Source of the DNA: Luteitalea sp. TBR-22
GTDB taxonomy: Bacteria > Acidobacteriota > Vicinamibacteria > Vicinamibacterales > Vicinamibacteraceae
Length of the DNA: 64,000 bases
NCBI RefSeq assembly: GCF_016865485.1
Contig: NZ_AP024452.1
Span: 2,316,501-2,380,500, forward strand
Reading direction: 5' to 3'
Below are positions 1 through 64,000 of this stretch, in pieces. Below the pieces are notes generated by a model. It ran no database searches and was not told the origin of the DNA. It saw only the letters and a program-made list of their open reading frames with translations. The translations under genes and the position numbers were made by a program. The stretch's first letter is position 1; each line of letters opens with the position of its first letter.

Positions 1-1
1 G

Positions 2-1705
2 CAGGACGCGGCGCGCCTCTGGTTGCGCCTGTACTACGAGTTCCCCACGAGTGAACTCGCCGCCTCGGCGCTTCGCCAGGCAGAAACCACGTTGAACACG
101 GCGGCCGTCGGCACTCCCGACGCCTTCCCGCACGACCTCACGCGTGCCGAGGCCCTGCTCGCCGCTGGCCGCGCCGCCGACGCCGAAGCCGCCTTGAAGC
201 TGCTCGAGCCGCTGCTGGCCGCCAGCCCCGATGCGGCCGAAGCGCAGGCGCGCCGCGACCGCCTCAACCTGCGCCTGGCACAGGCGGCCTGTGCGTTGAA
301 GCGCTGCGCGACGCAACTGGCCACGCTCGGCGACCTCGCGGCACGCGGGGTCGGACACGGCGAGGCACAGTACCTGGCCGCCGTGGCCCTCCGTGAGCAG
401 GGCCGTGCCGCCGAGTACCGCGAGGCCCTCGACGCGATGGCCGCCACCCCGGCAGGTACCGCGGCCGACGCGTGGATCGAGCGCGCGCTCAGCGAGCATG
501 CCATCGCGCTCGTGAAGGCCGACGCGGACGCCGAGGCCGCGACAATCTTCCGCCGCCTGTTCGACCGCAACCCGTCGGGCCGGTACGCCGAGCGCGCCGC
601 CTGGAAGTACGGCTGGTGGTCCTATCGCGCCGGCCGCTACGACGAGGCCGCGCGCGTGTTCGACCTGGCGGCGGCGAGCATCCCGCGCGCCAACACCCGT
701 CCGGCGTGGATCTACTGGTCGGGCCGGGCGCACGAGAAGCAGGGTGACACCGCGGGCGCGACCCAGCGACTGTCCCTGGCCGTCGTCGACTACCTGCACT
801 CGTACTACGGGCGACTGGCCGCCGAGGCGCTCGGCCGGCTCGGCGCGCCGTTGCCGACGCCGGCGACCATGGCCGCCTCGAGTGGCATGGGGGTGGCGAT
901 CGACGGGGGAGAGGCCGACGCGCTGGGCGATGGCCCGGGCGACGGCGCCTCGCCCATGGTGCCCGATGCACGAATGGCGGCCGCGAGCCCGCCACCGACC
1001 GCCGACCTGATCACGTGGCTGGTCGCCGCGGGCATGTTCGACGAGGCGATCGCCGAGATCACGCACGCGCAGCGCGCCCACGGTCGCTCGCCCAAGCTCG
1101 ACGCGACGCTGGCGTGGGTCTACCGTCAGCAGGGCGAGAATCGCCCCGCCATCAACACGATGCGGCAGGCGTACCCGCAGTACCTGTCGGTGCGCGGCGA
1201 TGCGCTGCCGCGCGCCATCCAGGAAGTGATCTTCCCGATCGACTACGTCCCGTACATCAAGCGCTACTCGGCGCAGCACGGCCTCGACCCGTTCCTGGTC
1301 GCCGCTCTCATCGCGCAGGAGTCGTCGTACGTGGCCGACGTGCGGTCGCCGGCCAACGCCTGGGGGCTGATGCAGATCCTGCCGTCGACGGGGCGCCAAC
1401 TGGCGCGCGCCGAGGGCGTGCCGCGGTTCACGACCCAGCGACTGACCGACCCGGAGACCAACGTCCGCCTGGGAACCCGCTACCTCGCCACCCTGATTCG
1501 CAACCACGACGGCGTGCCGTATGCCCTGGCCGCCTACAACGCCGGCGCGGCGCGCGTGATCCGGTGGAAGGCCGAGCGGGGCGGTCTCGAACAGGCCGAG
1601 TTCATCGACGACATCCCGTTCCCCGAGACCCAGATGTACGTCAAGAAGATCCTGGGCACGGCCGTGGACTACCGCCGCCTCTACGCCGACGTCCTCGCGG
1701 AGTAG
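2..1705 (+). CDS. slt: Soluble lytic murein transglycosylase, Slt70-like (5' end outside window)
   Basis: Cleaves the MurNAc-GlcNAc bond of peptidoglycan in the periplasm with 1,6-anhydro product. The frame is open from base 2, so the true start lies upstream; the TTG at 23 is only an internal codon. The first ~400 visible residues are Ala-rich helical, tetratricopeptide-like repeats, as in the superhelical U/L domain of Slt70. The C-terminal ~170 residues form the SLT domain: AQESSY with the catalytic Glu (codon 1319-1321), GLMQILPSTG, then ALAAYNAG. A Gly/Asp-rich loop around residues 285-320 looks like a non-conserved insertion. The stop codon TAG (1703-1705) is also the start of the -10 box of the next gene. 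Family assignment is secure; the exact paralogue is not. Confidence 0.9.
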   Translation, partial: QDAARLWLRLYYEFPTSELAASALRQAETTLNTAAVGTPDAFPHDLTRAEALLAAGRAADAEAALKLLEPLLAASPDAAEAQARRDRLNLRLAQAACALKRCATQLATLGDLAARGVGHGEAQYLAAVALREQGRAAEYREALDAMAATPAGTAADAWIERALSEHAIALVKADADAEAATIFRRLFDRNPSGRYAERAAWKYGWWSYRAGRYDEAARVFDLAAASIPRANTRPAWIYWSGRAHEKQGDTAGATQRLSLAVVDYLHSYYGRLAAEALGRLGAPLPTPATMAASSGMGVAIDGGEADALGDGPGDGASPMVPDARMAAASPPPTADLITWLVAAGMFDEAIAEITHAQRAHGRSPKLDATLAWVYRQQGENRPAINTMRQAYPQYLSVRGDALPRAIQEVIFPIDYVPYIKRYSAQHGLDPFLVAALIAQESSYVADVRSPANAWGLMQILPSTGRQLARAEGVPRFTTQRLTDPETNVRLGTRYLATLIRNHDGVPYALAAYNAGAARVIRWKAERGGLEQAEFIDDIPFPETQMYVKKILGTAVDYRRLYADVLAE

Positions 1706-1708
1706 AAT
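1703..1708 (+). promoter_or_regulatory. -10 box TAGAAT for a leaderless transcript of the ECF S-component gene
   Basis: TAGAAT overlaps the slt stop codon and ends 7 nt before the GTG start at 1716. No Shine-Dalgarno fits in the gap. Same geometry as at several other starts in this window. Confidence 0.55.
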
Positions 1709-1715
1709 CTCCGGC

Positions 1716-2279
1716 GTGGCCCAGACCCATTCGACCCACGCGCCGGCCTGGACGCTGCCGGCCCGGCATCCGCGCGCACTGACGATCCAGCTCGGCCTGC
1801 TGTTGGCCGCCGCCTGGGCCCTGCCCGCCGCGATCCACGCGCTGGCCCTGCCCGTGCGGCAGTTGTTGCCGATGCACTGGCCCGCGATCCTCGCCGGCCT
1901 CGTCTACGGCTGGCGCTCCGGCGCGATCATCGGCGCGGCCTCGCCCGTCCTGAGCTACCTGATGACCGGCATGCCGCGACCCGCGGTGCTGCCGTCGATG
2001 ACCTTCGAACTCGCCGCCTACGGCGCCATTGCCGGCTTCATGGTGCAGGTGCTGCACCGTGGACGGTTCGAGGCCGCGCTCGCCTCGGTGATCGGCGGTC
2101 GGCTCGTGTTCCTCGCCGTGATGGTGGTGACTGGCGCGATTACGACCGCGTTCCCCGTCTACCTCCAGGCCGCGATGCTGCCGGGCCTGCCCGCGGCGAT
2201 CGCGCAGGTGGTGTTGTTGCCGCTCCTCGCCAATGCCTGGGTGAAGCGGGAACGCGGCAATTCGAAATTGGACATTTGA
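1716..2279 (+). CDS. ECF transporter S-component-like membrane protein
   Basis: A 187-residue protein with five or six hydrophobic segments (about residues 22-45, 53-75, 90-112, 120-140, 145-175). The pattern with a Gly-rich turn followed by LSYLMTGMPR and ELAAYGAIAGF matches substrate-binding S-components of energy-coupling-factor vitamin transporters. The substrate cannot be told from sequence, and no EcfA/T genes are nearby, so a shared ECF module elsewhere is implied. GTG start at 1716 is chosen because it follows the preceding stop directly and has a -10 box at leaderless distance. The last residues (NSKLDI) and the TGA stop are encoded by the left arm of a dispersed repeat, so the original C-terminus may have been replaced. 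Confidence 0.72.
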   Translation: MAQTHSTHAPAWTLPARHPRALTIQLGLLLAAAWALPAAIHALALPVRQLLPMHWPAILAGLVYGWRSGAIIGAASPVLSYLMTGMPRPAVLPSMTFELAAYGAIAGFMVQVLHRGRFEAALASVIGGRLVFLAVMVVTGAITTAFPVYLQAAMLPGLPAAIAQVVLLPLLANAWVKRERGNSKLDI

Positions 2280-2385
2280 AATTCTCGCGGGGCGCGGCTT
2301 CGCCGTCGCCCCTCGGGACGCCCCAAGCGGCCAGGCCGGGAGGCCGGCCGCCGGGCCATTTCAAATTTCAAATCTCAAATTACAC
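2256..2385. repeat. Stop-codon-associated inverted-end repeat, copy 1 (130 bp)
   Basis: AT-rich ends of about 30 bp are inverted relative to each other (left GGCAATTCGAAATTGG..., right ...AAATCTCAAATTACAC) around a GC-rich core that can fold. It fills the whole gap between two convergent genes: the left arm supplies the ECF gene stop (TGA 2277-2279), the right end the aminotransferase stop (TAA, complement of 2380-2382). A role as a bidirectional terminator is plausible but inferred. Confidence 0.8.
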
Positions 2386-3570
2386 GAACACCGCGAAGAG
2401 GCGTTCCTCCGCGGCGGCCAGCGTCTCCTCCTTCTTGCAGAAGCAGAAGCGCAGGCACGCGCGGCCGCCGGTTCCCGGGCGGTAGAAGCTGCTGCCCGGC
2501 ACTGCCGCCACTCCCACCTCCGCCGCCAGCCACCGCGCCACGCTCACGTCATCGTCGGACTCGGGTCCGCGACCCTTCGCCCGGACGCGGGCGAGCGGCT
2601 CGCGCGTGTCGGTCATCACGTAGTACGCGCCGTCGGGCACGCGTGGCGCGAAGCCGCAGCGCTCGAGCATCGCGACGCAGCGCTGCCGTCGCATGTCGTA
2701 GTGCGCCGCGAGCGACGTGAAGTACGCGTCGGGCATGCGCAGCGCGAAAGCCGCCGCGTCCTGCAGCGGCGCCGGCGCGCCGACCGTCAGGAAGTCGTGC
2801 ACCTTGCGAATCGCCCCGGCCAACGACGGCGGCGCGATGGCCCAGCCGATGCGCCAGCCGGTCACGCTGAACGACTTTGACAGGCTGCTGATGGTGACGG
2901 TCCGTTCCGCCATACCGGGCAAGGTGCAGAGCGGGACGTGCCGCGCCTCGCCGTACACGATGAACTCGTAGATCTCGTCGGTGATCGCCAGCAGGTCGTG
3001 CTCTTGACACAGGTCGGCCACCAACTGCAGTTCCTCGCGCGTGAACACCTTGCCGGTCGGGTTGTGCGGCGAGTTCAGGATGATGGCGCGTGTCCTCGGC
3101 GTGACGGCGGCGCGCAGTTCATCCGGGTCGATCGTCCAGCCGGGCTCGTGCAGGCGCACGTAGCGTGGCGTCGCGCCGGAGAGGATGGCGTCGGGCCCGT
3201 AGTTCTCGTAGTACGGCTCGAAGACGATCACCTCGTCGCCGGGATTCACCGTCGCGAGCAGCGTCGCAATCATGGCCTCGGTGGATCCGCAGCACACCGT
3301 CACCTGGCGATCCGGTTCGATGGCGACGTCGTAGTGCCGCTGCATGTGCTCGCCGATCGCGGCGCGCAGCGGCGCGGCTCCCCAGGTGACCGCGTACTGG
3401 TTGACGTCGGCCTCGACGGCACGTACAGCCGCAGCCTTGACCTCGTCGGGAGCGGGGAAGTCGGGGAATCCTTGCGAGAGGTTGACGGCGCCGTGGGCGA
3501 GCGCCACGCGGGTCATCTCGCGGATGACCGACTCGGTGAACCGGGACGCTTTCTCTGAGGGTGTCAGCAT
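2380..3570 (-). CDS. PLP-dependent class I aminotransferase
   Basis: A 396-residue fold-type I aminotransferase that moves an amino group between an amino acid and a 2-oxo acid through pyridoxal phosphate. Visible motifs: SQGFPDFPAP near residue 32, NSPHNPTGK (167-174), AITDEIYE with PLP-ring Asp198, SLSKSFSVTGWRIGW with Schiff-base Lys232, and a C-terminal carboxylate-binding Arg in GGRACLRF. The closest style is the methionine/kynurenine aminotransferase branch (YbdL/CCBL-like), but substrate is not certain. ATG at 3570 is used: the frame continues 26 codons upstream through a palindromic repeat and a hairpin, which does not look like protein. Its TAA stop lies inside the adjoining repeat. 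Confidence 0.88.
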   Translation of the reverse strand: MLTPSEKASRFTESVIREMTRVALAHGAVNLSQGFPDFPAPDEVKAAAVRAVEADVNQYAVTWGAAPLRAAIGEHMQRHYDVAIEPDRQVTVCCGSTEAMIATLLATVNPGDEVIVFEPYYENYGPDAILSGATPRYVRLHEPGWTIDPDELRAAVTPRTRAIILNSPHNPTGKVFTREELQLVADLCQEHDLLAITDEIYEFIVYGEARHVPLCTLPGMAERTVTISSLSKSFSVTGWRIGWAIAPPSLAGAIRKVHDFLTVGAPAPLQDAAAFALRMPDAYFTSLAAHYDMRRQRCVAMLERCGFAPRVPDGAYYVMTDTREPLARVRAKGRGPESDDDVSVARWLAAEVGVAAVPGSSFYRPGTGGRACLRFCFCKKEETLAAAEERLFAVFV

Positions 3571-3580
3571 CGTAAGGTAG

Positions 3581-3602
3581 GGCCGGCTGTCCGAGCCGGG
3601 CC
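3581..3602. repeat. GC hairpin GGCCGGCT-gtccg-AGCCGGGCC
   Basis: Eight-base arms with one bulged G around a 5-nt loop, just upstream of the aminotransferase start. A nearly identical perfect copy lies at 43346-43366, so this is a dispersed palindromic unit. On the minus strand it would be in the 5' leader or promoter of the aminotransferase gene. Confidence 0.6.
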
Positions 3603-3623
3603 AGCAGGAATGTGAGTTCCGTG

Positions 3624-3643
3624 CGTTGACGTGAACGTCGACG
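3624..3643. repeat. Palindrome CGTTGACGT-GA-ACGTCGACG
   Basis: Nine-base arms with one mismatch and a 2-nt GA spacer. Almost the same 20 bp recur at 6077-6098 inside a gene. Intergenic here, between the aminotransferase and the membrane protein at 3758-5368. Confidence 0.6.
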
Positions 3644-3687
3644 CCCACGGAGTGCTTGATGACGCCCGCGACCCACGAGGTTCGTGG

Positions 3688-3709
3688 CGGTCGAACTTCA
3701 GTCCGACCG
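3688..3709. repeat. Palindrome CGGTCGAACT-TC-AGTCCGACCG
   Basis: Ten-base arms with one mismatch and a 2-nt TC spacer; same architecture as the palindromes at 3624, 6077, 10886 and 42604. Confidence 0.55.
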
Positions 3710-3757
3710 GCAAGGGGCCGTCACAGACCCGGCTGGGCACCTGCGAGTCGGTCAGCA

Positions 3758-5368
3758 TCACCGTATCCGATAGATGCGGCGTTCGGTGTCGGACGCGAGC
3801 AGCGTCACGGCCGGCATCTTCTGCAAGGCGGCCACGGCATCGGGAGCCTGGCCGACGTGGACGACGATGTGGGTGACGCCGGCGCGGCGGAGGGCATCGA
3901 TGCTGTCGGTGCCGGGGAAGCCCTGGAACGCCAGGTAGTGGTCCACGTAGCTCCTGGGCGTGTAGCCGGAGTACCCGTTGAGCAGCGGCTTCCAATGCGC
4001 CGTGGAGGCCTGCACGGCGGCCGCGTTGACGGCGACGCGCGCCGGCTCGGGGAACGGCAGTTCCGCGACGATGGCGTTCGGCTCGCGTGCGAGTGCCTGG
4101 TACATGGCGGGGATGCCGTCGAACTCGACGAACCCCATCGGCACGCGCGTGTTCTCGACGTTCACGAGCACCACTGCCGCCACGCCGAGGGCGTGCGCCG
4201 CGCGGCCCGCGCCGCGCGCCTCGAGGCGCGTGCGCAGCCATGCGAGGCCGAACGCACCGAGCACGCCGACGGCCAGCAGCGGCAGCAGCGCGAAGCGGGC
4301 GACGGCGCGGATGCCCTGCAGGATCGGCACGACGCGATACAGCACGGCATAGCCTGGCAACTCCGGTCCGAAGCTCAACGCCGCGCCCACCAGCCCGATG
4401 GCGAGCCACGTGCGGGCCCGCGGGTCACGCCAGGCGATGCCGGCGCCGACCGCGACGAGCGCGAGCAGCCATGGGGTCACGCCCGGGAAGGCTGCGGAGT
4501 TGGCCTGTCGATAGAGGCTGGCGTTCCACGTCTCGTAATGGACGCGCGCACCGGTCGCCACGAAGTTGGCCCACGCCCCGGCGTACTGGCGCACTTCGTC
4601 CACCGAGCGCGTGAGGCCCTGATCCTGCTGGACGCGGTAGTACTGGAGCAGGAACGGCGCGCAAAGAAGCGCCATCACACCGATGGCGAGCGCCAGGGAC
4701 GGCAGCACGGTCCTCGCCCGGGCGCCGAGCCAGTCGCGCGGCCGCACCAGTACGCCGACGGCCAGCGACACGCCGGTCATCACCAGCAGGTAGCCCGAGC
4801 AGAGCATCTGCAGCGCGGCGTAGAGCCCGAGGCGCAGGGCGTCGCGACGCGATCCCGAGCGCAGCGTGTCGTCGAGCGCAAGCAGGGCCAGCGGCAGGAA
4901 CTCGACGTGCATCGCCTGGATGTGGGCCATGCGCGTGAGCGTGTCGGTGTTGAAGGCGGCGAGGCTGCCAGCCAGCAGCGCGGCGTACCAGTCGCCCGTC
5001 CACCGGTGCACCACCAACGCCATCGTCCACCCGGTGAGCGCGAGGCCGATCCAGAGCGTGACGTTGTAGGCGAGCACCGGCCCGCCGCCTGCCCAGAAGA
5101 CGGGGGCCGAGAAGAGGGCGGGCACCACGAGGTGTTCCGAGAACGCCAGCGTGCGCGGCTCGGGGAAGAAGATGTTGGCGTCGAACAGCGACAGCGGTTG
5201 CGTCGCGAGGGCGTGCGCCACCCAGCCGAGGATCCACTGGTTGAGCAGGCCGTCGGCGCTGTCGGTGCGCGAGAGCGTGGCCGGCGCGGTGACCAGCGGC
5301 CACGTGTGCGCCAGCGCGAGGAGCACGAAGAACGCTAGCGCGGCGCCCCGACGATCTCGTAGAGCCAC
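3758..5368 (-). CDS. Polytopic membrane protein, putative GT-C-type glycosyltransferase (paralogue 2)
   Basis: About 536 residues with some ten hydrophobic segments and a soluble C-terminal tail of ~130 residues. It is a paralogue of the protein encoded just upstream (5335-7050): both share a TWPL/TWPM first membrane segment, an acidic first loop (SRTDSADG here), NIFFPEPRTLAFSE versus NIFHPDRDTLAYSE, a conserved His in AHIQ, and NGYSGYTPRS versus NGYSDHIPQW near the C-terminus. An acidic first periplasmic loop is the hallmark of GT-C lipid-linked sugar transferases, so that role is inferred; no domain is certain. GTG at 5368, overlapping the upstream gene by ~34 nt, keeps a charged stretch before the first membrane segment; GTG 5326 is an alternative. 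Confidence 0.6.
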   Translation of the reverse strand: MALRDRRGAALAFFVLLALAHTWPLVTAPATLSRTDSADGLLNQWILGWVAHALATQPLSLFDANIFFPEPRTLAFSEHLVVPALFSAPVFWAGGGPVLAYNVTLWIGLALTGWTMALVVHRWTGDWYAALLAGSLAAFNTDTLTRMAHIQAMHVEFLPLALLALDDTLRSGSRRDALRLGLYAALQMLCSGYLLVMTGVSLAVGVLVRPRDWLGARARTVLPSLALAIGVMALLCAPFLLQYYRVQQDQGLTRSVDEVRQYAGAWANFVATGARVHYETWNASLYRQANSAAFPGVTPWLLALVAVGAGIAWRDPRARTWLAIGLVGAALSFGPELPGYAVLYRVVPILQGIRAVARFALLPLLAVGVLGAFGLAWLRTRLEARGAGRAAHALGVAAVVLVNVENTRVPMGFVEFDGIPAMYQALAREPNAIVAELPFPEPARVAVNAAAVQASTAHWKPLLNGYSGYTPRSYVDHYLAFQGFPGTDSIDALRRAGVTHIVVHVGQAPDAVAALQKMPAVTLLASDTERRIYRIR

Positions 5369-7050
5369 ACGTCGCCTTCGGTGAAGAGGGGCCGCACGTA
5401 GTCCCTGTACTGCTCGAGCCGCTCGCGCAGGCGCATCCGGCTGCGGCTGTCGTAGTGCCGCGTGTGGAAGATCGCGTACTTCGCCTGGTGGCGGTCGACC
5501 ACGATCTGCAGCGACTCGGCGGTGGGGAAGCTGCTGATGCGCACCACCTCGTCGCGGAACCACTGCGGGATGTGGTCGCTGTAGCCGTTCACGAGCGGGT
5601 GCCAGTGGTACGTCGAGAGCAGCATGTACCGCGAGTGGCGCGGGAAGTCGGTGCGGATGTACCAGAAGGGCAGTTCGACCACCGCGCCTGGCGGCAGCGT
5701 CGCGAGGCGACGATGGGCCTCGGGAGCCGGTGCGGCATCCTCGAGGCGGATCGGCGCCGTGGCGTATTCCGCCGTGAAGAGCAGCGCGACGAGTGAGCCC
5801 GCCATCAGTTGCGTGCGGGCCGGGCGCCGTTCCGTCCACGTGCGCAGCGCGACCAGCGCGAGTACCCCGAGCGCCAGCGACACGAGGATGCCGAAGCGAC
5901 CCGGCGCGCGCAGGAACGTGAAGATCGGGATGCCGTAGTAGAGCGCCGTGTAGAGGTACGCCTTGGGGCCGAAGCTGGCCCAGAACGCGATCGTGCCGAC
6001 CATGCCGTAGAAGATCGTCGTCTCGCGGCGATACGGCGCGTCGAGGGGCGAGGGGGTATGTGGGGTCGGCGCCGGACCGTCGACGTGAACGTCGACGGCC
6101 ACGAACGGCTTGCGTAACCCGAAAACCAGACCGGCGAGGCCCAGCGCCGTCAGCAGGAAGCCGGGGAACAACACCTCGTTCCAGTGGCCGAGCCACGGCA
6201 GCATCCACCGGTGTGCCCACGCCGACGAAGCCAGCCACGCCTGCCAGTCGGCCGAGTACATGGCGGCGTCCTCGAGCAGGCGCGTGAAGCCGAGTTCCTT
6301 CTGCACGCGGATGTACGGCAGGAAGAACGGCCCGACGAGCGCCAGGCTGACGACCGCGCCGAGCGCGATGGCGACCCAGTAGCCGCGTGAGCGCCAGAGG
6401 CCGCGCGTCGCCGCGAAGTAGAGCGTGCCGAGACCCACCGTGAGGCCGGCGAAGATGCCGAAGTACGCGCACGCCAACGCCTGAATCGCCAGCGTCACGC
6501 CGAGCCACGCGCCGCGGCCAGCCGAGGGGCGCGCCACCAGTCGGTGGAAGGCCTGCAGCGCCAGCGGCAGGCCGAACGTCATCATCAACTGGATGTGCGC
6601 CGTGCGGGCGAACAGGTACGGACAGTACGTGAACGCCACGGCGAACGCCGCGGCCATCGCGCTCGAGGCGCCGAGCGTCTCGGCAAAGCCCCACGCGAAG
6701 ACGAAGGCGAGGACGAGTGCGGTCAGGATCGCGCCGTTGTGGGTCGCGTACGGATTGCCGCCGGTCGCCAGGTGGAACGGCGCGCCGAGCAGGCCCGTGA
6801 CGACATTGGCCTCGGAGTAGGCGAGGGTGTCGCGATCGGGGTGAAAGATGTTGGCCTGGAAGAGGGAGCCGGGCGCCGTGGTCAGGGCGTGGGCGACCCA
6901 GGTGACGTTCCAGACGCTCCACTCGCCGTCGCCGAAGTTCAGGCGGGCCGCGCGGTCGAACTTGCCGGCCATGGGCCACGTCATGGCGATGGCGAGCAGC
7001 AGGCCCAGCACCAGGCGGCCGCTCCAGGTCGCGGCGCGTCCCGACGGCAT
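5335..7050 (-). CDS. Polytopic membrane protein, putative GT-C-type glycosyltransferase (paralogue 1)
   Basis: A 571-residue integral membrane protein with roughly eleven hydrophobic segments and a C-terminal soluble region of ~130 residues. The first outside loop carries NFGDGEW, compatible with the acidic DxE-type catalytic loop of GT-C glycosyltransferases, followed by NIFHPDRDTLAYSE. Donor and acceptor are unknown. ATG at 7050 is chosen: it is 27 bp from the divergent ATG at 7078 and has a TACCAT -10 box 9 nt upstream. The loop around residues 318-330 (VAVDVHVDG) is encoded by a perfect palindromic repeat at 6077-6098, so that segment is a repeat-derived insertion. The open frame extends far upstream of 7050 only as antisense to the next gene. 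Confidence 0.6.
   Translation of the reverse strand: MPSGRAATWSGRLVLGLLLAIAMTWPMAGKFDRAARLNFGDGEWSVWNVTWVAHALTTAPGSLFQANIFHPDRDTLAYSEANVVTGLLGAPFHLATGGNPYATHNGAILTALVLAFVFAWGFAETLGASSAMAAAFAVAFTYCPYLFARTAHIQLMMTFGLPLALQAFHRLVARPSAGRGAWLGVTLAIQALACAYFGIFAGLTVGLGTLYFAATRGLWRSRGYWVAIALGAVVSLALVGPFFLPYIRVQKELGFTRLLEDAAMYSADWQAWLASSAWAHRWMLPWLGHWNEVLFPGFLLTALGLAGLVFGLRKPFVAVDVHVDGPAPTPHTPSPLDAPYRRETTIFYGMVGTIAFWASFGPKAYLYTALYYGIPIFTFLRAPGRFGILVSLALGVLALVALRTWTERRPARTQLMAGSLVALLFTAEYATAPIRLEDAAPAPEAHRRLATLPPGAVVELPFWYIRTDFPRHSRYMLLSTYHWHPLVNGYSDHIPQWFRDEVVRISSFPTAESLQIVVDRHQAKYAIFHTRHYDSRSRMRLRERLEQYRDYVRPLFTEGDVWLYEIVGAPR
6077..6098. repeat. Perfect palindrome CCGTCGACGT-GA-ACGTCGACGG inside a coding sequence
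   Basis: Ten-base perfect arms with a GA spacer, in frame within the membrane protein 5335-7050, where it encodes VAVDVHVDG in a loop. A near copy is intergenic at 3624-3643. Confidence 0.75.
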
Positions 7051-7059
7051 AGGGGGCGT

Positions 7060-7069
7060 ATGGTAGCAT
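7060..7069. promoter_or_regulatory. Bidirectional -10 element (TAGCAT + / TACCAT -)
   Basis: The ten bases ATGGTAGCAT hold a plus-strand TAGCAT (7064-7069) 8 nt before the ATG at 7078 and a minus-strand TACCAT (7065-7060) 9 nt before the ATG at 7050. The two boxes overlap by two bases. The 27-bp intergenic space has no room for separate promoters or for Shine-Dalgarno leaders. Confidence 0.6.
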
Positions 7070-7077
7070 GCCGCCCG

Positions 7078-9711
7078 ATGCGCGCCCTGGTGCCGCTGCT
7101 GACGGCTGCGGCCCTCGCGCTCGGGGGCTGGCTGGCGACCGGAACCGTCACCGTCCGCTCCCTCGACGCGCCCGCCCGCATCGGCCTGATCGGTCCCCCC
7201 AGTGCCTTCCTGTCCTTCCTGCTGCCGCTCCTGGCCTTGTCGGCGATCGGCCTGGCCAGGGGCTCGCGCTCGCCCGGCCCGCTCGTCGCGCTCGCGCTCG
7301 TCTCGCCGGTGGTGCTGCCGTGGCTGCCGCTGCCCATCCCGGCGGCCTGGCTGGCATGGACCGGCCCCCTCGCCGTCGGCTGGTGGCTCGCCTGCGTCAC
7401 GTACGTCCACGCTGACGCGTTTCGCCTGCTCGCCCGGCCGCTCGGCGGCATGCTCGGCGCACCCACGCGGGCCCCGTGGTTCGCCGCGGCCGTCACCGGC
7501 GTGGCGCTCCTCGCCACGGCGTGGCACACCGCGCCGCAGCACCCGAAGGGCGACGAACCCGACTACCTGGTCATCACCCAGAGCCTGCTCCTCGATCGCG
7601 ACCTGCGCATCGAGGACAACCACGCGCGGGCCGACTACGCGACATACCACCCGCGGCCCCTGCCCCCGAGCTACCTGGCCCGCGGCACCGACGGCCAGAT
7701 CTACTCGGTGCATGCGCCGGGGCTGCCGGCGCTGCTCGTTCCCGGTTTCGCCGTGGCCGGATACCGGGGCGCCGTGGCGACGCTCGTCCTGTTCGCGATG
7801 TTCGGTGCGTGGCTCGCGTGGCGCGTGAGCTGGCAGGTGACCGGCGACGTGACGGCCAGTTGGGTCGCGACCCTGGCCACCGTGGGCGCGGCGCCGTTCT
7901 TCCTGCACGGCGCGGCGATCTTCCCCGACGCGCCGGCGTCGGCGCTCGCGCTGCTGGCCATCGGCGTGTTGCTGCGCGAGGCCGTCAGCAGTGGTGGGCC
8001 CGGGTCTGCCGCCCGGCCGTCGGCGGCCCCGTGGGCGCTGGCGTCGCTCGCGCTCGGGCTGTTGCCCTGGCTGCACACGCGCTACGCGCTGATCTCGGTC
8101 GGGCTCGGCGCGGCGAGTGCCGCGACGCTGCTCGTCCGGCGCGACTGGCGGGCCCTCGCCGCGTTCGTCGTACCGGCGGCAATCGCCGCGGCCGCGTGGT
8201 TCGGGTGCTTCGTCTGGATCTACGGCACGCCTGACCCGTCGGCGCCGTACGGCGCGTACACCCAGATGGCACTCGCGCACCTGCGCCCGGGGCTGCCCGG
8301 GCTGCTCGTCGACCAGCAGTTCGGGCTGCTCTCGACGGCCCCAGTGCTGGTCCTGGCACTGGGCGCCCTGCGGTTGTCGGTGCGCCGGGAACGACCAGGT
8401 GCCTGGTGGGTGTCGGTGTTGGTGGTGGCCCTCGCCGCGCTCTATACGTCGACGGTCGGCGCCTACCGCATGTGGTGGGGCGGCCTCTCGGCGCCGGCGC
8501 GCTTCCTCGTGCCGCTGGTACTGCCGCTGGCGCCGTTCATCGCGCTCGGCTGGCAGTCTCTGCGCACCCGGGCGTCGCGACACCTGGCCATGGCGGCGCT
8601 CGTCGTGTCGCTGGCGTGCACCACCGCGCTGGTCGTCGCCGACCACGGAGCGTTGGCCTACAACGTCCGCGACGGGCGGGCGCGCGTGCTCACGTGGGCC
8701 AGTCCCCTCGTCGACCTCGTGTCGGCGTTGCCGGCGGCGCACCGCGACCCGCCACACGTGGTCGTGCACGATGCGTTCGCTTGGGCGGCACTCCTGGCCG
8801 TCGCGTGGGCCGGGTGGCGACTCGCCGAGCGCCGCGGACGACTGACGCCCGTGGCATCGATGCTCACGCTCGGGCTCGTGGTGGTGCCCGTGGCGTCGGC
8901 CACGGTGCGTGCGGGTCACCGGGCGCCAGCCCTGCAACCGGTCGCCTCGCAGGTCCGTTACCTTGCGCGACGCGCCTCGTCGCCTCGGGACGTGCTGGTC
9001 GCGATCACGCCGCCACCGACCGGACGGACGCGCACCTGGTTCGATGTCGAACTCGACTCGCGACGACGGACGGGGGCCGCCGACTACACGCTGCTCCGCA
9101 TCGACGATCTGCCGGCGGGGCGGTATCGCCTGTGGGCCGATGGGGGCGGGCCGGGCGCACGCCTCGGGGTGTCGCTCGGCGACGGACGAACGGCGCGCTT
9201 CGCGGCCGACCTCCAGCCGGCGGGTGCCGCGGTGTCGGTGCCCTTCGTGCTCGGCGTGCCGGTGCAGGAACTCGTGGTGAAAGCGTCCCGGGAGGCCGCC
9301 GCCAGCGTCCGACGCACCTGGATCGTGGCCGACGAGATCCGGGCCGACGACAGCCCGGCGCCAGCCACCCGACTGCACGCCATCGGCGATCGTGTGTGGC
9401 TGCTCCCCGAGGACGGCATCTACCCGGAAGCCGACGGCGCCTGGCTTGCTGGCGACGCGGCGGTGACCGTGGGTGTCACCGGTGACGGGCCGGTTGTCGT
9501 GGACCTGCGCGCCGGCACCGCCCCGGTCACGGTGACGTGGACCGGGCGAGCGAGCGGGCGCCTGACGCTGGGGCCGGGGGAGGTGCGGACGGCGACGATG
9601 ACGCCGCAGCAGGGGCGGCTGCGGATCGAGACGCGCGGCGGTTTCCGGCCCGGACAGGGCACCACCGGCGGTGACCAGCGCTGGCTCGCCGCCTGGATCT
9701 CCGCCCGGTAG
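7078..9711 (+). CDS. Large GT39/GT-C-like membrane protein with C-terminal beta-rich domain
   Basis: An 877-residue protein. Residues ~1-120 hold four hydrophobic segments; residues ~150-620 hold eight or more, with an acidic loop GDEPDYLVITQ near residue 160 resembling the DE(x)Y loop of PMT/GT39 glycosyltransferases. Residues ~640-877 have no membrane segments and look beta-rich (LRIDDLPAGRYRLWAD, VTVTWTG), like a carbohydrate-binding or jelly-roll module. Likely transfers a sugar from a polyprenyl carrier on the outer face of the inner membrane; this is inference. ATG at 7078 begins with a plausible signal-anchor (MRALVPLLTAAALALGG). Divergent from the two paralogous membrane proteins and probably in the same surface-glycan process. 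Confidence 0.6.
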   Translation: MRALVPLLTAAALALGGWLATGTVTVRSLDAPARIGLIGPPSAFLSFLLPLLALSAIGLARGSRSPGPLVALALVSPVVLPWLPLPIPAAWLAWTGPLAVGWWLACVTYVHADAFRLLARPLGGMLGAPTRAPWFAAAVTGVALLATAWHTAPQHPKGDEPDYLVITQSLLLDRDLRIEDNHARADYATYHPRPLPPSYLARGTDGQIYSVHAPGLPALLVPGFAVAGYRGAVATLVLFAMFGAWLAWRVSWQVTGDVTASWVATLATVGAAPFFLHGAAIFPDAPASALALLAIGVLLREAVSSGGPGSAARPSAAPWALASLALGLLPWLHTRYALISVGLGAASAATLLVRRDWRALAAFVVPAAIAAAAWFGCFVWIYGTPDPSAPYGAYTQMALAHLRPGLPGLLVDQQFGLLSTAPVLVLALGALRLSVRRERPGAWWVSVLVVALAALYTSTVGAYRMWWGGLSAPARFLVPLVLPLAPFIALGWQSLRTRASRHLAMAALVVSLACTTALVVADHGALAYNVRDGRARVLTWASPLVDLVSALPAAHRDPPHVVVHDAFAWAALLAVAWAGWRLAERRGRLTPVASMLTLGLVVVPVASATVRAGHRAPALQPVASQVRYLARRASSPRDVLVAITPPPTGRTRTWFDVELDSRRRTGAADYTLLRIDDLPAGRYRLWADGGGPGARLGVSLGDGRTARFAADLQPAGAAVSVPFVLGVPVQELVVKASREAAASVRRTWIVADEIRADDSPAPATRLHAIGDRVWLLPEDGIYPEADGAWLAGDAAVTVGVTGDGPVVVDLRAGTAPVTVTWTGRASGRLTLGPGEVRTATMTPQQGRLRIETRGGFRPGQGTTGGDQRWLAAWISAR

Positions 9712-9769
9712 CGCGCCACTCCCTGGCGACGGATCCGGAGCCTCTTGCTGCCTCTTTGCCCGGACGTAG

Positions 9770-9789
9770 CCGTCGGTCTCGTCCGACGG
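9770..9789. repeat. Hairpin CCGTCGG-tctcgt-CCGACGG between convergent genes
   Basis: Seven-base perfect arms and a 6-nt loop in the 153-bp gap between convergent genes; no T-tract follows on either strand. It may slow or stop transcription, but it also resembles the CGTCGAC palindromes elsewhere in the window. Confidence 0.5.
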
Positions 9790-9823
9790 TGGGCGTCAGG
9801 ACTGGGGAGGAGGGTACGCCTTC

Positions 9824-9850
9824 TGAGCCCTGAGCCCTGAGCCTCGGGCC
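9824..9850. repeat. Heptamer-period array (TGAGCCC)3 + CGGGCC
   Basis: Three tandem copies of a 7-bp unit and a degenerate fourth, directly downstream of the beta-barrel gene end. Belongs to the set of 7-bp-period arrays found across the window. Confidence 0.7.
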
Positions 9851-9864
9851 CGAAGCCGCCGGTC

Positions 9865-10695
9865 CTAGAAGCGCGCCACGCCCATCAGGTAGTAGCCGTT
9901 CATGATGAAGTCGCCGAAGTCGTTGTCCACCTGGTAGCCCAGCGTCAGCCGACGATACCCGCCCGTCACGCCGAGGTTGTTGGTGAAGTTGAAGGTCGCG
10001 TACGCGTCGAAGTCGTAGTACCGGCCCGAGTAGTCGCGGTCCTCGTTCTCGGGCAGCCGGAACGCCGAGAACTCGCCGCCGATGGCGAGGTTGGGGAGGA
10101 TGTATCCGCGTCCCACGAGGCCGATCGCCGGGATCGGCGCCTTGGCTTCCGCGTACTCGCTGGTGATCGGCGTCGTCAACTCGGCGCGCACGTCGGTGTA
10201 CTTGGCCTCGATGAGGAAGCCGAGGAACCCACGGTCGCGGTAGATGAAGTCGTATTCGTATCCGGCCCGCCAGGCGTTCCACTTGAACTCGCCCTGGATG
10301 GGCAGGCCGACCGGGTAGAGCACGCCGTTGAAGATCAGGTTGCGACGCAGCACCGTGTCGACGTCGTACCTGATCGGGATGTACTCGCCCCGGAACTTGT
10401 GCTTGCGGCCCGGCCGCAGCACGAGGCGGAAGGCCTGGAACTTGGCCTTGAGCACGTCGAGGTCCTCCGACAGGTTGATGTCGCTGCCGAGGATGCCGAA
10501 CTGCTCGCTGGAGAAGACGATCTCCGGCGTGGGATTCCAGACCCCATAGGCGATCTCGACGTTGTACTTCTCGCCGGTCGCCGCATTGGATTGCGGCCGC
10601 CCGAGGGGGGTGTACTGCGCCAGGGCCGTGCTTGTCGCCAGGATCCACGCCAGGGCCACCCCGGCCGGCATCGCGAAGAGTCGTCGCACCTTCAT
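9865..10695 (-). CDS. Predicted outer-membrane beta-barrel protein
   Basis: 276 residues. Residues 1-27 are a signal peptide (MKVRRLFAMPAGVALAWI then ALAQ cleavage site). The mature part is a run of alternating hydrophobic/aromatic strands (for example FRLVLRPGRKHKFRGEYIPI, WRAGYEYDFIYRDRGFLGFL, TGGYRRLTLGYQVDN) and ends in ...MGVARF, a terminal Phe typical of BamA-assembled barrels. I recognise no named family; ten to twelve strands are likely. ATG 10695 is preferred over GTG 10701 because AGGGGTGG lies about 4 nt upstream of the ATG. It is isolated: convergent with the 7078 gene, divergent from the ABC exporter. Confidence 0.7.
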   Translation of the reverse strand: MKVRRLFAMPAGVALAWILATSTALAQYTPLGRPQSNAATGEKYNVEIAYGVWNPTPEIVFSSEQFGILGSDINLSEDLDVLKAKFQAFRLVLRPGRKHKFRGEYIPIRYDVDTVLRRNLIFNGVLYPVGLPIQGEFKWNAWRAGYEYDFIYRDRGFLGFLIEAKYTDVRAELTTPITSEYAEAKAPIPAIGLVGRGYILPNLAIGGEFSAFRLPENEDRDYSGRYYDFDAYATFNFTNNLGVTGGYRRLTLGYQVDNDFGDFIMNGYYLMGVARF

Positions 10696-10781
10696 AGCCA
10701 CCCCTATCGGACGTTCAATCTGGCTTCTGTAGGGGGCGCCACCGACCTTCCTGATGTCGTCCCCGGCCTTCGGCTGTCGCT

Positions 10782-10858
10782 CGCCGGCCTTGGGATGTAG
10801 CTGCCGGCCTTGGGATGTAGCTGCCGGCCTTGGATGTAGCTGCCGGCCTTGGCCGGCA
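10782..10858. repeat. 20-bp tandem repeat (CTGCCGGCCTTGGGATGTAG)
   Basis: About four copies: partial at 10782-10800, full at 10801-10820, one base short at 10821-10839, partial from 10840 ending in CCGGCAG, which inverts the unit start (CTGCCGG...CCGGCAG). It lies in the 266-bp divergent gap between the barrel gene and the ABC exporter and precedes the exporter promoter. Confidence 0.8.
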
Positions 10859-10885
10859 GTCAGACGGGTTTCGAATCATCACTGA

Positions 10886-10905
10886 CCGTCGACCGAGGTC
10901 GACGG
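10886..10905. repeat. Perfect palindrome CCGTCGACC-GA-GGTCGACGG
   Basis: Nine-base perfect arms with a GA spacer, 45-65 bp upstream of the -10 box of the ABC exporter. Position suits an operator, but related palindromes occur at non-promoter sites too. Confidence 0.65.
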
Positions 10906-10949
10906 CTACCTCTGCGGCCACACGCCCCGACCAGGAACCTCGGACTCCC

Positions 10950-10955
10950 TATAAT
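10950..10955 (+). promoter_or_regulatory. Consensus -10 box TATAAT for a leaderless ABC exporter transcript
   Basis: A perfect TATAAT ends 6 nt before the GTG start at 10962, so transcription should start at or one base from the start codon. No Shine-Dalgarno is present. Confidence 0.7.
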
Positions 10956-10961
10956 CAAGCA

Positions 10962-12719
10962 GTGTTCTCCGCCTTGCGCCGGTTGGGACCGTATCTCGGC
11001 CGTTACCGGCGCCCCATCGCCCTGGGACTGACGTGCGCCGTCTTCTCCAACCTCTTCACCCTGCTCACGCCCTGGGTGCTGAAGTACGCCGTCGATGACC
11101 TGACGGCCGGGGTGACCCACGCCAAGATCGGCGGGTATGCGGCGGCCGTGCTCGCCATCTCGGCCGGGGGCGGGCTGTTCCGCTACTTCATGCGCCGGCT
11201 CATCGTCGGCGCGTCGCGCGAGATCGAGTACGACCTCCGCAACGACTTCTTCGCGCAGTTGCAGCGCCTGCCACGGGCGTACTTCGACACGGCACGCACC
11301 GGCGACCTCATGTCGCGTGCGTCGGCCGACCTCGGCGCCGTCCGCATGATGGTCGGCCCCGCCGCGATGTACGCCGTCTCGACGGGCGTGCTGGCGGTCG
11401 CGGCCATCGGCATGATGCTGTCGCTCGACCCGTGGCTCACGCTCATGCTGGTGACCGGCCTGCCGCTGGTGTCGCTGATGGTCAAGCAGTTCGGGCAGGC
11501 CATCCACCACCGCTTCCAGCGCATCCAGGCACAGCTGTCCGAAATCAGCGCCATCGCCCAGGAGTCGCTCGCCGGCGTCCGGGTCGTGCGCGCGTACGGG
11601 CAGGAGGACGCCGAGCGGCGCAAGTTCCTGGCGGCCAACGACGAGTACGTCGCGCGCAACCGGACGCTCATCCTGCTGCAGGCCTGCTTCTACCCGAGCA
11701 TGACGCTCGGCTTCGGCCTGGCGATCGTCGCGTTCCTGTACCTCGGCGGGCAAAAGGTGATCCGGGGCGACCTGACGCTCGGCGAGTTCGTCGCCTTCAA
11801 CGGCTACCTCGGCCAGCTGGCGTGGCCGCTCATTGCGTTCGGATGGGTCACCAACCTGATCCAGCGCGGCACCGCGTCGTGGCAGCGCATGCTCGACGTG
11901 CTCGATACCGCTCCCTCGATCGTCGACGCCCCCTCGGCGCGTCCGTTGCCCCGACCCGTGCGCGGTGACCTGCGGGTGCGCGACCTCACCTTCGCGTACG
12001 CCACGGGGCCCGCCGTGCTGCACGAAATCGACCTGCACGTGCCGGCCGGCTCCACCCTCGCCATCGTCGGGGGAACGGGCACCGGCAAGTCCACGCTGGT
12101 GCACCTGCTCGTCCGGCAATACGACCCGCCGCCGGGCACGGTCTTCCTCGACGGCCACGATGTCCGCGAGGTGCGGCTGGGCGACCTGCGAGGCGCCATC
12201 GCGTTCGTGCCGCAGGAGACCTTCCTCTTCAGTGCGTCGCTGGAGGAGAACATCACCTTCGGCTCGATGTCGGCGCCCGGCGAGGCGACGCGGCGGCGCG
12301 TGGAGGAGGTCGCTGCGATTGCGCGCCTCGACAAGGACGTGGCGCAGTTTGCCGACGGCTACGCGACGCGCGTCGGCGAGCGCGGCCTGACGCTGTCGGG
12401 CGGGCAGAAGCAGCGCACCGCCATCGCGCGTGCGCTGATGACCGACGCCCCGGTCCTGGTGTTCGACGACGCGCTGTCGGCCGTGGACACGTACACGGAG
12501 GAGGAGATCCTCACGCGGCTGCGCGAGGTCACCGCCGACCGCACGACGATCATCGTGGCCCACCGCATCTCCGCGGTGCGTCACGCCGACCTGATCATCG
12601 TGCTCGACGAGGGGCGCATCGTCGAGCGCGGCACCCACGCCACCCTCGCGCAGGCGGGCGGGCCCTACGCCGAGCTCGTGCGGCAACAGCAGCTCGAGGC
12701 GGAGCTGGCGACCTCCTGA
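10962..12719 (+). CDS. Heterodimeric ABC exporter half-transporter, degenerate-site subunit
   Basis: 585 residues: a six-helix type-1 exporter membrane domain (~1-320) and a nucleotide-binding domain (~340-585). Walker A is GGTGTGKST, Q-loop VPQETFLF, signature LSGGQKQR, Walker B VLVFDDALSAVD. The catalytic Glu after Walker B is Asp, the mark of the A-type subunit (MdlA/YheI-like). The partner gene starts in a TGATG overlap and has the complementary defect. Exports a lipid, drug or peptide across the inner membrane; substrate unknown, but hldD follows directly, so a link to envelope lipid is possible. GTG start is set by the TATAAT box 6 nt upstream. Confidence 0.9.
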   Translation: MFSALRRLGPYLGRYRRPIALGLTCAVFSNLFTLLTPWVLKYAVDDLTAGVTHAKIGGYAAAVLAISAGGGLFRYFMRRLIVGASREIEYDLRNDFFAQLQRLPRAYFDTARTGDLMSRASADLGAVRMMVGPAAMYAVSTGVLAVAAIGMMLSLDPWLTLMLVTGLPLVSLMVKQFGQAIHHRFQRIQAQLSEISAIAQESLAGVRVVRAYGQEDAERRKFLAANDEYVARNRTLILLQACFYPSMTLGFGLAIVAFLYLGGQKVIRGDLTLGEFVAFNGYLGQLAWPLIAFGWVTNLIQRGTASWQRMLDVLDTAPSIVDAPSARPLPRPVRGDLRVRDLTFAYATGPAVLHEIDLHVPAGSTLAIVGGTGTGKSTLVHLLVRQYDPPPGTVFLDGHDVREVRLGDLRGAIAFVPQETFLFSASLEENITFGSMSAPGEATRRRVEEVAAIARLDKDVAQFADGYATRVGERGLTLSGGQKQRTAIARALMTDAPVLVFDDALSAVDTYTEEEILTRLREVTADRTTIIVAHRISAVRHADLIIVLDEGRIVERGTHATLAQAGGPYAELVRQQQLEAELATS

Positions 12720-14593
12720 TGGCTGCCCACGACGACGAGATCCTCGGCAAGGCGTACGACAGCCGGCTGATGCGCCGGCTGATCGGCTACCTGCGGCCGT
12801 ACTGGGGCCGCGCGCTCCTGGCGCTGGCCGCGATCATCGTCGGCGTCGGCTTCCAGCTGGCGCAGCCGGTGCTCGTCAAGCGCGCCATCGACCAGCACAT
12901 CGCGACGGGGGACCTGCGTGGCGTCGGCGTTGTCGCGCTCCTGTACCTGGGGACCCTGATCGGCGCGTTCGTCGCCGAGTTCGTGCAGACGACGACGCTG
13001 CAGATGCTGGGGCAGCGGATCATGTACGACCTGCGGCGGCAGGTCTACGACCACCTGCAGCGCCTCGATCTCGCCTACTACGACCGCAACCCGGTCGGTC
13101 GCCTCATGACGCGCGTGACCAGCGACGTCGACGCGATCAACGACCTGTTCACGTCGGGCGTGGTGTCGGTGTTCGGCGACCTGCTGTCGCTGTGCGGCAT
13201 CATCGCCGTGCTGGTCTCGCTCGACTGGCGGCTGGCGCTGCTGACGTTCTGCGTGCTGCCCCTGATCCTGATGGTGACGCAGTGGTTCCGCCGCAACGTG
13301 CGCGAGTCGTACCGTGAGGTGCGGACGTGGGTGTCGCGGCTGAACGCGTTCCTGCAGGAGAACCTCACGGGGATGGCGACCGTGCAGTTGTTCCGCCGCG
13401 AGGGCCGGGCCTTCGAGGAGTTCCAGCGGGTCAACGGCGAGCACCGCGACGCCAACCTGCGGTCGATCTACTACTACGCGGTCTTCTACCCGGCCATCGA
13501 GTTGATCGGCGCCCTGTCGACGGCGCTGATCCTCTGGTTCGGCGGCGGCTGGGTGCTGGGCGGCACGCTCACCATCGGCACCCTGGTCGCCTTCACCCAG
13601 TACGCGCAGCGCTTCTTCCGGCCCATCTCGGACATGTCCGAGAAGTTCAACCTGCTGCAGGCGGCGATGGCGTCGTCAGAACGGCTGTTCGGGCTGCTGG
13701 ACACGCCGGTCCGCATCAGCGATTCCGGGGCCTTGGGCCCTGGGCCTTCGGCCTTGACAAACGCCAGGGAAGAAGGGGGTGTCGCGCCCTCGATTGCCCA
13801 AGGCCCAAGGTCGAAGGCCGCCGACCGGCCCGCGCTCGGCGCGGGCCGCATCGTGGTGGACGACGTGTCGTTTGCCTACAACCCCGGCGTGGACGTCCTG
13901 AAGCACGTGTCGTTCACCGTGGAGCCGGGGCAGCGGATCGGGATCGTCGGCGCCACCGGGTCGGGCAAGAGCACGCTGATCAACCTGCTGCTGCGGTTCT
14001 ACGACGTGACCAGCGGCCGCATCACGCTCGACGGCCGGGACCTGCGCGAGATGACGCTGGCCGACCTGCGATCGCACTTCGCGCTGGTCCTGCAGGACGT
14101 GTACCTGTTCTCGGGCACCATCGCCGGCAACATCCGGCTGGGGCGCGACGACATCAGCGACGCACGGGTGCGCGCCGCCGCGGAGGCGGTGCACGCCGAC
14201 GTGTTCATCCGCGACCTGCCGCAGGGCTACGACACCCCGGTAGCCGAGCGCGGCGCCACGCTGTCGGTCGGGCAGAAGCAACTGCTCTCGTTCGCCCGCG
14301 CGCTGGCCTTCGATCCGCAGATCCTGATCCTCGACGAGGCCACGTCGAGCGTCGACACCGAGACCGAGAACCTGATCCGCGATGCGCTGCACGTGCTGAT
14401 GGCGGGCCGCACCACCATTGCCATCGCGCACCGCCTGTCGACCATCCAGGACATGGACCGCATCCTGGTGCTCCACCGCGGCGAATTGCGCGAGGCCGGG
14501 ACGCACCAGGAGCTGCTGGCCCTTCGCGGGATCTATCATCGGTTGTACGAGTTGCAGTATCAGGGGCACATGCCGGCCCCGCAGGGAACCTGA
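12719..14593 (+). CDS. Heterodimeric ABC exporter half-transporter, catalytic-Glu subunit
   Basis: 624 residues: six-helix membrane domain (~20-325) and NBD (~375-610). Walker A GATGSGKST, Walker B ILILDEATSSVD with the catalytic Glu, but signature LSVGQKQL instead of LSGGQ (MdlB/YheH-like). Paired with the upstream subunit this yields one complete and one degenerate ATP site. The linker between domains (residues ~337-375) is unusually long and is encoded by an array of 7-bp repeats and its inverted copy (13728-13817), in frame; this looks like an insertion tolerated in a flexible hinge. Start ATG overlaps the preceding TGA. Confidence 0.9.
   Translation: MAAHDDEILGKAYDSRLMRRLIGYLRPYWGRALLALAAIIVGVGFQLAQPVLVKRAIDQHIATGDLRGVGVVALLYLGTLIGAFVAEFVQTTTLQMLGQRIMYDLRRQVYDHLQRLDLAYYDRNPVGRLMTRVTSDVDAINDLFTSGVVSVFGDLLSLCGIIAVLVSLDWRLALLTFCVLPLILMVTQWFRRNVRESYREVRTWVSRLNAFLQENLTGMATVQLFRREGRAFEEFQRVNGEHRDANLRSIYYYAVFYPAIELIGALSTALILWFGGGWVLGGTLTIGTLVAFTQYAQRFFRPISDMSEKFNLLQAAMASSERLFGLLDTPVRISDSGALGPGPSALTNAREEGGVAPSIAQGPRSKAADRPALGAGRIVVDDVSFAYNPGVDVLKHVSFTVEPGQRIGIVGATGSGKSTLINLLLRFYDVTSGRITLDGRDLREMTLADLRSHFALVLQDVYLFSGTIAGNIRLGRDDISDARVRAAAEAVHADVFIRDLPQGYDTPVAERGATLSVGQKQLLSFARALAFDPQILILDEATSSVDTETENLIRDALHVLMAGRTTIAIAHRLSTIQDMDRILVLHRGELREAGTHQELLALRGIYHRLYELQYQGHMPAPQGT
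13728..13817. repeat. Inverted pair of heptamer arrays inside an ABC exporter gene
   Basis: GGGCCTT, GGGCCCT, GGGCCTT, CGGCCTT at 13728-13755, then the complementary orientation CCCAAGG, CCCAAGG, TCGAAGG at 13797-13817, 41 bp apart. Together they can form a hairpin. The total keeps the reading frame of the host gene. Confidence 0.8.
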
Positions 14594-15586
14594 ATGATCG
14601 ACCTCGGACGTGCACGCGTGCTGGTCACCGGCGGCGCGGGCTTCATCGGATCGGCCCTCGTGTGGGGCCTCAACGCGCGCGGCACCTCGCGCATCGTCAT
14701 CGCCGACCACCTCGGCACCGGCCCGAAGTGGCGCAACCTGCGCGCGCTGCGGTTCGAGGACTACCTCGAGGCCGGCGACCTGCTGCCGCGACTCGAGTCT
14801 GGCGCCCTCGGCGCCTTCGACCTCGTGCTGCACATGGGCGCCTGCTCGGCGACCACCGAGCAGGACGCGGCCTATCTCGCCCGGAACAACTACGAGTTCA
14901 GCAAGGACCTGTGCCGCTGGGCACTGGGCCGCGGCTCGGCCTTCGTGTACGCCTCGTCGGCGGCGACCTACGGCGACGGCGCGGCCGGCATGGACGACGA
15001 CCCGGCGTCGATCGAGGCGCTGCGGCCGCTGAACATGTACGGCTACTCGAAGCTGCTGTTCGATCGGTGGGCGCGCGACGAGGGCCTGCTCGGCCGGGTC
15101 GCGGGGCTGCGCTTCTTCAACGTGTTCGGCCCCAACGAGGACCACAAGGGCGAGATGCGGTCGGTGGTGCACAAGGCGTACGCGCAGATCCTCGCCGACG
15201 GCGAGATCCGCCTGTTCCGCAGTCACCGTCCCGACTACCGCGATGGCGAGCAGCAGCGCGATTTCGTGTACGTCAAGGACGTGGTGGACATGACGCTCCA
15301 CGTCGCGGCGCACGGCGCGAGCGGCCTCTTCAACATGGGGACGGGACAGGCGCGCACGTGGCTCGACCTCGTGCGTCCGATGTTCACCGCGCTCGGACGG
15401 CCCGAGCGCATCACCTTCGTGGACATGCCCGAGACGCTGCGGGCGACGTACCAGTACCACACCCTGGCCGACGTCTCGCGGCTGCGCGCGGCCGGGTACG
15501 ACGCGGCGCCCACGCCGCTGGCCCAGGCCGTCACCGAGTACGTGCGCGACTACCTCGTGCCCGGCCGACACCTCGGCGACGAGTGA
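14594..15586 (+). CDS. hldD: ADP-L-glycero-D-manno-heptose 6-epimerase
   Basis: 330 residues, extended SDR/NAD-epimerase fold. Converts ADP-D-glycero-beta-D-manno-heptose to the L-glycero form for the LPS inner core. Motifs: NAD-binding GGAGFIGSALV near residue 13, HMGACSATTEQD near 80, the Tyr/Lys pair in MYGYSKLLFD (~150), FFNVFGPNEDHKGEM (~178) and QRDFVYVKDV (~222), all diagnostic of HldD/RfaD. The ATG follows the stop of the ABC exporter gene without a gap, so it should be translated by coupling. Other heptose genes are not in the window. Confidence 0.93.
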   Translation: MIDLGRARVLVTGGAGFIGSALVWGLNARGTSRIVIADHLGTGPKWRNLRALRFEDYLEAGDLLPRLESGALGAFDLVLHMGACSATTEQDAAYLARNNYEFSKDLCRWALGRGSAFVYASSAATYGDGAAGMDDDPASIEALRPLNMYGYSKLLFDRWARDEGLLGRVAGLRFFNVFGPNEDHKGEMRSVVHKAYAQILADGEIRLFRSHRPDYRDGEQQRDFVYVKDVVDMTLHVAAHGASGLFNMGTGQARTWLDLVRPMFTALGRPERITFVDMPETLRATYQYHTLADVSRLRAAGYDAAPTPLAQAVTEYVRDYLVPGRHLGDE

Positions 15587-15669
15587 GCTGCCGCGGCCGG
15601 CGGCTCACTGAGGGCGGCCCCCCGGGTCGGCGCGTCGGTGGAACCTTCCGAGCCCCGGCGCCGTCCTTT

Positions 15670-15712
15670 CGGTAACCGAGGGGAGTGGTGTACCCTGCTC
15701 CTCTCGGTAACC
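15670..15712 (+). promoter_or_regulatory. padR promoter with two CGGTAACC boxes (likely autoregulatory operator)
   Basis: CGGTAACCGAGG (from 15670) and CTCGGTAACCTAGAG (15703-15717) flank a possible -10 TACCCT (15691-15696). GGTAACC is itself palindromic and the copies are 35 bp apart. PadR repressors typically bind such sites in their own promoter. A Shine-Dalgarno AGAGGAG (15714-15720) precedes the start. Confidence 0.6.
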
Positions 15713-15725
15713 TAGAGGAGCGTCC

Positions 15726-16055
15726 ATGAGTCGTCCGCCCGACATGCTGCAGGGCATGCTCGATCTGCTCATCCTTCGCGTGTTGCAGCTCGAGTCGATG
15801 CACGGCTGGGCCATCGGCCACCGCATCCGCCAGTTGTCCGACGAGGTGTTGCAGGTCCAGCAGGGCTCCTTGTACCCGGCGCTCCACAAGCTCGAGGAAC
15901 AGGGCTGGATCACGTCGACCTGGGGCGAGAGCGAGAACCGTCGCCGCGCCAAGTACTACGCCCTGACGCGAGCCGGTCGTCGCCGCGTCGCCGAGGAGAC
16001 CGCCCAATGGGAGCGTCTGTCGGCCGCGATCGCCCTGGTCGTCCGCACCACCTAG
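15726..16055 (+). CDS. PadR-family transcriptional regulator
   Basis: 109 residues, the short PadR-s2 type. An N-terminal winged helix (MLQGMLDLLILRVLQ, then GYAIGHRI-like GWAIGHRIRQLSD, then GSLYPALHKLEEQGWI) is followed by the wing (ENRRRAKYYALTRAGRR) and a short dimer helix. PadR proteins repress the gene they precede, usually a transporter. It sits 10 bp upstream of an ADOP permease and has paired CGGTAACC boxes in its promoter, so self- and permease control is likely. ATG has a clear AGAGGAG six bases upstream. Confidence 0.92.
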   Translation: MSRPPDMLQGMLDLLILRVLQLESMHGWAIGHRIRQLSDEVLQVQQGSLYPALHKLEEQGWITSTWGESENRRRAKYYALTRAGRRRVAEETAQWERLSAAIALVVRTT

Positions 16056-16065
16056 GAGTCCGCCG

Positions 16066-18687
16066 ATGCGGCTGCTGACCCGTCTTCGATACCGCCTGCG
16101 GGCATTGCTCGGCGGCGCACGTGCCGAGCAGGACCTGGCCGACGAGATCGCCTTCCACCTCGAGGCGCAGGTCGCCGCCTATGTGGAGCAGGGGCTGGAT
16201 TCGGCCGAGGCCCGCACCCGCGCGCGTCGCGAGTTCGGCTCGCCCGACGTCGTCGCCGAGCAGTGCCGCGACGCCAGGGGCGTGCGGCTGTGGGGGGATG
16301 CGTTGCGCGACGTCCGCGCCGGGTGGCGGGCCGCGCTGCGCGCGCCGGGCACGATGGTGGCCGCCGTGCTCACGCTGGCACTCGGCATCGGCAGCGCCAC
16401 GGCGATGTTCACCGTCATCGACGCCGTGCTGTTGCGACCGCTGCCGTTCCCGGCGGCCGATCGGCTCGTGCGTGCCGACCAGGTCGTGGCGCCTGGCGCC
16501 CTGGACGTGATCGCGGCCAACACGACCGTCCTTGCCGAGGTGGGGATCCTGCAGCCGGAGATCGAAGTCAACCTGGGCGCCATCGCCGAGCCGCAGCGCC
16601 TGCGCGCCAGTCGCATCTCGGCGGGCGTCCTGCCGATGCTCGGCATCGCGCCGCGCCTCGGCCGCTCGTTCACGCCGGACGACATGGACGGCCGCTCGGC
16701 CCCCGTCGTGCTGCTCGCGCATGGCCTCTGGCAGCGTCGCTTCGCCGGCCGGGACGACATCGTCGGGCAGAGCGTGCGAATCGACGGCACCACGCGTGAA
16801 GTGGTGGGCGTGCTGCCGGCCGGCGCACTCGGGCCGCTCGCCGACCCCGACGTGGTCCTGCCGGCGACGACACGCGGGCTTCCACCGCCGGAGTTGTGGG
16901 GCAGCAGCTACTACCAGTTCCTGGCGCGCGTGCGTGACGGCGGCGGCGTCCAGGCCGCGACCGGCGACCTCCGCCGCATGGCACCGATCATCCGCGACAG
17001 CTACCCGTGGCGCATGCCTGACGTGTTCGGCGCGGAGATCGCCGCCTTGCCCCTCCTCGAGAGCCTCGTCGGCGATGTCCGCCAGCGCCTGCTCCTCCTC
17101 GGCCTGGCCGTCGGCCTGCTGCTCCTGACTGCCTGCGCCAACGTCGCGACGCTCGTGCTCGCGCGCGCCGTGGTGCGCGAACGCGAGTTCGCGCTGCGCG
17201 CCGCGATCGGCGCGTCGAGCCGACGACTCGCGCGACAGCTGCTGACCGAGACGCTCGCACTCTGGATGTGTGGAGGCCTGCTCGGCTGGGGCGTCGCCCA
17301 TGTGGCATTGACCGCGTTGCAGGCGTGGCTGCCGCCCGACATGCCTCGCCTCGCCGCGCCGTCCCTCGACGTCCGCGCGTGGCTCGGGTGCCTCGGCTTC
17401 ACCCTGCTGACCGGACTCGTGTTCGGCCTGTTGCCGGCCTGGCGCATCGCGCGTATCGACCTGCTCCCGTTCCTGAAGACCAACGACGGTGGCGTGGCGA
17501 CCACTGCCGGCCGGCAGGTCGTGGTCAAGGCGCTGGTGGTGGCACAACTGGCGTCCGCGGTGGTGCTGGTGAGCGGCAGCGTGCTGCTCTCGCGCTCGCT
17601 CTGGAACCTCGCGCGCGTCTCGCCGGGCTTCGACGCCGGCGACGTGGTCTCGGCCCTGCTGACGCCGGATCGCGCCGCCTGTGCCGACGACGCGGCGTGC
17701 GCCACCTTCTATGCGAACGTCAGGGACCGCCTGGCCGGCCTGCCACAGGTGTCGGCGGTCGGGTTTGCCAGCGCCGCCCCACTCGATGCGGGTCCGCTCG
17801 CGTTCGCCATCGACATCGAAGGGCATCCAGTGGCGCCCGGCGCACCGGCGCACACGGCCTCGCGCCTCGTGACCACGCCCGGCTACCTCGACGCCGTCGA
17901 TCAGCCAGTCCTGCGCGGGCGCGACTTCGTCGAGGCCGACGCGTCCTCGGGCGACCTCGTCGTGCTGGTCAACGAGGCCTTCGTCCGGCGGTACTGGCCG
18001 GGCCAGGATCCGATCGGCAAGCGGATTCGCTACGTGTGGCAGCCCACCTGGCGTCGGGTGGTGGGCGTGGTCGGCGACGTCCGGCATGCCGGACTCGCGG
18101 CCGACGCGCCCCTGGCTTTCCACGTGCCCTACGGCCAGGACGTGCCGCGCGACCTGACGGTGTTCGTCGAGTCGTCGGCGCCGTGGCTGCAGGTGGGGCG
18201 TGAGCTGCGCCAGGTGGTGCGCGCCACCCATCCCGACGTACCCGTCAGCAAGCTGGGCCCCTTGCGGGGCCTTGTCGATGCCTCGCTGGCAGGCACCAGT
18301 GCCCTGCTCTCGCTGCTGTCGGCGTTCGGCGGCGTCGTGCTGCTCCTCGGCGCGATTGGCACGTACGGCGTGCTGGCCAGCAGCGTCTCCACGCGGCGGC
18401 GTGAGATCGGCATCCGGTTGGCGCTGGGGGCCTCGCCTCGGTCAGTGAGACAGCTGGTGCTGCGCGACGCGTTCCGGCTCTGTGCGGCGGCGTTCGCCCT
18501 GGGACTGCCCGCGGCGTGGTGGACCGCCAGGCAGGCCGAGCACCTGCTGTTCGGCACCAGCGGACGCGACCTCACGGCGCAACTGGCCGTGCTCGTGGTG
18601 ATGACGGCGGTGGCGCTGCTCGCGGCGGGCTTGCCGGCCCTCCGCGCGGCGCGTGTCGACCCGCTGCGCGCCGTGCGCGACGCGTGA
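16066..18687 (+). CDS. ADOP-family ABC permease (MacB/FtsX-like, duplicated)
   Basis: 873 residues. Order: N-terminal permease-prefix helix region (~20-75, ADEIAFHLEAQ, RREFGSPDVVAEQC), first MacB periplasmic domain between a membrane segment at ~95-120 and ~330, first FtsX domain of three helices (~345-470), a second membrane anchor plus periplasmic core (~490-720), and a second FtsX domain at the C-terminus (RRREIGIRLALGASP). This is the layout of the acidobacterial duplicated orphan permeases. These lack their own ATPase gene, as here. Function is thought to be MacB-like export or mechanotransmission; the client is unknown. The Shine-Dalgarno AGGAG overlaps the padR stop, so the two are one operon. 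Confidence 0.9.
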   Translation: MRLLTRLRYRLRALLGGARAEQDLADEIAFHLEAQVAAYVEQGLDSAEARTRARREFGSPDVVAEQCRDARGVRLWGDALRDVRAGWRAALRAPGTMVAAVLTLALGIGSATAMFTVIDAVLLRPLPFPAADRLVRADQVVAPGALDVIAANTTVLAEVGILQPEIEVNLGAIAEPQRLRASRISAGVLPMLGIAPRLGRSFTPDDMDGRSAPVVLLAHGLWQRRFAGRDDIVGQSVRIDGTTREVVGVLPAGALGPLADPDVVLPATTRGLPPPELWGSSYYQFLARVRDGGGVQAATGDLRRMAPIIRDSYPWRMPDVFGAEIAALPLLESLVGDVRQRLLLLGLAVGLLLLTACANVATLVLARAVVREREFALRAAIGASSRRLARQLLTETLALWMCGGLLGWGVAHVALTALQAWLPPDMPRLAAPSLDVRAWLGCLGFTLLTGLVFGLLPAWRIARIDLLPFLKTNDGGVATTAGRQVVVKALVVAQLASAVVLVSGSVLLSRSLWNLARVSPGFDAGDVVSALLTPDRAACADDAACATFYANVRDRLAGLPQVSAVGFASAAPLDAGPLAFAIDIEGHPVAPGAPAHTASRLVTTPGYLDAVDQPVLRGRDFVEADASSGDLVVLVNEAFVRRYWPGQDPIGKRIRYVWQPTWRRVVGVVGDVRHAGLAADAPLAFHVPYGQDVPRDLTVFVESSAPWLQVGRELRQVVRATHPDVPVSKLGPLRGLVDASLAGTSALLSLLSAFGGVVLLLGAIGTYGVLASSVSTRRREIGIRLALGASPRSVRQLVLRDAFRLCAAAFALGLPAAWWTARQAEHLLFGTSGRDLTAQLAVLVVMTAVALLAAGLPALRAARVDPLRAVRDA

Positions 18688-18793
18688 CCGTGCGTCGCAC
18701 CGTTCGAGGGGGCCGTCCAGGCGTTGGCCGGATGTCGACGCCCACCCGCGACGCCCCGGCCTTCCCAGGCCGTGAGCAGCAAGCCGTGAGGCC

Positions 18794-19990
18794 TCAGTCC
18801 GCCGATGGTGATGGAGCGTCGAGGGCCTGGCGCACGGTCCGTAGCAACGCCTCGACGGTGTAGGGCTTCTTGATGACGTGACGCACGCCGAGGTGCGCGC
18901 CGGTGGCCCGGTGCCCCCCGGCCGCGTCGCCCGTCGAGGCCACGAGGCGCACCTCTGGCTCGAGCTTGCGAAGCGCGGCGATCGTCGCCCAGCCGCCGAG
19001 GTCGGGCATCGCGAGATCGACGATCACCAGCGCGACGTCATGTCGGTGCTCGCCGTACAGGGTGACGGCGCGGCCACCGTCGGCCGCCTGCATCGTCAGG
19101 TAGCCGTGGCGCTCCAGGGTGTGGGCGATCGTCAGGCGCACCGCGTCCTCATCGTCGACCACCAGCACCAGCTCGCCCCGGCCCTCCAGGTCGGCCCCGG
19201 GTTCCGGGTCGTGCCACGATGCGAGATCGCGCGGCTCGGCGATCGGCAGCAGGATCTTCAGGGTCCGCTTGCCCGCCTCCTCGCCCTCGACACGCAGGAA
19301 ACCGTCGTGGCTGCTCGTGATGGCGAGTACGCGGGCCAACCATTGATCCTCTGCGCCGTGGGGCTCGCCGGCCGCGATCCTGGCCAGAACCCTGCCCGAC
19401 ACCGGTAGCCCGCTGTCGCGCAGCGCGATGACCACGTAATCGCCGGCCGGGATCTCGCCGGTCACGCCGGCGAGGGGGGCGTCGTGGGTGACGTTCCTGA
19501 TCGTGACGGTCACGTGCCCGCCGACCGGCTGCGCGTCCAGCGCCCGCGAGCACAGGTGCCACAACAGTTCGTGGAGCAGCGCCGGGTCGGCTCGCACCGC
19601 CCACAGGTCGTCCTGCAGGAGCAGCGTGAAGCCCGGTGCCTGGCCGTGGAGATCCTGCAACCGGCGCTCGAGGACCTGCGCGATGTGCCCGACGTGCACG
19701 CGGGTGCGCTGGCCCTGCAGCCCGCGACTGAAGGCCATCACCTGCCGGACCACCGCCGCCCCGCGCTGCACGCTGTCCTCGAGGAGCGCGAGCAGGCCCA
19801 GGCCGGCCGCGTCGTGCACGTGCGGGCGAAGCATGTCGGTGACCATCAGCAACGGCGTGAACGCGTTGTTCAGGTCATGGGCCATGCCTGAAGCGAGCGC
19901 GGCGACGCTGTCGAGCCGCTGTGGGCAGGGCCTGGTGCCGTCGTTGCCGTTCGCCGCGGCGGGCGGCTCGTCCTGTTGGTGGGAGTCCAT
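18794..19990 (-). CDS. Hybrid histidine kinase-like protein with degenerate ATPase and receiver domain
   Basis: 398 residues, no membrane segment, so cytoplasmic. A HisKA-like dimerisation motif GMAHDLNNAFTPLL has the phosphoacceptor His38. The ATPase region (~100-250) is weak: the N-box reads LLWHLCSRALDA with both Asn residues replaced, a G1-like RDSGLPVS is present, and no clear G2 box. Residues ~272-392 are a complete receiver: acidic pair VVDDED (279-281), phosphoacceptor D325 in VIVDLAMPD, Thr353, and Lys374/375 in VIKKPY. It may take phosphate from another kinase or signal without kinase activity. No sensor domain or output gene is adjacent. ATG 19990; upstream GC palindrome GGCCGGGCGCCGGCCCGG. 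Confidence 0.75.
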   Translation of the reverse strand: MDSHQQDEPPAAANGNDGTRPCPQRLDSVAALASGMAHDLNNAFTPLLMVTDMLRPHVHDAAGLGLLALLEDSVQRGAAVVRQVMAFSRGLQGQRTRVHVGHIAQVLERRLQDLHGQAPGFTLLLQDDLWAVRADPALLHELLWHLCSRALDAQPVGGHVTVTIRNVTHDAPLAGVTGEIPAGDYVVIALRDSGLPVSGRVLARIAAGEPHGAEDQWLARVLAITSSHDGFLRVEGEEAGKRTLKILLPIAEPRDLASWHDPEPGADLEGRGELVLVVDDEDAVRLTIAHTLERHGYLTMQAADGGRAVTLYGEHRHDVALVIVDLAMPDLGGWATIAALRKLEPEVRLVASTGDAAGGHRATGAHLGVRHVIKKPYTVEALLRTVRQALDAPSPSAD

Positions 19991-20062
19991 CGGGCTGGCC
20001 GGGCGCCGGCCCGGTCTGGTGATTGTGCCTCGACTACGGACGAGCGAGCGCGTCCGTTTACC

Positions 20063-20821
20063 TCACGGCTGCGACGCGGCGCGCTTCTGCGCCAGCAGGA
20101 GCAATGAACTCCCGATGGGCATGTCGAGTCGGCGCACGAGCGCCGCCTCCCCCTTGAGCAGGGCCGTGAGCGCGTGGTTGACCGGCGCTGGCGGGATGCT
20201 GATCTCGCCGTGCGCTTCCTCGGCGGGCTTGAGGCCACGTCGCCTCTGCCACCAGCGCGACCCGAACATCAGCGGGAAGAGCGAGGCGTTGGTGAAGGTG
20301 AGCCGCTCCACGTGGAAGCCGGCGGCCTCCACCATCCCGTGCAGTTCGCCGCGCTCATAGCGGTGGGCCTCCTCGGCCAGCACGGCGTGATCGCCCCGCA
20401 GCGCCTCGAGCGCCGCGACGTTCATCACCAGATGGCCGCCAGGCGCGAGGATCCGGTGGAACTCCGCCAGCACCGTCCGGCCGACCTCCGGCGCGAGGCA
20501 CTGCAGCACGTCGAAGCACGTCACGAGGTCGAAGGCCCCGTCGCGAAAGGGCACCTGCACCACGCTCGCCTGCGCGAGGCGACGAGTGCCGTGGTCCTTG
20601 GCGAACTTCAGGCCGGTCCACGTCAGGTCGAATCCGAACGCGGTCCCGTGCTGCGCCAGCAGCGGCAGGTTCACCCCCGTGCCACACCCGCAATCCAGCA
20701 GGCGGAGGGGCGGATGCGCGGCCGCGGCGCGGGCCACCAGGGGAGCGACGAACGCGCGGAAGCCCTTGAACCAGAAGTGCTCGCGCTCGGCGCGACGGGT
20801 GGCTTCGAGGAGGAGATCCAT
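20063..20821 (-). CDS. Class I SAM-dependent methyltransferase
   Basis: 252 residues. SAM-binding motif I LLDCGCGTGVNLPLL near residue 40, an acidic end of strand 2 (FGFDLTW), motif II FDLVTCFDVLQCL (~105), then LAPGGHLVMNVAALEAL (~140), matching the Methyltransf_11/25 type. Substrate unknown; the C-terminal ~80 residues include a hydrophobic stretch near the end (GSSLLLLAQKR). Its ATG overlaps the TGA of the 3D-domain gene (TGATG), so it ends the long minus-strand operon. Confidence 0.85.
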   Translation of the reverse strand: MDLLLEATRRAEREHFWFKGFRAFVAPLVARAAAAHPPLRLLDCGCGTGVNLPLLAQHGTAFGFDLTWTGLKFAKDHGTRRLAQASVVQVPFRDGAFDLVTCFDVLQCLAPEVGRTVLAEFHRILAPGGHLVMNVAALEALRGDHAVLAEEAHRYERGELHGMVEAAGFHVERLTFTNASLFPLMFGSRWWQRRRGLKPAEEAHGEISIPPAPVNHALTALLKGEAALVRRLDMPIGSSLLLLAQKRAASQP

Positions 20822-21456
20822 CAGGACTTGGGCACCGGCGGCGGCGCGGAAGAGGACTGGGATCCGGATGTCGCCTCCGGCGCCTTGCTGCCGGCGGCGG
20901 GCGCGTCGGGGGCGTCGGCCTGCGCCTCGCGGCGGCGGAACTCCTGCCTGACCCGGTCGGGCGTGCTGGTTCGCGGATTCCAGCCGAGGCGAATGACCTG
21001 CAGGCCGATCGTCCGACGGCCGAACGAGAGCGCCTCGTTGCAGTTCCACATGTAGACGTCGATCTGCCGGCCCTTCACGCGCGGCCCCGTGTCGAGGATC
21101 GTGTAGATGCCGTTGTAGCGGGGGCTCAGGCCCTCGACGCGAATGACCGAGCCGACGGGCAGCAGGTCGGGGTCGGCCGCGGCGATGCCCGTCTGGATCC
21201 CGGCGCCAGACGCGGTGGTGGTCCCCTTGCAATACGCCGTGGCGCGGAACCGCAGGCGCAGGCCAGGCGCCGGCGAGGCGACGTCCTGTGGGTCCGGCGG
21301 CCCGGGCTGCATGACGGGCGCCGTGCCACGCGTGCGCCGGAAGGCGCTCGGCATGTACTCCGAGTCGAAGATCGGACTCTCGTACAGCAGCACGAAACCG
21401 AGGGCGGCGGCCGCCGCGACGACGATGCGACGGCGCAGCGAGCGGGTGAGGAGCAC
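20821..21456 (-). CDS. 3D-domain (MltA-like) exported protein
   Basis: 211 residues. N-terminal membrane anchor/signal (residues ~8-26, RRRIVVAAAAALGFVLLY), a short linker, then a 3D domain (~70-160): RATAYCKGTTTASG, GIAAADPDLLPVGSVIRV, YTILDTGPRVKGRQIDVYM with the three Asp that give the name. 3D domains are double-psi barrels found in MltA and in resuscitation proteins that cut peptidoglycan. The C-terminal ~50 residues are Ala/Pro/Ser-rich and disordered. GTG start overlaps the thiL stop (TAGTG). Confidence 0.85.
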   Translation of the reverse strand: MLLTRSLRRRIVVAAAAALGFVLLYESPIFDSEYMPSAFRRTRGTAPVMQPGPPDPQDVASPAPGLRLRFRATAYCKGTTTASGAGIQTGIAAADPDLLPVGSVIRVEGLSPRYNGIYTILDTGPRVKGRQIDVYMWNCNEALSFGRRTIGLQVIRLGWNPRTSTPDRVRQEFRRREAQADAPDAPAAGSKAPEATSGSQSSSAPPPVPKS

Positions 21457-22595
21457 TAGTCGCGCCCTCCGAAGTGCTCGAACCCCCCGGGAACGGGACG
21501 CACGCGTCCGTCGGCCTCCACGATACAGACATCGGCGTCCCTGGTGCAGACGCCAATCCGGGTCACCGGCGGCAGGCCCTTGCGTGTCGTCGCGTGCATG
21601 AAACGGCGGCGGCTGCGTCGAGGCACGGCGAACACCAACTCGTAATCCTCGCCGCCCGACCAGGCGAGCACCTCCGGGTCGGCGCCCGTGGCGGCGGCCA
21701 CCGGCGCGATGGCGGGGGAGCAGGGCAGGGCTGCGGCCTCGATTCGCATGCCCACGCCGCTGGCCGCGGCCAGTTGGCGGAGGGCGTCGGCAAGGCCGTC
21801 GCTCGTGTCCATGCAGGCCGAGGCGGCCTTGTTACGGCCGACCTGCACGCCGAGGGCGACCCGTGCCTCCGGCCGGCGGTACCGCGTGACGGCCAGCTCG
21901 AGCTCGGCGGGCACGACCCCTTCCTGAGACCCGGCCCCATCGGGGGAACCCGTTGTCGGGGCGTCGGGACTCGTGTGCCCCGCGAGCAGTCGGAGGGGAG
22001 CGCCGCCGCCAGCCAGCTGCAGCCAGGCGAGGCCGGCAGCTGCGGCGCCGACCTCACCGCTGACGTACAGCTCGTCGCCCACCCGCGCGCCGCTGCGCCG
22101 GAGCACGTGGCGCGGCTTGGCCGTGCCGCTCACGGTGACGTCGACGAACAGGGCCGGGGACCGCGAGATGTTGCCGCCGATGAGGCGCACGCGCATGGCC
22201 TCGGCGGCCTCGACAAGTCCGTCGACGAGGTCGGCCACCCAGCGGGCCTCGAGGTCGCCCGGCAGTCCCAGCGAGAGCAGGGCCCAACGGGGCTCGGCGC
22301 CCATCGCCGCGACGTCGCTCAGGTTCACGTGCAGGGCGCGGTGCCCGACGTCGCGCGCGTCGCTGAACGCGCGGCTGAAATGGACCCCGTCGACCATGAC
22401 GTCCGTCGTCAGCACGTCGACGTGGTTGCGCCGCGGCCTGACGACCGCTGCATCGTCGCCGACGTCGACGAGGAGGTCGGCAGACGCGGGGGCCGCGAGC
22501 CGACCCGTGATCCAGCGGATCAGCGCGTGCTCGCCAACCTGCGCGCACGTCGCCGACGGGGCGTGGTCCCACCCCGGGGGCACCTGGCGATCCAT
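21456..22595 (-). CDS. thiL: Thiamine-monophosphate kinase
   Basis: 379 residues. Phosphorylates thiamine monophosphate to thiamine pyrophosphate with ATP. AIRS/PurM-like fold: VDVGDDAAVV (~47), TTDVMVDGVHF (~67), HVNLSDVAAMGAEPRWALLSL (~95), GGNISRSP (~140), MDTSDGLADAL (~255) and WSGGEDYELVFAV (~315), all typical of ThiL. A loop near residues 215-245 (TSPDAPTTGSPDGAGSQEG) is longer than usual. ATG at 22595 starts 2 bp after the rny stop; the longer frame upstream overlaps rny and is not used. Confidence 0.92.
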   Translation of the reverse strand: MDRQVPPGWDHAPSATCAQVGEHALIRWITGRLAAPASADLLVDVGDDAAVVRPRRNHVDVLTTDVMVDGVHFSRAFSDARDVGHRALHVNLSDVAAMGAEPRWALLSLGLPGDLEARWVADLVDGLVEAAEAMRVRLIGGNISRSPALFVDVTVSGTAKPRHVLRRSGARVGDELYVSGEVGAAAAGLAWLQLAGGGAPLRLLAGHTSPDAPTTGSPDGAGSQEGVVPAELELAVTRYRRPEARVALGVQVGRNKAASACMDTSDGLADALRQLAAASGVGMRIEAAALPCSPAIAPVAAATGADPEVLAWSGGEDYELVFAVPRRSRRRFMHATTRKGLPPVTRIGVCTRDADVCIVEADGRVRPVPGGFEHFGGRD

Positions 22596-22597
22596 GG

Positions 22598-24193
22598 TCA
22601 GCGGGCGATCTCCACGGCGCGGGTCTCCCGGATGACCGTGACCTTGATCTGGCCGGGGTACTCGAGCTCGTTCTCGATGCGGCGCGCGATGTCCTTGGAG
22701 AGCCACACGGCATCCTCGTCGGACACCTGCTCGCTCTGCACCAGGATGCGGATCTCGCGGCCGGCCTGCAGCGCGAAGGAGCGCGCCACCCCCTTGAAGC
22801 TCGACGCGATGTCCTCGAGCTTCTCGAGGCGCTTGACGTACGACTCGAGGATGTCGCGCCTCGCACCCGGACGGGCCGCCGAAATCGCGTCGGCGGCCTG
22901 CACGATCATCGCCTCGAGTGACGGCCAGTCGATGTCCATGTGGTGCGCGGCCACGGCATCGATCACCGACGGACGCTCGCCGTGCTTGCGCAGCAGGTCG
23001 AGGCCGATCTCGAGGTGGGTGCCCTCCATCTCGCGATCGACCGCCTTGCCGACGTCGTGCAGGAAGGCGGCGCGTACGCTCACGTGCGCGTCGAGCCCGA
23101 GCTCGCGAGCCATCACACCGGCGAGGAACGCGACCTCCTTGCTGTGACTGAGGACGTTCTGGCCGTAGCTGGTGCGGAACTTGAGGCGCCCCATCAGACG
23201 CAGGAGCTCCGGATGCACGTCGTGGAGACCGAGCTCGAAGGCCGCCGCCTCGCCGTCGCGGCGCACCGCGTCCTCGAGCTCGCTGCGCACCTTGTCGACG
23301 ACCTCCTCGATGCGCGCCGGATGGATCCGGCCGTCGGCAATCAGCTTCTCGATGGACTGCCGGGCCACCTCGCGACGAAAGGGGTCGAAACTCGACAGGA
23401 TGATCGCGCCGGGCGTGTCGTCGACGATGAGCTCGACGCCGGTGGCCTGCTCGAGGGCGCGGATGTTGCGGCCCTCGCGGCCGATGATGCGGCCCTTCAT
23501 GTCGTCGCTGGGCAGGTCGACCACCGACACGGTCGTCTCGATGGCGTGCTCGGCGGCACTGCGCTGGATGGCCTCGGTGATGATCTGGCGGGCCCGTGCG
23601 CCGGCCTGCTCGCGGGCCTCGGCCTCGAGGCGCTTGATCAGGTGCGCGGCGTCGCGGCGCGCGTCGTGCTCGACGTGCCGCAGGAGTTCGGCCTTGGCCT
23701 CGTCGGCGGTGAGCCCGGAGACCCGCTGCAATTCCTTCATGGCCTCGGCGTGCCGCTCGTCGGCCTGGGCGAGCCGGGCCCGGACCTGTTGCTCGATGGC
23801 GGCCTGGGCCGCCTGCCGCTGCTGGGCCTCGTCGTGGCGGCGGCTCAGATCCTGTTCACGCTGGATCAGCGTGGCGGTGCGTTCGCTGGCGACCCGCAGT
23901 TGCTCGGCGGCGTGTTGCTCGGCCGTCCGCGCGGCCTCGTGCAGCTCGCGCGCGCTGCGCTCGGCCTCGAGCAGCAGGGCATGCGCGCGTTCCTTGCCGG
24001 CCAGTTCGGCTTCCTTGCGGCGTGATTCGGCCTCGCGCTCGGCGCTGGCGAGGATCTGGGCGGCCTGCTCGCGGGCGTGGCTGGTGTCGGCCTTCAGGCG
24101 CTTGCGGGCCCACGCGACCCACGCCATGACGGCGAGAGCGGCCAGGGCGTCGAGCGCCAGTCCGAGCAGTTCGAGGGTGGTCCACTGGCCCAT
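22598..24193 (-). CDS. rny: Ribonuclease Y
   Basis: 531 residues. Membrane-anchored endoribonuclease that starts mRNA decay. N-terminal transmembrane helix (~10-28), long Ala/Glu/Arg coiled coil (~35-200), KH domain with GRIIGREGRNIR (~232), HD domain (~350-440) with metal ligands in AFLHDVGKA and AAHHMDIDW, and the C-terminal RNase Y domain ending in ELEYPGQIKVTVIRETRAVEIAR-like sequence. Length matches the family (~520). It is downstream of 6S RNA and zapA, an order that also places it in the phe-zap operon; promoter not clear. In many genomes ymdB follows rny; here ymdB is at 41216. Confidence 0.95.
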   Translation of the reverse strand: MGQWTTLELLGLALDALAALAVMAWVAWARKRLKADTSHAREQAAQILASAEREAESRRKEAELAGKERAHALLLEAERSARELHEAARTAEQHAAEQLRVASERTATLIQREQDLSRRHDEAQQRQAAQAAIEQQVRARLAQADERHAEAMKELQRVSGLTADEAKAELLRHVEHDARRDAAHLIKRLEAEAREQAGARARQIITEAIQRSAAEHAIETTVSVVDLPSDDMKGRIIGREGRNIRALEQATGVELIVDDTPGAIILSSFDPFRREVARQSIEKLIADGRIHPARIEEVVDKVRSELEDAVRRDGEAAAFELGLHDVHPELLRLMGRLKFRTSYGQNVLSHSKEVAFLAGVMARELGLDAHVSVRAAFLHDVGKAVDREMEGTHLEIGLDLLRKHGERPSVIDAVAAHHMDIDWPSLEAMIVQAADAISAARPGARRDILESYVKRLEKLEDIASSFKGVARSFALQAGREIRILVQSEQVSDEDAVWLSKDIARRIENELEYPGQIKVTVIRETRAVEIAR

Positions 24194-24287
24194 GGGTGGC
24201 TCGACTGTGGCCCGAACCCCCGCGCCAAGGCAAGCCTAGACTACTGCTCACCGAGTAAGGGGACTGGACCGCGTGCAGCCGTTCGGT

Positions 24288-24315
24288 CCCACCCGACCGG
24301 ACGCGCCGGTGGGGC
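24288..24315. other. GC-rich imperfect hairpin between 6S RNA and rny
   Basis: CCCACC-cg-ACCGG-acgcg-CCGGT-GGGG can fold with a two-base bulge. It lies in the leader of rny or just after the 6S RNA gene. No T-tract follows on the minus strand. The rest of 24194-24346 shows nothing else I can support. Confidence 0.4.
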
Positions 24316-24346
24316 GTTGTCAGGACGCGGGGAAAGGGCCGCCTGA

Positions 24347-24528
24347 AGAAAAATCCCGCGTTGCCGTGTGGGGAGGTCGTTGAACCTGCGGAAGCAGGTG
24401 GAACCACTGTAAGAGCCGCGCTTCAGGCTTCCTCTCTGCGGAGGCATGCACACCACGCGGCCGTCGCGATTCGCTTGGGGTAAAGAACATCGGCTCAAGC
24501 GAGCCTCTACCCATCACGCACAACGCAG
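24347..24528 (-). ncRNA. ssrS: 6S RNA
   Basis: Read on the minus strand the ~182-nt segment has the E. coli 6S landmarks in order: TGAGCCGATGTTCTTTACC (E. coli TGAGCCGATATTTCATACC), GTGTGCATGCCT before the right bubble half, and GAAGCCTGAAGC (E. coli GAAGCCTTAAAACTGC). The ends pair (GCGTTG...CAACGC plus CGTG/GCAC, GGG/CCC and AGG/TCC), giving the long irregular hairpin with an open bubble that mimics an open promoter and binds sigma70 RNA polymerase. Length equals the family norm. The 3' end runs into ATTTTTCTTC, an intrinsic terminator tail. Location next to zapA matches the proteobacterial ssrS locus. End positions are accurate to a few bases. Confidence 0.88.
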
Positions 24529-24537
24529 GCAAGGGCG

Positions 24538-24543
24538 AGTGTA
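24538..24543 (-). promoter_or_regulatory. -10 box TACACT of 6S RNA
   Basis: TACACT on the minus strand ends about 10 nt before the predicted 5' end of 6S RNA. No convincing -35 is seen; the region upstream is the end of a dispersed repeat. Confidence 0.5.
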
Positions 24544-24546
24544 GCA

Positions 24547-24676
24547 GGCAATTGGAAATTTGAGATTTGAAATTCTCGGGGGCGCGGCTGCGCCGGCTCC
24601 CCGCGGGATGTCTCGAGCGAGCGACGGCCGGAGGCCGAGCCGCCGAGCATTCTCAACTTTCAGATTTCGAATTGCC
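24547..24676. repeat. Stop-codon-associated inverted-end repeat, copy 2 (130 bp)
   Basis: Near-perfect inverted tips GGCAATT...AATTGCC with ~30-bp AT-rich arms around a GC core. The right arm encodes the last residues (QFEI) and the TGA stop of zapA; the left tip abuts the 6S RNA promoter. Exactly the same length as copy 1. Confidence 0.85.
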
Positions 24677-25022
24677 CGTGTTTGGCGAGGACGGCGTCGA
24701 TGAGGCGCTCGAGTTCGGCCGCCTTCTCGACGAGCTCCGAGGCCACGCGCGATTCTTCGTCGCGGCTCCGGAGCGCCTCGTCAGCGATGTTCAGCGCCGC
24801 AAGGACGGCCAGCTTGGTCGACTCGCCGATGGGCACCGCCGAGGAGGCTGCGTCCATCGTGCGCTCGACGTAGCGGGCGAGCTTGTGGACGTACGCGGGA
24901 TCGAGCGCGCTGCGGATCGGGTACCGCAGGCCCTGGATGTCGACCACCACCACGTGGTTCGGTGTGGCCTGCTCGCCGAGCGGCGTCTCGTCGTCCACGG
25001 GGTGGCGCGCGTTCACCGGCAC
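24660..25022 (-). CDS. zapA: Cell division protein ZapA
   Basis: 120 residues. Stabilises FtsZ protofilament bundles at midcell. N-terminal beta-hairpin VVVVDIQGLRYPIRSALDPAYVH is the ZapA head domain; then a coiled-coil helix (~60-115). GTG at 25022 is chosen because it sits one base past the stop of the coiled-coil gene upstream (TGATGTG); GTG 25016 is an alternative. The last four residues come from repeat copy 2. Position between pheT and 6S RNA mirrors other bacteria where zapA precedes ssrS. Confidence 0.88.
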   Translation of the reverse strand: MPVNARHPVDDETPLGEQATPNHVVVVDIQGLRYPIRSALDPAYVHKLARYVERTMDAASSAVPIGESTKLAVLAALNIADEALRSRDEESRVASELVEKAAELERLIDAVLAKHGQFEI

Positions 25023-25023
25023 A

Positions 25024-25299
25024 TCACATCTGGAGGGCGTCGAGCTGGGCCAGCATGTCGGCCACGCGCGTCCGCACCTGATCCCGCTCCTCGCGCATGG
25101 ACTGGAGCTCGGCGGCCACCCCGGCGGCGTCGGTGAGCTGCGCCTGCAGCGCATCCACTTCCTTGCCGAGCCGCTCGTTCTCGGTGCGCAGCTTGGCCGA
25201 CTCGGCCCGGCTCTTCTCGACGAGGGCGATCAACTGGCGGATCTTCTCGTCGAGGCGCTCGACGACCCCGAGATCGGCGGTCGTGGTGGTGGTGCTCAT
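25024..25299 (-). CDS. zapB: ZapB-like coiled-coil protein
   Basis: 91 residues, almost entirely one coiled coil (heptads from ~10 to 85: RLDEKIRQLIALVEKSRAES, LRTENERLGKEVDALQAQL). Such small proteins upstream of zapA link ZapA-FtsZ to chromosome organisation in E. coli. Naming rests on the coiled coil, size and position; sequence alone does not prove ZapB. It follows pheT by 36 bp with a hairpin between them. Confidence 0.6.
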   Translation of the reverse strand: MSTTTTTADLGVVERLDEKIRQLIALVEKSRAESAKLRTENERLGKEVDALQAQLTDAAGVAAELQSMREERDQVRTRVADMLAQLDALQM

Positions 25300-25313
25300 G
25301 GTGCAGGCTCCCT

Positions 25314-25333
25314 GGCCTGCCTTGCGGCAGGCC
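25314..25333. other. Perfect hairpin GGCCTGCC-ttgc-GGCAGGCC after pheT
   Basis: Eight-base perfect arms with a 4-nt loop 2 bp past the pheT stop, before the zapB-like start. No U-tract follows, so it probably stabilises the upstream mRNA end or dampens read-through rather than terminating. Confidence 0.55.
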
Positions 25334-25335
25334 GA

Positions 25336-27489
25336 TTAGCGCAGGGTGGCGCCGTGTTCGGCGACCAGCGCCGCGAGGATGGCGTCGGTGGCATGCTGCA
25401 CCTCGGCGTCCGTCAGCGTGCGCTCGGCCGCACGGAAGGTCAGCCTCAGTGACAGGCTCACCTTGCCCTCCGGCAGCGACTTGCCCTGGTAACGATCGAA
25501 TTCGCGCACCCCCACCAGCGTGGCGGGGGCAGACGCCTGAATCGTGCCACGAACCCTGGCAGCCGGCAAGTCAGCCGCGACCACGATCGACAGGTCGCGC
25601 ACCACCGACGGGTGCCGCGGCAGGGGCTGCATCACCGCCTGGTGATCGGGATTCCACTGCGGTGCCGCGAGGTCGAGGTCGAGTTCGGCCACCATCACGG
25701 CGTCGCCGGCGGGGAGTCCCCGGGCTTCGGCGAGCACGGGCGCGAGCTGCCCGGCCCAACCGACGTCGGCGCGCGTCCCGTCGGCCGCGACGACGACCAG
25801 CGTGGCCGCCCGTCCAGGCACCAGCGCCGGATGTTCGGCCGGCGCGACGTCGATGGTCACGCGCAACAGGTCGGCGAGCCGCTGCAGCACGCCGAGCACG
25901 TCGTAGAGATCCACGAGGCGACCGCTGCCGCTCCAGTGCTCGGCGGACGCCGCGCCGGTCCACGCGATCGCCACGCTGCGCGACTCGCCGTGCGCCGTGG
26001 TGAACCGCGTGCCGAGCTCGAACAGGCGGATGTCGCGCTGCTCGCGTCGACGGTTGTGCGAGAGGCTGTCGATCACGCCGGGCAGCAGCGACGGCCGCAG
26101 CACCGCGAACAGCTCGGACAGCGGGTTGGCGATCGCGACCGGAGCCGAATCGAACGGCGCGGCGGCGCCCTTCTCGATGAAGGTGAACGTGACCGCCTCG
26201 GCGAACCCGGCGCCCACCAGCAGATCGCGGACGCGCGCATCGCGCACCAGGCGCGGCGCCGGGCGCGCCGGCGGCGCCGAGAGCGCAGGGAAGGTCACCG
26301 GCAGGCGCTCGTAGCCGGCGCAGCGCGCGACCTCCTCGATGAGGTCCTCCTCGCGCGTCACGTCGCCACGCCAGCCGGGGACCGTGACGTCCCAGGTCGC
26401 CTGCCGCTGCCGCGTTGGCGCCTCGTCGCCCTCGAGCGCCGCGAGGTGGAAGCCGAGCGACGTCAGGATGTCCTCGACCTCGGACGCCGGCACCTCCATG
26501 CCCAGCACGCGCGCGATGCGTGGCCAGCGCAGGCCCACGGTCCGCGGCGCCGGCGCCGGCTCGCCGACGACGATCTCGCCGCCACGCTGGGTGCCCGCGC
26601 CGATCTCGGTGATCAACTGCACCGCGCGACGAAGCGCGCGCACGGGCATCGACCGATCCACGCCACGCTCGAAGCGGTACGACGCCTCGGTGGACAGGTT
26701 CAGGCGTCGGCGCGTGCGTCGCACCTGCGTCGGCTCGAAGTACGCGCTCTCGAGCGCGATCGTCTTCGTCGCGGCACTGATCTCCGTCGCGCCCCCGCCC
26801 ATCACGCCAGCGACCGCCTGCGCGCCGGCATCGTCGGCGATCACCAGCATGTCGTCGGCCAGCGTGCGCTCGACGCCGTCGAGGGTCGTGAGGCGCTCGC
26901 CGGCCGTGGCCGTGCGCACGTCGAGATGGCCGCCCGCGATGGTGGCCAGGTCGAAGGCGTGCAGCGGCTGGTTCAACTCCAGCAACACGTAGTTGGTGAC
27001 GTCGACGATGTTGTTGATCGAGCGTACGCCGCTGAGGGTGAGGCGCTCGACCAGCCACGCCGGCGACGGACCGACGGTGACGTCCATCACGGCCGCGGAG
27101 TAGACGGGGCAGAGGTCCGGGCGCGCGACGGTGACGCGAAGTTCGCCGGGCACCGGGTTCCGGGCACCGGGCACCGGGTTCTCACCGTCGAAGGCCGACT
27201 CGTCCGCCGTAGCCTTGGCGAAGGTGGAAGGCCGAAGCCCCAAGGCCGCTGCCGGCGAGCGCAGCGAGCCCCCGTACTTCACCGCCACTTCGCGCGCCAT
27301 CCCGATCACGCTCAGGCAGTCGGGGCGGTTGGCGGTGATCTCGAAGTCGATCACCGCGTCCTCGGGGCGCCCCTCGACAGGATCCACCGACGCGACCTCG
27401 AAGCCGCGCATGGTGAGGTCCCTGGCGAGCTGGTCGATCGCGACGGGGACGTCGACGTATTCCTTCAACCACGAGACGAGGATTCTCAC
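25336..27489 (-). CDS. pheT: Phenylalanine-tRNA ligase beta subunit
   Basis: 717 residues. With PheS forms the alpha2beta2 enzyme that charges tRNA-Phe. B1 N-terminal motif ILVSWLKEYVDV, then ITANRPDCLSVIGMAREVA directly, so the EMAP-type tRNA-binding insert is absent (short PheT). B3/B4 core VRSINNIVDVTNYVLLELNQPLHAFD, B5 domain (~395-470), catalytic-like core, and the FDX-ACB anticodon-binding domain at the C-terminus (PRHPSVVRDLSIVVA). Residues ~88-122 (STFAKATADESAFDGENPVP...) are encoded by repeat DNA (27146-27249), an in-frame insertion in the linker. GTG start overlaps the pheS stop (GTGA). Confidence 0.95.
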   Translation of the reverse strand: MRILVSWLKEYVDVPVAIDQLARDLTMRGFEVASVDPVEGRPEDAVIDFEITANRPDCLSVIGMAREVAVKYGGSLRSPAAALGLRPSTFAKATADESAFDGENPVPGARNPVPGELRVTVARPDLCPVYSAAVMDVTVGPSPAWLVERLTLSGVRSINNIVDVTNYVLLELNQPLHAFDLATIAGGHLDVRTATAGERLTTLDGVERTLADDMLVIADDAGAQAVAGVMGGGATEISAATKTIALESAYFEPTQVRRTRRRLNLSTEASYRFERGVDRSMPVRALRRAVQLITEIGAGTQRGGEIVVGEPAPAPRTVGLRWPRIARVLGMEVPASEVEDILTSLGFHLAALEGDEAPTRQRQATWDVTVPGWRGDVTREEDLIEEVARCAGYERLPVTFPALSAPPARPAPRLVRDARVRDLLVGAGFAEAVTFTFIEKGAAAPFDSAPVAIANPLSELFAVLRPSLLPGVIDSLSHNRRREQRDIRLFELGTRFTTAHGESRSVAIAWTGAASAEHWSGSGRLVDLYDVLGVLQRLADLLRVTIDVAPAEHPALVPGRAATLVVVAADGTRADVGWAGQLAPVLAEARGLPAGDAVMVAELDLDLAAPQWNPDHQAVMQPLPRHPSVVRDLSIVVAADLPAARVRGTIQASAPATLVGVREFDRYQGKSLPEGKVSLSLRLTFRAAERTLTDAEVQHATDAILAALVAEHGATLR
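27146..27249. repeat. Compound repeat inside pheT: GGG heptads plus AAGGCCG heptads
   Basis: On the plus strand GGG runs start at 27146, 27153, 27160, 27167 and 27174 (strict 7-bp period, 4-nt loops CACC/TTCC), then a non-repetitive ~45 bp, then AAGGCCG-AAGCCCC-AAGGCCG at 27229-27249. It encodes a 35-residue low-complexity linker in PheT. Confidence 0.8.
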
Positions 27490-28571
27490 GACGCGAACTG
27501 CTCCAGGAAGCGGAGGTCGTTCTCGTAGAACGCCCTGATGTCGTCGACGCGATGGGCGAGCAGCGCGAGGCGCTCGATGCCCATGCCGAAGGCGAAGCCG
27601 GTGTACCGCTCGGGATCGATGCCGACGGCCTCGAACACCGAGGGGTGCACCATGCCGCTGCCGCCGATCTCGATCCAGCCGGTGCGCTTGCACATCGAGC
27701 AGCCGCTGCCGAAGCACGACTGGCAACCGACGAACACCTCGGCGCTCGGCTCGGTGTACGGGAAGAACGACGGCTTGAACATGATCGGCGTCTTCGGGTC
27801 GAAGAACTCGCGCGCGAAGCCGAGCAGCGTGCCCTTCAGGTCGGCCATCGTCACCTGCTCACCGACGACGAGCGCCTCGACCTGCTGGAACATCGGCGTG
27901 TGCGTGAGGTCGAGGTTGTCTCGCCGGTAGACGCGACCCGGCGCGATGATCCGGATGGGCGGCGCGTGCCGCTCCATGTACCGGATCTGCATCGCCGACG
28001 TGTGCGTGCGCAGCAGCGTCGCCGGCCGCAGCGTGACGCCCGCGCCGGGCTCGCCGGTCGCGCGCACGCCCTGCACGAACGGCTGCGCGAGGTAGAGCGT
28101 GTCCTGCGCGTCGCGCGCCGGGTGCTCGGCCGGCATGTTCAGCGCCTCGAAGCAGTGCCAGTCGTCCTCGGTCTCGGGGCCGTCGAGGATCTCGTAGCCC
28201 ATGCGCACGAAGATGCGCTCGATGCGCTCGCGCATCGCGTTGAGCGGGTGACGCGAGCCGACGGGGAGTGGGCGAGGCGCCAGCGTCAGGTCCAGGCCGG
28301 CGGCGCGGGTCGCAGACGCGCCGAGCGTGGCCTTGCGCGCCTCGAGCCCGGCCTCCACGGCCTGCTTCAGCTCGTTGGCCAGCCTCCCGATCTCGCGCTT
28401 CTGGTCTGCCGGCGCCTTGCCGATCTCGCCATACAACGCCGTCACGAGGCCGTTCTTGCGCCCGAGGAAGCGGTCGCGCAACGCCTGCAGGTCGGCCGCC
28501 GAGGCGACGGCCGCCAGGGCCGCGTCGAACTCGGCGCGCAGGGCGGACACGGAGGAGGAGAGGTCAGTCAT
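27486..28571 (-). CDS. pheS: Phenylalanine-tRNA ligase alpha subunit
   Basis: 361 residues. Coiled-coil N-terminus (~1-85), then the class II catalytic core: HPLNAMRERIERIF (~105), motif 2 region THTSAMQIRYM and PGRVYRRDNLDLTHTPMFQQVE, motif 3 GFAFGMGIERLALL. A four-Cys cluster GCQSCFGSGCSMCKRTGW (~270) is present, seen in some bacterial PheS and likely a structural zinc site. ATG 28571 is preferred to TTG 28577, which lies in repeat sequence; no Shine-Dalgarno is visible because repeat copy 3 abuts the start. Confidence 0.95.
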   Translation of the reverse strand: MTDLSSSVSALRAEFDAALAAVASAADLQALRDRFLGRKNGLVTALYGEIGKAPADQKREIGRLANELKQAVEAGLEARKATLGASATRAAGLDLTLAPRPLPVGSRHPLNAMRERIERIFVRMGYEILDGPETEDDWHCFEALNMPAEHPARDAQDTLYLAQPFVQGVRATGEPGAGVTLRPATLLRTHTSAMQIRYMERHAPPIRIIAPGRVYRRDNLDLTHTPMFQQVEALVVGEQVTMADLKGTLLGFAREFFDPKTPIMFKPSFFPYTEPSAEVFVGCQSCFGSGCSMCKRTGWIEIGGSGMVHPSVFEAVGIDPERYTGFAFGMGIERLALLAHRVDDIRAFYENDLRFLEQFAS

Positions 28572-28572
28572 C

Positions 28573-28675
28573 GTCAATTTCAGAATCCCAGAATTTCAGA
28601 ATTCCTCTGCCATCCGCAGCCCGAGAAGGACGGCGGTGGTGTGAAATTCTCAAATCGTGAAATTGTGCAATTACC
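28573..28675. repeat. Inverted-end repeat, copy 3 (103 bp, CAGAATTTC subtype)
   Basis: Left end GTCAATTTCAG, right end GTGCAATTACC; arms made of 8-9 bp AAATT/GAATT units. It occupies the pheS 5' leader up to 1 bp from the ATG. Confidence 0.75.
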
Positions 28676-28682
28676 TGTGCAA

Positions 28683-28719
28683 ACAGAAACGGGGGCGCGC
28701 CCGCGAAGGCGGCCCCCGT
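28683..28719 (-). terminator. Intrinsic terminator / attenuator between rplT and pheS
   Basis: On the minus strand ACGGGGGC (from 28719) pairs perfectly with GCCCCCGT (to 28689) across a 15-nt GC-rich loop, followed at once by TTTCTGTTT. This is a classic intrinsic terminator. Placed 95 bp after rplT and 118 bp before pheS, it would either end the infC-rpmI-rplT transcript or attenuate pheST, as happens at the E. coli rplT-pheM-pheST locus. No Phe-rich leader peptide is seen. Confidence 0.75.
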
Positions 28720-28721
28720 CA

Positions 28722-28823
28722 CTTTCAGAATGTCACAATCTCAGAATGTCATCACCATGGTCAGCGCGTCGAGCTGCTGATGCTGGTAGAGAAATTCTGA
28801 AATTCCTGAAATTCTGCAATTCC
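28722..28823. repeat. Inverted-end repeat, copy 4 (about 102 bp)
   Basis: CAGAAT/ATTCTG-unit arms around a short core; the right tip GCAATTCC runs into the rplT TAG stop (complement of 28823-28825). Confidence 0.65.
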
Positions 28824-29191
28824 TAAGCGGTCTGCGGCTTGAGGGCGTCCTTGGCACGCGTGGTCAGCGCGGCAAAGGCGGCCGGCTCGTTCACGGCCAG
28901 TTCGGCCAGCATCTTCCGGTCGACGGTGATGCCGGCGCGGTTGAGGCCCGCGATGAACTGCGAGTAGCTGATGCCCTGCTGCCGGGCGGCCGCGTTGATA
29001 CGGACGATCCACAGGCGGCGGAAGTCGCGCTTCTTGCGGCGACGGCCGACGAACGCGCTCTTCAGGGCACGGTCGACCGCTTCCTTGGCGAAGCGGTACA
29101 GCTTGCTCTTGTTGGCGTAGTACCCCTTGGCAAGGGTCAACAACTTCTCGCGCTTTGCACGGCGCACCGTGCCACGCTTGACTCTCGGCAT
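28823..29191 (-). CDS. rplT: 50S ribosomal protein L20
   Basis: 122 residues, basic. Early 23S rRNA-binding assembly protein. [18 protein letters not shown] start, [20 protein letters not shown]-type core, [20 protein letters not shown], and [17 protein letters not shown] are all diagnostic. Length is normal; a short Ala/Lys-rich tail is added. In the conserved infC-rpmI-rplT order, but separated from rpmI by 163 bp holding repeat copy 5. In E. coli L20 represses its own operon; no such leader structure can be asserted here. Confidence 0.97.
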
Positions 29192-29246
29192 TGCTCTCTC
29201 CGCAGCCTCGGGGCGGCTTTCGACCGACTTGGGGACCCGGACCGCT

Positions 29247-29349
29247 CCAAAATTTCAGAATCTCGAATTTCAGAACTTCAGGACCCGGCACTGCTCGAAC
29301 TCCTGAGGCCGGGCGCGAAATTCTGCAATTCTGCAATCGTGAAATTACC
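29247..29349. repeat. Inverted-end repeat, copy 5 (103 bp, CAGAATTTC subtype)
   Basis: Left AAAATTTCAGAATCTCGAAT, right GCAATCGTGAAATTACC; core GGACCCGGC...GGCCGGGC can pair. The right end begins 5 bp past the rpmI stop. It separates rpmI from rplT, which are usually only tens of bases apart. Confidence 0.75.
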
Positions 29350-29354
29350 TGCGC

Positions 29355-29552
29355 TCACTTGTACGGCAGCATCAGCTCCAGCCGGCCCTGATCCTGGGCC
29401 GAGACGAGCACGGTGCCACGCAGCGCGCGCTTGCGCTTGGTGGTCTTGCTCGTCAGGATGTGCCGCTTGAACGCGCTGCCGCGCAGGAACTTGCCAGAGG
29501 CGGTGCGCTTGAACCGCTTCGAGGCGCCCTTGTGGGTCTTGAGTTTCGGCAT
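29355..29552 (-). CDS. rpmI: 50S ribosomal protein L35
   Basis: 65 residues, the normal size. [20 protein letters not shown] is the family signature, with [16 protein letters not shown] in the C-terminal half. Lies 101 bp after infC in transcription order. No strong Shine-Dalgarno: the bases before the ATG read GAGATGAACGAGTCAGATC. Confidence 0.97.
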
Positions 29553-29653
29553 GATCTGACTCGTTCATCTCTCCGGGCGCCACACGGCGCCCTTCCAACG
29601 GATGCCAGCGACGCATCCGGTCGTCCTGCGGCGCCGCCATGGCGCCGCGGATC

Positions 29654-30364
29654 CTACTCGGCCGGCTCGGCGGCTGGTGCCGCCACGTTGGCCGCCGCGG
29701 TCTCGTCGGCCGCGGCCTTGGCCGCGACGCGCAGTTCCTCGTCGGTCATCTCCGGCTCGTCCTCGATGTTCTCCGGACGCGGCTCGCGCTCCGGCTTCGA
29801 GGGCTTCTCGATCTTCTTCAGGCCCGGACGTCCCGACAGGATGGTGTGCATGGTGTTGCCCTCCATCCGCGGGATGTTCTCGGCCACCGCGATCTCGTTC
29901 AGCTCGTTGATCAGCCGCTCGAGAATCCGGCGCCCGATCTCCGGGTGGGCGATTTCACGACCGCGGAAGAACACCACGGCCTTGACCTTGTCGCCCTCGT
30001 GCAGGAAGCGCGAGATGTTGCGCTTCTTGAAGTCGTAATCGTGCAGGTCGACCTTCGGACGGAACTTGACTTCCTTCACCTCGATGGTCTTCTGGTGCTT
30101 GCGGGCCTGCCGCTGCTTCTTCTGCTCGTTGTACTGGTACTTGCCGTAATCGGTGATACGGCAGACCGGCGGCACGGCCGTGGCAGCGACTTCGACGAGG
30201 TCCAGGCCCTTGGACCGGGCCAGGGCGACGGCCTGCGCCGGTGCCATGATCCCCAACTGCGCGCCTGTCTCGTCGATCACCCGGACCTCGCGCACACGAA
30301 TGCGCTCGTTGATCCGGACCCTGTCGTCCCGTCGGGGACCCCGCATGCGATTGTCGAACGCGAT
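29654..30364 (-). CDS. infC: Translation initiation factor IF-3 (probable AUC start)
   Basis: 236 residues from AUC. Binds the 30S subunit and rejects wrong start codons. N-domain RINERIRVREVRVIDETGAQLGIM, linker YGKYQYNEQKKQRQARKHQK, C-domain from VKFRPKVDLHDYDFKKRNISRFL to EGNTMHTILSGRPG, plus a ~45-residue acidic/Ala-rich tail. The first ATG (30346) has no ribosome site at proper distance, whereas ATC at 30364-30362 is in frame and lies 5 nt after a perfect AAGGAGG (complement of 30370-30376). IF-3 genes often use non-AUG starts for self-control (AUU in E. coli), so AUC is preferred; adds AFDNR after the start. Confidence 0.93.
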   Translation of the reverse strand: MAFDNRMRGPRRDDRVRINERIRVREVRVIDETGAQLGIMAPAQAVALARSKGLDLVEVAATAVPPVCRITDYGKYQYNEQKKQRQARKHQKTIEVKEVKFRPKVDLHDYDFKKRNISRFLHEGDKVKAVVFFRGREIAHPEIGRRILERLINELNEIAVAENIPRMEGNTMHTILSGRPGLKKIEKPSKPEREPRPENIEDEPEMTDEELRVAAKAAADETAAANVAAPAAEPAE

Positions 30365-30369
30365 AACGA

Positions 30370-30376
30370 CCTCCTT
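30370..30376 (-). promoter_or_regulatory. Shine-Dalgarno AAGGAGG deciding the infC start
   Basis: The strongest ribosome-binding site in the window; spacing is 5 nt to AUC (30364) but 23 nt to the first AUG (30346). Confidence 0.8.
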
Positions 30377-30424
30377 GAACGCGTCCCGTGAGCCGACCCC
30401 CTGGCCGGCGCCCCGGAACGCTCC

Positions 30425-32380
30425 CTAGATCCCGACCGGTTGCGGTTCCCGGCCCTTGCTCGTGACCTCGGCGTCCGCGTCCGCGACGAACGCGGCCACC
30501 GTGCGGCTCCCGAGATCCCCGCCCTGCCGGCTGCGGACCGACACCGTGCCCTCGGCGACTTCCTTGTCGCCAACCACCAGCATATACGGCACCTTCTGCA
30601 ACTGGGCTTCCCGGATCTTGTACCCGATCTTCTCCTGCCGGTCATCGAGCCCGACCCGCAGGCCCGCCGCCTTCAGCTGCGCCTGCACCTCGGCGGCATA
30701 GGCCGCGTGGCGATCGGCGATGGGCAGCACCACGGCCTGCAGCGGCGCCAGCCAGAGCGGAAACGCCCCGGCGAAGTGCTCGATCAGCAGCGCGATGAAC
30801 CGCTCGAAGCTGCCGAAGATCGCCCGGTGGATGACCACCGGCCGGTGCTCGGCGTTGTCGGCCCCGACGTACTTCAGGTCGAAGCGCTCCGGCAGCTGGT
30901 AGTCCAGCTGGATCGTCGCGCACTGCCACTTGCGGCCAATCGCGTCGGTCACGTCGAAGTCGATCTTCGGCCCGTAGAACGCGCCGTCGCCCTCGTTGAT
31001 CGTGTACGCCTGGCCGGCCGACTCGAGCGCCAGCTTCAGCTGCGCCTCGGCGTGATCCCACGTCTCGCGCTGGCCCAGGTACTGCTCCGGCCGCGTCGAC
31101 AGCTTCACCTCGTACGTCAGCCCGAGGTCGCCGTACACCTGCTGCACGAGCCCGAGCAGCCGCTGCACTTCCTCGCCGATCTGCTCCTGCATCACGAAGC
31201 AGTGGGCGTCGTCCTGCGAGAACTGCCGCACCCGCGTCAGGCCGCCGAGCACGCCCGACGCCTCGTTGCGGTGCAGCGCCGTCTGCTCGTGGAAGCGAAT
31301 CGGCAGGTCGCGGTACGACCGCACCTGGCTGGCGAACACCAGCATGTGCCCGGGGCAGTTCATGGCCTTGAGCGCCATGTCCTCGCCCTCGTCGCCCTCG
31401 AGCACGAACATGTTCTCGCGGTAGTGGTGCCAGTGCCCCGACGTCTCCCACAGCGCCTTGTTGAAGACGATGGGGGTCTTCACCTCGTCGTAGCCGGCGG
31501 GGTAGAGCACCTTGCGCATGTACTCGGCCAGGCCGTTGTACAGCAGCGTGCCCTTGTGCAGCCAGAAGGCCGCGCCCGGCGCCCACGGGTGGAACATGAA
31601 CAGGCCGAGTTCCTTGCCCACCTTGCGGTGGTCCCGCTTCTTCGCTTCCTCGATCCGCGCCAGGTGCGCCTGCAGGTCCTTGTCGCTGAAGAACGCCGTG
31701 CCGTACACCCGCTGCATCGGCTGGTTCTTCGCGTCGCCCTTCCAGTACGCGCTCGACGTCGTCGTGAGCTTGAAGGCCTTCAGCTTGCCCGTCGAGGGCA
31801 CGTGCGGCCCGCGGCAGAAGTCCACGAAGGTGTCGCGGTCCTTGATCGTGTAGACCGAGACCTCCGACTGCCCCTGCGTGTTCTCCTCGATCAGCTGCAC
31901 CTTCAGCGGCTCGCCACGATCGGCGAAGAACCGCAGCGCCTCGTCGCGCGACCACATCTGCCGCTCGAAGACCTCGTCGGCCTGCGCCAAGCGGCGCATC
32001 TCGGCCTCGATCTTCTCGAGGTCCTCCGGCACGAACGGCCGCTCCACCACGAAGTCGTAGTAGAAGCCCGGCGGCTCGTCGATCACCGGCCCGATGCCGC
32101 ATTGCGTGCCGGGGAACAGCTTCGTGACCGCCGCGGCCAACAGGTGGGCCGTGCTGTGCCGGAACACCTTCAGCGCGTCTGGGCCGTCGGCCGTGAGGAT
32201 CTGGACGCGCGCGTCCCTGTCGAGCGGGCACGAGAGGTCGACCACCTCGTCGTCGACCTTGGCCGCCAGGGCAGCCTTGGCAAGACGCGGAGACACGTCG
32301 GCCGCGACGTCCCGGACGGGCGTACCTGCAGCGACGGATCGCGTGGATCCGTCGGGAAGCGTGACGACGACGGGTGTCAT
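30425..32380 (-). CDS. thrS: Threonine-tRNA ligase
   Basis: 651 residues. Charges tRNA-Thr and edits misacylated Ser. TGS domain (VVVTLPDGSTRSVAAGTPVRD, ~1-65), editing/SAD domain with HSTAHLLAAAVTKLFPG (~88), then FVDFCRGPHVPSTG, class II core with motif 2 FHEQTALHRNEASGVLGGLTRVRQF, MNCPGHML and zinc ligands (Cys in NCPGHM, His in ...DDAHCF and HRAIFGSFERF), and C-terminal anticodon-binding domain (QAVVLPIADRHAAYA). ATG 32380 starts the TGS domain; the 15-codon upstream extension is not conserved-looking. Directly downstream of tRNA-Val and upstream of infC. Confidence 0.96.
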   Translation of the reverse strand: MTPVVVTLPDGSTRSVAAGTPVRDVAADVSPRLAKAALAAKVDDEVVDLSCPLDRDARVQILTADGPDALKVFRHSTAHLLAAAVTKLFPGTQCGIGPVIDEPPGFYYDFVVERPFVPEDLEKIEAEMRRLAQADEVFERQMWSRDEALRFFADRGEPLKVQLIEENTQGQSEVSVYTIKDRDTFVDFCRGPHVPSTGKLKAFKLTTTSSAYWKGDAKNQPMQRVYGTAFFSDKDLQAHLARIEEAKKRDHRKVGKELGLFMFHPWAPGAAFWLHKGTLLYNGLAEYMRKVLYPAGYDEVKTPIVFNKALWETSGHWHHYRENMFVLEGDEGEDMALKAMNCPGHMLVFASQVRSYRDLPIRFHEQTALHRNEASGVLGGLTRVRQFSQDDAHCFVMQEQIGEEVQRLLGLVQQVYGDLGLTYEVKLSTRPEQYLGQRETWDHAEAQLKLALESAGQAYTINEGDGAFYGPKIDFDVTDAIGRKWQCATIQLDYQLPERFDLKYVGADNAEHRPVVIHRAIFGSFERFIALLIEHFAGAFPLWLAPLQAVVLPIADRHAAYAAEVQAQLKAAGLRVGLDDRQEKIGYKIREAQLQKVPYMLVVGDKEVAEGTVSVRSRQGGDLGSRTVAAFVADADAEVTSKGREPQPVGI

Positions 32381-32447
32381 GCCGCGAACACTGGTCTCCA
32401 CAGCCGGAGCCGGCTGGAGCAACAACCGGTGGGCGGGTGGCTGGAAA

Positions 32448-32523
32448 TGGTAGGCACGGGCGGAATCGAACCGCCGACCTCCTGCGTGTCAAGCAGGCGC
32501 TCTAACCCCTGAGCTACGCGCCT
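32448..32523 (-). tRNA. tRNA-Val (anticodon GAC)
   Basis: Full cloverleaf on the minus strand: acceptor AGGCGCG/CGTGCCT, D-arm GCTC-AGGGGTTA-GAGC, anticodon arm CCTGC-TTGACAC-GCAGG with anticodon GAC (codon GUC/GUU), variable AGGTC, T-arm GGCGG-TTCGATT-CCGCC, discriminator A and an encoded CCA. 76 nt including CCA. Confidence 0.96.
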
Positions 32524-32529
32524 ACAGCC

Positions 32530-32553
32530 GTTCGCACAAGTGCACGTGCGAAC
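32530..32553. repeat. Palindrome GTTCGCAC-aagtgcac-GTGCGAAC in the tRNA leader
   Basis: Eight-base perfect arms (plus an internal GTGCAC), 7 bp upstream of the tRNA 5' end. It falls between the predicted transcription start and the tRNA, so it is probably in the pre-tRNA leader or an operator. Confidence 0.6.
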
Positions 32554-32557
32554 AGGC

Positions 32558-32587
32558 ATGGTACAGCGAAGTGGTATGGGCGTGCAA
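32558..32587 (-). promoter_or_regulatory. sigma70-type promoter of tRNA-Val
   Basis: -35 TTGCAC (complement of 32582-32587), 18-bp spacer, -10 TACCAT (complement of 32558-32563). Predicted start near 32551, giving a ~28-nt leader before the tRNA. thrS may be read from the same promoter. Confidence 0.6.
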
Positions 32588-32624
32588 CCCGCCAGAGGAC
32601 CGGCCGTCGACGCGCGCGCCCGAG

Positions 32625-33806
32625 TCAGGCGGCCGCCTTGGCCGGCGCGGTCCGGGCCCCGATGGTCTCGAGGGCCTTGTCCAGGATCGGGTCCTCGTCG
32701 CCGAGTGGCGCGCCAAACTCCACGTCGGGCTCGGCCACCGGCACGGCAGGGACCAGCCCCGTGCCGTGGATGGCGGTGCCCTTGGGCGACAGCCATCGCG
32801 CGTACGTGAGCCACAGGCCGCTGCCATCGGGCAGCTTCACCAGCTTCTGCGCCGCCGCCCGGCCGAGCGTCCGCTCGCCGATGATCCGGGCGCGATCGTT
32901 CTCCACCAGCGCCGCTGCGAAGACCTCCGCGGCCTGAGAAGTGCCGTTGGTGGTCAGCAGGGTGACCGGCAGCGTGAGGCTGCCGTCGCCCGCCCGCGCC
33001 TCGACCTTCTGCTGCCCCTGGTTGCGCGCCTCGCGAATGGCCAGCGTGCCGGTCTTGACGAAGGGCCGCGCGGCCTCGGCGCCCAGCGCGGGATCGCCCT
33101 CGGCCGTGTGTCGCAGGTCGATGAGCACCTGCGTCGCGCCCTGGGTGACCGCCTGCGCCACGGCCTCCCGCAGCTGCTGCGGGGTGCGTTCGCCGAAGGC
33201 CGCCACGCGCAGGAGCCCGACACCGGGCGCCGGCATCGTCGTGGTCACCGCCACCGGCAGCGGCGCGACGCGCGTCAGGACGACCTCGTGCGTGTCGGTC
33301 TGGCTGCCGCGCAGGACGGTGAGGGTGACCTTCGACCCTTCGGGACCGCGCAGGAGGCGCTCGCCCTGGAAGAGCGACATGTGCCGGGTCGACTTGCCGT
33401 CGATGGCGCGAATGTAGTCGCCGGTGTGCAGGCCCGCCTTGGCCGCCGGCGAGCCATCGCGCGCCGCCACCACGCGCAGGTAGTACTGGCGCGTCAGCGA
33501 GAGGCCGGTGGTGCCCGAGGCGGAGGCCGCGCTGCCGTCGATGCCCTTGACCTGCGAGGCGTCCAGCCAGGAGCTGTCCGGATCCAGGCCCTCGGCCAGG
33601 CCCAGCATCGCGCCGTCGAGCACCGTGTCGGCGCTCGGTTCCTCCACGTAGCTGCCGAAGATCAACGACACCACGTCGTCGAACACCCGCAGGTGCGGAT
33701 AGGCGCCCGGGGTGGTGCGCTGCTGGCCCAGCAGTCCACCCACGAGCGTGAACACGACGAGCGGGGTGGTGAGAGCGAGCACGAGGTAGCGGGTACGGGT
33801 GGTCAT
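32625..33806 (-). CDS. S41 (CtpA-like) family protein with altered catalytic dyad
   Basis: 393 residues. Signal peptide or anchor (~8-28), CtpA N-terminal helices (VFDDVVSLIFGSYVEEPSADTVLDGAMLG), PDZ domain (~100-180, SPAAKAGLHTGDYIRAIDGK) and S41 core. Against the consensus VNEGSASASEIVAGAL...GEKTFGKG the protein reads TTNGTSQAAEVFAAAL...GERTLGRA: the catalytic Ser position is Gln and the catalytic Lys is Arg. The DLRNNPGG element is DLRHTAEGD. So it is probably a non-catalytic scaffold, unless the neighbouring Ser substitutes. It follows envC, the usual partner order, with 43 bp between. Confidence 0.85.
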   Translation of the reverse strand: MTTRTRYLVLALTTPLVVFTLVGGLLGQQRTTPGAYPHLRVFDDVVSLIFGSYVEEPSADTVLDGAMLGLAEGLDPDSSWLDASQVKGIDGSAASASGTTGLSLTRQYYLRVVAARDGSPAAKAGLHTGDYIRAIDGKSTRHMSLFQGERLLRGPEGSKVTLTVLRGSQTDTHEVVLTRVAPLPVAVTTTMPAPGVGLLRVAAFGERTPQQLREAVAQAVTQGATQVLIDLRHTAEGDPALGAEAARPFVKTGTLAIREARNQGQQKVEARAGDGSLTLPVTLLTTNGTSQAAEVFAAALVENDRARIIGERTLGRAAAQKLVKLPDGSGLWLTYARWLSPKGTAIHGTGLVPAVPVAEPDVEFGAPLGDEDPILDKALETIGARTAPAKAAA

Positions 33807-33823
33807 TCGTGATGCCGCGATGC

Positions 33824-33848
33824 GGGGAATGCCGGGAATGCCGGGATG
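33824..33848. repeat. Short tandem GGGAATGCC array (9-bp period)
   Basis: GGGAATGCC, GGGAATGCC, GGGATGC between the ctpA-like start and the envC stop. Similar words (GCGATGCCGGGGATGC) occur at 53646-53661. Confidence 0.5.
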
Positions 33849-33849
33849 C

Positions 33850-35052
33850 TCACTGGGCGCGTGCCAACCATTCTAGGGGATTGACCGGACGTCCGTCGAC
33901 GCGAACCTCCAGGTACAGCCCCGGCTGCCCATCAGGGGCGTCGCCCACCTGACCGACGATCGCGCCGGCGTCGATGGTGGCTCCCCGTTGGACGCCGACC
34001 AGCGACAGGTAGCCGTACAGCGAGTAGGCCTGCCGCCCGTGGTCGACGATCACCAGCTGGCCGAAGCCCGTGAACGTGCCGGCGAACACGACCGTGCCGG
34101 GATGGATGGCCCGCACCGGCTTGCCGGCGTCGGCGGCGATCGTGATGCCGTTACTCACCGTCGTGGTGCCGAAACGCGGATCGCGCTGGCGACCGAAGCG
34201 GCCCGCCACCTGGCCGTCGACCGGCCAGGGCAACTGCCGGCGGCGAGCGCCGAGCGGCACGCGGTCGACCGGCGGCGCGGTGGGAACCGCCGGCGCTGCG
34301 GGGCGCCCTTCGATGCGGGCGGCCATCGTCGAGTCGAGCCGCGCGCGGGCGGCGACCAGTTCGGACAGCCAGCGCTCCCGTTCCGCCGTCTCCTGCTCCA
34401 GCGACGCGAGCAGGTCCTGCTTGCGGATGGCGGCCGCCTCGGCCGCGAGCCGACGCGTCCGCGCTTCGGCCTGCAGGGCGCGGGCATCGCGCTGCCGCAC
34501 GGCCAGCAGGGATCGGGTCTGCGCCAGCTCGTCGGCGTTCTGGCGGTACTCGGCCAGCCGTCGCCCGTCGTCACGCGCCAGGTAGTTCATCAGGCGCGCC
34601 GCCCGACCGACGGCTTGCGCGCTCTTCGCGTTCCACGCGATGCGCGCGTAGCCGACGCGCCCGAGCCGCTGGAGCCGCCGGAGGCGCGCGGCCACGGCGG
34701 GGCGCTCGCGATCGAGGGTGCCCTGCAGCTCGTCCTGCCGCGCGGTGAGCTTCGCGATGTCGCCACCGAGGACGGCGATCGCCTGCCGCGCCTCCGCCTC
34801 TCGCGCCAACTGGAGGTTGCGCTCGACCTCCAGCTTGCGCAGTTCGTCGAGCACCGACTTCGACTGGCGCTTGAGGACCTCGGCCTCTCTCGTCAGCGCA
34901 GCGATCCGCTCGCGCGTCGCCTGCTGCGCCTTGGCGGCCTCGGCCGCCTGCACGAGCGGCGACGCCTGGGTCGGCTCGGCCGGCGTCGTGCTCGGCGAGG
35001 CCTGCTGCAGCGTGGCCAACTGCGCGGCCAGCAGGAGCGAGAGGAACAGCAC
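33850..35052 (-). CDS. EnvC-like murein hydrolase activator
   Basis: 400 residues. Signal peptide (MLFLSLLLAAQLATL..., cleavage near residue 20), long coiled coil (~35-250) and a C-terminal LytM/M23 domain (~285-400). The M23 zinc ligands are lost: the HxGxD site reads SNGITIA and the HxH site LYLEVR, as in EnvC, which activates amidases instead of cutting peptidoglycan itself. The coiled coil would bind FtsEX. GTG 35052 lies 6 nt after a TACCCT box (leaderless). Divergent from ruvX; followed by the ctpA-like gene. Confidence 0.85.
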   Translation of the reverse strand: MLFLSLLLAAQLATLQQASPSTTPAEPTQASPLVQAAEAAKAQQATRERIAALTREAEVLKRQSKSVLDELRKLEVERNLQLAREAEARQAIAVLGGDIAKLTARQDELQGTLDRERPAVAARLRRLQRLGRVGYARIAWNAKSAQAVGRAARLMNYLARDDGRRLAEYRQNADELAQTRSLLAVRQRDARALQAEARTRRLAAEAAAIRKQDLLASLEQETAERERWLSELVAARARLDSTMAARIEGRPAAPAVPTAPPVDRVPLGARRRQLPWPVDGQVAGRFGRQRDPRFGTTTVSNGITIAADAGKPVRAIHPGTVVFAGTFTGFGQLVIVDHGRQAYSLYGYLSLVGVQRGATIDAGAIVGQVGDAPDGQPGLYLEVRVDGRPVNPLEWLARAQ

Positions 35053-35058
35053 GGGTTC

Positions 35059-35091
35059 AGGGTAACGCCGAACGCCGAACGCCGAGCGCCG
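35059..35091. promoter_or_regulatory. envC -10 box TACCCT fused to a heptamer array (AACGCCG)4
   Basis: Minus-strand TACCCT (35064-35059) ends 6 nt before the envC GTG. Directly behind it lie four AACGCCG-type units (35064-35091), so the repeat occupies the -35 region. Confidence 0.55.
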
Positions 35092-35151
35092 ACGAGGAGC
35101 CACGAAGGCCGACGGCCGAGTGACGCAGGCCGAATGACCAGGTGCCCCTGT

Positions 35152-35157
35152 TACCCT
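35152..35157 (+). promoter_or_regulatory. -10 box TACCCT for a leaderless ruvX-mltG transcript
   Basis: GTTACCCT is followed by 7 nt and the GTG start. The same octamer GTTACCCT serves the divergent envC gene on the other strand. Confidence 0.6.
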
Positions 35158-35164
35158 GTTCGCC

Positions 35165-35605
35165 GTGCGTGTGCTGGCGTTCGATCTCGGTGCCCGTCGC
35201 ACCGGCGTGGCCATCAGCGATGCGTCGGGAACGTTGGCGCGGCCGCTCGAGGTGGTGCAGGGGCCGTCGCTCAAGGCGCAGTGGGGCGCGTTGCTCGACG
35301 TGATTGCCCGCGCCCAGGCCGACGATGAGCCACTCGAGACCGTGGTGGTGGGCGTGCCGCGGCGCCTCGACGGCAGCCCGACCGACTTCACGCCGGCGGC
35401 CCTCGACTTCGTGGCGCGCCTGTCGCGACGGATTGCGGTGCCGGTGGTGCCGCTCGACGAGCGGCTGACGAGCGTCGAGGCCGAGGCCCTGCTGGCGACC
35501 CGCGAGAAGGACTGGCGCCGACGCAAGGCGCAACTGGACGCGGCGGCCGCCGCCGTGCTGCTGCAGGAATATCTCGACACCCGACAAAGGATCTCGCCCG
35601 CGTGA
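35165..35605 (+). CDS. ruvX: Putative Holliday junction resolvase / pre-16S rRNA nuclease YqgF
   Basis: 146 residues, RNase H-like fold. VLAFDLGARRTGVAISD near the N-terminus carries the first catalytic Asp, VVVGVPRRLDGSPTDF the central motif, and PLDERLTSVEAE plus KAQLDAAAAAVLLQEYLD the C-terminal acidic residues. In E. coli YqgF finishes the 5' end of 16S rRNA. Ends in a GTGA overlap with mltG, a common pairing. Confidence 0.92.
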   Translation: MRVLAFDLGARRTGVAISDASGTLARPLEVVQGPSLKAQWGALLDVIARAQADDEPLETVVVGVPRRLDGSPTDFTPAALDFVARLSRRIAVPVVPLDERLTSVEAEALLATREKDWRRRKAQLDAAAAAVLLQEYLDTRQRISPA

Positions 35606-36621
35606 AGCGCTTCCTCCTGTTCCTGCTGCTCGTCCTCCTGCTGGTCGCCCTCGGGGCCGGCCTGTGGGTGCGCCAGCGCGTGACCGCGCCCTTCGCCGGG
35701 TTCTCCGGCGAGCAGTTCATCGAGATTCCGCAAGGGGAGAGCACGGCGGGCATCGGCCGTCGCCTGGTGGAGGCGGGCGTGATCCGCGACCCGCTCACCT
35801 TCCGCCTCGCGGTGCGGACGTTTGCGCGCGGGCGGTCGCTGAAGGCGGGCGAGTACCGCTTCGAGGGCGCGTCGACGCCGGCCGAGGTCATCGAGAGGCT
35901 CGCGAAGGGCGACGTGTATCTGGTGTCGTTGACGTTCCCCGAGGGCCTGACGGCGCAGGAGATGGCCGTCCTGTTCGGGCAGAGCGGGCTGGGCAGCGCC
36001 GACGCGTTCGTGGAGGCGTCGCGCGACCCGTCGTTGATCGCCGAGGTCGATCCCCAGGCCGATACGCTCGAGGGCTACCTGTTCCCCGACACCTACAGCC
36101 TGCCGCGCCGCATCTCGGCCAGGGCCATGGTGGGACGCATGGTCAAGCGGTTCACGACGGTGTTCGACGACGACCTGCGACGGCAGGCCAGGGCGACCGG
36201 CCTCACCGTGCGGCAGATCATGTCGATTGCGGCGCTCGTCGAGAAGGAGACCGCGCGCGCCGAGGAGCGGCCGCTCGTTGCGGCCGTGTATCGCAACCGC
36301 TTCCGCATCGGCATGCCGATGCAGGCCGACCCGACGGTCATCTACGCCCTCAAGCGGGCGGGGAAGTGGAACGGCAACATCCGCAAGGGCGACCTGATGT
36401 TCGACTCGCCGTACAACACCTACCGCTATCCCGGACTGCCTCCCGGGCCGATCGCCTCGCCGGGCCGTGCGGCCATCGAGGCGACGATCTCGCCTGCGAA
36501 GGTCGACTATCTCTACTTCGTCAGCCGCAACGACGGCTCGCACGCCTTCGCGAGCACGCTTCCGGAACACAACCGGAACGTGCAGAAGTGGCAGGTCGAG
36601 TACTTCCGCGCGAGGAGGTAA
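35602..36621 (+). CDS. mltG: Endolytic transglycosylase MltG
   Basis: 339 residues. Inner-membrane enzyme that cuts nascent glycan strands and sets their length. One N-terminal membrane helix (~5-25), LysM-like region (~40-100, IPQGESTAGIGRRLVEAGVI), and YceG catalytic domain with GYLFPDTYSLPR, SIAALVEKETARAEERPLVAAVYRNR (catalytic Glu in EKET), MQADPTVIYAL, SPYNTYRYPGLPPGPIASPG and FVSRNDGSHAFASTLPEHN. GTG start in the ruvX stop. The TAA stop is part of the left tip GGTAATT of repeat copy 6. Confidence 0.95.
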   Translation: MKRFLLFLLLVLLLVALGAGLWVRQRVTAPFAGFSGEQFIEIPQGESTAGIGRRLVEAGVIRDPLTFRLAVRTFARGRSLKAGEYRFEGASTPAEVIERLAKGDVYLVSLTFPEGLTAQEMAVLFGQSGLGSADAFVEASRDPSLIAEVDPQADTLEGYLFPDTYSLPRRISARAMVGRMVKRFTTVFDDDLRRQARATGLTVRQIMSIAALVEKETARAEERPLVAAVYRNRFRIGMPMQADPTVIYALKRAGKWNGNIRKGDLMFDSPYNTYRYPGLPPGPIASPGRAAIEATISPAKVDYLYFVSRNDGSHAFASTLPEHNRNVQKWQVEYFRARR

Positions 36622-36725
36622 TTCGAAATTGGAGATTTGAAATTCTCGAGCGCCGGCTGCGCCTGGCGCGGCGGAGGCCGAAGGCCAAGCCGCCGGGAAT
36701 TTCAAATTTCGAATTTCAGATTGCC
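36617..36725. repeat. Stop-codon-associated inverted-end repeat, copy 6 (109 bp)
   Basis: Left GGTAATTCGAAATTGGAG, right AATTTCGAATTTCAGATTGCC; GC core between. It fills the gap between convergent mltG and nadK; the left tip holds the mltG TAA and the right tip is 4 bp from the nadK stop. Confidence 0.85.
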
Positions 36726-36729
36726 AGCG

Positions 36730-37626
36730 TCAGCGCTCTGCCCAGCGCAGCTTCTGGCGCAGCACCTGGAAATAGCCGTGCGATGACGGCTTGAGCAGGC
36801 GGAGTTCGTACGGCGCCTTGTGAATCGACACGGTGTCGCCAGGGCCAATCGCGTCGCCGGTCTGCCCGTCGAAGGTGACGTAGGTCTCCTCGCGCGGCGA
36901 GCGCGGGATGTCGCCGGCCAGCACGATCTCGATCGCGACCGAGGCCGGCAGCATCACCGGGCGGTTGGTGAGCGTGTGCGGGGCGATCGGCGTCAGCACC
37001 AGCGCGTCGACGGCCGGGTGGACGATCGGGCCGCCGGCCGAGAGGTTGTAGGCGGTCGATCCGGTCGGCGAGGCGACGATCAGGCCGTCGGCCTTGAAGC
37101 GGGCGATCAGCTGCCCGTCGGCCGACGCCACCAGATCGATCATCCGCGAGAGCGCCCCCTTGGTGATCACCACGTCGTTGAGCGCGACGTGCCGGAGGCG
37201 CGTCCCGTCGGGCCGCCGCACGATCGCCTCGAGCATGAGGCGCCGTTCCTCGTGCGCGGTGCCGGCGAGCGCCTGCGCGATGGCGTCGTACACCTCGGTG
37301 ACCCGCACCTCGGTCAGGAACCCGAGGCTGCCGAAGTTCACCGCCACGACCGGCACGTCGTAGCCGCCGGTGGCCAGGCGACCGGCCGTGCCGAGCAACG
37401 TGCCGTCGCCGCCCAGCACGATGAGCAACTGCTCGTCGCGCCCGAGGTGCTCCGCGTCGCAGTGCTCTCCGGGGAGCGGGCGGCGCGAGAGGCCGGCCGT
37501 CGCCGTCTCGTAGCACGGCGTGATGCCGTGCTGGCGCAGCCACGTGCCCAGTTCATGCAGCAGGTCGGCCGCCTCGAACAGGCCGGGCTTGGCCACCAGG
37601 CCGACGCGATTGACGGGGGCACTCAT
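36730..37626 (-). CDS. nadK: NAD kinase
   Basis: 298 residues. Phosphorylates NAD to NADP. GGDGT motif in VLGGDGTLLGTAGRL (~70), NFGSLGFLTEV (~95), RHVALNDVVITKGALSRMI (~145), and the Gly-rich loop FKADGLIVASPTGSTAYNLSAGGPIVHP (~175-200) with the catalytic Asp in GGDG. The ATG overlaps the tlyA stop (ATGA). Last gene of the xse-isp operon and convergent with mltG. Confidence 0.95.
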   Translation of the reverse strand: MSAPVNRVGLVAKPGLFEAADLLHELGTWLRQHGITPCYETATAGLSRRPLPGEHCDAEHLGRDEQLLIVLGGDGTLLGTAGRLATGGYDVPVVAVNFGSLGFLTEVRVTEVYDAIAQALAGTAHEERRLMLEAIVRRPDGTRLRHVALNDVVITKGALSRMIDLVASADGQLIARFKADGLIVASPTGSTAYNLSAGGPIVHPAVDALVLTPIAPHTLTNRPVMLPASVAIEIVLAGDIPRSPREETYVTFDGQTGDAIGPGDTVSIHKAPYELRLLKPSSHGYFQVLRQKLRWAER

Positions 37627-38384
37627 GCACGACTCCTGAAGTGGGCGAGCCACTCGCGATTGCCTTCCATGCCCTCGATGGGCGAGGCCGCGTGCGCCTG
37701 CACGTCCAGCCCCAGCGCAGCGGCGGTCGCCACGACCTCGGCGAGCACCCGCGCCCGCACCGCCTCGTCGCGCACGATGCCGTGCTTGCCGACCTCGTCG
37801 CGACCAGCCTCGAACTGCGGCTTGACCAGCGTGACGACGTCGGCGCCCGGCCGCAACAGCGGCGGCACGACGGGGAGAATGTACCGCAGGGAGATGAACG
37901 ACACGTCGGCGGTGACGATGTCGAACGCCCGGTGGCCCTCGGGCAGGTCGGCGGGCACCAGGTGCCGGGCGTTGATGCGTTCGAGGCAACTGACGCGCGG
38001 ATCGGACCGCAACCGCCAGTCCATCTGGTTGTGGCCGACGTCGAGCGCCACGACGTGCGCGGCGCCGCGGCGCAGCAGCACGTCGGTGAAGCCGCCGGTC
38101 GACGCCCCGATGTCGAGCGCCTCGCGGCCCTCCACGGCGATGCCGAAGGTGTCGAGGGCGTGCACCAGCTTCAGGGCGCCGCGCCCGACGTAGGGATGGT
38201 CGGCCTGTCGCACCTGGACGTCGGCATCCTCGCGCACCAGGTGGCCGGGCTTGGGGGAACTGGTGGTCCCCGGCAGCGTCACGTGCCCGGCCAGGATCAG
38301 CGCGCGCGCCCGCTCGCGCGAGGCCGCGTGTCCGCGCTGCACGAGCAGCTGATCGAGCCTCACACGGGCAGCGCGGTCGGTCAC
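37623..38384 (-). CDS. tlyA: TlyA-family rRNA 2'-O-methyltransferase
   Basis: 253 residues. S4 RNA-binding domain at the N-terminus (VRLDQLLVQRGHAASRERARALILAG), then an FtsJ-type SAM methyltransferase: KPGHLVREDA, YVGRGALKLVHALD, ALDIGASTGGFTDVLLRRG (motif I), VALDVGHNQM, and LVKPQFEAGRDEVGKHGIVRD. TlyA proteins methylate 16S and/or 23S rRNA ribose; old name hemolysin A. Short N-terminus fits TlyA(II). GTG start in the ispA stop (GTGA), stop in the nadK start (ATGA). Confidence 0.92.
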   Translation of the reverse strand: MTDRAARVRLDQLLVQRGHAASRERARALILAGHVTLPGTTSSPKPGHLVREDADVQVRQADHPYVGRGALKLVHALDTFGIAVEGREALDIGASTGGFTDVLLRRGAAHVVALDVGHNQMDWRLRSDPRVSCLERINARHLVPADLPEGHRAFDIVTADVSFISLRYILPVVPPLLRPGADVVTLVKPQFEAGRDEVGKHGIVRDEAVRARVLAEVVATAAALGLDVQAHAASPIEGMEGNREWLAHFRSRA

Positions 38385-39313
38385 TGGCGGCGGGTCAGGG
38401 TCCAGTCGAGGATGGCCGGCAGATGACCGGACAGGCCGGCCGCCGCGAGCGCGGCATGCCCGCGCTCGGCACACTCGCGGGCGCGCTGCCGGCTGCCCTC
38501 GACGCCGAACAGGGCCGGGTAGGTCAGCTTGCCAACCGCCGCGTCCTTGCCCGCGCTCTTGCCGAGCGACGAGGCATCACCCTCGACGTCGAGCACGTCG
38601 TCGACGATCTGGAAGCAGAGGCCGAGTTCGACCCCGTAGGCATCGACGGCGGCCACCTGCTCGGGGGTGCCGCCAGCCATGATGGCGCCAGCGCCCACGG
38701 CCGCGCGCATCAGGGCGCCGGTCTTGCGCGCGTGCACGTCCCGCAGGCGGGCGAGATCGTCCTCGGCGCGCGCCTGGCGGGCCGCGCCCTCCCACTGCAG
38801 ATCGAGCACCTGGCCCCCCACCATGCCCCAGGCCCCGGCCGCCCGCCCGATGAGGGCCATCGCCTGCAGCTTGCGGCTGGCGATGGCGGGACCGTCCAAC
38901 GCCGGCTCGCGGGCCAGGAGCGCGAACGCCTCGGTGAGCAGGCCGTCACCCGCCAGGATGGCCAGGGCCTCGCCGTACACGACGTGGTTGGTGGGGCGGC
39001 CACGCCGCAGCGTGTCGTCGTCCATCGCCGGCAGGTCGTCGTGGATCAGCGAGTAGGTGTGGATCATCTCGAGCGCGCAGGCGGCCGGCAGGGCGAGGCG
39101 GCGTGCGTCGGGATGGCCCAGGCCGACCGCGTCGGCGGCGGCGAGTACCAGCACGGGACGGAGGCGCTTGCCGCCGGCCAGGAGGCTGTATCGCATCGCC
39201 TCGTGCAGGCGCTCGGGACACGCCTCGGGGGGCGTCGGCAGCCACTCGGCCAGCGCCCGTTCCAGGTCGCGCCGGCAGCCGTCGGCGAACGTCTCGAAGT
39301 CGGAGGCGCTCAT
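38381..39313 (-). CDS. ispA: Polyprenyl (farnesyl/geranylgeranyl) diphosphate synthase
   Basis: 310 residues. Condenses IPP with allylic diphosphates to C15-C20 products feeding undecaprenyl and quinone synthesis. GGKRLRPVLVLAAAD (~47), first Asp-rich motif HDDLPAMDDDTLRRGRPTNH (~92), second Asp-rich motif FQIVDDVLDVEGD (~232) with GKSAGKDAAVGKLTYPAL after it. ATGA overlap with xseB upstream and GTGA with tlyA downstream. Product chain length cannot be fixed by eye. Confidence 0.93.
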   Translation of the reverse strand: MSASDFETFADGCRRDLERALAEWLPTPPEACPERLHEAMRYSLLAGGKRLRPVLVLAAADAVGLGHPDARRLALPAACALEMIHTYSLIHDDLPAMDDDTLRRGRPTNHVVYGEALAILAGDGLLTEAFALLAREPALDGPAIASRKLQAMALIGRAAGAWGMVGGQVLDLQWEGAARQARAEDDLARLRDVHARKTGALMRAAVGAGAIMAGGTPEQVAAVDAYGVELGLCFQIVDDVLDVEGDASSLGKSAGKDAAVGKLTYPALFGVEGSRQRARECAERGHAALAAAGLSGHLPAILDWTLTRRQ

Positions 39314-39564
39314 CCGCGGTCGGACTGCCGGGGATGCAGGTCCTTCTCGAAGGCGGCCGTCTCGTCGCGCAGGCCGCCGCCCTGTGTGAGCACCTGGATG
39401 CGCTTCTCGGCGTCGGTCAGCTTCTCGTGGCAGAAGCGGGAGAGCGTCACGCCGCGCTCGAACAGCGCGAGTGATTGCTCGAGGGGCTGGTCCCCCTGTT
39501 CGAGGCTGCGGACGATGCCGTCGAGTTCGGCCAGGGCGTGTTCGAAGTCGGTAGGGTCGGTCAT
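39310..39564 (-). CDS. xseB: Exodeoxyribonuclease VII small subunit
   Basis: 84 residues. FEHALAELDGIVRSLEQGDQ, LEQSLALFERGVTLSRFCHEKL is the XseB helical hairpin. Forms exonuclease VII with XseA. ATG 39564 overlaps the xseA stop; the C-terminal tail (~20 residues) is slightly longer than usual. Confidence 0.94.
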   Translation of the reverse strand: MTDPTDFEHALAELDGIVRSLEQGDQPLEQSLALFERGVTLSRFCHEKLTDAEKRIQVLTQGGGLRDETAAFEKDLHPRQSDRG

Positions 39565-41219
39565 GGACGTGGGGGAAGGCCGGGCGCGGCGCCGTCGACC
39601 TCGCACTGCAGTCGCCCGTCGGGCAGTTGCACCTGCACCTGCTCACCGGGGCGCACCTGCTCGACGCTGCGCACGATGGCGGTGCCCGAGGCATTCCAGC
39701 AGATGGCGTAGCCGCGCGCCAGCGTGCCGAGCGGGCTGAGGGCGTGGAGTTGCCCGGCCAGGGCCGTCAACTGTCGATCGCCGCGATGCCAGGACAGCTC
39801 GACCGCCTGCCGCGCGCGTGCGAGGTGCGCATCGACGCGCCGGCAGGCCTGCGCGACGCGCGCCTCGAGCCCGACCCGCGCGAGTCGGTCACGGTGCGTC
39901 TGCAGGGCGGCGGCGGCCTGCGCCTGGCGCTGCCGCATCGACACCGCGAGGCGCTCGTCCAGCGCCGACAGGCGGCGCAGCCGCGCCGTGAGCTGGCGTT
40001 GCGGATGCTGTTCGTCGAGGCGGCGCGCGAGGTCGTCGAGCCGACGCCGGTCGTCGCGCAGGCGGAGGCGGAGCGCCCCGACGAGGCGCTCGTGCAGGTC
40101 GAGGCGCTGGCGGTCGCGGTCGAAGACCCGGTCGCGGAAGCGCGCGAAGGCCGGTCGTTGCTCGACGTGCAGCAGGCGCGCGCGCTGCCTGTCGAGGCGA
40201 CTGCGCAGCAGCAGTGACATCTGGCGGCGGGCGGTCGCAATGCGCTCGCGGAAGGCGCTGGCCTGACCCACCACCAGTTCGGCGGCATGCGACGGCGTCG
40301 CGGCACGCACGTCGGCGACGAGATCCGCGATGGTCGTGTCGACCTCGTGCCCGACCGCCGAAATCACCGGCACCTTGCACGCGGCGATGGCCCGCGCCAC
40401 CACTTCCTCGTTGAAGGCCTTGAGGTCCTCGGCCGAGCCGCCGCCGCGGCCGACGATCAACACGTCGACGTTGGGCACGCGGGCGATGCGGGCGATGGCC
40501 CGCGCGATCTCGGGACCCGCCTCGTCGCCTTGCACGCGGGTCGGCGCGATGACGATGTCGGCCGGCGCGTGCCGGGTGCGCAGCACGCGGATCACGTCGC
40601 GCAGCGCCGCCCCCTCGAGCGAGGTCACGACGCCGATGGCGCGCGGCAGCAGCGGCAGGGGACGCTTGCGGGCCGGATCGAACAGGCCCTCGGCCTGCAG
40701 GCGCTTCTTCAGTTGCTCGAAGGCCACCTGCAGGGCGCCGGCGCCCTTGGGCTCGATGCCGTCCACGTACAGCTGGTAGCGCCCCGTGGGCACGTACACC
40801 GAAATCCGGCCGCGGGCGATGACCTGCATGCCGTTGGCGAGGCGGAACCGCAGGCGTGCCGCATCGGTGCGCCACATGATCGCGCCGAGCCGGGCACTCG
40901 CGTCCTTCAGCGTGAAGTAGAGGTGTCCACCCTTCTCCGAGCAGTCGGTGAGTTCGCCTTCCACCCACACGCGCGGGAAGTCGCGCTCGAGCGTGCCGCG
41001 CACCGCCTGCGTGATGGCGCTGACCGTGAGGACAACCGGCCGGGCCGGGGCGGCCGTCGCCTCGCGTGGGCGTGGCGCCACGACCGGCTCCTCATCGCGG
41101 CGTCGCTCCGCGCCGACGGGCGCGACGGGCGGCTTGTCGAGCCTGGCCGGTTCGACGGGGCGCAGGTCCTCCGGGTCGAGGGGCGCATCCTCGAACGGGA
41201 GGTCGAACAGCGAACTCAC
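39561..41219 (-). CDS. xseA: Exodeoxyribonuclease VII large subunit
   Basis: 552 residues. Degrades single-stranded DNA from both ends. An unusual Pro/Ala/Glu-rich N-terminal extension (~1-68) precedes the OB fold (SAITQAVRGTLERDFPRVWVEGELTDCS), then the catalytic domain (GVVTSLEGAALRDVIRVLRTRHAP, VDVLIVGRGGGSAEDLKAFNEE, VPVISAVGHEVDTTIADLVAD) and a long coiled coil (~340-480), ending in LSPLGTLARGYAICWNASG. GTG start overlaps the ymdB stop (GTGA). Confidence 0.95.
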   Translation of the reverse strand: MSSLFDLPFEDAPLDPEDLRPVEPARLDKPPVAPVGAERRRDEEPVVAPRPREATAAPARPVVLTVSAITQAVRGTLERDFPRVWVEGELTDCSEKGGHLYFTLKDASARLGAIMWRTDAARLRFRLANGMQVIARGRISVYVPTGRYQLYVDGIEPKGAGALQVAFEQLKKRLQAEGLFDPARKRPLPLLPRAIGVVTSLEGAALRDVIRVLRTRHAPADIVIAPTRVQGDEAGPEIARAIARIARVPNVDVLIVGRGGGSAEDLKAFNEEVVARAIAACKVPVISAVGHEVDTTIADLVADVRAATPSHAAELVVGQASAFRERIATARRQMSLLLRSRLDRQRARLLHVEQRPAFARFRDRVFDRDRQRLDLHERLVGALRLRLRDDRRRLDDLARRLDEQHPQRQLTARLRRLSALDERLAVSMRQRQAQAAAALQTHRDRLARVGLEARVAQACRRVDAHLARARQAVELSWHRGDRQLTALAGQLHALSPLGTLARGYAICWNASGTAIVRSVEQVRPGEQVQVQLPDGRLQCEVDGAAPGLPPRP

Positions 41220-42016
41220 CGGAGGTCCTCGATGTCGGTGGGGGTGAGGCTGAGGCGCTCGATGGCCGTCGCGGCGCCCGTCGCGACGTCGGCCGTGACG
41301 ATGACGGCGTGCAGTCGCGGCATGCCGCTCGCGGTGTCGAACCTGGTCGGCAGGCCGGTGAGGAACCGCTGGATGATCGGGCCACGCTCGACGCCGATCA
41401 CGCCGTCGTGGGGCCCGGTCATGCCGACGTCGGTGCAGTACGCCGTGCCGCCTGGCAGCACCTGCGCATCGGCGGTCTGCACGTGCGTGTGCGTGCCGAC
41501 GACGGCCGTGGCGATGCCGTCGAGGTGCCACCCGAGCGCCACCTTCTCCGACGTGGCCTCGGCGTGGAAGTCGACCAGGAGGACGTCGGCGTGTTGCCGG
41601 AGGCGTTCGGCCTCGGCGCGCCCGATCGAGAAGGGGTCGTCGAGGGCGGTCATGAACACGCGGCCCATCAGGTTCAGGATCGCGACCCGCGTGCCGCTCG
41701 AGAGCGTGACGATCGTCGACCCGCGGCCGGGCGTGCCGGCCGGGTAGTTGAACGGGCGCAGCAGGCGCGGCTCCTCGTCGATGAAGCCGAGGATCTCGCG
41801 CTTGTCCCACACGTGGTTGCCGGAGGTCATCACGGCGATGCCCGTGTCGAACAGTTCCTTCGAGATGTCGCGCGTGAGTCCGAACCCGCCCGCGGCGTTC
41901 TCGCCGTTGGCGATCACCAGGTCGATGCCGCGGGTGCGGACCAGGGCAGGCACGGCGCGTCGCACGAGGTCGCGACCGACCTTGGCGAAGATGTCGCCGA
42001 TGAAGAGGATGCGCAT
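41216..42016 (-). CDS. ymdB: YmdB-family metallophosphoesterase
   Basis: 266 residues, the TIGR00282 type. Metal ligands: FIGDIFAKVGRD (~6), NGENAAGGFGLTRD (~38), TSGNHVWDKREI (~64), FHAEATSEKVALGWHLDGIATAVVGTHTHVQTAD (~150-185) and YCTDVGMTGPHDGVIG. B. subtilis YmdB is a 2',3'-cyclic nucleotide phosphodiesterase that affects RNase Y-dependent mRNAs. Here it is 17 kb from rny, placed between hsp20 and xseA; 7 bp after the hsp20 stop. Confidence 0.93.
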   Translation of the reverse strand: MRILFIGDIFAKVGRDLVRRAVPALVRTRGIDLVIANGENAAGGFGLTRDISKELFDTGIAVMTSGNHVWDKREILGFIDEEPRLLRPFNYPAGTPGRGSTIVTLSSGTRVAILNLMGRVFMTALDDPFSIGRAEAERLRQHADVLLVDFHAEATSEKVALGWHLDGIATAVVGTHTHVQTADAQVLPGGTAYCTDVGMTGPHDGVIGVERGPIIQRFLTGLPTRFDTASGMPRLHAVIVTADVATGAATAIERLSLTPTDIEDLR

Positions 42017-42023
42017 CCGGCGC

Positions 42024-42455
42024 CTAGACGACTTTCTCGATCGGGATCACGAACTCGTGCCCGGCGTTGAGCCGGGGCAGTCGCACGCGCAGTTCGCCCT
42101 CGCTCATGGTGGCCCGCGCATTGGCGAGGTCGAGCGTCGTGGTGACGCGCACGGCCCGCGCGAAGCGGCCGAAACTGCGCTCGACGAGGTGGTAGGCGGT
42201 GGCGCGCGCCGGCGGCGTGCCGGCTGGCCACTTGCACCCGGCAATCACCAGCGTGTTGTTCTTGAACAGCACCCGGACATCGTCGGGCGACACGCCGGCG
42301 AGGTCCATCACCACCTCGAGCGAGTCCTCCCGCTCGACGACGTCCATGGGAGGCGCGTAGAGGCCACCCGGGGCGGCGTCATGGGCCTGCTGCAGGTCCT
42401 CGAAGAGCCGACGAACCTCGTCGGCGAGTTCGGCCGCCTCTGGAAACGACAGCAT
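42024..42455 (-). CDS. Small heat-shock protein, Hsp20 family (minus strand)
   Basis: 143 residues. Alpha-crystallin domain ~48-138: MDVVEREDSLEVVMDLAGVS, VRVLFKNNTLVIAG, YHLVERSFGRFARAVRV and the closing GELRVRLPRL. ATP-independent holdase for unfolding protein. ATG 42455 is chosen since the frame upstream runs through 23-bp tandem repeats with no protein character. First gene of the ymdB-xseA-nadK operon, so heat-shock control may spill onto that operon. Diverges from a second hsp20 at 42884 with different sequence. Confidence 0.85.
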   Translation of the reverse strand: MLSFPEAAELADEVRRLFEDLQQAHDAAPGGLYAPPMDVVEREDSLEVVMDLAGVSPDDVRVLFKNNTLVIAGCKWPAGTPPARATAYHLVERSFGRFARAVRVTTTLDLANARATMSEGELRVRLPRLNAGHEFVIPIEKVV

Positions 42456-42526
42456 GAGGCGATGATCGCACGCCCCGCGCAGGTTGGCGAGGGGAGGCAC
42501 GGGTGGCAGGGCGCCGAGCGAGGGCG

Positions 42527-42616
42527 TGCGCAGGTGTCCGGCTTCGGTGTCCGTAGGTGTCGGGCTTCGGTGTCCGTAAGTGTCGGGCTTCGGTGTGCGT
42601 AGGTGTCGGGCTTGCC
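42527..42616. repeat. Tandem 23-bp repeat (GTGTCCGTAGGTGTCGGGCTTCG)
   Basis: Degenerate first copy 42527-42547, then 42548-42570, 42571-42593 and 42594-42616. Each unit contains the half-site GTGTCGGGC. Confidence 0.85.
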
Positions 42617-42623
42617 CGACACG
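42604..42623. repeat. Perfect palindrome GTGTCGGGC-TT-GCCCGACAC
   Basis: Nine-base perfect arms with a 2-nt spacer, formed by the last tandem unit and a following inverted half-site. Looks like an operator with repeated half-sites beside it, or the parent of the tandem array. Confidence 0.7.
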
Positions 42624-42723
42624 CAGCGGCGCGGCACTGACCGTCGGTCGAGGCCGAGGCCTGCAGTTGTCAGCCGACGGCCATATTTGTTTAATGTGAG
42701 TGTATAACGCGCACATAAAATGC

Positions 42724-42752
42724 TTGACACGCGCTCATGTCGTTCGTATAGT
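42724..42752 (+). promoter_or_regulatory. sigma70 consensus promoter of the plus-strand hsp20
   Basis: TTGACA (42724-42729), 17-bp spacer, TATAGT (42747-42752): the best -35/-10 pair in the window. Predicted start near 42759, leaving a ~125-nt leader before the ATG at 42884. Confidence 0.8.
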
Positions 42753-42883
42753 GACACCGTTGGCGATCGACATACGGTTCGCCAGGCCGCCTGGCCGGGC
42801 ATTCCGGCGGGCGGATGAGATCGAGCAGGACAGGGAAGGGGGATGGCCTCGATAGCCGTCTCCGGATTTCTGAGGAGGACGAC

Positions 42884-43333
42884 ATGAGCATGGTGCGATT
42901 CGATCCGTTCCGTGAACTGGCCACGATGCAGGACCGCATCAACCGCATCTTCGGCGACGCGTACACCCGCCGCTACGACGACGACCTCACGCAGCGCGGC
43001 GAGTGGTTCCCGGCCGTCGACATCTACGAGAACGCGCAGCAGGAGATCGTGCTGAAGGCGGAACTGCCTGGCATCGCGCGCGAGGACATCGACCTGCGCG
43101 TCGAGAACAACACGCTGACGCTGCGCGGCGAGCGCAAGCGCGACGCCGAGGTCAAGCAGGAGCAGTACCACCGCATCGAGCGGTCCTACGGGGCGTTCAG
43201 TCGGTCCTTCTCGCTGCCCACGCGCATCGACACCGAGAAGGTGCGCGCCGAGTTCAAGGACGGCGTGCTCGTCATCACGCTGCCGGTCAAGGCTGAAGCC
43301 AAGCCGCGGCAGATCGAGGTGGCGGTCAGCTAA
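42884..43333 (+). CDS. Small heat-shock protein, Hsp20 family (plus strand)
   Basis: 149 residues. N-terminal MSMVRFDPFRELATMQDRIN, typical of class A bacterial sHSPs, alpha-crystallin domain ~45-138 (WFPAVDIYENAQQEIVLKAE, LRVENNTLTLRGERK, RIERSYGAFSRSFSLP, AEFKDGVLVITLPV) and an IxI-like tail (RQIEVAV). Holdase chaperone. ATG has TGAGGAGG six bases upstream, one of the few strong Shine-Dalgarno sites here, and a long leader that could carry thermosensing structure. Confidence 0.93.
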   Translation: MSMVRFDPFRELATMQDRINRIFGDAYTRRYDDDLTQRGEWFPAVDIYENAQQEIVLKAELPGIAREDIDLRVENNTLTLRGERKRDAEVKQEQYHRIERSYGAFSRSFSLPTRIDTEKVRAEFKDGVLVITLPVKAEAKPRQIEVAVS

Positions 43334-43345
43334 GGGGGTGGGCAG

Positions 43346-43366
43346 GGCCGGCTCGCCGAGCCGGCC
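43346..43366. repeat. Perfect hairpin GGCCGGCT-cgccg-AGCCGGCC
   Basis: Eight-base perfect arms, 5-nt loop, 12 bp past the hsp20 stop; close copy at 3581-3602. Likely acts in mRNA 3' end formation for convergent genes. Confidence 0.65.
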
Positions 43367-43384
43367 GCTCGCCAGGGCGTGTGC

Positions 43385-43418
43385 GGGCGCGAGACGGTGG
43401 TCGGCCGTCCTCGCGCCC
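43385..43418. terminator. Strong GC hairpin GGGCGCGAG...CTCGCGCCC between convergent genes
   Basis: Nine-base perfect arms across a 16-nt loop, 8 bp from the permease stop. No clear T-tract, so either a factor-assisted terminator or an mRNA end stabiliser. Confidence 0.5.
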
Positions 43419-43426
43419 TTCGTGTG

Positions 43427-44542
43427 TCAGGCGGCGGTCTTGCGGAAGCGCAGCACGGCAAGGCCGATGATCGCCACGGTGTAGAACGCCAGCCACGCAA
43501 TCGGCTCCCACAACTCGCGCGCGCCGGCGCCGCGCAGCACGATGCCGCGCAGGATCTCGATGAAGTAGCGGGCCGGGATGATCCGCGAGATCGCCTGGAA
43601 CAGCGGCGGCATGCCGTCGATGGGGAAGACGTAGCCCGACAGGAACACGAACGGCAGCAGGAACAGCATCGACAACTGCTGCGCCTGCCGCTGCGTCTGC
43701 GCGATCGTCGAGAGCAGCATGCCGAGCCCGAGCACCGCCGCGATGAACAGGAACGCCACCGCGTAGAGCAGCAGCAGGCTGCCGGCGATCGGGATCTCGA
43801 ACAGGAACAGCATCAGCAACACGGTGATCGTCAGCTGCACGTAGCCGATCACGATGAACGGCATCAGCTTGCCGACGATCAGCTGCGTGCGCGTGACCGG
43901 CGTCACCTGCAACTGCTCGAGCGTCCCGAGCTCGCGTTCCCGCACGATCGCCCCGGCCGTGAACTGGATCAGCGTGAACGTCAGGATGATCGCCAGCAGG
44001 CCGGGAATCACGAAGGTCGCGGTGCGCAGGTCGGGGTTGTACCAGGGCCGCACGTGCAGGTCGATCGGCAGCGACGCCTCGCGCCAGTTGCCGCGCCGCG
44101 CCAGGGTCTGGATCGACAGCTGCGTGGCGACGCCGCTGGCAATCGACATCGCCTGCGTCGCCGTGGTCGTGTCCGACGCGTTGACCACCAGCAGCGCCGA
44201 GGCCGGCTTGCCCCTGTGCCGGTTGGCGCCGTAGTCCCGGTCGATCACCAGGCCGACGCTGGCCCTCGCCGAATCGAGCGCCAGCTGCAGCTCCCCGAGC
44301 GAGTCGACGCGCCCGACGACGTCGAAGTACTGGCTGGCGGTGAGCCGCGCCACCAGCTCCCGGCTGTCGTAGGAGCGGCTCTCGTCGAGCACCACGGTCT
44401 TGAGGTGCTTGACGTCGTAGTTGATGGCATACCCGAACACCAGGGTCTGCATCAACGGCACCATGATGATCATGCGCAGCGTCAGGCGATCGCGCTTGAG
44501 CTGCATGAACTCCTTCCAGGTGAGCGCGAGCAGGCGTCTCAT
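43427..44542 (-). CDS. ABC-2 type permease (YhhJ/YbhR-like)
   Basis: 371 residues. First membrane helix ~25-42 after WKEFMQLKRDR, a periplasmic domain (~45-170), then five hydrophobic segments (~178-368), with the ABC-2 signature LGTLEQLQVTPVTRTQLIVGK. Forms the inner-membrane channel for the two ATPases encoded upstream. Only one permease gene is present, so it should act as a homodimer, unlike YbhS/YbhR pairs. ATGA overlap with the ATPase gene. Confidence 0.9.
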   Translation of the reverse strand: MRRLLALTWKEFMQLKRDRLTLRMIIMVPLMQTLVFGYAINYDVKHLKTVVLDESRSYDSRELVARLTASQYFDVVGRVDSLGELQLALDSARASVGLVIDRDYGANRHRGKPASALLVVNASDTTTATQAMSIASGVATQLSIQTLARRGNWREASLPIDLHVRPWYNPDLRTATFVIPGLLAIILTFTLIQFTAGAIVRERELGTLEQLQVTPVTRTQLIVGKLMPFIVIGYVQLTITVLLMLFLFEIPIAGSLLLLYAVAFLFIAAVLGLGMLLSTIAQTQRQAQQLSMLFLLPFVFLSGYVFPIDGMPPLFQAISRIIPARYFIEILRGIVLRGAGARELWEPIAWLAFYTVAIIGLAVLRFRKTAA

Positions 44543-45480
44543 GCCGCCTCCTCCCCGGCCCGGGCGCGCGAGCGGGCCAGCGACACGAACACGTCCTCGA
44601 GCGACGGGTCGGCGACCCCGGCGTGGCCATACGGCGCCAGCCGCGCCAGCCCTTCGCGTTCCGCACCCGCATGCAGCACCGCCCGCAGTCGTCGGCCGGC
44701 CAGGTAGACGTCCTCGAAGGCGCCCGTCGGCCGCAGCTCCGCGAGGGCGGCAAAGGCGTCGTGCGCGATCTCGACCTCGTACAGGCGGTCGGCCAGGTGC
44801 GCCTTGAGCGCCACCGGCGATCCGTCGGCGATGATCTCGCCGTCGAGGATGAAGGCGAGCCGGTCGCACTGCTCGGCCTCGTCCATGTAGTGGGTAGTGA
44901 CCAGCACCGTCATGCCGCGGTCGGCCGCCAGCTCGTAGATCAGGTCCCAGAACATCCGACGCCCCGACGGGTCGACGCCGCCCGTCGGCTCGTCGAGGAA
45001 CAGCAGCTCGGGCTCGTGCAGCAGCGCCGCCGCGAGGGCCACCCGCTGCCGCAGGCCGGTGGACAGGCCCTCGGTGAGGCGCCCGCGTTCGGGACCGAAC
45101 GCCAGCCGGTCGGCCAGCGCGTCGATGCGCCCCTGCAGGTCCGCCCGGCCGAGGCCGTACACCGAGCCGAAGAAGCGCAGGTTCTCCTCCACCGTCAGGT
45201 CGAGGTACAGCGAGAACTTCTGGCTCATGTAGCCGAGGCGTCGCTTCCACGCCTCGACGTCGCGCGGCAACTCGAGGCCGCCCATGCCCGTGACCCGACC
45301 CGCCGACGGCGCGAGCAGGCCGGCGAGCATGCGGATGGTCGTCGACTTGCCCGAGCCGTTGGGGCCGAGGAAGCCGAAGACCTTGCCGCGCGGAATCTCG
45401 ACGTCGATCTCGCGTACGGCGACGAAACTGCCGAAACGGCGGGTGAGGCCCTGAGCGGTGACCAGCGCGCCGCCGTTCAC
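44539..45480 (-). CDS. ABC transporter ATP-binding protein (second ATPase)
   Basis: 313 residues. Walker A GPNGSGKSTT (~39), Q-loop YMSQKFSLY, signature LSTGLRQRVA, Walker B LLFLDEPTGGVDPSGR, His switch VTTHYMDEAE; C-terminal ~85-residue extension with a DUF4162-like beta region (PSLEDVFVSL). DRA/ABC-2 export type. Works with the adjacent ATPase and permease, probably as in E. coli YbhF/RbbA where the two ATPases are fused. GTG start (GTGA overlap). Confidence 0.92.
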   Translation of the reverse strand: MNGGALVTAQGLTRRFGSFVAVREIDVEIPRGKVFGFLGPNGSGKSTTIRMLAGLLAPSAGRVTGMGGLELPRDVEAWKRRLGYMSQKFSLYLDLTVEENLRFFGSVYGLGRADLQGRIDALADRLAFGPERGRLTEGLSTGLRQRVALAAALLHEPELLFLDEPTGGVDPSGRRMFWDLIYELAADRGMTVLVTTHYMDEAEQCDRLAFILDGEIIADGSPVALKAHLADRLYEVEIAHDAFAALAELRPTGAFEDVYLAGRRLRAVLHAGAEREGLARLAPYGHAGVADPSLEDVFVSLARSRARAGEEAA

Positions 45481-46388
45481 GCCCGCACCTCGCGCGACGT
45501 CTCGCCGTTCCAGACGAAGACGTCCTCGAGCGACGGCGGGATCACGCGCACGTCCGCGTCGCCGACGTCGTCGCCGAGCGCCTCGCGTACCTCACGGTGC
45601 AGGGCGTTGCCGTCGGCGCCGCGGCCGCGCACGTGCAGGCGCGTCCCGAACAGCGACACGTCGTCGACGCCGGGCAACGCGGCCAGGCGGCGGCGGATCG
45701 GCATGCGGTCCTGGCTGCGCACCTCGACCAGCGCGCGCGGGTAGCTGGCCACCACCTCGTCGCGCGTGCCGACGGCCGTGATGCGTCCCCGATCGAGGAA
45801 GGCGATGCGTGAGGCGTACTCGGCCTCGTCCATGTACGGCGTCGAGACCAGCAGCGTGAGGCCCTCGTGGTGCAGCTGGTTGAGGAGAATCCAGAACTCG
45901 CGGCGCGACACCGGGTCGACGCCGGTCGTCGGCTCGTCGAGCAGCAGGAGCTCGGGCTGCGTGAGCAGCGCGCTCACCAGCGACAGCTTCTGCTTCATGC
46001 CGCCCGACAGGGCGCCGGCCAGCCGTGACCGGAAGCGTTCGAGGCCGACGCGCGCCAACAGTTCCGCCATGCGCGGCTTCGCGACGCGGTCGGGCACGTC
46101 GTACAGCCTCGCGCGCAGGTGCAGGTTCTCGTCGATCGTCAGGTCCTCGTACAGCGAGAACCGCTGCGGCACGAGGCCGAACGTCCGGACGCCCTCGACG
46201 CGCACCTGGCCGGTGGTGGGGGCGATCAGGTTCGCGACCAGCCGGAACAGGGTCGTCTTGCCGGCGCCATCGGGGCCGAGCAGCGCGAAGAGCTCGCCGC
46301 GGGGAATCGTCAGCGTGACGCCGCGCAAGGCCTCGGTGGCGCCGAAGCGGCGTCCGACCTGCTCGAGCGTGATCATCGTGTCGCTCAC
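45477..46388 (-). CDS. ABC transporter ATP-binding protein (first ATPase)
   Basis: 303 residues. Walker A GPDGAGKTTLF (~39), Q-loop LVPQRFSLYEDL, signature LSGGMKQKLS, Walker B LLLLDEPTTGVDPVSR, His switch replaced in VSTPYMDEAE (Thr-Pro where TH is usual). Loss of the switch His suggests weak hydrolysis in this subunit, with the partner ATPase intact. C-terminal VIPPSLEDVFVW as in the sister gene. GTG start at 46388 overlaps the hlyD stop; ATG 46376 is possible. Confidence 0.92.
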   Translation of the reverse strand: MSDTMITLEQVGRRFGATEALRGVTLTIPRGELFALLGPDGAGKTTLFRLVANLIAPTTGQVRVEGVRTFGLVPQRFSLYEDLTIDENLHLRARLYDVPDRVAKPRMAELLARVGLERFRSRLAGALSGGMKQKLSLVSALLTQPELLLLDEPTTGVDPVSRREFWILLNQLHHEGLTLLVSTPYMDEAEYASRIAFLDRGRITAVGTRDEVVASYPRALVEVRSQDRMPIRRRLAALPGVDDVSLFGTRLHVRGRGADGNALHREVREALGDDVGDADVRVIPPSLEDVFVWNGETSREVRA

Positions 46389-47377
46389 TGTGCACCTCGC
46401 GTCGGCGGGGGCGCGAGGACCTCGGCGGGCTGTCCCGGCACCAGCGGCGCCTTCCACCCGGCGTCGAGATCCACCTTGGCGGCGTACACGAGGTTCACGC
46501 GCTCGGCGCGGGTCTCGACAGCCTTGGGGGTGAACTCCGCGGACGGTGAGATCTCGGTCACCCGCGCGGGGAAGGTCTGGCCGGGGAACGCGTCCACCTG
46601 CACCTGCACGGCCTGGCCCTGGCGCACCTGGCCGAGGCGGGGCTCGGGGATGAAGGTCCGCACGTACAGCCGCGACTCCAGACCGAGTGTCACGGCCGGC
46701 TGGCCCGGATTGAGGAGGGCGCCCGGTTCCACCAGCCGGTGCAGGACCACGGCATCGCTCGGCGCGCGCAACTCGGCCTCCCGCACGACGATGTCCGACT
46801 GCGCCTTGACGCGCTGGGCACGTCCGAGTTCTGCCTCGGCAGCGCGGGTCTGCCACTGCCGGAACCCCTGACGCACCAGCGTCAGGCGCTGCGTGGCGGA
46901 CTCGACGGCGGCCTCGGCGCGCGTCACGTCCGACCGTGCGCGATCCAGGTCGCGCTGCGTGCCGACGCGGGTGGACCGCAGTTGCTGCTGCCGGGCGAGT
47001 TCCTCGCGGGCCAGCGACAGCGCGGCGGCGCGGTCGGCGCGCTCGGCCTCGGCCGCTGCAATCTCGGCGGCGCGGCTGCCAGACGCGAGGTCGCGAACGC
47101 GCGCCTCGGCCGCGGCGACCGCCTGCGCGTCGCGGTCCGGCGCCAGCGCGGTCTCGGCGAGGTCGAGCCGAATCAACAGGTCGCCGGCCTTGACGCGATC
47201 GCCTTCGCGGACGAGCACCTCGAGCACCCGGCCCTGGATGCGTGGCGCGACGTCGACCAGCGGCGCTTCGATGCGGCCGTTGAGGTGAATCCTCTCGTCG
47301 ACGGGGCCGCGGCGGCATGCCGCCCCGGCGAGCGTGAGGACGAGGACGGTGAGAACGACAGTCGATGGGCGGTTCAT
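46385..47377 (-). CDS. HlyD-family periplasmic adaptor (YbhG/YhiI-like)
   Basis: 330 residues. Bridges the inner-membrane ABC complex to TolC. N-terminal signal or weak lipobox (VLTLAGAAC), biotinyl-lipoyl half (APRIQGRVLEVLVREGDRVKAGDLLIRLD), a long alpha-hairpin (~75-190), second lipoyl half (LRAPSDAVVLHRLVEPGALLNPGQ) and beta-barrel (VRTFIPEPRLGQVRQGQAVQVQVDAFP). ATGA overlap with tolC. The set MFP + two ATPases + ABC-2 permease is a known export layout; substrate unknown. Confidence 0.92.
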   Translation of the reverse strand: MNRPSTVVLTVLVLTLAGAACRRGPVDERIHLNGRIEAPLVDVAPRIQGRVLEVLVREGDRVKAGDLLIRLDLAETALAPDRDAQAVAAAEARVRDLASGSRAAEIAAAEAERADRAAALSLAREELARQQQLRSTRVGTQRDLDRARSDVTRAEAAVESATQRLTLVRQGFRQWQTRAAEAELGRAQRVKAQSDIVVREAELRAPSDAVVLHRLVEPGALLNPGQPAVTLGLESRLYVRTFIPEPRLGQVRQGQAVQVQVDAFPGQTFPARVTEISPSAEFTPKAVETRAERVNLVYAAKVDLDAGWKAPLVPGQPAEVLAPPPTRGAQ

Positions 47378-49044
47378 CGCGCGGCACCTGTGGGCACGGG
47401 CGTCAGGCGCGCCGTGGAAGTGGGGAACCGGTAGGGGGACGCGCTGGCGGACGACACCGGCGCGGCGGGTGGGGGCGTGGGGCCGTCGACAAGGATCCCG
47501 CGCCGCTCGAGGAGGCGGCCGGTGGCGCGCAGCAACTCGCTGTTGGCGCGGGCGACCTCGATCCGGGCCGCGGTGCTGGCCAGGGTGGCCTGCGCCAGCT
47601 CGGTCTGCCTGGTGAGCACGAAGAAGTTGGTGCTCTGCCCGGCCTCGAAGCGTGCCTGCTCGGCGGCCAGCAGGTCGGTGGCGGCCGCCTCGAGTGCGCT
47701 GGTGGCCTCGAGGCGTTCGCGGGCCGCGGCCAGCCGTGCCGACGCGGTGCGTACCTCGGTGGCGATGCGCTGGCCGATCTGGTCGCGCTGCAGGGCCGTG
47801 CGACGCTCGGCCAGGGTGGCGGCGACGACGTCGGCCTTGGCGGCTCGTCGCCCGATCGGCAGCGCCACGCTCACGCCGACGTAGATGTCGGAGAAGCGGT
47901 GCGTCACCAGGGTCTGCAGCGAGTCGTCCAGCCCGCCCAGTTGATCCTCGGGCAATGTCACCGTTGCCCCGGGGAAGGGCACGTAGAGGTCGGGGTTCTC
48001 GCCGCCCGCCAGGCCGCGCAGGTTGTAGGCGGCCACCAGGTCCATCTGCGTGCGCGCGCGTTCCTGGGCCAACCGGGTGTCGAGGGCGGCAATCGCTCGC
48101 GCGGCATCCATGTCGGCCATCTCGGGCCGGCGCGCGAGGGCATCGGCCACCAGCGCCTCGATCGCCTCCGGATCACTCGGCGCGGGAGGCTCGTCGGCCA
48201 GATCGTAGGCCAGCGACCACGTCGCGGAGTCGGCGGTGCCCGCCATGAGCTGTCGGAGGGCGATGTCGGCGCGGATCGCCTCGTCGCGGGCGCGGACCAG
48301 GTCGGCGCGCCGACGGGCGATCTCGGCGACCGGCGCGGCGATCTCGGCCTCGGCGGCGATGCCCGCCTGGATCCGGTCGGCCGTGTCCTGCCGCTGTGCC
48401 TCCGCCAGGGTGAGGGACTGCTCGCGGATACGGACATCGTCGCGGGCGGCCCGCACCGCCCAGTAGGCGCGTTCCACGGCCGCAACCGTCTCGGTGACCA
48501 ACCGTTCGAGCGCGGCGCGCGAGCGGGTCACGTCGAGGGCCGAGACCTTCAGCGCTCGTCGCTGCTGGTCGATCTTCCGTCCCGCCAGCAGTGGCTGCCG
48601 GACCTCGACCCCGACGCTGGTCAGATACGCCGGCGTCAGCAACGCGAAGCGGCTCGTGAGCGACTCGAAGGACGTGGCGCCGCTGGCAGTGAGGGTCGCG
48701 CCGCTCTCGAAGAGGCGGCTCCAGGATGCGCTCCCGACGAGGCTGTTGGTGCGTGGCGCCAGGGCCCCTGGCGGGGCGCCGACAAACAGGGTGTTCAGGG
48801 GATCGGTGCGCGTCCGGACCCGACCGTCAAGTCGCAGGACCGGGTCGTAGGCGGCTTCGGCGCGCGTCTGGCCCTGCGCGGCCAGCGTGATGGCGTCGCG
48901 CTGGATGGCGATCTCGGGCAGGTGCTCGAGGGCCCGCGCGGTGGCGTCGGCGAGCGTCAGCGGCAGCGGCTGGGCGACGGTCTGCGGAGTCACCACGGCC
49001 GCAGCCACCGCCACCAGTGCGGCGCACAGCATCGGTGACTTCAT
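47374..49044 (-). CDS. TolC-family outer-membrane efflux protein
   Basis: 556 residues. Signal peptide (~1-25, ending TVAQ), then two OEP repeats of long helices with the TolC pattern (for example LTLADATARALEHLPEIAIQ, AVERAYWAVRAARDDVRIRE, DLLAAEQARFEAGQSTNFFV). Forms the outer-membrane duct for the HlyD/ABC system. A Pro-rich C-terminal tail (~35 residues) is extra. ATGA overlap with the small gene upstream and with hlyD downstream, so the export operon is translationally coupled. Confidence 0.9.
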   Translation of the reverse strand: MKSPMLCAALVAVAAAVVTPQTVAQPLPLTLADATARALEHLPEIAIQRDAITLAAQGQTRAEAAYDPVLRLDGRVRTRTDPLNTLFVGAPPGALAPRTNSLVGSASWSRLFESGATLTASGATSFESLTSRFALLTPAYLTSVGVEVRQPLLAGRKIDQQRRALKVSALDVTRSRAALERLVTETVAAVERAYWAVRAARDDVRIREQSLTLAEAQRQDTADRIQAGIAAEAEIAAPVAEIARRRADLVRARDEAIRADIALRQLMAGTADSATWSLAYDLADEPPAPSDPEAIEALVADALARRPEMADMDAARAIAALDTRLAQERARTQMDLVAAYNLRGLAGGENPDLYVPFPGATVTLPEDQLGGLDDSLQTLVTHRFSDIYVGVSVALPIGRRAAKADVVAATLAERRTALQRDQIGQRIATEVRTASARLAAARERLEATSALEAAATDLLAAEQARFEAGQSTNFFVLTRQTELAQATLASTAARIEVARANSELLRATGRLLERRGILVDGPTPPPAAPVSSASASPYRFPTSTARLTPVPTGAAR

Positions 49045-49292
49045 CGCGACACCTCCAGGCGCTGCAGCCGCGGATCGAGGGCTCGGGCGAAGCTGTCGAG
49101 GGCGTCAGCTGAAAGGGCCAGCAAGGCCCGTCGTTCGGTGGGGGTGACGTCGAGGGCCGCGGCGCTGGTGAGGGCGTCGAGGGTCTCGGCCGGGGCGCGC
49201 CGGTACGCGGCCCGCCAGTGCTCGTCGGTGGCGAGGCGTCCGATGACCTGTTCCACGTGTGTCTGGCTCATGGGCGAATCCGACAGGCTCAT
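49041..49292 (-). CDS. Small NHLP-clan-like (Os1348-type) protein
   Basis: 83 residues from ATG 49292 (alternatives GTG 49319, ATG 49271). The part MSQTHVEQVIGRLATDEHWR, a P-x-x-x-L segment, then LDVTPTERRALLALSADALD and RALDPRLQRLEV has the pattern I associate with Os1348-family proteins of the nitrile-hydratase-leader-peptide clan: a short helical fold that starts VExVIGRL and ends in LDPRLQR. This is recall of a family pattern, not a search. No GG cleavage motif or core peptide follows. Overlaps tolC by ATGA, so it is the first gene of the export operon. Confidence 0.5.
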   Translation of the reverse strand: MSLSDSPMSQTHVEQVIGRLATDEHWRAAYRRAPAETLDALTSAAALDVTPTERRALLALSADALDSFARALDPRLQRLEVSR

Positions 49293-49365
49293 GAGCAAGG
49301 AGCGCGCCTCCGCGAGCACTCGCCGCAGGGATGTTCTTATCTGATTGCTTCTGTGGACTTTATGC

Positions 49366-49447
49366 GGCAGTGTCTGATCGGAGCACTGGTTGCCTGGAGT
49401 TGGCAGTGTGCGCAGATATCGGCGATCTGTCTGTAAATGTGCAGTGT
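49366..49447. promoter_or_regulatory. Three GCAGTGT words at 36-38 bp spacing upstream of the export operon
   Basis: GGCAGTGT at 49366-49373 and 49402-49409, GCAGTGT at 49441-49447, plus an inverted CACTG at 49384-49388. They lie between the sigma54-activator gene and the export operon, where an enhancer-binding protein would bind. I find no convincing -24/-12 promoter (GG-N10-GC) in the gap. Confidence 0.4.
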
Positions 49448-49448
49448 G

Positions 49449-51059
49449 TCAGGCGGTCTCGCCGTCAAGCCCGTGACGCTTGAGGCGGACGTACAACTGC
49501 GCGCGCGTCAGGCCGAGAGCCTTCGCCGCCCGCGACTTGTTGTAGCGCGCGGCCACCAGGGCGGCTTCGACCATCCGGCGCTCGACGTCGGGCAGCGTCG
49601 CACGAGTGGCGAGGACGGGATCAGGCGCCGCAAACGCTGCCGTTGCCCCCGGCGCTGCCGCGGGGACGGGCTCGGTCGCCCGGATGGGCAGCGGGGCCAG
49701 CGCGAGGTGGTCCGAGGTGATCAACCCGCCGCCGGCCAGGATGGCCGCGCGCTCGAGCACGTTCCGCAGTTCGCGGACGTTGCCCGGCCAGGGGTAGGCG
49801 AGCAGGCGCGGCACGGCCTCACGCGACAGGCCCGCGACGCGCCGCCCCAACTGCCGTCCGATGTCCTCGAGCAGCGCCTCGGCCAACGGCAGCACGTCGT
49901 CGGGGCGCTCGCGCAGCGGCGGGAGCGTGATGGCGAAGATGTGGAGCCGGTAGAACAGGTCCTCCCGGAAGGTGCCGCGCTCGACCATGGTCCGCAGGTC
50001 GCGGTGCGTCGCGCCGATGACGCGCACGTCGGCGCGCAGCGGGCGGGTTCCCCCGAGTCGCTGGAACTCCCGCTCCTGCAACACGCGCAGCAGTTTGGCC
50101 TGCGCGCCTGGCGACAGTTCGCCGACCTCGTCGAGCAGCAGCACCCCGCCGGCCGCGCGCTCGATCAGGCCCGGACGTGCCTGCGTGGCGCCGGTGAAGG
50201 CCCCGCGCTCGTGCCCGAACAGCTCGGACTCGAGGAGCGGCTCGGGCAGCGCCGCGCAGTTGATGGCCAGGAACGGTCCGGCGGCCCGGGGCGAGGCGCC
50301 GTGGATGAAGCGGGCAAGCACCTCCTTGCCCGTGCCGGATTCACCGGCGAGCAGCACGGTCGTGTCGGTGGGGGCGACCTGCGCGGCCTCTGCCACGGCC
50401 TGCCGCCACGCCGCCGAGGCGCCGACCATGCGACGCGGCGCCCCTCGCCCGAGCACGGCGAGTTCGTCGGTGAGCGAGCGGACGCGCTGCTCGAGCATCG
50501 CCGCGCGTTCGCGGGCTTCCGCGGCCCGCGCCGCGGCGTCGGCCAGGTCCTTGTGAGCGAGGGCGAGCGCCACGTACTCCGCGACGCGTTGCGCCACGGG
50601 GACATCCGCTTCGGTGAAGGCCGCCCGCGCCCGCGACATGAAGTTGAGGCCGCCGAGCGCCTTGCCCTCGCGCTTGACGGGCACCCTCAAGGACCCCTTC
50701 AACCCCGCAGGCACGGCGGGGATGTGCCTCATCAAGGGGTCCTCGGCCATGTCGTCGCACAGCAGGTAGGCCCAGGGCGTCGTCAGCAGGTAGCGCATCT
50801 CCGGAGGCACGTGGATGCGGTCCGGCCGGAGGAAATCCACCGCGGACGACAGCGCGTGCATCTCCAGGGACTCGCCGTCGGCGCCCAGCAGGCCAAGGGC
50901 GAGCGCGTCGTGGGGGAGCACGCGTTGCGTCACCCGCGACAGGTGCGGGAACACCTCGCGGATGTCGAGCGCACCGGCGAGCAGCGGCAGCAGCTCGGCC
51001 AACGCGTCGAGACGCGCCAGCAGGTCGGCATCGTGGGCCACGGGAGGACGATAGCGCAT
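49449..51059 (-). CDS. Sigma54-dependent transcriptional activator (GAF-AAA-Fis)
   Basis: 536 residues. GAF sensor domain (~15-175), a coiled linker, AAA+ domain (~210-440) with Walker [10 protein letters not shown], the sigma54-contact loop GAFTGATQ, Walker [11 protein letters not shown] and R-finger region [12 protein letters not shown], and a C-terminal Fis-type helix-turn-helix ([25 protein letters not shown]). Opens promoters held by sigma54 RNA polymerase in response to a small ligand bound by GAF. It lies directly upstream of, and reads into, the export operon, so that operon is the likely target. ATG 51059; no clear ribosome site. Confidence 0.93.
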
Positions 51060-51082
51060 CGGGGGATGCGGCAGGGAAGGCT

Positions 51083-51132
51083 GAACGCTGCGAACGCCGA
51101 ACGCCGAACGCCGAACGGCGAACGAAGAACGG
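51083..51132. repeat. Heptamer-period array (CGAACGC)n, six to seven copies
   Basis: TGAACGC, then after one base CGAACGC three times, CGAACGG, CGAACGA and AGAACGG in register (51091-51132). The longest 7-bp array in the window, in the divergent gap before the sigma54-activator gene. The rest of the 172-bp gap is GC/purine-rich with no recognisable promoter. Confidence 0.85.
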
Positions 51133-51231
51133 AGGGGGGGAAGGCGGAAGTGGGAAGGACGACGGGAAGGTTCCGGGGCGGCTGAACACGCCGGGGCGCC
51201 GACTCGTCAAATCCCGGCAAGGGGAACAGCG

Positions 51232-51576
51232 ATGACGACTCTGTTCGTGCTCGGGTTCGGGGCCGCCGCGATGCTGGCGTTGGCCGGGCTCGCGATGGCG
51301 TGGGCCGCGTTGCGGGTGGTGCTCTGGATCGTCTTCCTGCCGCTGATGTTGCTCAAGGCGCTCCTGGGGCTGGTGTTCGGCGCGGTCTTCGGCGCGTTGG
51401 GCCTGGCGCTGGGCGGCATCGGGATGGTGGTCGGCCTGATGGTGGCCCTTGTGGTGGGCGGCGTCGGCCTGCTCGCACTGCTCGCCGTGTTCGCGCTGCC
51501 GCTGGTGCCGCTGCTGCTGGTCGCCGGACTTGTCTGGCTGGCCGTCAAGGGCACGGCGGCGCTGGCCGCGGCCTAG
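51232..51576 (+). CDS. Small Leu/Val/Gly-rich membrane protein of unknown function
   Basis: 114 residues, almost all hydrophobic, with three or four membrane segments (~4-45, 50-75, 78-110). Gly-rich patches (GGIGMVVGL) suggest tight helix packing. No family recognised. ATG has GGGGAAC about 6 nt upstream, so a leadered mRNA is likely. Divergent from the sigma54-activator gene, convergent with the DUF2277 gene. Confidence 0.65.
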   Translation: MTTLFVLGFGAAAMLALAGLAMAWAALRVVLWIVFLPLMLLKALLGLVFGAVFGALGLALGGIGMVVGLMVALVVGGVGLLALLAVFALPLVPLLLVAGLVWLAVKGTAALAAA

Positions 51577-51597
51577 GCCCCGGAACGGCCCGGGGTC

Positions 51598-51870
51598 TCA
51601 GGCGCGGCCGTAGCGGACCCGCGAGCGGACGCGCGCCTTCTCGGCCTCGATACCGCGATCGCGCGGTGCCGCCGTCGTCGACAGCGACGCGATCAGCGTC
51701 CGGGCCGCCGCGGTGACCTCGTCGACGGCCTTGTCGAACGCCGCCGCGTTGGCCTGTGACGGCCGCGTGAACCCGCTCAGCTTGCGCACGAACTGCAGGG
51801 CCGAGGCGCGGATCTCGTCGTCGGTGGCTGGCGGGTCGAAGTTGAACAGCGTCTTGATGTTGCGGCACAT
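51598..51870 (-). CDS. DUF2277 family protein
   Basis: 90 residues. MCRNIKTLFNFDPPATDDEI then FVRKLSGFTRPSQANAAAF is the DUF2277 signature, a small helical family common in Actinobacteria and Acidobacteria with no known function. The first Cys and CRNIKTL are strongly conserved in the family. GGGGAGCA lies about 8 nt before the ATG. The C-terminal ~20 residues are basic. 33 bp upstream is the gatA stop, so it may be co-transcribed with gatCA. Confidence 0.85.
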   Translation of the reverse strand: MCRNIKTLFNFDPPATDDEIRASALQFVRKLSGFTRPSQANAAAFDKAVDEVTAAARTLIASLSTTAAPRDRGIEAEKARVRSRVRYGRA

Positions 51871-51903
51871 GGGCAGGTGCTCCCCGTGTGGACGAGTGAC
51901 CGG

Positions 51904-53325
51904 TCAGGCGGGCGACGGGAACGCGCCCCGCGCGTCCTCGTAGGCCGCGGCAGCCCGCAGCAGCATGGTCTCGGCAAAGGCGGCCGCCGTCAATTGCAGC
52001 CCCACCGGCAGGCCGGCGCCGTCGCGGCCACACGGCACGCTGATCGCCGGCAGACCCGACAGGTTGGCGCTCACCGTGAACACGTCGGCAAGGTACATCT
52101 GCAGCGGGTCCTCCACCTTCTCGCCGAGGCGGAAGGCGGTGGTCGGCGCGGTCGGCATCGCCACCACGTCGACGCTGGCGAAGGCGCGCTCGTAGTCGCG
52201 GGTGATCAGCGTGCGCACCTGCTGCGCCTTGCGGTAGTAGGCGTCGTAGTAGCCGGCGCTCAGCACGTAGGTGCCGAGCAGGATGCGCCGCACCACCTCG
52301 GCCCCGAATCCCTGGCTGCGGGAGGCGGCGTACATCGACGCGAGGTCGTCGTAGTCACCCGCCGGGGCGCGATGACCGAAACGCACCCCGTCGTAACGCG
52401 CGAGGTTGGCGCTGGCTTCGGCCGTCGCCACGAGGTAGTACGTGGGGATCGCGTACTCGGCGTGCGGCAGCTCGATGTCGTGCAGCACGGCGCCGCCGGC
52501 CACCATCGTGGCCAGCGCTTGCTCCACCGCATGGCGGACGTCGTCGTCGACACCGGAGGCCAGCAGCGCACGCGGCACGCCGACCCGCAGGCCCTGAAGC
52601 GGGGCCTCCGGTCCGGGCACCTCGAAGGCCGGGGCATGCACGGTGGTCGCGTCGCGCGGGTCGGGGCCGGCAATCGCCGCCAGCACGTGGCCCGCCTCGC
52701 GCACCGTGCGGGTCAGCGGACCGATCTGGTCGAGCGAGGATCCGTAGGCGATGAGGCCGTAGCGTGACACCCGCCCGTACGTCGGCTTGAGGCCGACGAT
52801 GCCGCAGAAGGAGGCCGGCTGGCGGATCGACCCGCCCGTGTCCGATCCGAGCGCCACGGGCACCACGCCTGCGGCCACGACGGCGGCCGACCCGCCGCTC
52901 GATCCGCCGGGCGTGCGGTCGTGCGCCCACGGGTTGCGGACGGCGCCGTACGCCGAGTTCTCGTTGGACGAGCCCATCGCGAACTCGTCGCAATTGCACT
53001 TGGCGACGATGACCGCGCCGGCCGCGTCGAGCCGCTCGACGACCGTGGCGTCGTAGGGGGCGACGAACTGCTCGAGGATGCGCGAGCCCGCCGTGGTGCG
53101 CGTGCCGCGCGCGCAGATGTTGTCCTTGAGCGCGATCGGCACGCCGGCCAGTGGCAGCGCCTCACGTTCGGCGGCGGGCAAGGCGTCGATCGCGGCGGCC
53201 CTGGCGCGAGCTCGGGCCTCCGTGGTCGCCAGCACCGCGTTCAACGGCGCGGCGGCGGTCACCGCCGCGAGCGCCGCCTCGGTGGCAGCCAGCGCGCCTG
53301 CCGGGCGCATGTCGAGGGCGCTCAT
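51904..53325 (-). CDS. gatA: Asp/Glu-tRNA amidotransferase subunit A
   Basis: 473 residues. Amidase-signature enzyme that releases ammonia from Gln for GatB to amidate Glu-tRNA(Gln) or Asp-tRNA(Asn). Catalytic triad visible: Lys in PIALKDNIC (~68), cis-Ser in GGSSGGSAA (~143), nucleophile Ser in [17 protein letters not shown] (~165). [21 protein letters not shown] is diagnostic of GatA rather than other amidases. ATGA overlap with gatC. gatB is not in the window. Confidence 0.95.
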
Positions 53326-53621
53326 GCGCCAATCACCCGCGGTACCCGGAACAGGCCGGCCTTCTCGTTGGCGTCGGTGGCGTTGGCCAGCGCCTCGTGC
53401 ACGCTCAGCGACGGGCGGGGCTGGTCGGGCCGGAGGTCACCCGCGCCCTCGACGATGTGCGACGTGAGCGGGACGCCGTCGGTGGGGACGGCCTGCAGGC
53501 GATCCACGTAGTCGAGGATCTGCGCGAGGTCGGCGGCAAGGCGGTCGCGGAGCTCGTCGGACAGGCGGAGTTGGGCGAGGGCGGCCACGCGGTCGATCTC
53601 GTCGGGGCTGAAGCGGGACAT
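53322..53621 (-). CDS. gatC: Asp/Glu-tRNA amidotransferase subunit C
   Basis: 99 residues. [40 protein letters not shown] and FRVPRVIG are the GatC landmarks; GatC wraps around GatA-GatB to stabilise them. ATG 53621 has a TAGAAT box 9 nt upstream, so the transcript is leaderless or nearly so. Overlaps gatA. Confidence 0.94.
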
Positions 53622-53630
53622 GCGGGTGGC

Positions 53631-53636
53631 ATTCTA
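53631..53636 (-). promoter_or_regulatory. -10 box TAGAAT of gatCA
   Basis: Minus-strand TAGAAT ends 9 nt before the gatC ATG; there is no room for a normal leader. Confidence 0.55.
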
Positions 53637-53689
53637 GCGAATGCCGCGATGCCGGGGATGCGGAAGGGGGCTCACGGCTCGAGACAATG

Positions 53690-53710
53690 GCCGAAGGCCG
53701 AAGGCCGACG
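53690..53710. repeat. Heptamer-period array (GCCGAAG)3
   Basis: GCCGAAG, GCCGAAG, GCCGACG in the divergent gap between gatC and the S1/P1-like gene. Confidence 0.65.
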
Positions 53711-53745
53711 AGAAGGCTCAGCGAGCCGGGGCCTCTGTCAGCCCC

Positions 53746-53751
53746 TACAAT
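53746..53751 (+). promoter_or_regulatory. -10 box TACAAT for a leaderless S1/P1-like transcript
   Basis: TACAAT ends 6 nt before GTG 53758 and 9 nt before ATG 53761. Confidence 0.6.
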
Positions 53752-53757
53752 GTGCGG

Positions 53758-54684
53758 GTGATGTGTGCTCGCCTGCGCGTCGCCCTCTGGGCGCTGCCCC
53801 TGTTGCTCGTCCTGTCGACTCCCTCCGAATCCTCGGCGTGGGGATTCGAGGCCCACAAGTTCATCGCCGATCGCGTCATCGCGCTGTTGCCGCCGGGCCT
53901 CCGGGAACTGTTCGAGCGGCAGCGGACGGCGTTCATCGAGCACGCCATCGACCCCGACCTCTGGCGCAACGTCGGCGTCGAGGACGAGCCACCGCGCCAC
54001 TTCCTCGACCTGGACGCCTACGGGCCGAGCCCGTTCGAGGCCCTGCCGCGTGGCTACGACGAAGCCATCGCGAAGTTCGGACCGGAGAAAGTGCATCGCG
54101 AGGGGACCCTGCCGTGGCGGGTGTCGGAGATCCACGGCCGCCTGCGCCGCACCTTCGAGGAACTGGCGCGACCCGACGGCCCCGGCTATGCCGTCGACAA
54201 CGCGGTGTTCTTCGCCTCCGTGTTGAGCCACTACGTCGGCGACGCGCACGTGCCCTTCCACGCGGTGGTCAACTACGACGGGCAGGTGACGGGACAGCAC
54301 GGCATCCACAGTCGCTTCGAGACCGAGTTGTTCGCCCGGATGAAGCCGACGCTGCGCATCGCGCCGACGGCCGTCGCGCCGATCGCCTCGCCTCGCGACG
54401 CGACGTTCGCCACGCTCATCGAGGGTGCGGCGCTGGCCACCAGGGTCCTCGAGGCCGACCGGCAGGCGATCGGTACGGGCGACCTCTACGACGAGGCCTA
54501 CTTCACGCGATTTGCAGAGGCCGGAGCCGCGCCCATCCTCGAGCAGCGGGTGAACCAGGCCATCGCGGCCGTGGCGGCGCACATCATCGGCGCCTGGGAA
54601 GCCGCCGGCAAACCCGATCTCTCCCAGCCGAGGGGACCGCGCGGGCCGCAGCGCAAGCGCGCCCCGCGTCCCTCTGCCGACTAG
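53758..54684 (+). CDS. Secreted S1/P1-nuclease / zinc-dependent phospholipase C-like protein
   Basis: 308 residues. Signal peptide (~1-27) that cleaves before WGFEAHKFIADRV, so the mature protein would start with Trp, whose amino group and backbone ligate zinc in P1 nuclease. Other ligands: His in EAHKF, HFLDLD, HYVGDAHVPFH (HxxxDx5H) and HSRFE. These form the trinuclear zinc site of S1/P1 nucleases and PlcC-like enzymes. Substrate (RNA/DNA or phospholipid) cannot be decided. The C-terminal ~25 residues are basic and Pro-rich. GTG 53758 is used for the leaderless -10 spacing; ATG 53761 differs by one residue. Confidence 0.8.
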   Translation: MMCARLRVALWALPLLLVLSTPSESSAWGFEAHKFIADRVIALLPPGLRELFERQRTAFIEHAIDPDLWRNVGVEDEPPRHFLDLDAYGPSPFEALPRGYDEAIAKFGPEKVHREGTLPWRVSEIHGRLRRTFEELARPDGPGYAVDNAVFFASVLSHYVGDAHVPFHAVVNYDGQVTGQHGIHSRFETELFARMKPTLRIAPTAVAPIASPRDATFATLIEGAALATRVLEADRQAIGTGDLYDEAYFTRFAEAGAAPILEQRVNQAIAAVAAHIIGAWEAAGKPDLSQPRGPRGPQRKRAPRPSAD

Positions 54685-54696
54685 CCGTTTCGCGCC

Positions 54697-54713
54697 ACTG
54701 CCGACTGCCGACG
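54697..54713. repeat. Short heptamer array (ACTGCCG)2
   Basis: ACTGCCG, ACTGCCG, ACG between convergent stop codons; a related CTGCCGACT lies 20 bp before. Confidence 0.5.
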
Positions 54714-54722
54714 GGCTACCCG

Positions 54723-55280
54723 TCAGAAACTCCTGACCGCCGTGAGGTTCGGCTTCACCTCGACGTCGTGGATCCGGCCGGGCTGTGGTCCCACGATGGC
54801 GATGTCGTAGGTGCCGGCAGGCGCGACGAGCAGTTGATAACCGTCGCCCGGCACGCCACGCGCGACCTCGGCGCCGTCGCGGCGCAGCAGCCTCACCGAC
54901 CATCCCGCACCCGCGTGCCGCACCTGCACCGCGCCGTAGGTCTTGTCGAAGTTGATCACTTCGAGGTGGTGCCCGCCCTCGCCGGGGTAGTCCACGAGCA
55001 ACCGCAGCGTCGTCCAGGCGATCCCCGACACCGCGCCGTCCCGCTGCTGCAGCAGCTGCAAGTCGTACTGTCCGGCGGCCAGCGTGGCGCGGCGCTCGCC
55101 TGAGGGAACCAGGGGCGCCGCCACACCGCCGGTCCGCACGCCGGTCGGATACACCGTCACCGCGGTGTCGCGGGTGACCTCGACGGTCCCGCGGAAGACG
55201 CGCAGGTCCAGGCGCAGCGGAGCGACGCCCTGGAGGGCGGCAAGGCACAAGGTCAGCCAGACCAGTGACGTGGACATCAT
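54723..55280 (-). CDS. Exported beta-rich protein of unknown function
   Basis: 185 residues. Signal peptide (~1-20, MSTSLVWLTLCLAALQGVAP). The rest is short beta strands with Gly turns (LAAGQYDLQLLQQRDG, GYQLLVAPAGTYDIAIV), like carboxypeptidase-regulatory or PEGA-type beta domains that carry APAGTYD motifs. No family is sure. ATG 55280 (or 55277) lies 6 nt after TACGCT. Convergent with the S1/P1-like gene. Confidence 0.6.
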   Translation of the reverse strand: MMSTSLVWLTLCLAALQGVAPLRLDLRVFRGTVEVTRDTAVTVYPTGVRTGGVAAPLVPSGERRATLAAGQYDLQLLQQRDGAVSGIAWTTLRLLVDYPGEGGHHLEVINFDKTYGAVQVRHAGAGWSVRLLRRDGAEVARGVPGDGYQLLVAPAGTYDIAIVGPQPGRIHDVEVKPNLTAVRSF

Positions 55281-55286
55281 CGAGGC

Positions 55287-55292
55287 AGCGTA
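55287..55292 (-). promoter_or_regulatory. -10 box TACGCT for a leaderless transcript
   Basis: Minus-strand TACGCT ends 6 nt before the ATG at 55280. Confidence 0.5.
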
Positions 55293-55352
55293 GCAGGCGC
55301 GAGCCGGATCGGTCCCTGGGCCGGTCAGCTGCCGCGGTGGCCCTGCTCTGGC

Positions 55353-55416
55353 GCCCGAGGTCCGCTGCCCGGTGCCCGGCGCGCCCGGCGCACGCTGCCC
55401 GAGGTCCGCTGCCCGG
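55353..55416. repeat. GCCCG-rich heptamer cluster with a 20-bp direct repeat
   Basis: GCCCGAG-GTCCGCT-GCCCGG occurs at 55353-55372 and again at 55397-55416; between them GCCCGGT, GCCCGGC, (GC), GCCCGGC. All units keep a 7-bp register except for the GC insertion. Confidence 0.65.
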
Positions 55417-55526
55417 CGCCCGCGCCCGCCGCCCGATCTCGTCCGCAGCCTCGCGGCACTCGCATGACGCGTCGCGTCGTGGTCACGTCTGGACCGGGTG
55501 CTATCGTAGGAACTGCGCGACGCACG

Positions 55527-56222
55527 ATGTTCGACGTCTATCTGATCCCGATTGCCGCGGGCCGGCTCGAGCCCTACTGCGAACCCGCCGAGGACGCCGA
55601 ACCCCTCGAGCCGGACGTCGAGCGCGGACTGTTCCGCCGGCTCGCCGACCGGTTCCGCCACATGCTGGCCGAAGCCGAGCAGGAGCGTCGTCGTCGGGCC
55701 CGCGGAGAGGACCTGCCTGACGCGCCGACGTGGTGGGGACGCCTGCAGCAGCGCACCCTGCGCGGCGCCGCGGAGCACATCAACGAGCAGCGCCTCCTCT
55801 GGCACCTCCGCAAGCACACGCAGGCCCGGCTGCACCATCCCGACGACGTGCCGGGCGAGCAGGCGCTGCAGGTGATGCGCACCTCCCTGCGCAAGGACGG
55901 CGACCGGCACCTGCTGTGGCTGGTCACCACGACGATCCTGTTCGTCGCCTCGGGGGCGCTGGCGCTACTGCCCGGACCCAACGTGCTGGCGTACTTCCTC
56001 GGCTTCTTCGTCGTGGCGCGCTATCTCTCGTGGCGCGGCGCCCGCCACGGCCTGCGCGCGGTGATCTGGCACATGGCGCCGACGCCGGCCTTGTCGGAAC
56101 TGCGCGGCGCGCTCGACCTGCCCGGCGACGCGCGCGAGCCCATCGTCCTGGACATCGCCATGCGGCTGCGGCTCGAGGATCTCCCGTTGTTCGTGGCGCG
56201 CATGGTCCCGGCGCGCGCCTGA
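55527..56222 (+). CDS. Membrane protein, possibly Mit_KHE1-like
   Basis: 231 residues. Charged N-terminal half with helix-rich ERRRRARGEDLPDAPTWWGR and LLWHLRKHTQARLHHPDDV, then two membrane segments (~132-150 and ~155-172) joined by LLPGPNVLAYFLGFFVVARY, then a soluble tail. PGPN followed by an aromatic helix and W-R-x-x-G recalls the mitochondrial K+/H+ exchange-related family (PF10173), but this is tentative. ATG 55527; an in-frame ATG at 55464 would add 21 residues of low-complexity sequence. Confidence 0.5.
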   Translation: MFDVYLIPIAAGRLEPYCEPAEDAEPLEPDVERGLFRRLADRFRHMLAEAEQERRRRARGEDLPDAPTWWGRLQQRTLRGAAEHINEQRLLWHLRKHTQARLHHPDDVPGEQALQVMRTSLRKDGDRHLLWLVTTTILFVASGALALLPGPNVLAYFLGFFVVARYLSWRGARHGLRAVIWHMAPTPALSELRGALDLPGDAREPIVLDIAMRLRLEDLPLFVARMVPARA

Positions 56223-56250
56223 CGCCCTCGGCGCCATCCCATCCCTCGGC

Positions 56251-56256
56251 TACACT
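56251..56256 (+). promoter_or_regulatory. -10 box TACACT for a leaderless lpxD transcript
   Basis: TACACT ends 7 nt before the GTG at 56264, within the 41-bp gap after the preceding gene. Confidence 0.6.
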
Positions 56257-56263
56257 GCGCAGC

Positions 56264-57328
56264 GTGACGTTGCGCGACCTCGCCGAGCATCTGGGCTGCC
56301 GCCTCGAAGGGGACGGCGACCTGTCGATCACCCGGGTAGCCTCCCTGGAGACCGCCGGTCCGGGCGAGGTCTCCTTCTTTTCGAACCCGCGGTACGCCCG
56401 CACCCTCGCGACGACGCAGGCCTCGGCGGTGATTGCCGCCGAGGGCGTGCCCGTGCCCGAAGGCGTGGCCGCCCTCCGCACCGGGGAGCCCTACGTCGCG
56501 TTCGCGCGGGCCCTGGGCCTGCTGCACCCGCAGCCGGCTCCGCCGGTCGGCGTGCACCCGACGGCGGTCGTCGAGGCGGGCGTCGTGCTGGGGGAGGACG
56601 TGTCGATCGGGCCTTACGCGTGGATCGGCGCCGGGGCGGTCCTCGGGGCGCGCACGGTGGTCCGGGCGCATGCGACGGTCGGGGAAGGCGCCGTGCTGGG
56701 TGACGACTGCCTCCTGCACCCGCACGTGAGCATCCGCGAGCGCGTCACGCTCGGGCACCGGGTCGTGGTGCAGGACCATGCGGTCATCGGCAGCGACGGC
56801 TTCGGGTTCGCGGCCGACGCGACCGGGACGATGCTCAAGATCCCGCAGGTCGGCACGGTGGTGGTGGGCGACGACGTGGAGATCGGTGTGTCGACGGCGA
56901 TCGACCGGCCGCCGATCGGGGCCACGGTCATCGGGGCCGGCACCAAGATCGACAACCTGGTGCAGATCGGGCATGGCGTCGAACTGGGCGAGCGGGTGAT
57001 CCTCGTGTCGCAGGTGGGCATCGCCGGCAGCACCACCGTGGGGGCGGGGACGGTCCTGGCGGGACAGGTCGGGGTTGCCGGGCACCTGACGATCGGCAAG
57101 GGCGTGCGCGCCACCGCGCAGACGGGCATCCCGAACTCGCTGCCCGACAAGGCGTTCGTGTCCGGTTATCCGGCGATCGACAACCGCGACTGGCTCAAGT
57201 CGTCGGCGGTGTTCCGGACCCTGCCGGCGCTGCGCAAGCAGGTGGCCGACCTGCAGCGTCGGCTCGAGGCGCTCGAAGGCCGGCAGGAACCGGCCGCTGC
57301 AGGGGCTGAGGCCACCGGCGACGCCTGA
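56264..57328 (+). CDS. lpxD: UDP-3-O-(3-hydroxyacyl)glucosamine N-acyltransferase
   Basis: 354 residues. Third step of lipid A synthesis: adds the N-linked hydroxyacyl chain from acyl-ACP. N-terminal uridine-binding domain (TLRDLAEHLGCRLEGDGDLS, EVSFFSNPRYARTLATTQAS), then left-handed beta-helix hexapeptide repeats (~100-310), catalytic His in VQIGHGVELGE, and a C-terminal helix (~315-345, ALRKQVADLQRRLEALE). GTG start at 56264 supported by the TACACT box. Confidence 0.95.
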   Translation: MTLRDLAEHLGCRLEGDGDLSITRVASLETAGPGEVSFFSNPRYARTLATTQASAVIAAEGVPVPEGVAALRTGEPYVAFARALGLLHPQPAPPVGVHPTAVVEAGVVLGEDVSIGPYAWIGAGAVLGARTVVRAHATVGEGAVLGDDCLLHPHVSIRERVTLGHRVVVQDHAVIGSDGFGFAADATGTMLKIPQVGTVVVGDDVEIGVSTAIDRPPIGATVIGAGTKIDNLVQIGHGVELGERVILVSQVGIAGSTTVGAGTVLAGQVGVAGHLTIGKGVRATAQTGIPNSLPDKAFVSGYPAIDNRDWLKSSAVFRTLPALRKQVADLQRRLEALEGRQEPAAAGAEATGDA

Positions 57329-57330
57329 TC

Positions 57331-57376
57331 GTCCCAATCCTGTGGAGGGCAGGCACACTGCCTGCATAATTGGGAC
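57331..57376. promoter_or_regulatory. Nested palindrome with -10 CATAAT before the M16 protease operon
   Basis: Outer arms GTCCCAAT (57331-57338) / ATTGGGAC (57369-57376), inner arms GCAGGCA (57349-57355) / TGCCTGC (57359-57365) with a CAC loop. The element starts 2 bp past the lpxD stop and ends 1 bp before ATG 57378. CATAAT (57365-57370) ends 7 nt before that ATG, so the palindrome covers the promoter of a leaderless mRNA and could also end the lpxD transcript. Confidence 0.65.
57365..57370 (+). promoter_or_regulatory. -10 box CATAAT for leaderless M16 operon
   Basis: Seven nt before ATG 57378, inside the nested palindrome 57331-57376. First base departs from TAnnnT. Confidence 0.45.
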
Positions 57377-57377
57377 A

Positions 57378-58754
57378 ATGACACGCATGCTCGTTCGGCC
57401 CGTTGCGGCCGCCGCGCTGGCCGCCTGCGTCGTGGCCGGGGCGTTCGTGACGCCGACCCAGGCCACCTCGGTTCGGCCCCCGGCATTCAAGTTCGACGAC
57501 TACACGCTGCCCAACGGGCTGCGGGTCATCCTGCTCGAGGATCACTCGACGCCGATCGTGCACGTGACCCTCTGGTACCACGTGGGTTCCAAGGACGAGA
57601 AGCCGGGCCGCACCGGCTTCGCGCACCTGTTCGAGCACATGATGTTCAAGGGCAGCCGCAACGTGCAGCCCGAGGCGCACACCTCGTACATCGCGTCGGT
57701 GGGCGGGCAGAGCAATGCCTACACCACCGAGGACACCACGGTGTTCTGGCAGACGGTGCCGGCGCAGTACCTGCCGCTCACGCTGTGGCTCGAGGCCGAT
57801 CGCATGGCCTCGCTGCGCGTCGAGGAGTCGACCTTCAAGACCGAGCGCGAGGTCGTCAAGGAAGAGCGGCGGCAGCGGGTCGAGAACCAGCCGTACGGCC
57901 GGTTGTCGGAGATCATCTACGACAAGGCGTTCACCACGCACCCCTACAAGCACCCCGTGATCGGCAGCATGGCCGACCTCGAGGCGGCGAGCATCGACGA
58001 CGTGCGCGAGTTCCACCGCACGTACTACCGGCCCGACAACGCCCTGCTGGTGATCGCCGGCGACTTCGACCCCGCCATCGCCCGGCAGCTGGTGGAGAAG
58101 GAGTTCAGCAAGGTCGAGAAGCCGACCGGCACGGTGCCGCGCAACATCCCCGCCGAGCCGGCCCGCACCAGGGAACTGCGGGTGACGATCGAGGAAGACT
58201 GGCCGTTGCCGGCCGTGGTGGTCGCCTACCCGATCACCTACGACGGCAATCCCGACTCGTACCCGCTGCACATCGCCGCCAAGGTCCTCTCCGACGGCAC
58301 CAGTTCGCGCATCTACCAGCGACTGGTCTACAAGGAACGCCTGGCGCTCTCGGCCTTCGGTCAGGCCAACCTGATCGAGCATCCCAACCTGTTCTACGCC
58401 GTCGCGATCGTCGCGCCCGGCCGCACGCCGGAGCAGGTGGCCTCGGCGCTCATCGAGGAGATGGACAAGCTGGTGAAGGAACCGATCAGCGAGCGCGAGC
58501 TGCAGCGGAGCAAGAACCAGTTCGCCCGCGACTACGTGCTCGGACGCCAGACCGTGCAGCAGAAGGCCGGCGTCCTCGCCCATGCCGTGGTGCTGCACAA
58601 GGGCGACGTCGGGACCGCCGACGGCGAGTTCGACATCTTCCAGAAGATGACCGCCGCCGACGTCCAGCGCGTCGCGAAGACCTATTTCACGCCGCAGAGC
58701 CGCATGGTGCTCACGGTGATGCCGCGGGGCCAGCGCTCCGGAGGTGGCCAGTGA
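57378..58754 (+). CDS. M16-family zinc metallopeptidase, catalytic subunit
   Basis: 458 residues. Signal peptide (~1-30). Inverted zinc motif HLFEHMMF (HxxEH) near residue 90 with the third ligand Glu in EREVVKEERR ~75 residues later; second, inactive M16 half from ~200 (YYRPDNALLVIAGDFD) with the R/Y pair RIYQRLVYKERLALS. Pitrilysin-type peptidase of the periplasm. The next gene, joined by TGATG, encodes the non-catalytic partner, as in bacterial heterodimeric M16B pairs. Lies between lpxD and lpxB. Confidence 0.93.
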   Translation: MTRMLVRPVAAAALAACVVAGAFVTPTQATSVRPPAFKFDDYTLPNGLRVILLEDHSTPIVHVTLWYHVGSKDEKPGRTGFAHLFEHMMFKGSRNVQPEAHTSYIASVGGQSNAYTTEDTTVFWQTVPAQYLPLTLWLEADRMASLRVEESTFKTEREVVKEERRQRVENQPYGRLSEIIYDKAFTTHPYKHPVIGSMADLEAASIDDVREFHRTYYRPDNALLVIAGDFDPAIARQLVEKEFSKVEKPTGTVPRNIPAEPARTRELRVTIEEDWPLPAVVVAYPITYDGNPDSYPLHIAAKVLSDGTSSRIYQRLVYKERLALSAFGQANLIEHPNLFYAVAIVAPGRTPEQVASALIEEMDKLVKEPISERELQRSKNQFARDYVLGRQTVQQKAGVLAHAVVLHKGDVGTADGEFDIFQKMTAADVQRVAKTYFTPQSRMVLTVMPRGQRSGGGQ

Positions 58755-60235
58755 TGCGGCAGTCCCTGCAGGCCCTCTTCATCGGGGCGATTGCCGTCCT
58801 GGTCGCCGTCAGCTCGCCGCTGTGCGCGCAGGAGCGTCCGCCGCGCCCGCTCGCGGCCCGCGACATCAAGATCCCGCCGTACGAGATCCGCACGCTGTCC
58901 AACGGCCTCCGCGTGGTGGTCGTGTCGCAGAACGAGCAGCCGGCCGTGAGCCTCCGCCTGCTGGTCAAGGCCGGGTCGGCGCAGGATCCGGTGGGCAAGC
59001 CCGGCGTCGCGGCGATGGTCGGCGCGCTGCTCGACCAGGGCACGAAGACGCGATCGTCCGAGCAGATCTCCGACACCATAGACTACGTCGGCGGCGCGCT
59101 CGGATCGGGCGCGGGCACCGACCTCTCGTACGTCAACATCCTGGTCCTCAAGGACAGCTTCGACCTCGCGCTCGACCTCGTGTCCGAGGTGGTGCAGGCG
59201 CCCTCGTTCCCGCAGGAGGAACTCGACCGCGTCCGCGAGCAGGCCCTCTCGGCGATGGGGGTCAACATGCAGGACCCCGAGTTCGTCGCCGACGCGGTCA
59301 TCGACCGCCTCGTCTACGGCTTCCATCCCTACGGACTGCCCGGCAACGGCACGCCCGACTCGCTGCGCAGCATCACGCGCGACGACCTGGTGGCGTTCCA
59401 CAAGGCGTGGTTCTCGCCCAACAACGCGATGATCGCGGTGGTCGGCGACGTCAGCGTGGAGGAGGCCTTTGCCGGGGTGGAGCGCGCGTTCGGCAAGTGG
59501 GCGCCGCACGACCCGCCGGCCATCACCGTCAGCGAGGTGCCCGAGCCGACGCGGCGCGTGGTGCTCGTCGATCGTCCCAACGCGGTGCAGACCGAGATCC
59601 GCGCCGGGCACGTCGCCATCCCGCGCAAGCACGAGGACTACATGTCGCTCAACCTCGCCACCAAGATCCTCGGCGGCGAGGGCGCCAACCGGCTCCAGAA
59701 CGTGCTGCGGTCCGAGAAGGGGCTGACCTACGGGGCGTCGGCCGACATGGACGCGTTCAAGCAGGCCGGATCGATCATCGCCGAGACCGACACGCAGACG
59801 TCAACGACCGGCGAGGCGCTCCGGTTGGCCATCGACGAGTTCTGGCGGCTGGTCCGCGAGCCGGTCGGCGATCGTGAGCTGATGGGCGCGCAGGCCTACC
59901 TGGCTGGCAGCTTCCCGCTCAGCATCGAGACGCCCGACGAGATCGCGCTGCAGGTGCTGAACCTGCTGTTCTACGACCTCGACGTCAAGGACCTCGAGAC
60001 CTACCGGGACCGGGTGAACGCGGTCACCAGCGACGACATCCAGCGCGTGTCGCGGCAGTTCATCAAACCGGGGCGGCTGTCGATCGTGCTGGTCGGCGAC
60101 GCGCGCCAGGTGCTGCCGCAGCTCGAGGCCGTCGGCATCGACAACGTCGAGGTCCTGCCGCTGGCGGACGTCGACCTGACCAGCCCGTCGCTGCGCCGCA
60201 AGGGCGCCGCGCCTGCCCTGGCGCCAGGACGCTAG
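58754..60235 (+). CDS. M16-family peptidase-like, non-catalytic subunit
   Basis: 493 residues. Signal peptide (~1-25, SSPLCAQ). The position of HxxEH reads GVAAMVGALLDQG, so no zinc site. Second-half landmarks are kept: ANRLQNVLRSEKGLTYGASA (R/Y pair that grips the substrate C-terminus) and FHKAWFSPNNAMIAVVGDVS. Partner of the upstream subunit in an M16B heterodimer. ATG 58754 in the TGA of the previous gene; GTG 58751 is one codon earlier. Confidence 0.92.
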   Translation: MRQSLQALFIGAIAVLVAVSSPLCAQERPPRPLAARDIKIPPYEIRTLSNGLRVVVVSQNEQPAVSLRLLVKAGSAQDPVGKPGVAAMVGALLDQGTKTRSSEQISDTIDYVGGALGSGAGTDLSYVNILVLKDSFDLALDLVSEVVQAPSFPQEELDRVREQALSAMGVNMQDPEFVADAVIDRLVYGFHPYGLPGNGTPDSLRSITRDDLVAFHKAWFSPNNAMIAVVGDVSVEEAFAGVERAFGKWAPHDPPAITVSEVPEPTRRVVLVDRPNAVQTEIRAGHVAIPRKHEDYMSLNLATKILGGEGANRLQNVLRSEKGLTYGASADMDAFKQAGSIIAETDTQTSTTGEALRLAIDEFWRLVREPVGDRELMGAQAYLAGSFPLSIETPDEIALQVLNLLFYDLDVKDLETYRDRVNAVTSDDIQRVSRQFIKPGRLSIVLVGDARQVLPQLEAVGIDNVEVLPLADVDLTSPSLRRKGAAPALAPGR

Positions 60236-60241
60236 CCGGCC

Positions 60242-61387
60242 GTGCCCGGCGTGATGATCTCCTGCGGGGAGCCCTCGGGCGACCTGTACGCTGGCGCCCT
60301 GGCCTCGGCGCTGCGCGCCCAGGCCCCCGGCGTCGAGGTGTTCGGCTTCGGCGGGCCGCGCCTGGCGGCGGCCGGCGGGCAGCTCCTCGGGTCGTACGAG
60401 GGGCTGGCCGTGACCGGGCTGTCCGAGGTGCTGCGCACGCTGCCGCGCACCTGGCGCATGTATCGCCACCTCGTCGACCAGGCGATCCGGCGTCGGCCCG
60501 ACGTGTTCGTCGCCATCGACTTCGCTGACTTCAACTTCCGCCTCGGCCAGGCGCTGCACGCGCGCGGCATCCCCGTCGTGTACTACATCGGGCCGCAACT
60601 CTGGGCCTGGCGGCCGGGCCGCATGCAGGTGATCAAGCGGTTTGCCGACCGCGTCCTGGTCATCTTCCCGTTCGAGCAGCCGCTCTACGAACAGGCCGGC
60701 GTGCCGGTGGAGTTCGTCGGGCACCCGCTCATCGACCTCATCGACAGGCACCTGGGACGCGACCCGTTGCTCACGCAGCACGGCCTGTCGCACGACGCGC
60801 GCACCATCGCGCTCCTGCCGGGGAGCCGCCGCAACGAGGTCGCCAGCACGCTGCCGACGCTGCTCGAGGCCTGCGGGCGGCTGCGCGAGGCCGAGCCCGA
60901 CCTGCAGTTCCTGGTCGCCCGCGCGCCCGGACTGCCCGACGAGCTGTTCGAGCCCGCGCGCCGCAGCCACCTGCCGATCGGGTTGCATGCCGGCGACACC
61001 GACGCGGTGCTCGCCGCCAGCGACGCGGTGATCACCGCCTCGGGCACGGCCACCGTGCAGACCGCGCTGCATGGCAAGCCGATGGTCATCGTGTATCGCT
61101 TGTCGCCACTCACGTATCGGCTCGGTCGCCCGTTCGTCAAGGTCGACACCTTCGGCATGGTGAACCTGATTGCCGGCCGCCGGATCGTGCCGGAACTGAT
61201 TCAGGACGATTTCACGGCCGATCGGGTCTGCGACGAGACGCTGCGGATCCTTCGGGACACGGTCTATGCCGACCGCATGCGCGTCGACCTGGCCGGCGTC
61301 GTGCAAGCGCTCGGTGGGAGCGGAGCGTCGGCGCGGGCCGCGCGTGCCGTGCTCGAGGTGGCCGCGGCCGGCGCGGCGCAGACGTGA
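60242..61387 (+). CDS. lpxB: Lipid-A-disaccharide synthase
   Basis: 381 residues. Joins UDP-diacylglucosamine and lipid X into the lipid A disaccharide. VMISCGEPSGDLYAGAL at the N-terminus, GFGGPRLAAAGGQ, VTGLSEVLRTLPR, DFADFNFRLGQALHARGIPV, YYIGPQLWAWRPGRM, VEFVGHPL, IALLPGSRRNEV and ASGTATVQTALHGKPMVIVYR follow the family from end to end. GT19/GT-B fold, peripheral on the inner membrane. GTG at 60242, 6 bp after the M16 stop, so one operon. Confidence 0.96.
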   Translation: MPGVMISCGEPSGDLYAGALASALRAQAPGVEVFGFGGPRLAAAGGQLLGSYEGLAVTGLSEVLRTLPRTWRMYRHLVDQAIRRRPDVFVAIDFADFNFRLGQALHARGIPVVYYIGPQLWAWRPGRMQVIKRFADRVLVIFPFEQPLYEQAGVPVEFVGHPLIDLIDRHLGRDPLLTQHGLSHDARTIALLPGSRRNEVASTLPTLLEACGRLREAEPDLQFLVARAPGLPDELFEPARRSHLPIGLHAGDTDAVLAASDAVITASGTATVQTALHGKPMVIVYRLSPLTYRLGRPFVKVDTFGMVNLIAGRRIVPELIQDDFTADRVCDETLRILRDTVYADRMRVDLAGVVQALGGSGASARAARAVLEVAAAGAAQT

Positions 61388-61400
61388 GGACACGCGACTG

Positions 61401-61955
61401 ATGCGACGACACCTGATCCGAGCGGGGTGGGGCGTGCTGTTGGGGATGGTGCTGTCGATGGCCCCCCTCGCCTGGAGCCATCCCGCGGCTTCCGTGGTGG
61501 TGCCACTCACCCTGGCCCAACTCGTCGAGGCGGCAGACCTCATCGTGGACGGCACCATCGAGGACGTGCGCGTGGTGGCCGGGCCGGACGGCGCCGAGCG
61601 CATGGTGCTCGTGCGCGGTGCGGCGGCGGCCTGGAAAGGCGAGGTCGACGGCCCGGTCTACGTGCGGCTCGCCGGCGGCAGGCTCGGCACGACCGAGACC
61701 CGCGTGCCGGGCGTGCCGGCGGTGGCCGACGGCGAGCGCTACGCCTGGTTTCTGGTCGCACACCCGCGCGGCGGTTACAGCGTCGTCGGCCTGTACCAGG
61801 GCGCACTGCGCGTGACCGCCGGACCCGACGGCGGGCTGCGCGTGCTCGCGCCGGCGACGACGGCCGGACCACGCGGTGACGTCGCCAGGCTGCCGCGCCC
61901 GATCGAGGAGATCGAGGCGCAGGTCCGCACGCTGCTCGCCGGGGGACAGCCGTGA
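61401..61955 (+). CDS. Exported protein of unknown function upstream of a matrixin-like protease
   Basis: 184 residues. Signal peptide (~1-30, LIRAGWGVLLGMVLSMAPLAWS). Then LTLAQLVEAADLIVDGTIED, a segment seen in secreted acidobacterial proteins next to M10-type proteases, and beta-rich sequence (EVDGPVYVRLAGGRLGTTE, GERYAWFLVAHPRGGYSVVG). Family not named; the pairing and GTGA overlap with the next gene suggest a dedicated partner or inhibitor. ATG 61401 chosen for the signal peptide. Confidence 0.6.
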   Translation: MRRHLIRAGWGVLLGMVLSMAPLAWSHPAASVVVPLTLAQLVEAADLIVDGTIEDVRVVAGPDGAERMVLVRGAAAAWKGEVDGPVYVRLAGGRLGTTETRVPGVPAVADGERYAWFLVAHPRGGYSVVGLYQGALRVTAGPDGGLRVLAPATTAGPRGDVARLPRPIEEIEAQVRTLLAGGQP

Positions 61956-62953
61956 GACCTTCCCGCGTCCATGCCGCGCTGGTCGCGCTCATCGCCCTCG
62001 CTGCCGCGGCGCCGACGTCGGCCTACCTGAAGTTCGGCTACACCATCGGGACGCGCTCGCTGGTGCTGAAGTGGCCCGACGCCGCGCCGGTGACCTACGT
62101 GGTCGGGTCGCGCGGTACGGCGACGGTGACCGGCGCCGAGTTCCGCGAGACGGTGGCCCGCTCGTTCGCCACGTGGGAAGGCGTGCCGAGCGCGAGCATC
62201 CGCTTCGCGAGCGGCGGCGTCACCGACCGGGACCTCGCCGACAACGACGGCGTCACCCAGCTCGCCTTCGCGAGCCGGCCGGAACTCGATCGCACGCTCG
62301 GCGCAACCAGCTACACGATCGACGTCGCCACGGGCACCCTTCTCGAGGCCGACGTGTTCTTCAACGCGGCCTTCCCCTGGTCGGTCGCCCCGACAGGGCA
62401 GGCCGGGCGCTTCGACCTCGAATCGATCGCCACCCACGAGGTCGGTCATCTCGTCGGGCTCGGGCATTCGGCGCTCGGCGAGACCGAGCAGGTCGGCTCG
62501 GGACGACGCGTGCTCTCGGCCGGCGCGGTGATGTTCCCGATCGCCTTCGCCCCCGGCAACGTCGATGGCCGCCGCCTGCTGCCCGACGACATCGCCGGCA
62601 TCTCGGACATCTACCCCGACGCCGGCTTCCGCGCCGCGACGGGCAGCATCTCGGGGCGCGTCGTCAAGGGCGGGCTCGGGGTGTACGGCGCGCACGTCGT
62701 GGCGATGCACCTGCGCACGGGCGCGCTCGTCGGCGGCTTCACGCTCGACGAGAGCGGCGGCTTCGTGCTGGCGGGCATCGAGCCCGGGCCGGTGGTGCTG
62801 CGCGTCGAGCCGCTCGACGACGCCGACGTGACCAGCTTCATCGACGGGCCGCGCGTCGATGCCAACTTCCGCGTGGCGTTCTCGGACAAGGCGATCTTCG
62901 TGCCCAAGGGTGGCAACGTGCCGAGCATCACGATCGACGTGGTGGCCAAGTGA
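61952..62953 (+). CDS. Matrixin-like (M10/metzincin) secreted metalloprotease
   Basis: 333 residues. Signal peptide (~1-25). Catalytic zinc site THEVGHLVGLGHSALG is HExxHxxGxxH, with a Met-turn about 30 residues later (AGAVMFPIAFAPG), as in matrixins. Pro-region switch not obvious. Residues ~230-333 form a carboxypeptidase-regulatory-like beta domain (GSISGRVVKGGLGVYGAHVVA, FTLDESGGFVLAGIEPG). GTG start in the stop of the preceding gene. Acts outside the inner membrane, degrading proteins. Confidence 0.85.
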   Translation: MRPSRVHAALVALIALAAAAPTSAYLKFGYTIGTRSLVLKWPDAAPVTYVVGSRGTATVTGAEFRETVARSFATWEGVPSASIRFASGGVTDRDLADNDGVTQLAFASRPELDRTLGATSYTIDVATGTLLEADVFFNAAFPWSVAPTGQAGRFDLESIATHEVGHLVGLGHSALGETEQVGSGRRVLSAGAVMFPIAFAPGNVDGRRLLPDDIAGISDIYPDAGFRAATGSISGRVVKGGLGVYGAHVVAMHLRTGALVGGFTLDESGGFVLAGIEPGPVVLRVEPLDDADVTSFIDGPRVDANFRVAFSDKAIFVPKGGNVPSITIDVVAK

Positions 62954-63753
62954 GCGGGAAGCGGGAGTCGGGAGTCGGGAGCCGGGAGTCGGTCGGCAGG
63001 CCGCAGTTGGCGGTCGGCGGTGCGTCACCGGCATTCCCCACGCGGCGCGTATCGACGCGCCTCGCCAGGGGCGTCGTCGGGACATGCCTCGGGCTCGCAC
63101 TGTGCGCCGCGCCTGCGTATGCGCAGGACCCGGGCGGGACGGCCATGGCGCCGACGCCTCGAGCGTCACGCGTCGAGCTGAGCGCGCTCGGCGGCCTGTT
63201 CGGCAGCATCGAGCTGGGCAGCAGGGATGCCCTGATGTTGACCAACTCCGTGCCGACCAGCGGCCAGACGGCGCTGTTTGCCACCACGACCACGCAGCGA
63301 TCGGCGCCCCTTGTCGAGGGGCGGGTCGGCGTGCGGGTGTGGCGCGCGGTGTGGGTCGAGGGGGCCGCGAGCTACGCGCGCCCGGACTTCGCGGTCGCGA
63401 TTTCTGCCGACACCGAGGGTGCCCCGGACGTGACGGCCACCTCGAGACTCACGCAAGCGACCGCTGACGTGTCGGTGCACTATCGCTGGGAAGGGCGGCT
63501 CGCGCCGTACGTCTTCGGCGGCGGCGGGTACTTGCGGCAGCTCGATGAACCCCGCACGACGGCGGAGAACGGCTGGACGTACTTCGGGGGCGCCGGACTG
63601 CGCTGGCGCCTCGCGCCGGCGAGCCGAGGCTTCATGGGACGGCTGTCGATCCGCGGCGAGGCGCGCCTGCTGATGCTGCAGGGCGCCATCGCCTTTCCGG
63701 ACGACCGCGGGACCACGGTCAGCGTGCTGGGTGGCCTATCGCTGACCCTGTGA
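62950..63753 (+). CDS. Predicted outer-membrane beta-barrel protein (start uncertain)
   Basis: 267 residues from GTG 62950, which overlaps the protease stop (GTGA). The first ~20 residues (VSGKRESGVGSRESVG) are translated from a G-rich 7-bp repeat, and the real signal peptide starts near residue 37 (RLARGVVGTCLGLALCAAPAYAQ). TTG 63007 is an alternative start. The mature part has amphipathic strands (VEGRVGVRVWRAVWVEGAAS, ADVSVHYRWEGRLAPYVFGG, TYFGGAGLRWRLAP) and ends SVLGGLSLTL, like OmpW/OmpA-type barrels. No named family. Confidence 0.65.
   Translation: MSGKRESGVGSRESVGRPQLAVGGASPAFPTRRVSTRLARGVVGTCLGLALCAAPAYAQDPGGTAMAPTPRASRVELSALGGLFGSIELGSRDALMLTNSVPTSGQTALFATTTTQRSAPLVEGRVGVRVWRAVWVEGAASYARPDFAVAISADTEGAPDVTATSRLTQATADVSVHYRWEGRLAPYVFGGGGYLRQLDEPRTTAENGWTYFGGAGLRWRLAPASRGFMGRLSIRGEARLLMLQGAIAFPDDRGTTVSVLGGLSLTL
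62956..62992. repeat. Heptamer array (GGGAGTC)n with G-quadruplex pattern
   Basis: GGG at 62956, 62963, 62970, 62977 and 62984, each followed by a 4-nt loop (AAGC, AGTC, AGTC, AGCC, AGTC), then GG. Strict 7-bp period. It overlaps the start region of the barrel gene. Confidence 0.85.
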
Positions 63754-63761
63754 CGAGAGGT

Positions 63762-63895
63762 GGCAATTTGAAATGTGACATTTGAAATCGGGGCGGCTTG
63801 GCCTCTCGGCCTTGCTCGCTCGCGATATCTCGAAGGGGCAGCGCGGCGAGAGCCGCGCGCCCGTGAGAATTTCAAACTTCAAATTTCAAATTCAT
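63762..63895. repeat. Stop-codon-associated inverted-end repeat, copy 7 (134 bp)
   Basis: Left GGCAATTTGAAATGTGACAT, right AACTTCAAATTTCAAATTCAT, with two GC hairpins in the core. Begins 8 bp past the barrel gene stop; the right tip supplies the TGA (complement of 63892-63894) of the convergent gene. Confidence 0.85.
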
Positions 63896-64000
63896 CGCAC
63901 GCCGAGGATGATCTCGTTGGTCAGCTGATCGAGGCGCTCGTAGGCGAGGCCCTTGCTGGCGATCGCCTTGCGGTCGAAGGCCCGGTTGGCGAGCGCGCGC
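63892..64000 (-). CDS. C-terminal fragment of an unidentified protein (continues past window)
   Basis: The minus-strand frame reads ALANRAFDRKAIASKGLAYE then RLDQLTNEIILGVR and stop. Codon use is typical of the genome. Thirty-five residues are too few to name it; a sugar-isomerase-like end is one possibility. Its stop codon lies in repeat copy 7. Confidence 0.55.
   Translation of the reverse strand, partial: RALANRAFDRKAIASKGLAYERLDQLTNEIILGVR

Follow-up and report, generated by a model that had tools for sequence, protein, structure and literature searches.

The 27-bp gap between two divergent membrane protein genes of Luteitalea sp. TBR-22 contains, in all likelihood, a single bidirectional promoter of the sigma-70 type, in which one extended -10 element would be shared by both genes. 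Relatives in several families keep this element, and they tend to lose one half of it where the gene on that side was not found. The source genome has 6.47 Mb and a GC content of 71%, and the locus was analysed within a part of it, a stretch of 64,000 nucleotides referred to below as the window. The features of the locus are as follows.

4445..5338, minus strand: N-terminal part of a second, paralogous membrane protein (34% identity), directly downstream of the minus gene (G000:C1:2320945-2321838).
5335..7050, minus strand: minus gene, encoding a 571-aa membrane protein with a GT-C-like fold (oligosaccharyltransferase/ArnT-like), from a model and fold comparison.
7050-7048, minus strand: ATG of the minus gene, from frame and coordinates.
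7051..7077, no strand: divergent gap, 27 bp.
7060..7069, no strand: ATGGTAGCAT, putative shared two-way extended -10, a near-palindrome ATGnTAnCAT, from sequence, conservation and reciprocal tests.
7061..7069, plus strand: extended -10 TGgTAGCAT, from sequence, genome spacing and conservation; predicted start near 7076.
7060..7068, minus strand: extended -10 TGcTACCAT, from sequence, genome spacing and the reciprocal test; predicted start near 7053.
7078-7080, plus strand: ATG of the plus gene, from frame and coordinates.
7078..9711, plus strand: plus gene, encoding an 877-aa membrane protein with a possible ArnT-like (GT-C-like) fold and a C-terminal beta domain, from an NF047440 profile match, an AF2 model and Foldseek.

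Searches of Pfam and NCBIfam gave a firm family for neither membrane protein. The model of the minus protein (pLDDT 85) matched oligosaccharyltransferases and ArnT with a best E of 2e-6, and with query TM scores of 0.39-0.54 among the 22 matches with E up to 0.001. For the plus protein (AF2, pLDDT 89) the first Foldseek match was ArnT (5f15, E 6.8e-7), but with TM scores of 0.29 and 0.44, both below 0.5, and its match to NF047440 (E 5.6e-15) reached 55 bits, under the cut-off of 200. The initial annotation had called this protein GT39-like; the fold lends that label modest support, whereas Pfam lends it none, no GT39- or GT83-like match above threshold being found for the plus gene. A further homologue of the plus gene, 35% identical, is encoded in the source genome at G000:C1:4228725-4231592.

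The gap was confirmed to hold two overlapping hexamers, TAGCAT on the plus strand and TACCAT on the minus strand. The plus hexamer occupies 7064-7069, 8 nt before the plus ATG, the minus hexamer occupies 7065-7060, 9 nt before the minus ATG, and the TA at 7064-7065 is common to both, forming -12/-11 in each direction. Beyond what had been recorded earlier, each hexamer is preceded by the TG of an extended -10, at 7061-7062 on the plus strand and at 7068-7067 on the minus strand. Each hexamer agrees with TATAAT at only four of six positions and no -35 element is visible, so that both strands show the combination of TGn before the hexamer and a weak or absent -35 that defines extended -10 promoters. 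The upstream promoter DNA of each direction does lie inside the opposite gene, as had been proposed, and TTGACA-like conservation at -38 to -33 was absent there among the aligned relatives. If transcription begins 7 nt past the hexamer, the predicted starts fall near 7076 (plus) and 7053 (minus); because the TA is shared at -12/-11 these would be about 23 bp apart, a register within the 7-25 bp range of the symmetric -10 class, whose hexamers likewise overlap on both strands. The predicted starts lie only 2-3 nt before each ATG, and both mRNAs would therefore be leaderless or nearly so.

We propose that RNA polymerase carrying the housekeeping sigma factor would bind ATGnTAnCAT both ways round and read, on one strand or the other, an extended -10 of the form TGnTAnnAT, without -35 elements. 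The housekeeping sigma of this genome was found, and its IRIPVHMIETINK stretch, which we take to be the part that reads the TG of extended -10s, is identical to that of the solved RpoD chain 7ye1. Only one polymerase would fit at a time, and two genes for GT-C-like membrane enzymes would in this way be coupled through one site, possibly with a regulatory benefit to the cell.

The base composition of the DNA makes such an element improbable by chance: ATGnTAnCAT is expected somewhere among the 18 sites of the gap with a probability of about 2e-5, and the bare AnnnTAnnnT with one of 0.8%. Genome background was assessed in a sample of 464 kb, made up of 20 stretches of 20 kb (400 kb) and the window. 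The extended -10 pattern TGNTANNNT occurred 36 times in this sample and was followed at 6-9 nt by ATG or GTG in 18 cases, two of which are the readings of this gap itself, against about four expected (binomial tail 1e-8), while a reversed-pattern control was flat. This genome therefore has a genuine class of extended -10s placed at leaderless distance, to which the two readings of the gap, at 8 and 9 nt, belong. When two-way pairs were defined as TANNNT 6-9 nt before the ATG or GTG of two divergent open frames, each 60 codons or longer and separated by 15-70 bp, the gap was the sole two-way leaderless pair in the 464-kb sample. Genome-wide, ATGnTAnCAT is found in six places (reversed control, one), and at none of the other five does an ATG stand at leaderless spacing on both sides.

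Two further observations concern the genome as a whole. At G000:C1:3900663-3900672 the perfect palindrome ATGCTAGCAT has a TTG 7 nt away on the plus strand (298 aa) and an ATG 6 nt away on the minus strand (95 aa), which makes it a weak candidate for a second two-way site. In addition, TANNNT is about 3.4 times rarer than the reversed pattern in the 464-kb sample (473 vs 1631), and this scarcity may reflect selection against stray -10s.

The exact 12-mer TATGGTAGCATG was present, as a single copy each time, in 24 of 162 genomes of the order Vicinamibacterales, against 1 of 162 for the reversed control. In 20 of the 24 it lies at this locus, where 19 copies adjoin a minus-gene homologue (in G036 partly a remnant) and one, at the end of a contig, adjoins a plus-gene homologue; the other four are elsewhere. 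Outside the order it was found in five of 354 genomes, from a phylum sample of 396, compared with 18 matches, by our count, for the reversed control. We rejected the idea that the 12-mer is a generic promoter word, as it occurs once in this genome and is no commoner than the reversed control outside the order. Six loci from named relatives were also inspected; the exact 12-mer was present in one (apparently G004:C205 again) and missing from five. The gap itself measures 26 bp in the relatives G001, G002 and G004. In G036 an apparently truncated remnant of the minus gene (L077, positions about 1500-2150) adjoins an intact element and a fuller homologue lies farther on, an arrangement possibly left by duplication and decay.

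Homologues of the minus gene were then taken without requiring the motif, giving 93 rows (E <1e-38) from 161 genomes, 88 of them with upstream DNA. In the 250 bp upstream, the sequence closest to the 12-mer matched it exactly at 17 of the 88 loci and had one mismatch at nine, two at five and three at two; the remaining 55 had 4-6 mismatches, which we took as chance level. A divergent partner resembling a glycosyltransferase or a methyltransferase lies on the plus side at 41 of the 88.

The same relatives allow each strand to be scored separately. Loci were selected if an extended TANNNT preceded the minus start by 6-10 nt, a choice that fixes plus columns -16, -12, -11, -9 and -8 by construction, and only the columns it leaves free were counted as evidence. 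A partner was present at 28 of the loci so obtained (a glycosyltransferase at 10 and a methyltransferase at 18; families f1, f2, f4, f6 and f11) and was not found at six, where neither a homologue of either enzyme type nor an evident divergent frame was seen. Among the 28, the free columns were kept in 27 (T-17), 27 (T-15), 27 (G-14), 26 (G-13), 21 (G-10), 27 (T-7) and 25 (G-6) loci, most changes falling at -10, a column that neither reading specifies, and flanking columns carried 0.07-1.32 bits. T-7, a base of the plus reading only, persists at 27 of the 28 partner loci and at none of the six partner-less ones (C in five, G in one), whereas G-14 was kept in four of those six. The Fisher p for T-7 is 5e-6, a value that overstates the independence of the loci, which share ancestry. 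In a tree built from 35 minus proteins, the lack of a partner has to be explained by three changes, two of them forced by well-supported branches, and one sister pair (support 96/89) differs at T-7 itself: G053, with a partner, has TAGCAT, and G026:345, where no partner was found in just 277 bp of DNA past the hexamer, has TAGCAC. In five of the six partner-less loci the upstream neighbour appears tandem rather than divergent, judged by frame length and third-position GC. Ranking loci by similarity to the 12-mer, with no base demanded, gave the same asymmetry: five partner-less loci had at most three mismatches each, and these 12 mismatches fell at -7 (five), -17 (four), -14, -13 and -6, none of them at bases that the minus -10 needs.

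The reciprocal choice was made from the plus side, where an extended -10 precedes the plus start by 6-12 nt in 12 of 28 loci collected for the plus gene. The minus bases that this choice does not demand, A-16, C-9 and A-8, were kept in all 11 with a divergent minus partner. The single locus without one (G041) has G at -16 and has thus lost the minus T-7. With one partner-less locus only this contrast is thin, though it points in the same direction as the test from the minus side. Evolutionary retention in both tests suggests, indirectly, that both directions matter to the cell. These comparisons favour the original proposal that one -10 is common to the two genes, and they indicate that each direction is under selection of its own.

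Could the palindrome instead be the operator of a dimeric regulator of both genes, its resemblance to a -10 being incidental? Near-palindromic form would suit such a site, as would the near-fixation of G-13, T-17 and G-6, which exceeds the needs of a bare extended -10, and the presence of the exact word as a single copy in each genome, as expected for a dedicated regulator. We nevertheless regard an operator as unlikely. The minus ATG stands 8-9 nt past the minus hexamer in every one of the 26 loci whose match has no more than one mismatch, and where the plus gene was not found it is the plus-promoter bases that go, not symmetric pairs. Moreover, two relatives of family f2, G030 (C34) and G102 (C30), have TAGAATA upstream of the minus-gene homologue, in an 18-bp symmetric register, and so retain the logic of a -10 and not the sequence of an operator. 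Set beside their 23-bp relatives, these two loci possibly represent a turnover of register. Minus starts that depart from the usual arrangement were seen in G018, where a perfect palindrome is kept yet the minus start is off leaderless distance, and in G042, where the minus start requires a GTG at 7 nt.

A promoter that serves the minus gene only, with the plus reading a by-product of the palindrome and the plus gene starting elsewhere, is less probable still. Such a promoter would agree with the minus spacing, the more constant of the two, and with the organisation of family f2, in which a methyltransferase gene (the G134 copy matches Methyltransf_11) adjoins the element on the plus side. In 17 loci the conserved start of this gene is 22-37 nt distant, a glycosyltransferase-like gene following behind it in some, and in G104 and G105 a longer methyltransferase frame could start nearer, with TTG. 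Against a minus-only promoter stand the plus-only T-7, with its 27 of 28 against none of six, and the plus start, which lies 8-9 nt from the hexamer in 10 of 10 loci with a glycosyltransferase partner. The claim of the initial annotation that both mRNAs are leaderless thus fits this genome and those 10 loci; at the 17 methyltransferase loci the distance of 22-37 nt leaves only the minus side leaderless, and two-sided leaderless transcription is not general.

Conservation of the 12-mer as a translation signal or start codon is hardly credible: each strand contains an ATG, and that at 7060 on the plus strand shares the frame of the plus gene in this genome (ATG GTA GCA TGC CGC CCG ATG, 7060-7080), but a start signal on one strand would not retain the bases of the other, and the frame meets TGA in G040 and G049 and is shifted in G023 and G053. 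For the same reason the ATG at 7060 is not a conserved start, and it was rejected as the plus start. A minus start at 7069 was likewise rejected: it is 19 nt from 7050 and so does not share its frame in this genome. The in-frame ATG that overlaps the element might be mistaken by a gene caller for the start of the plus gene.

The shared extended -10 is not found at every divergent pair. Thirteen of the 41 partner loci fall outside the 28, and 10 of these, in f10 and f15, retain the divergent genes but lack the element, which indicates that it is neither universal nor indispensable. Four f15 loci (L154, L155, L055 and L015, in G066, G067, G029 and G055) have facing -10-like words, TAGAAT...ATTCTA/ATTGTA, 5-8 bp apart. 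It is conceivable, and we offer this tentatively as a reading we would not yet favour, that two cell-surface glycosyltransferase-like operons are obligately coupled through one site, a single near-palindromic extended -10 that several families of an acidobacterial order have kept. Having outlived the insertion of a methyltransferase on one side and a change of register from 23 to 18 bp, the element would then be under selection for the sharing of one polymerase site and not merely for two promoters.

The founding paper on bidirectional promoters with a symmetric -10 is said to be that of Warman and colleagues from 2021, which we know through later papers. Ordinary divergent promoters give coupled control of divergent neighbours from separate -10s in a shared intergenic region; here, in contrast, the same bases would serve both directions. 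In bidirectional promoters as a class, -10s on both strands overlap and the starts are 7-25 bp apart (PMC10268837), and a spacing of 23 bp has already been named as common, besides 18 and 10 (Warman et al., 2026, PMC12825309). The promoter proposed here resembles those described in the available part of the latter report in having one -10 read on both strands, a 23-bp spacing and two mRNAs. It differs from them in that an extended -10 is present on both strands within one near-palindrome, in that both mRNAs are predicted to be leaderless and the gap is only 27 bp, and in that conservation across families points to selection on each direction (PMC12825309). Opposing polymerases at bidirectional promoters exclude each other sterically, and the five E. 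coli bidirectional promoters tested had basal activities too low to make competition relevant (PMC12825309); competition between the two directions for this one site is accordingly a possibility and not a finding. Leaderless mRNA arises from promoters in which TANNNT stands about 10-12 bp ahead of the start codon (Zheng, 2011, PMC3160421; the 2025 Deinococcus study, PMC12340547), and such promoters were predicted in three of three Acidobacteria genomes (PMC3160421). Two of them would be merged here, a two-way arrangement not seen in the available portions of those two reports (PMC3160421, PMC12340547).

A search of the open-licence PMC literature brought up neither a two-way element that is both doubly extended and doubly leaderless nor conservation of this kind at the level of families. 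We conclude that the gap probably belongs to a known class, the 23-bp bidirectional promoter, and that what appears new is its compact, doubly extended and, in this genome, doubly leaderless form. Bidirectional promoters are known from start-site maps of E. coli and Salmonella, in which function and by-product are hard to separate, as far as the available parts of the sources describe. The relatives of this locus amount to a natural mutation experiment, in which the bases of a strand are kept along with its gene and a key base is lost where that gene was not found. Selection for two-way use thereby becomes directly testable in a compact natural promoter that apparently drives two leaderless mRNAs.
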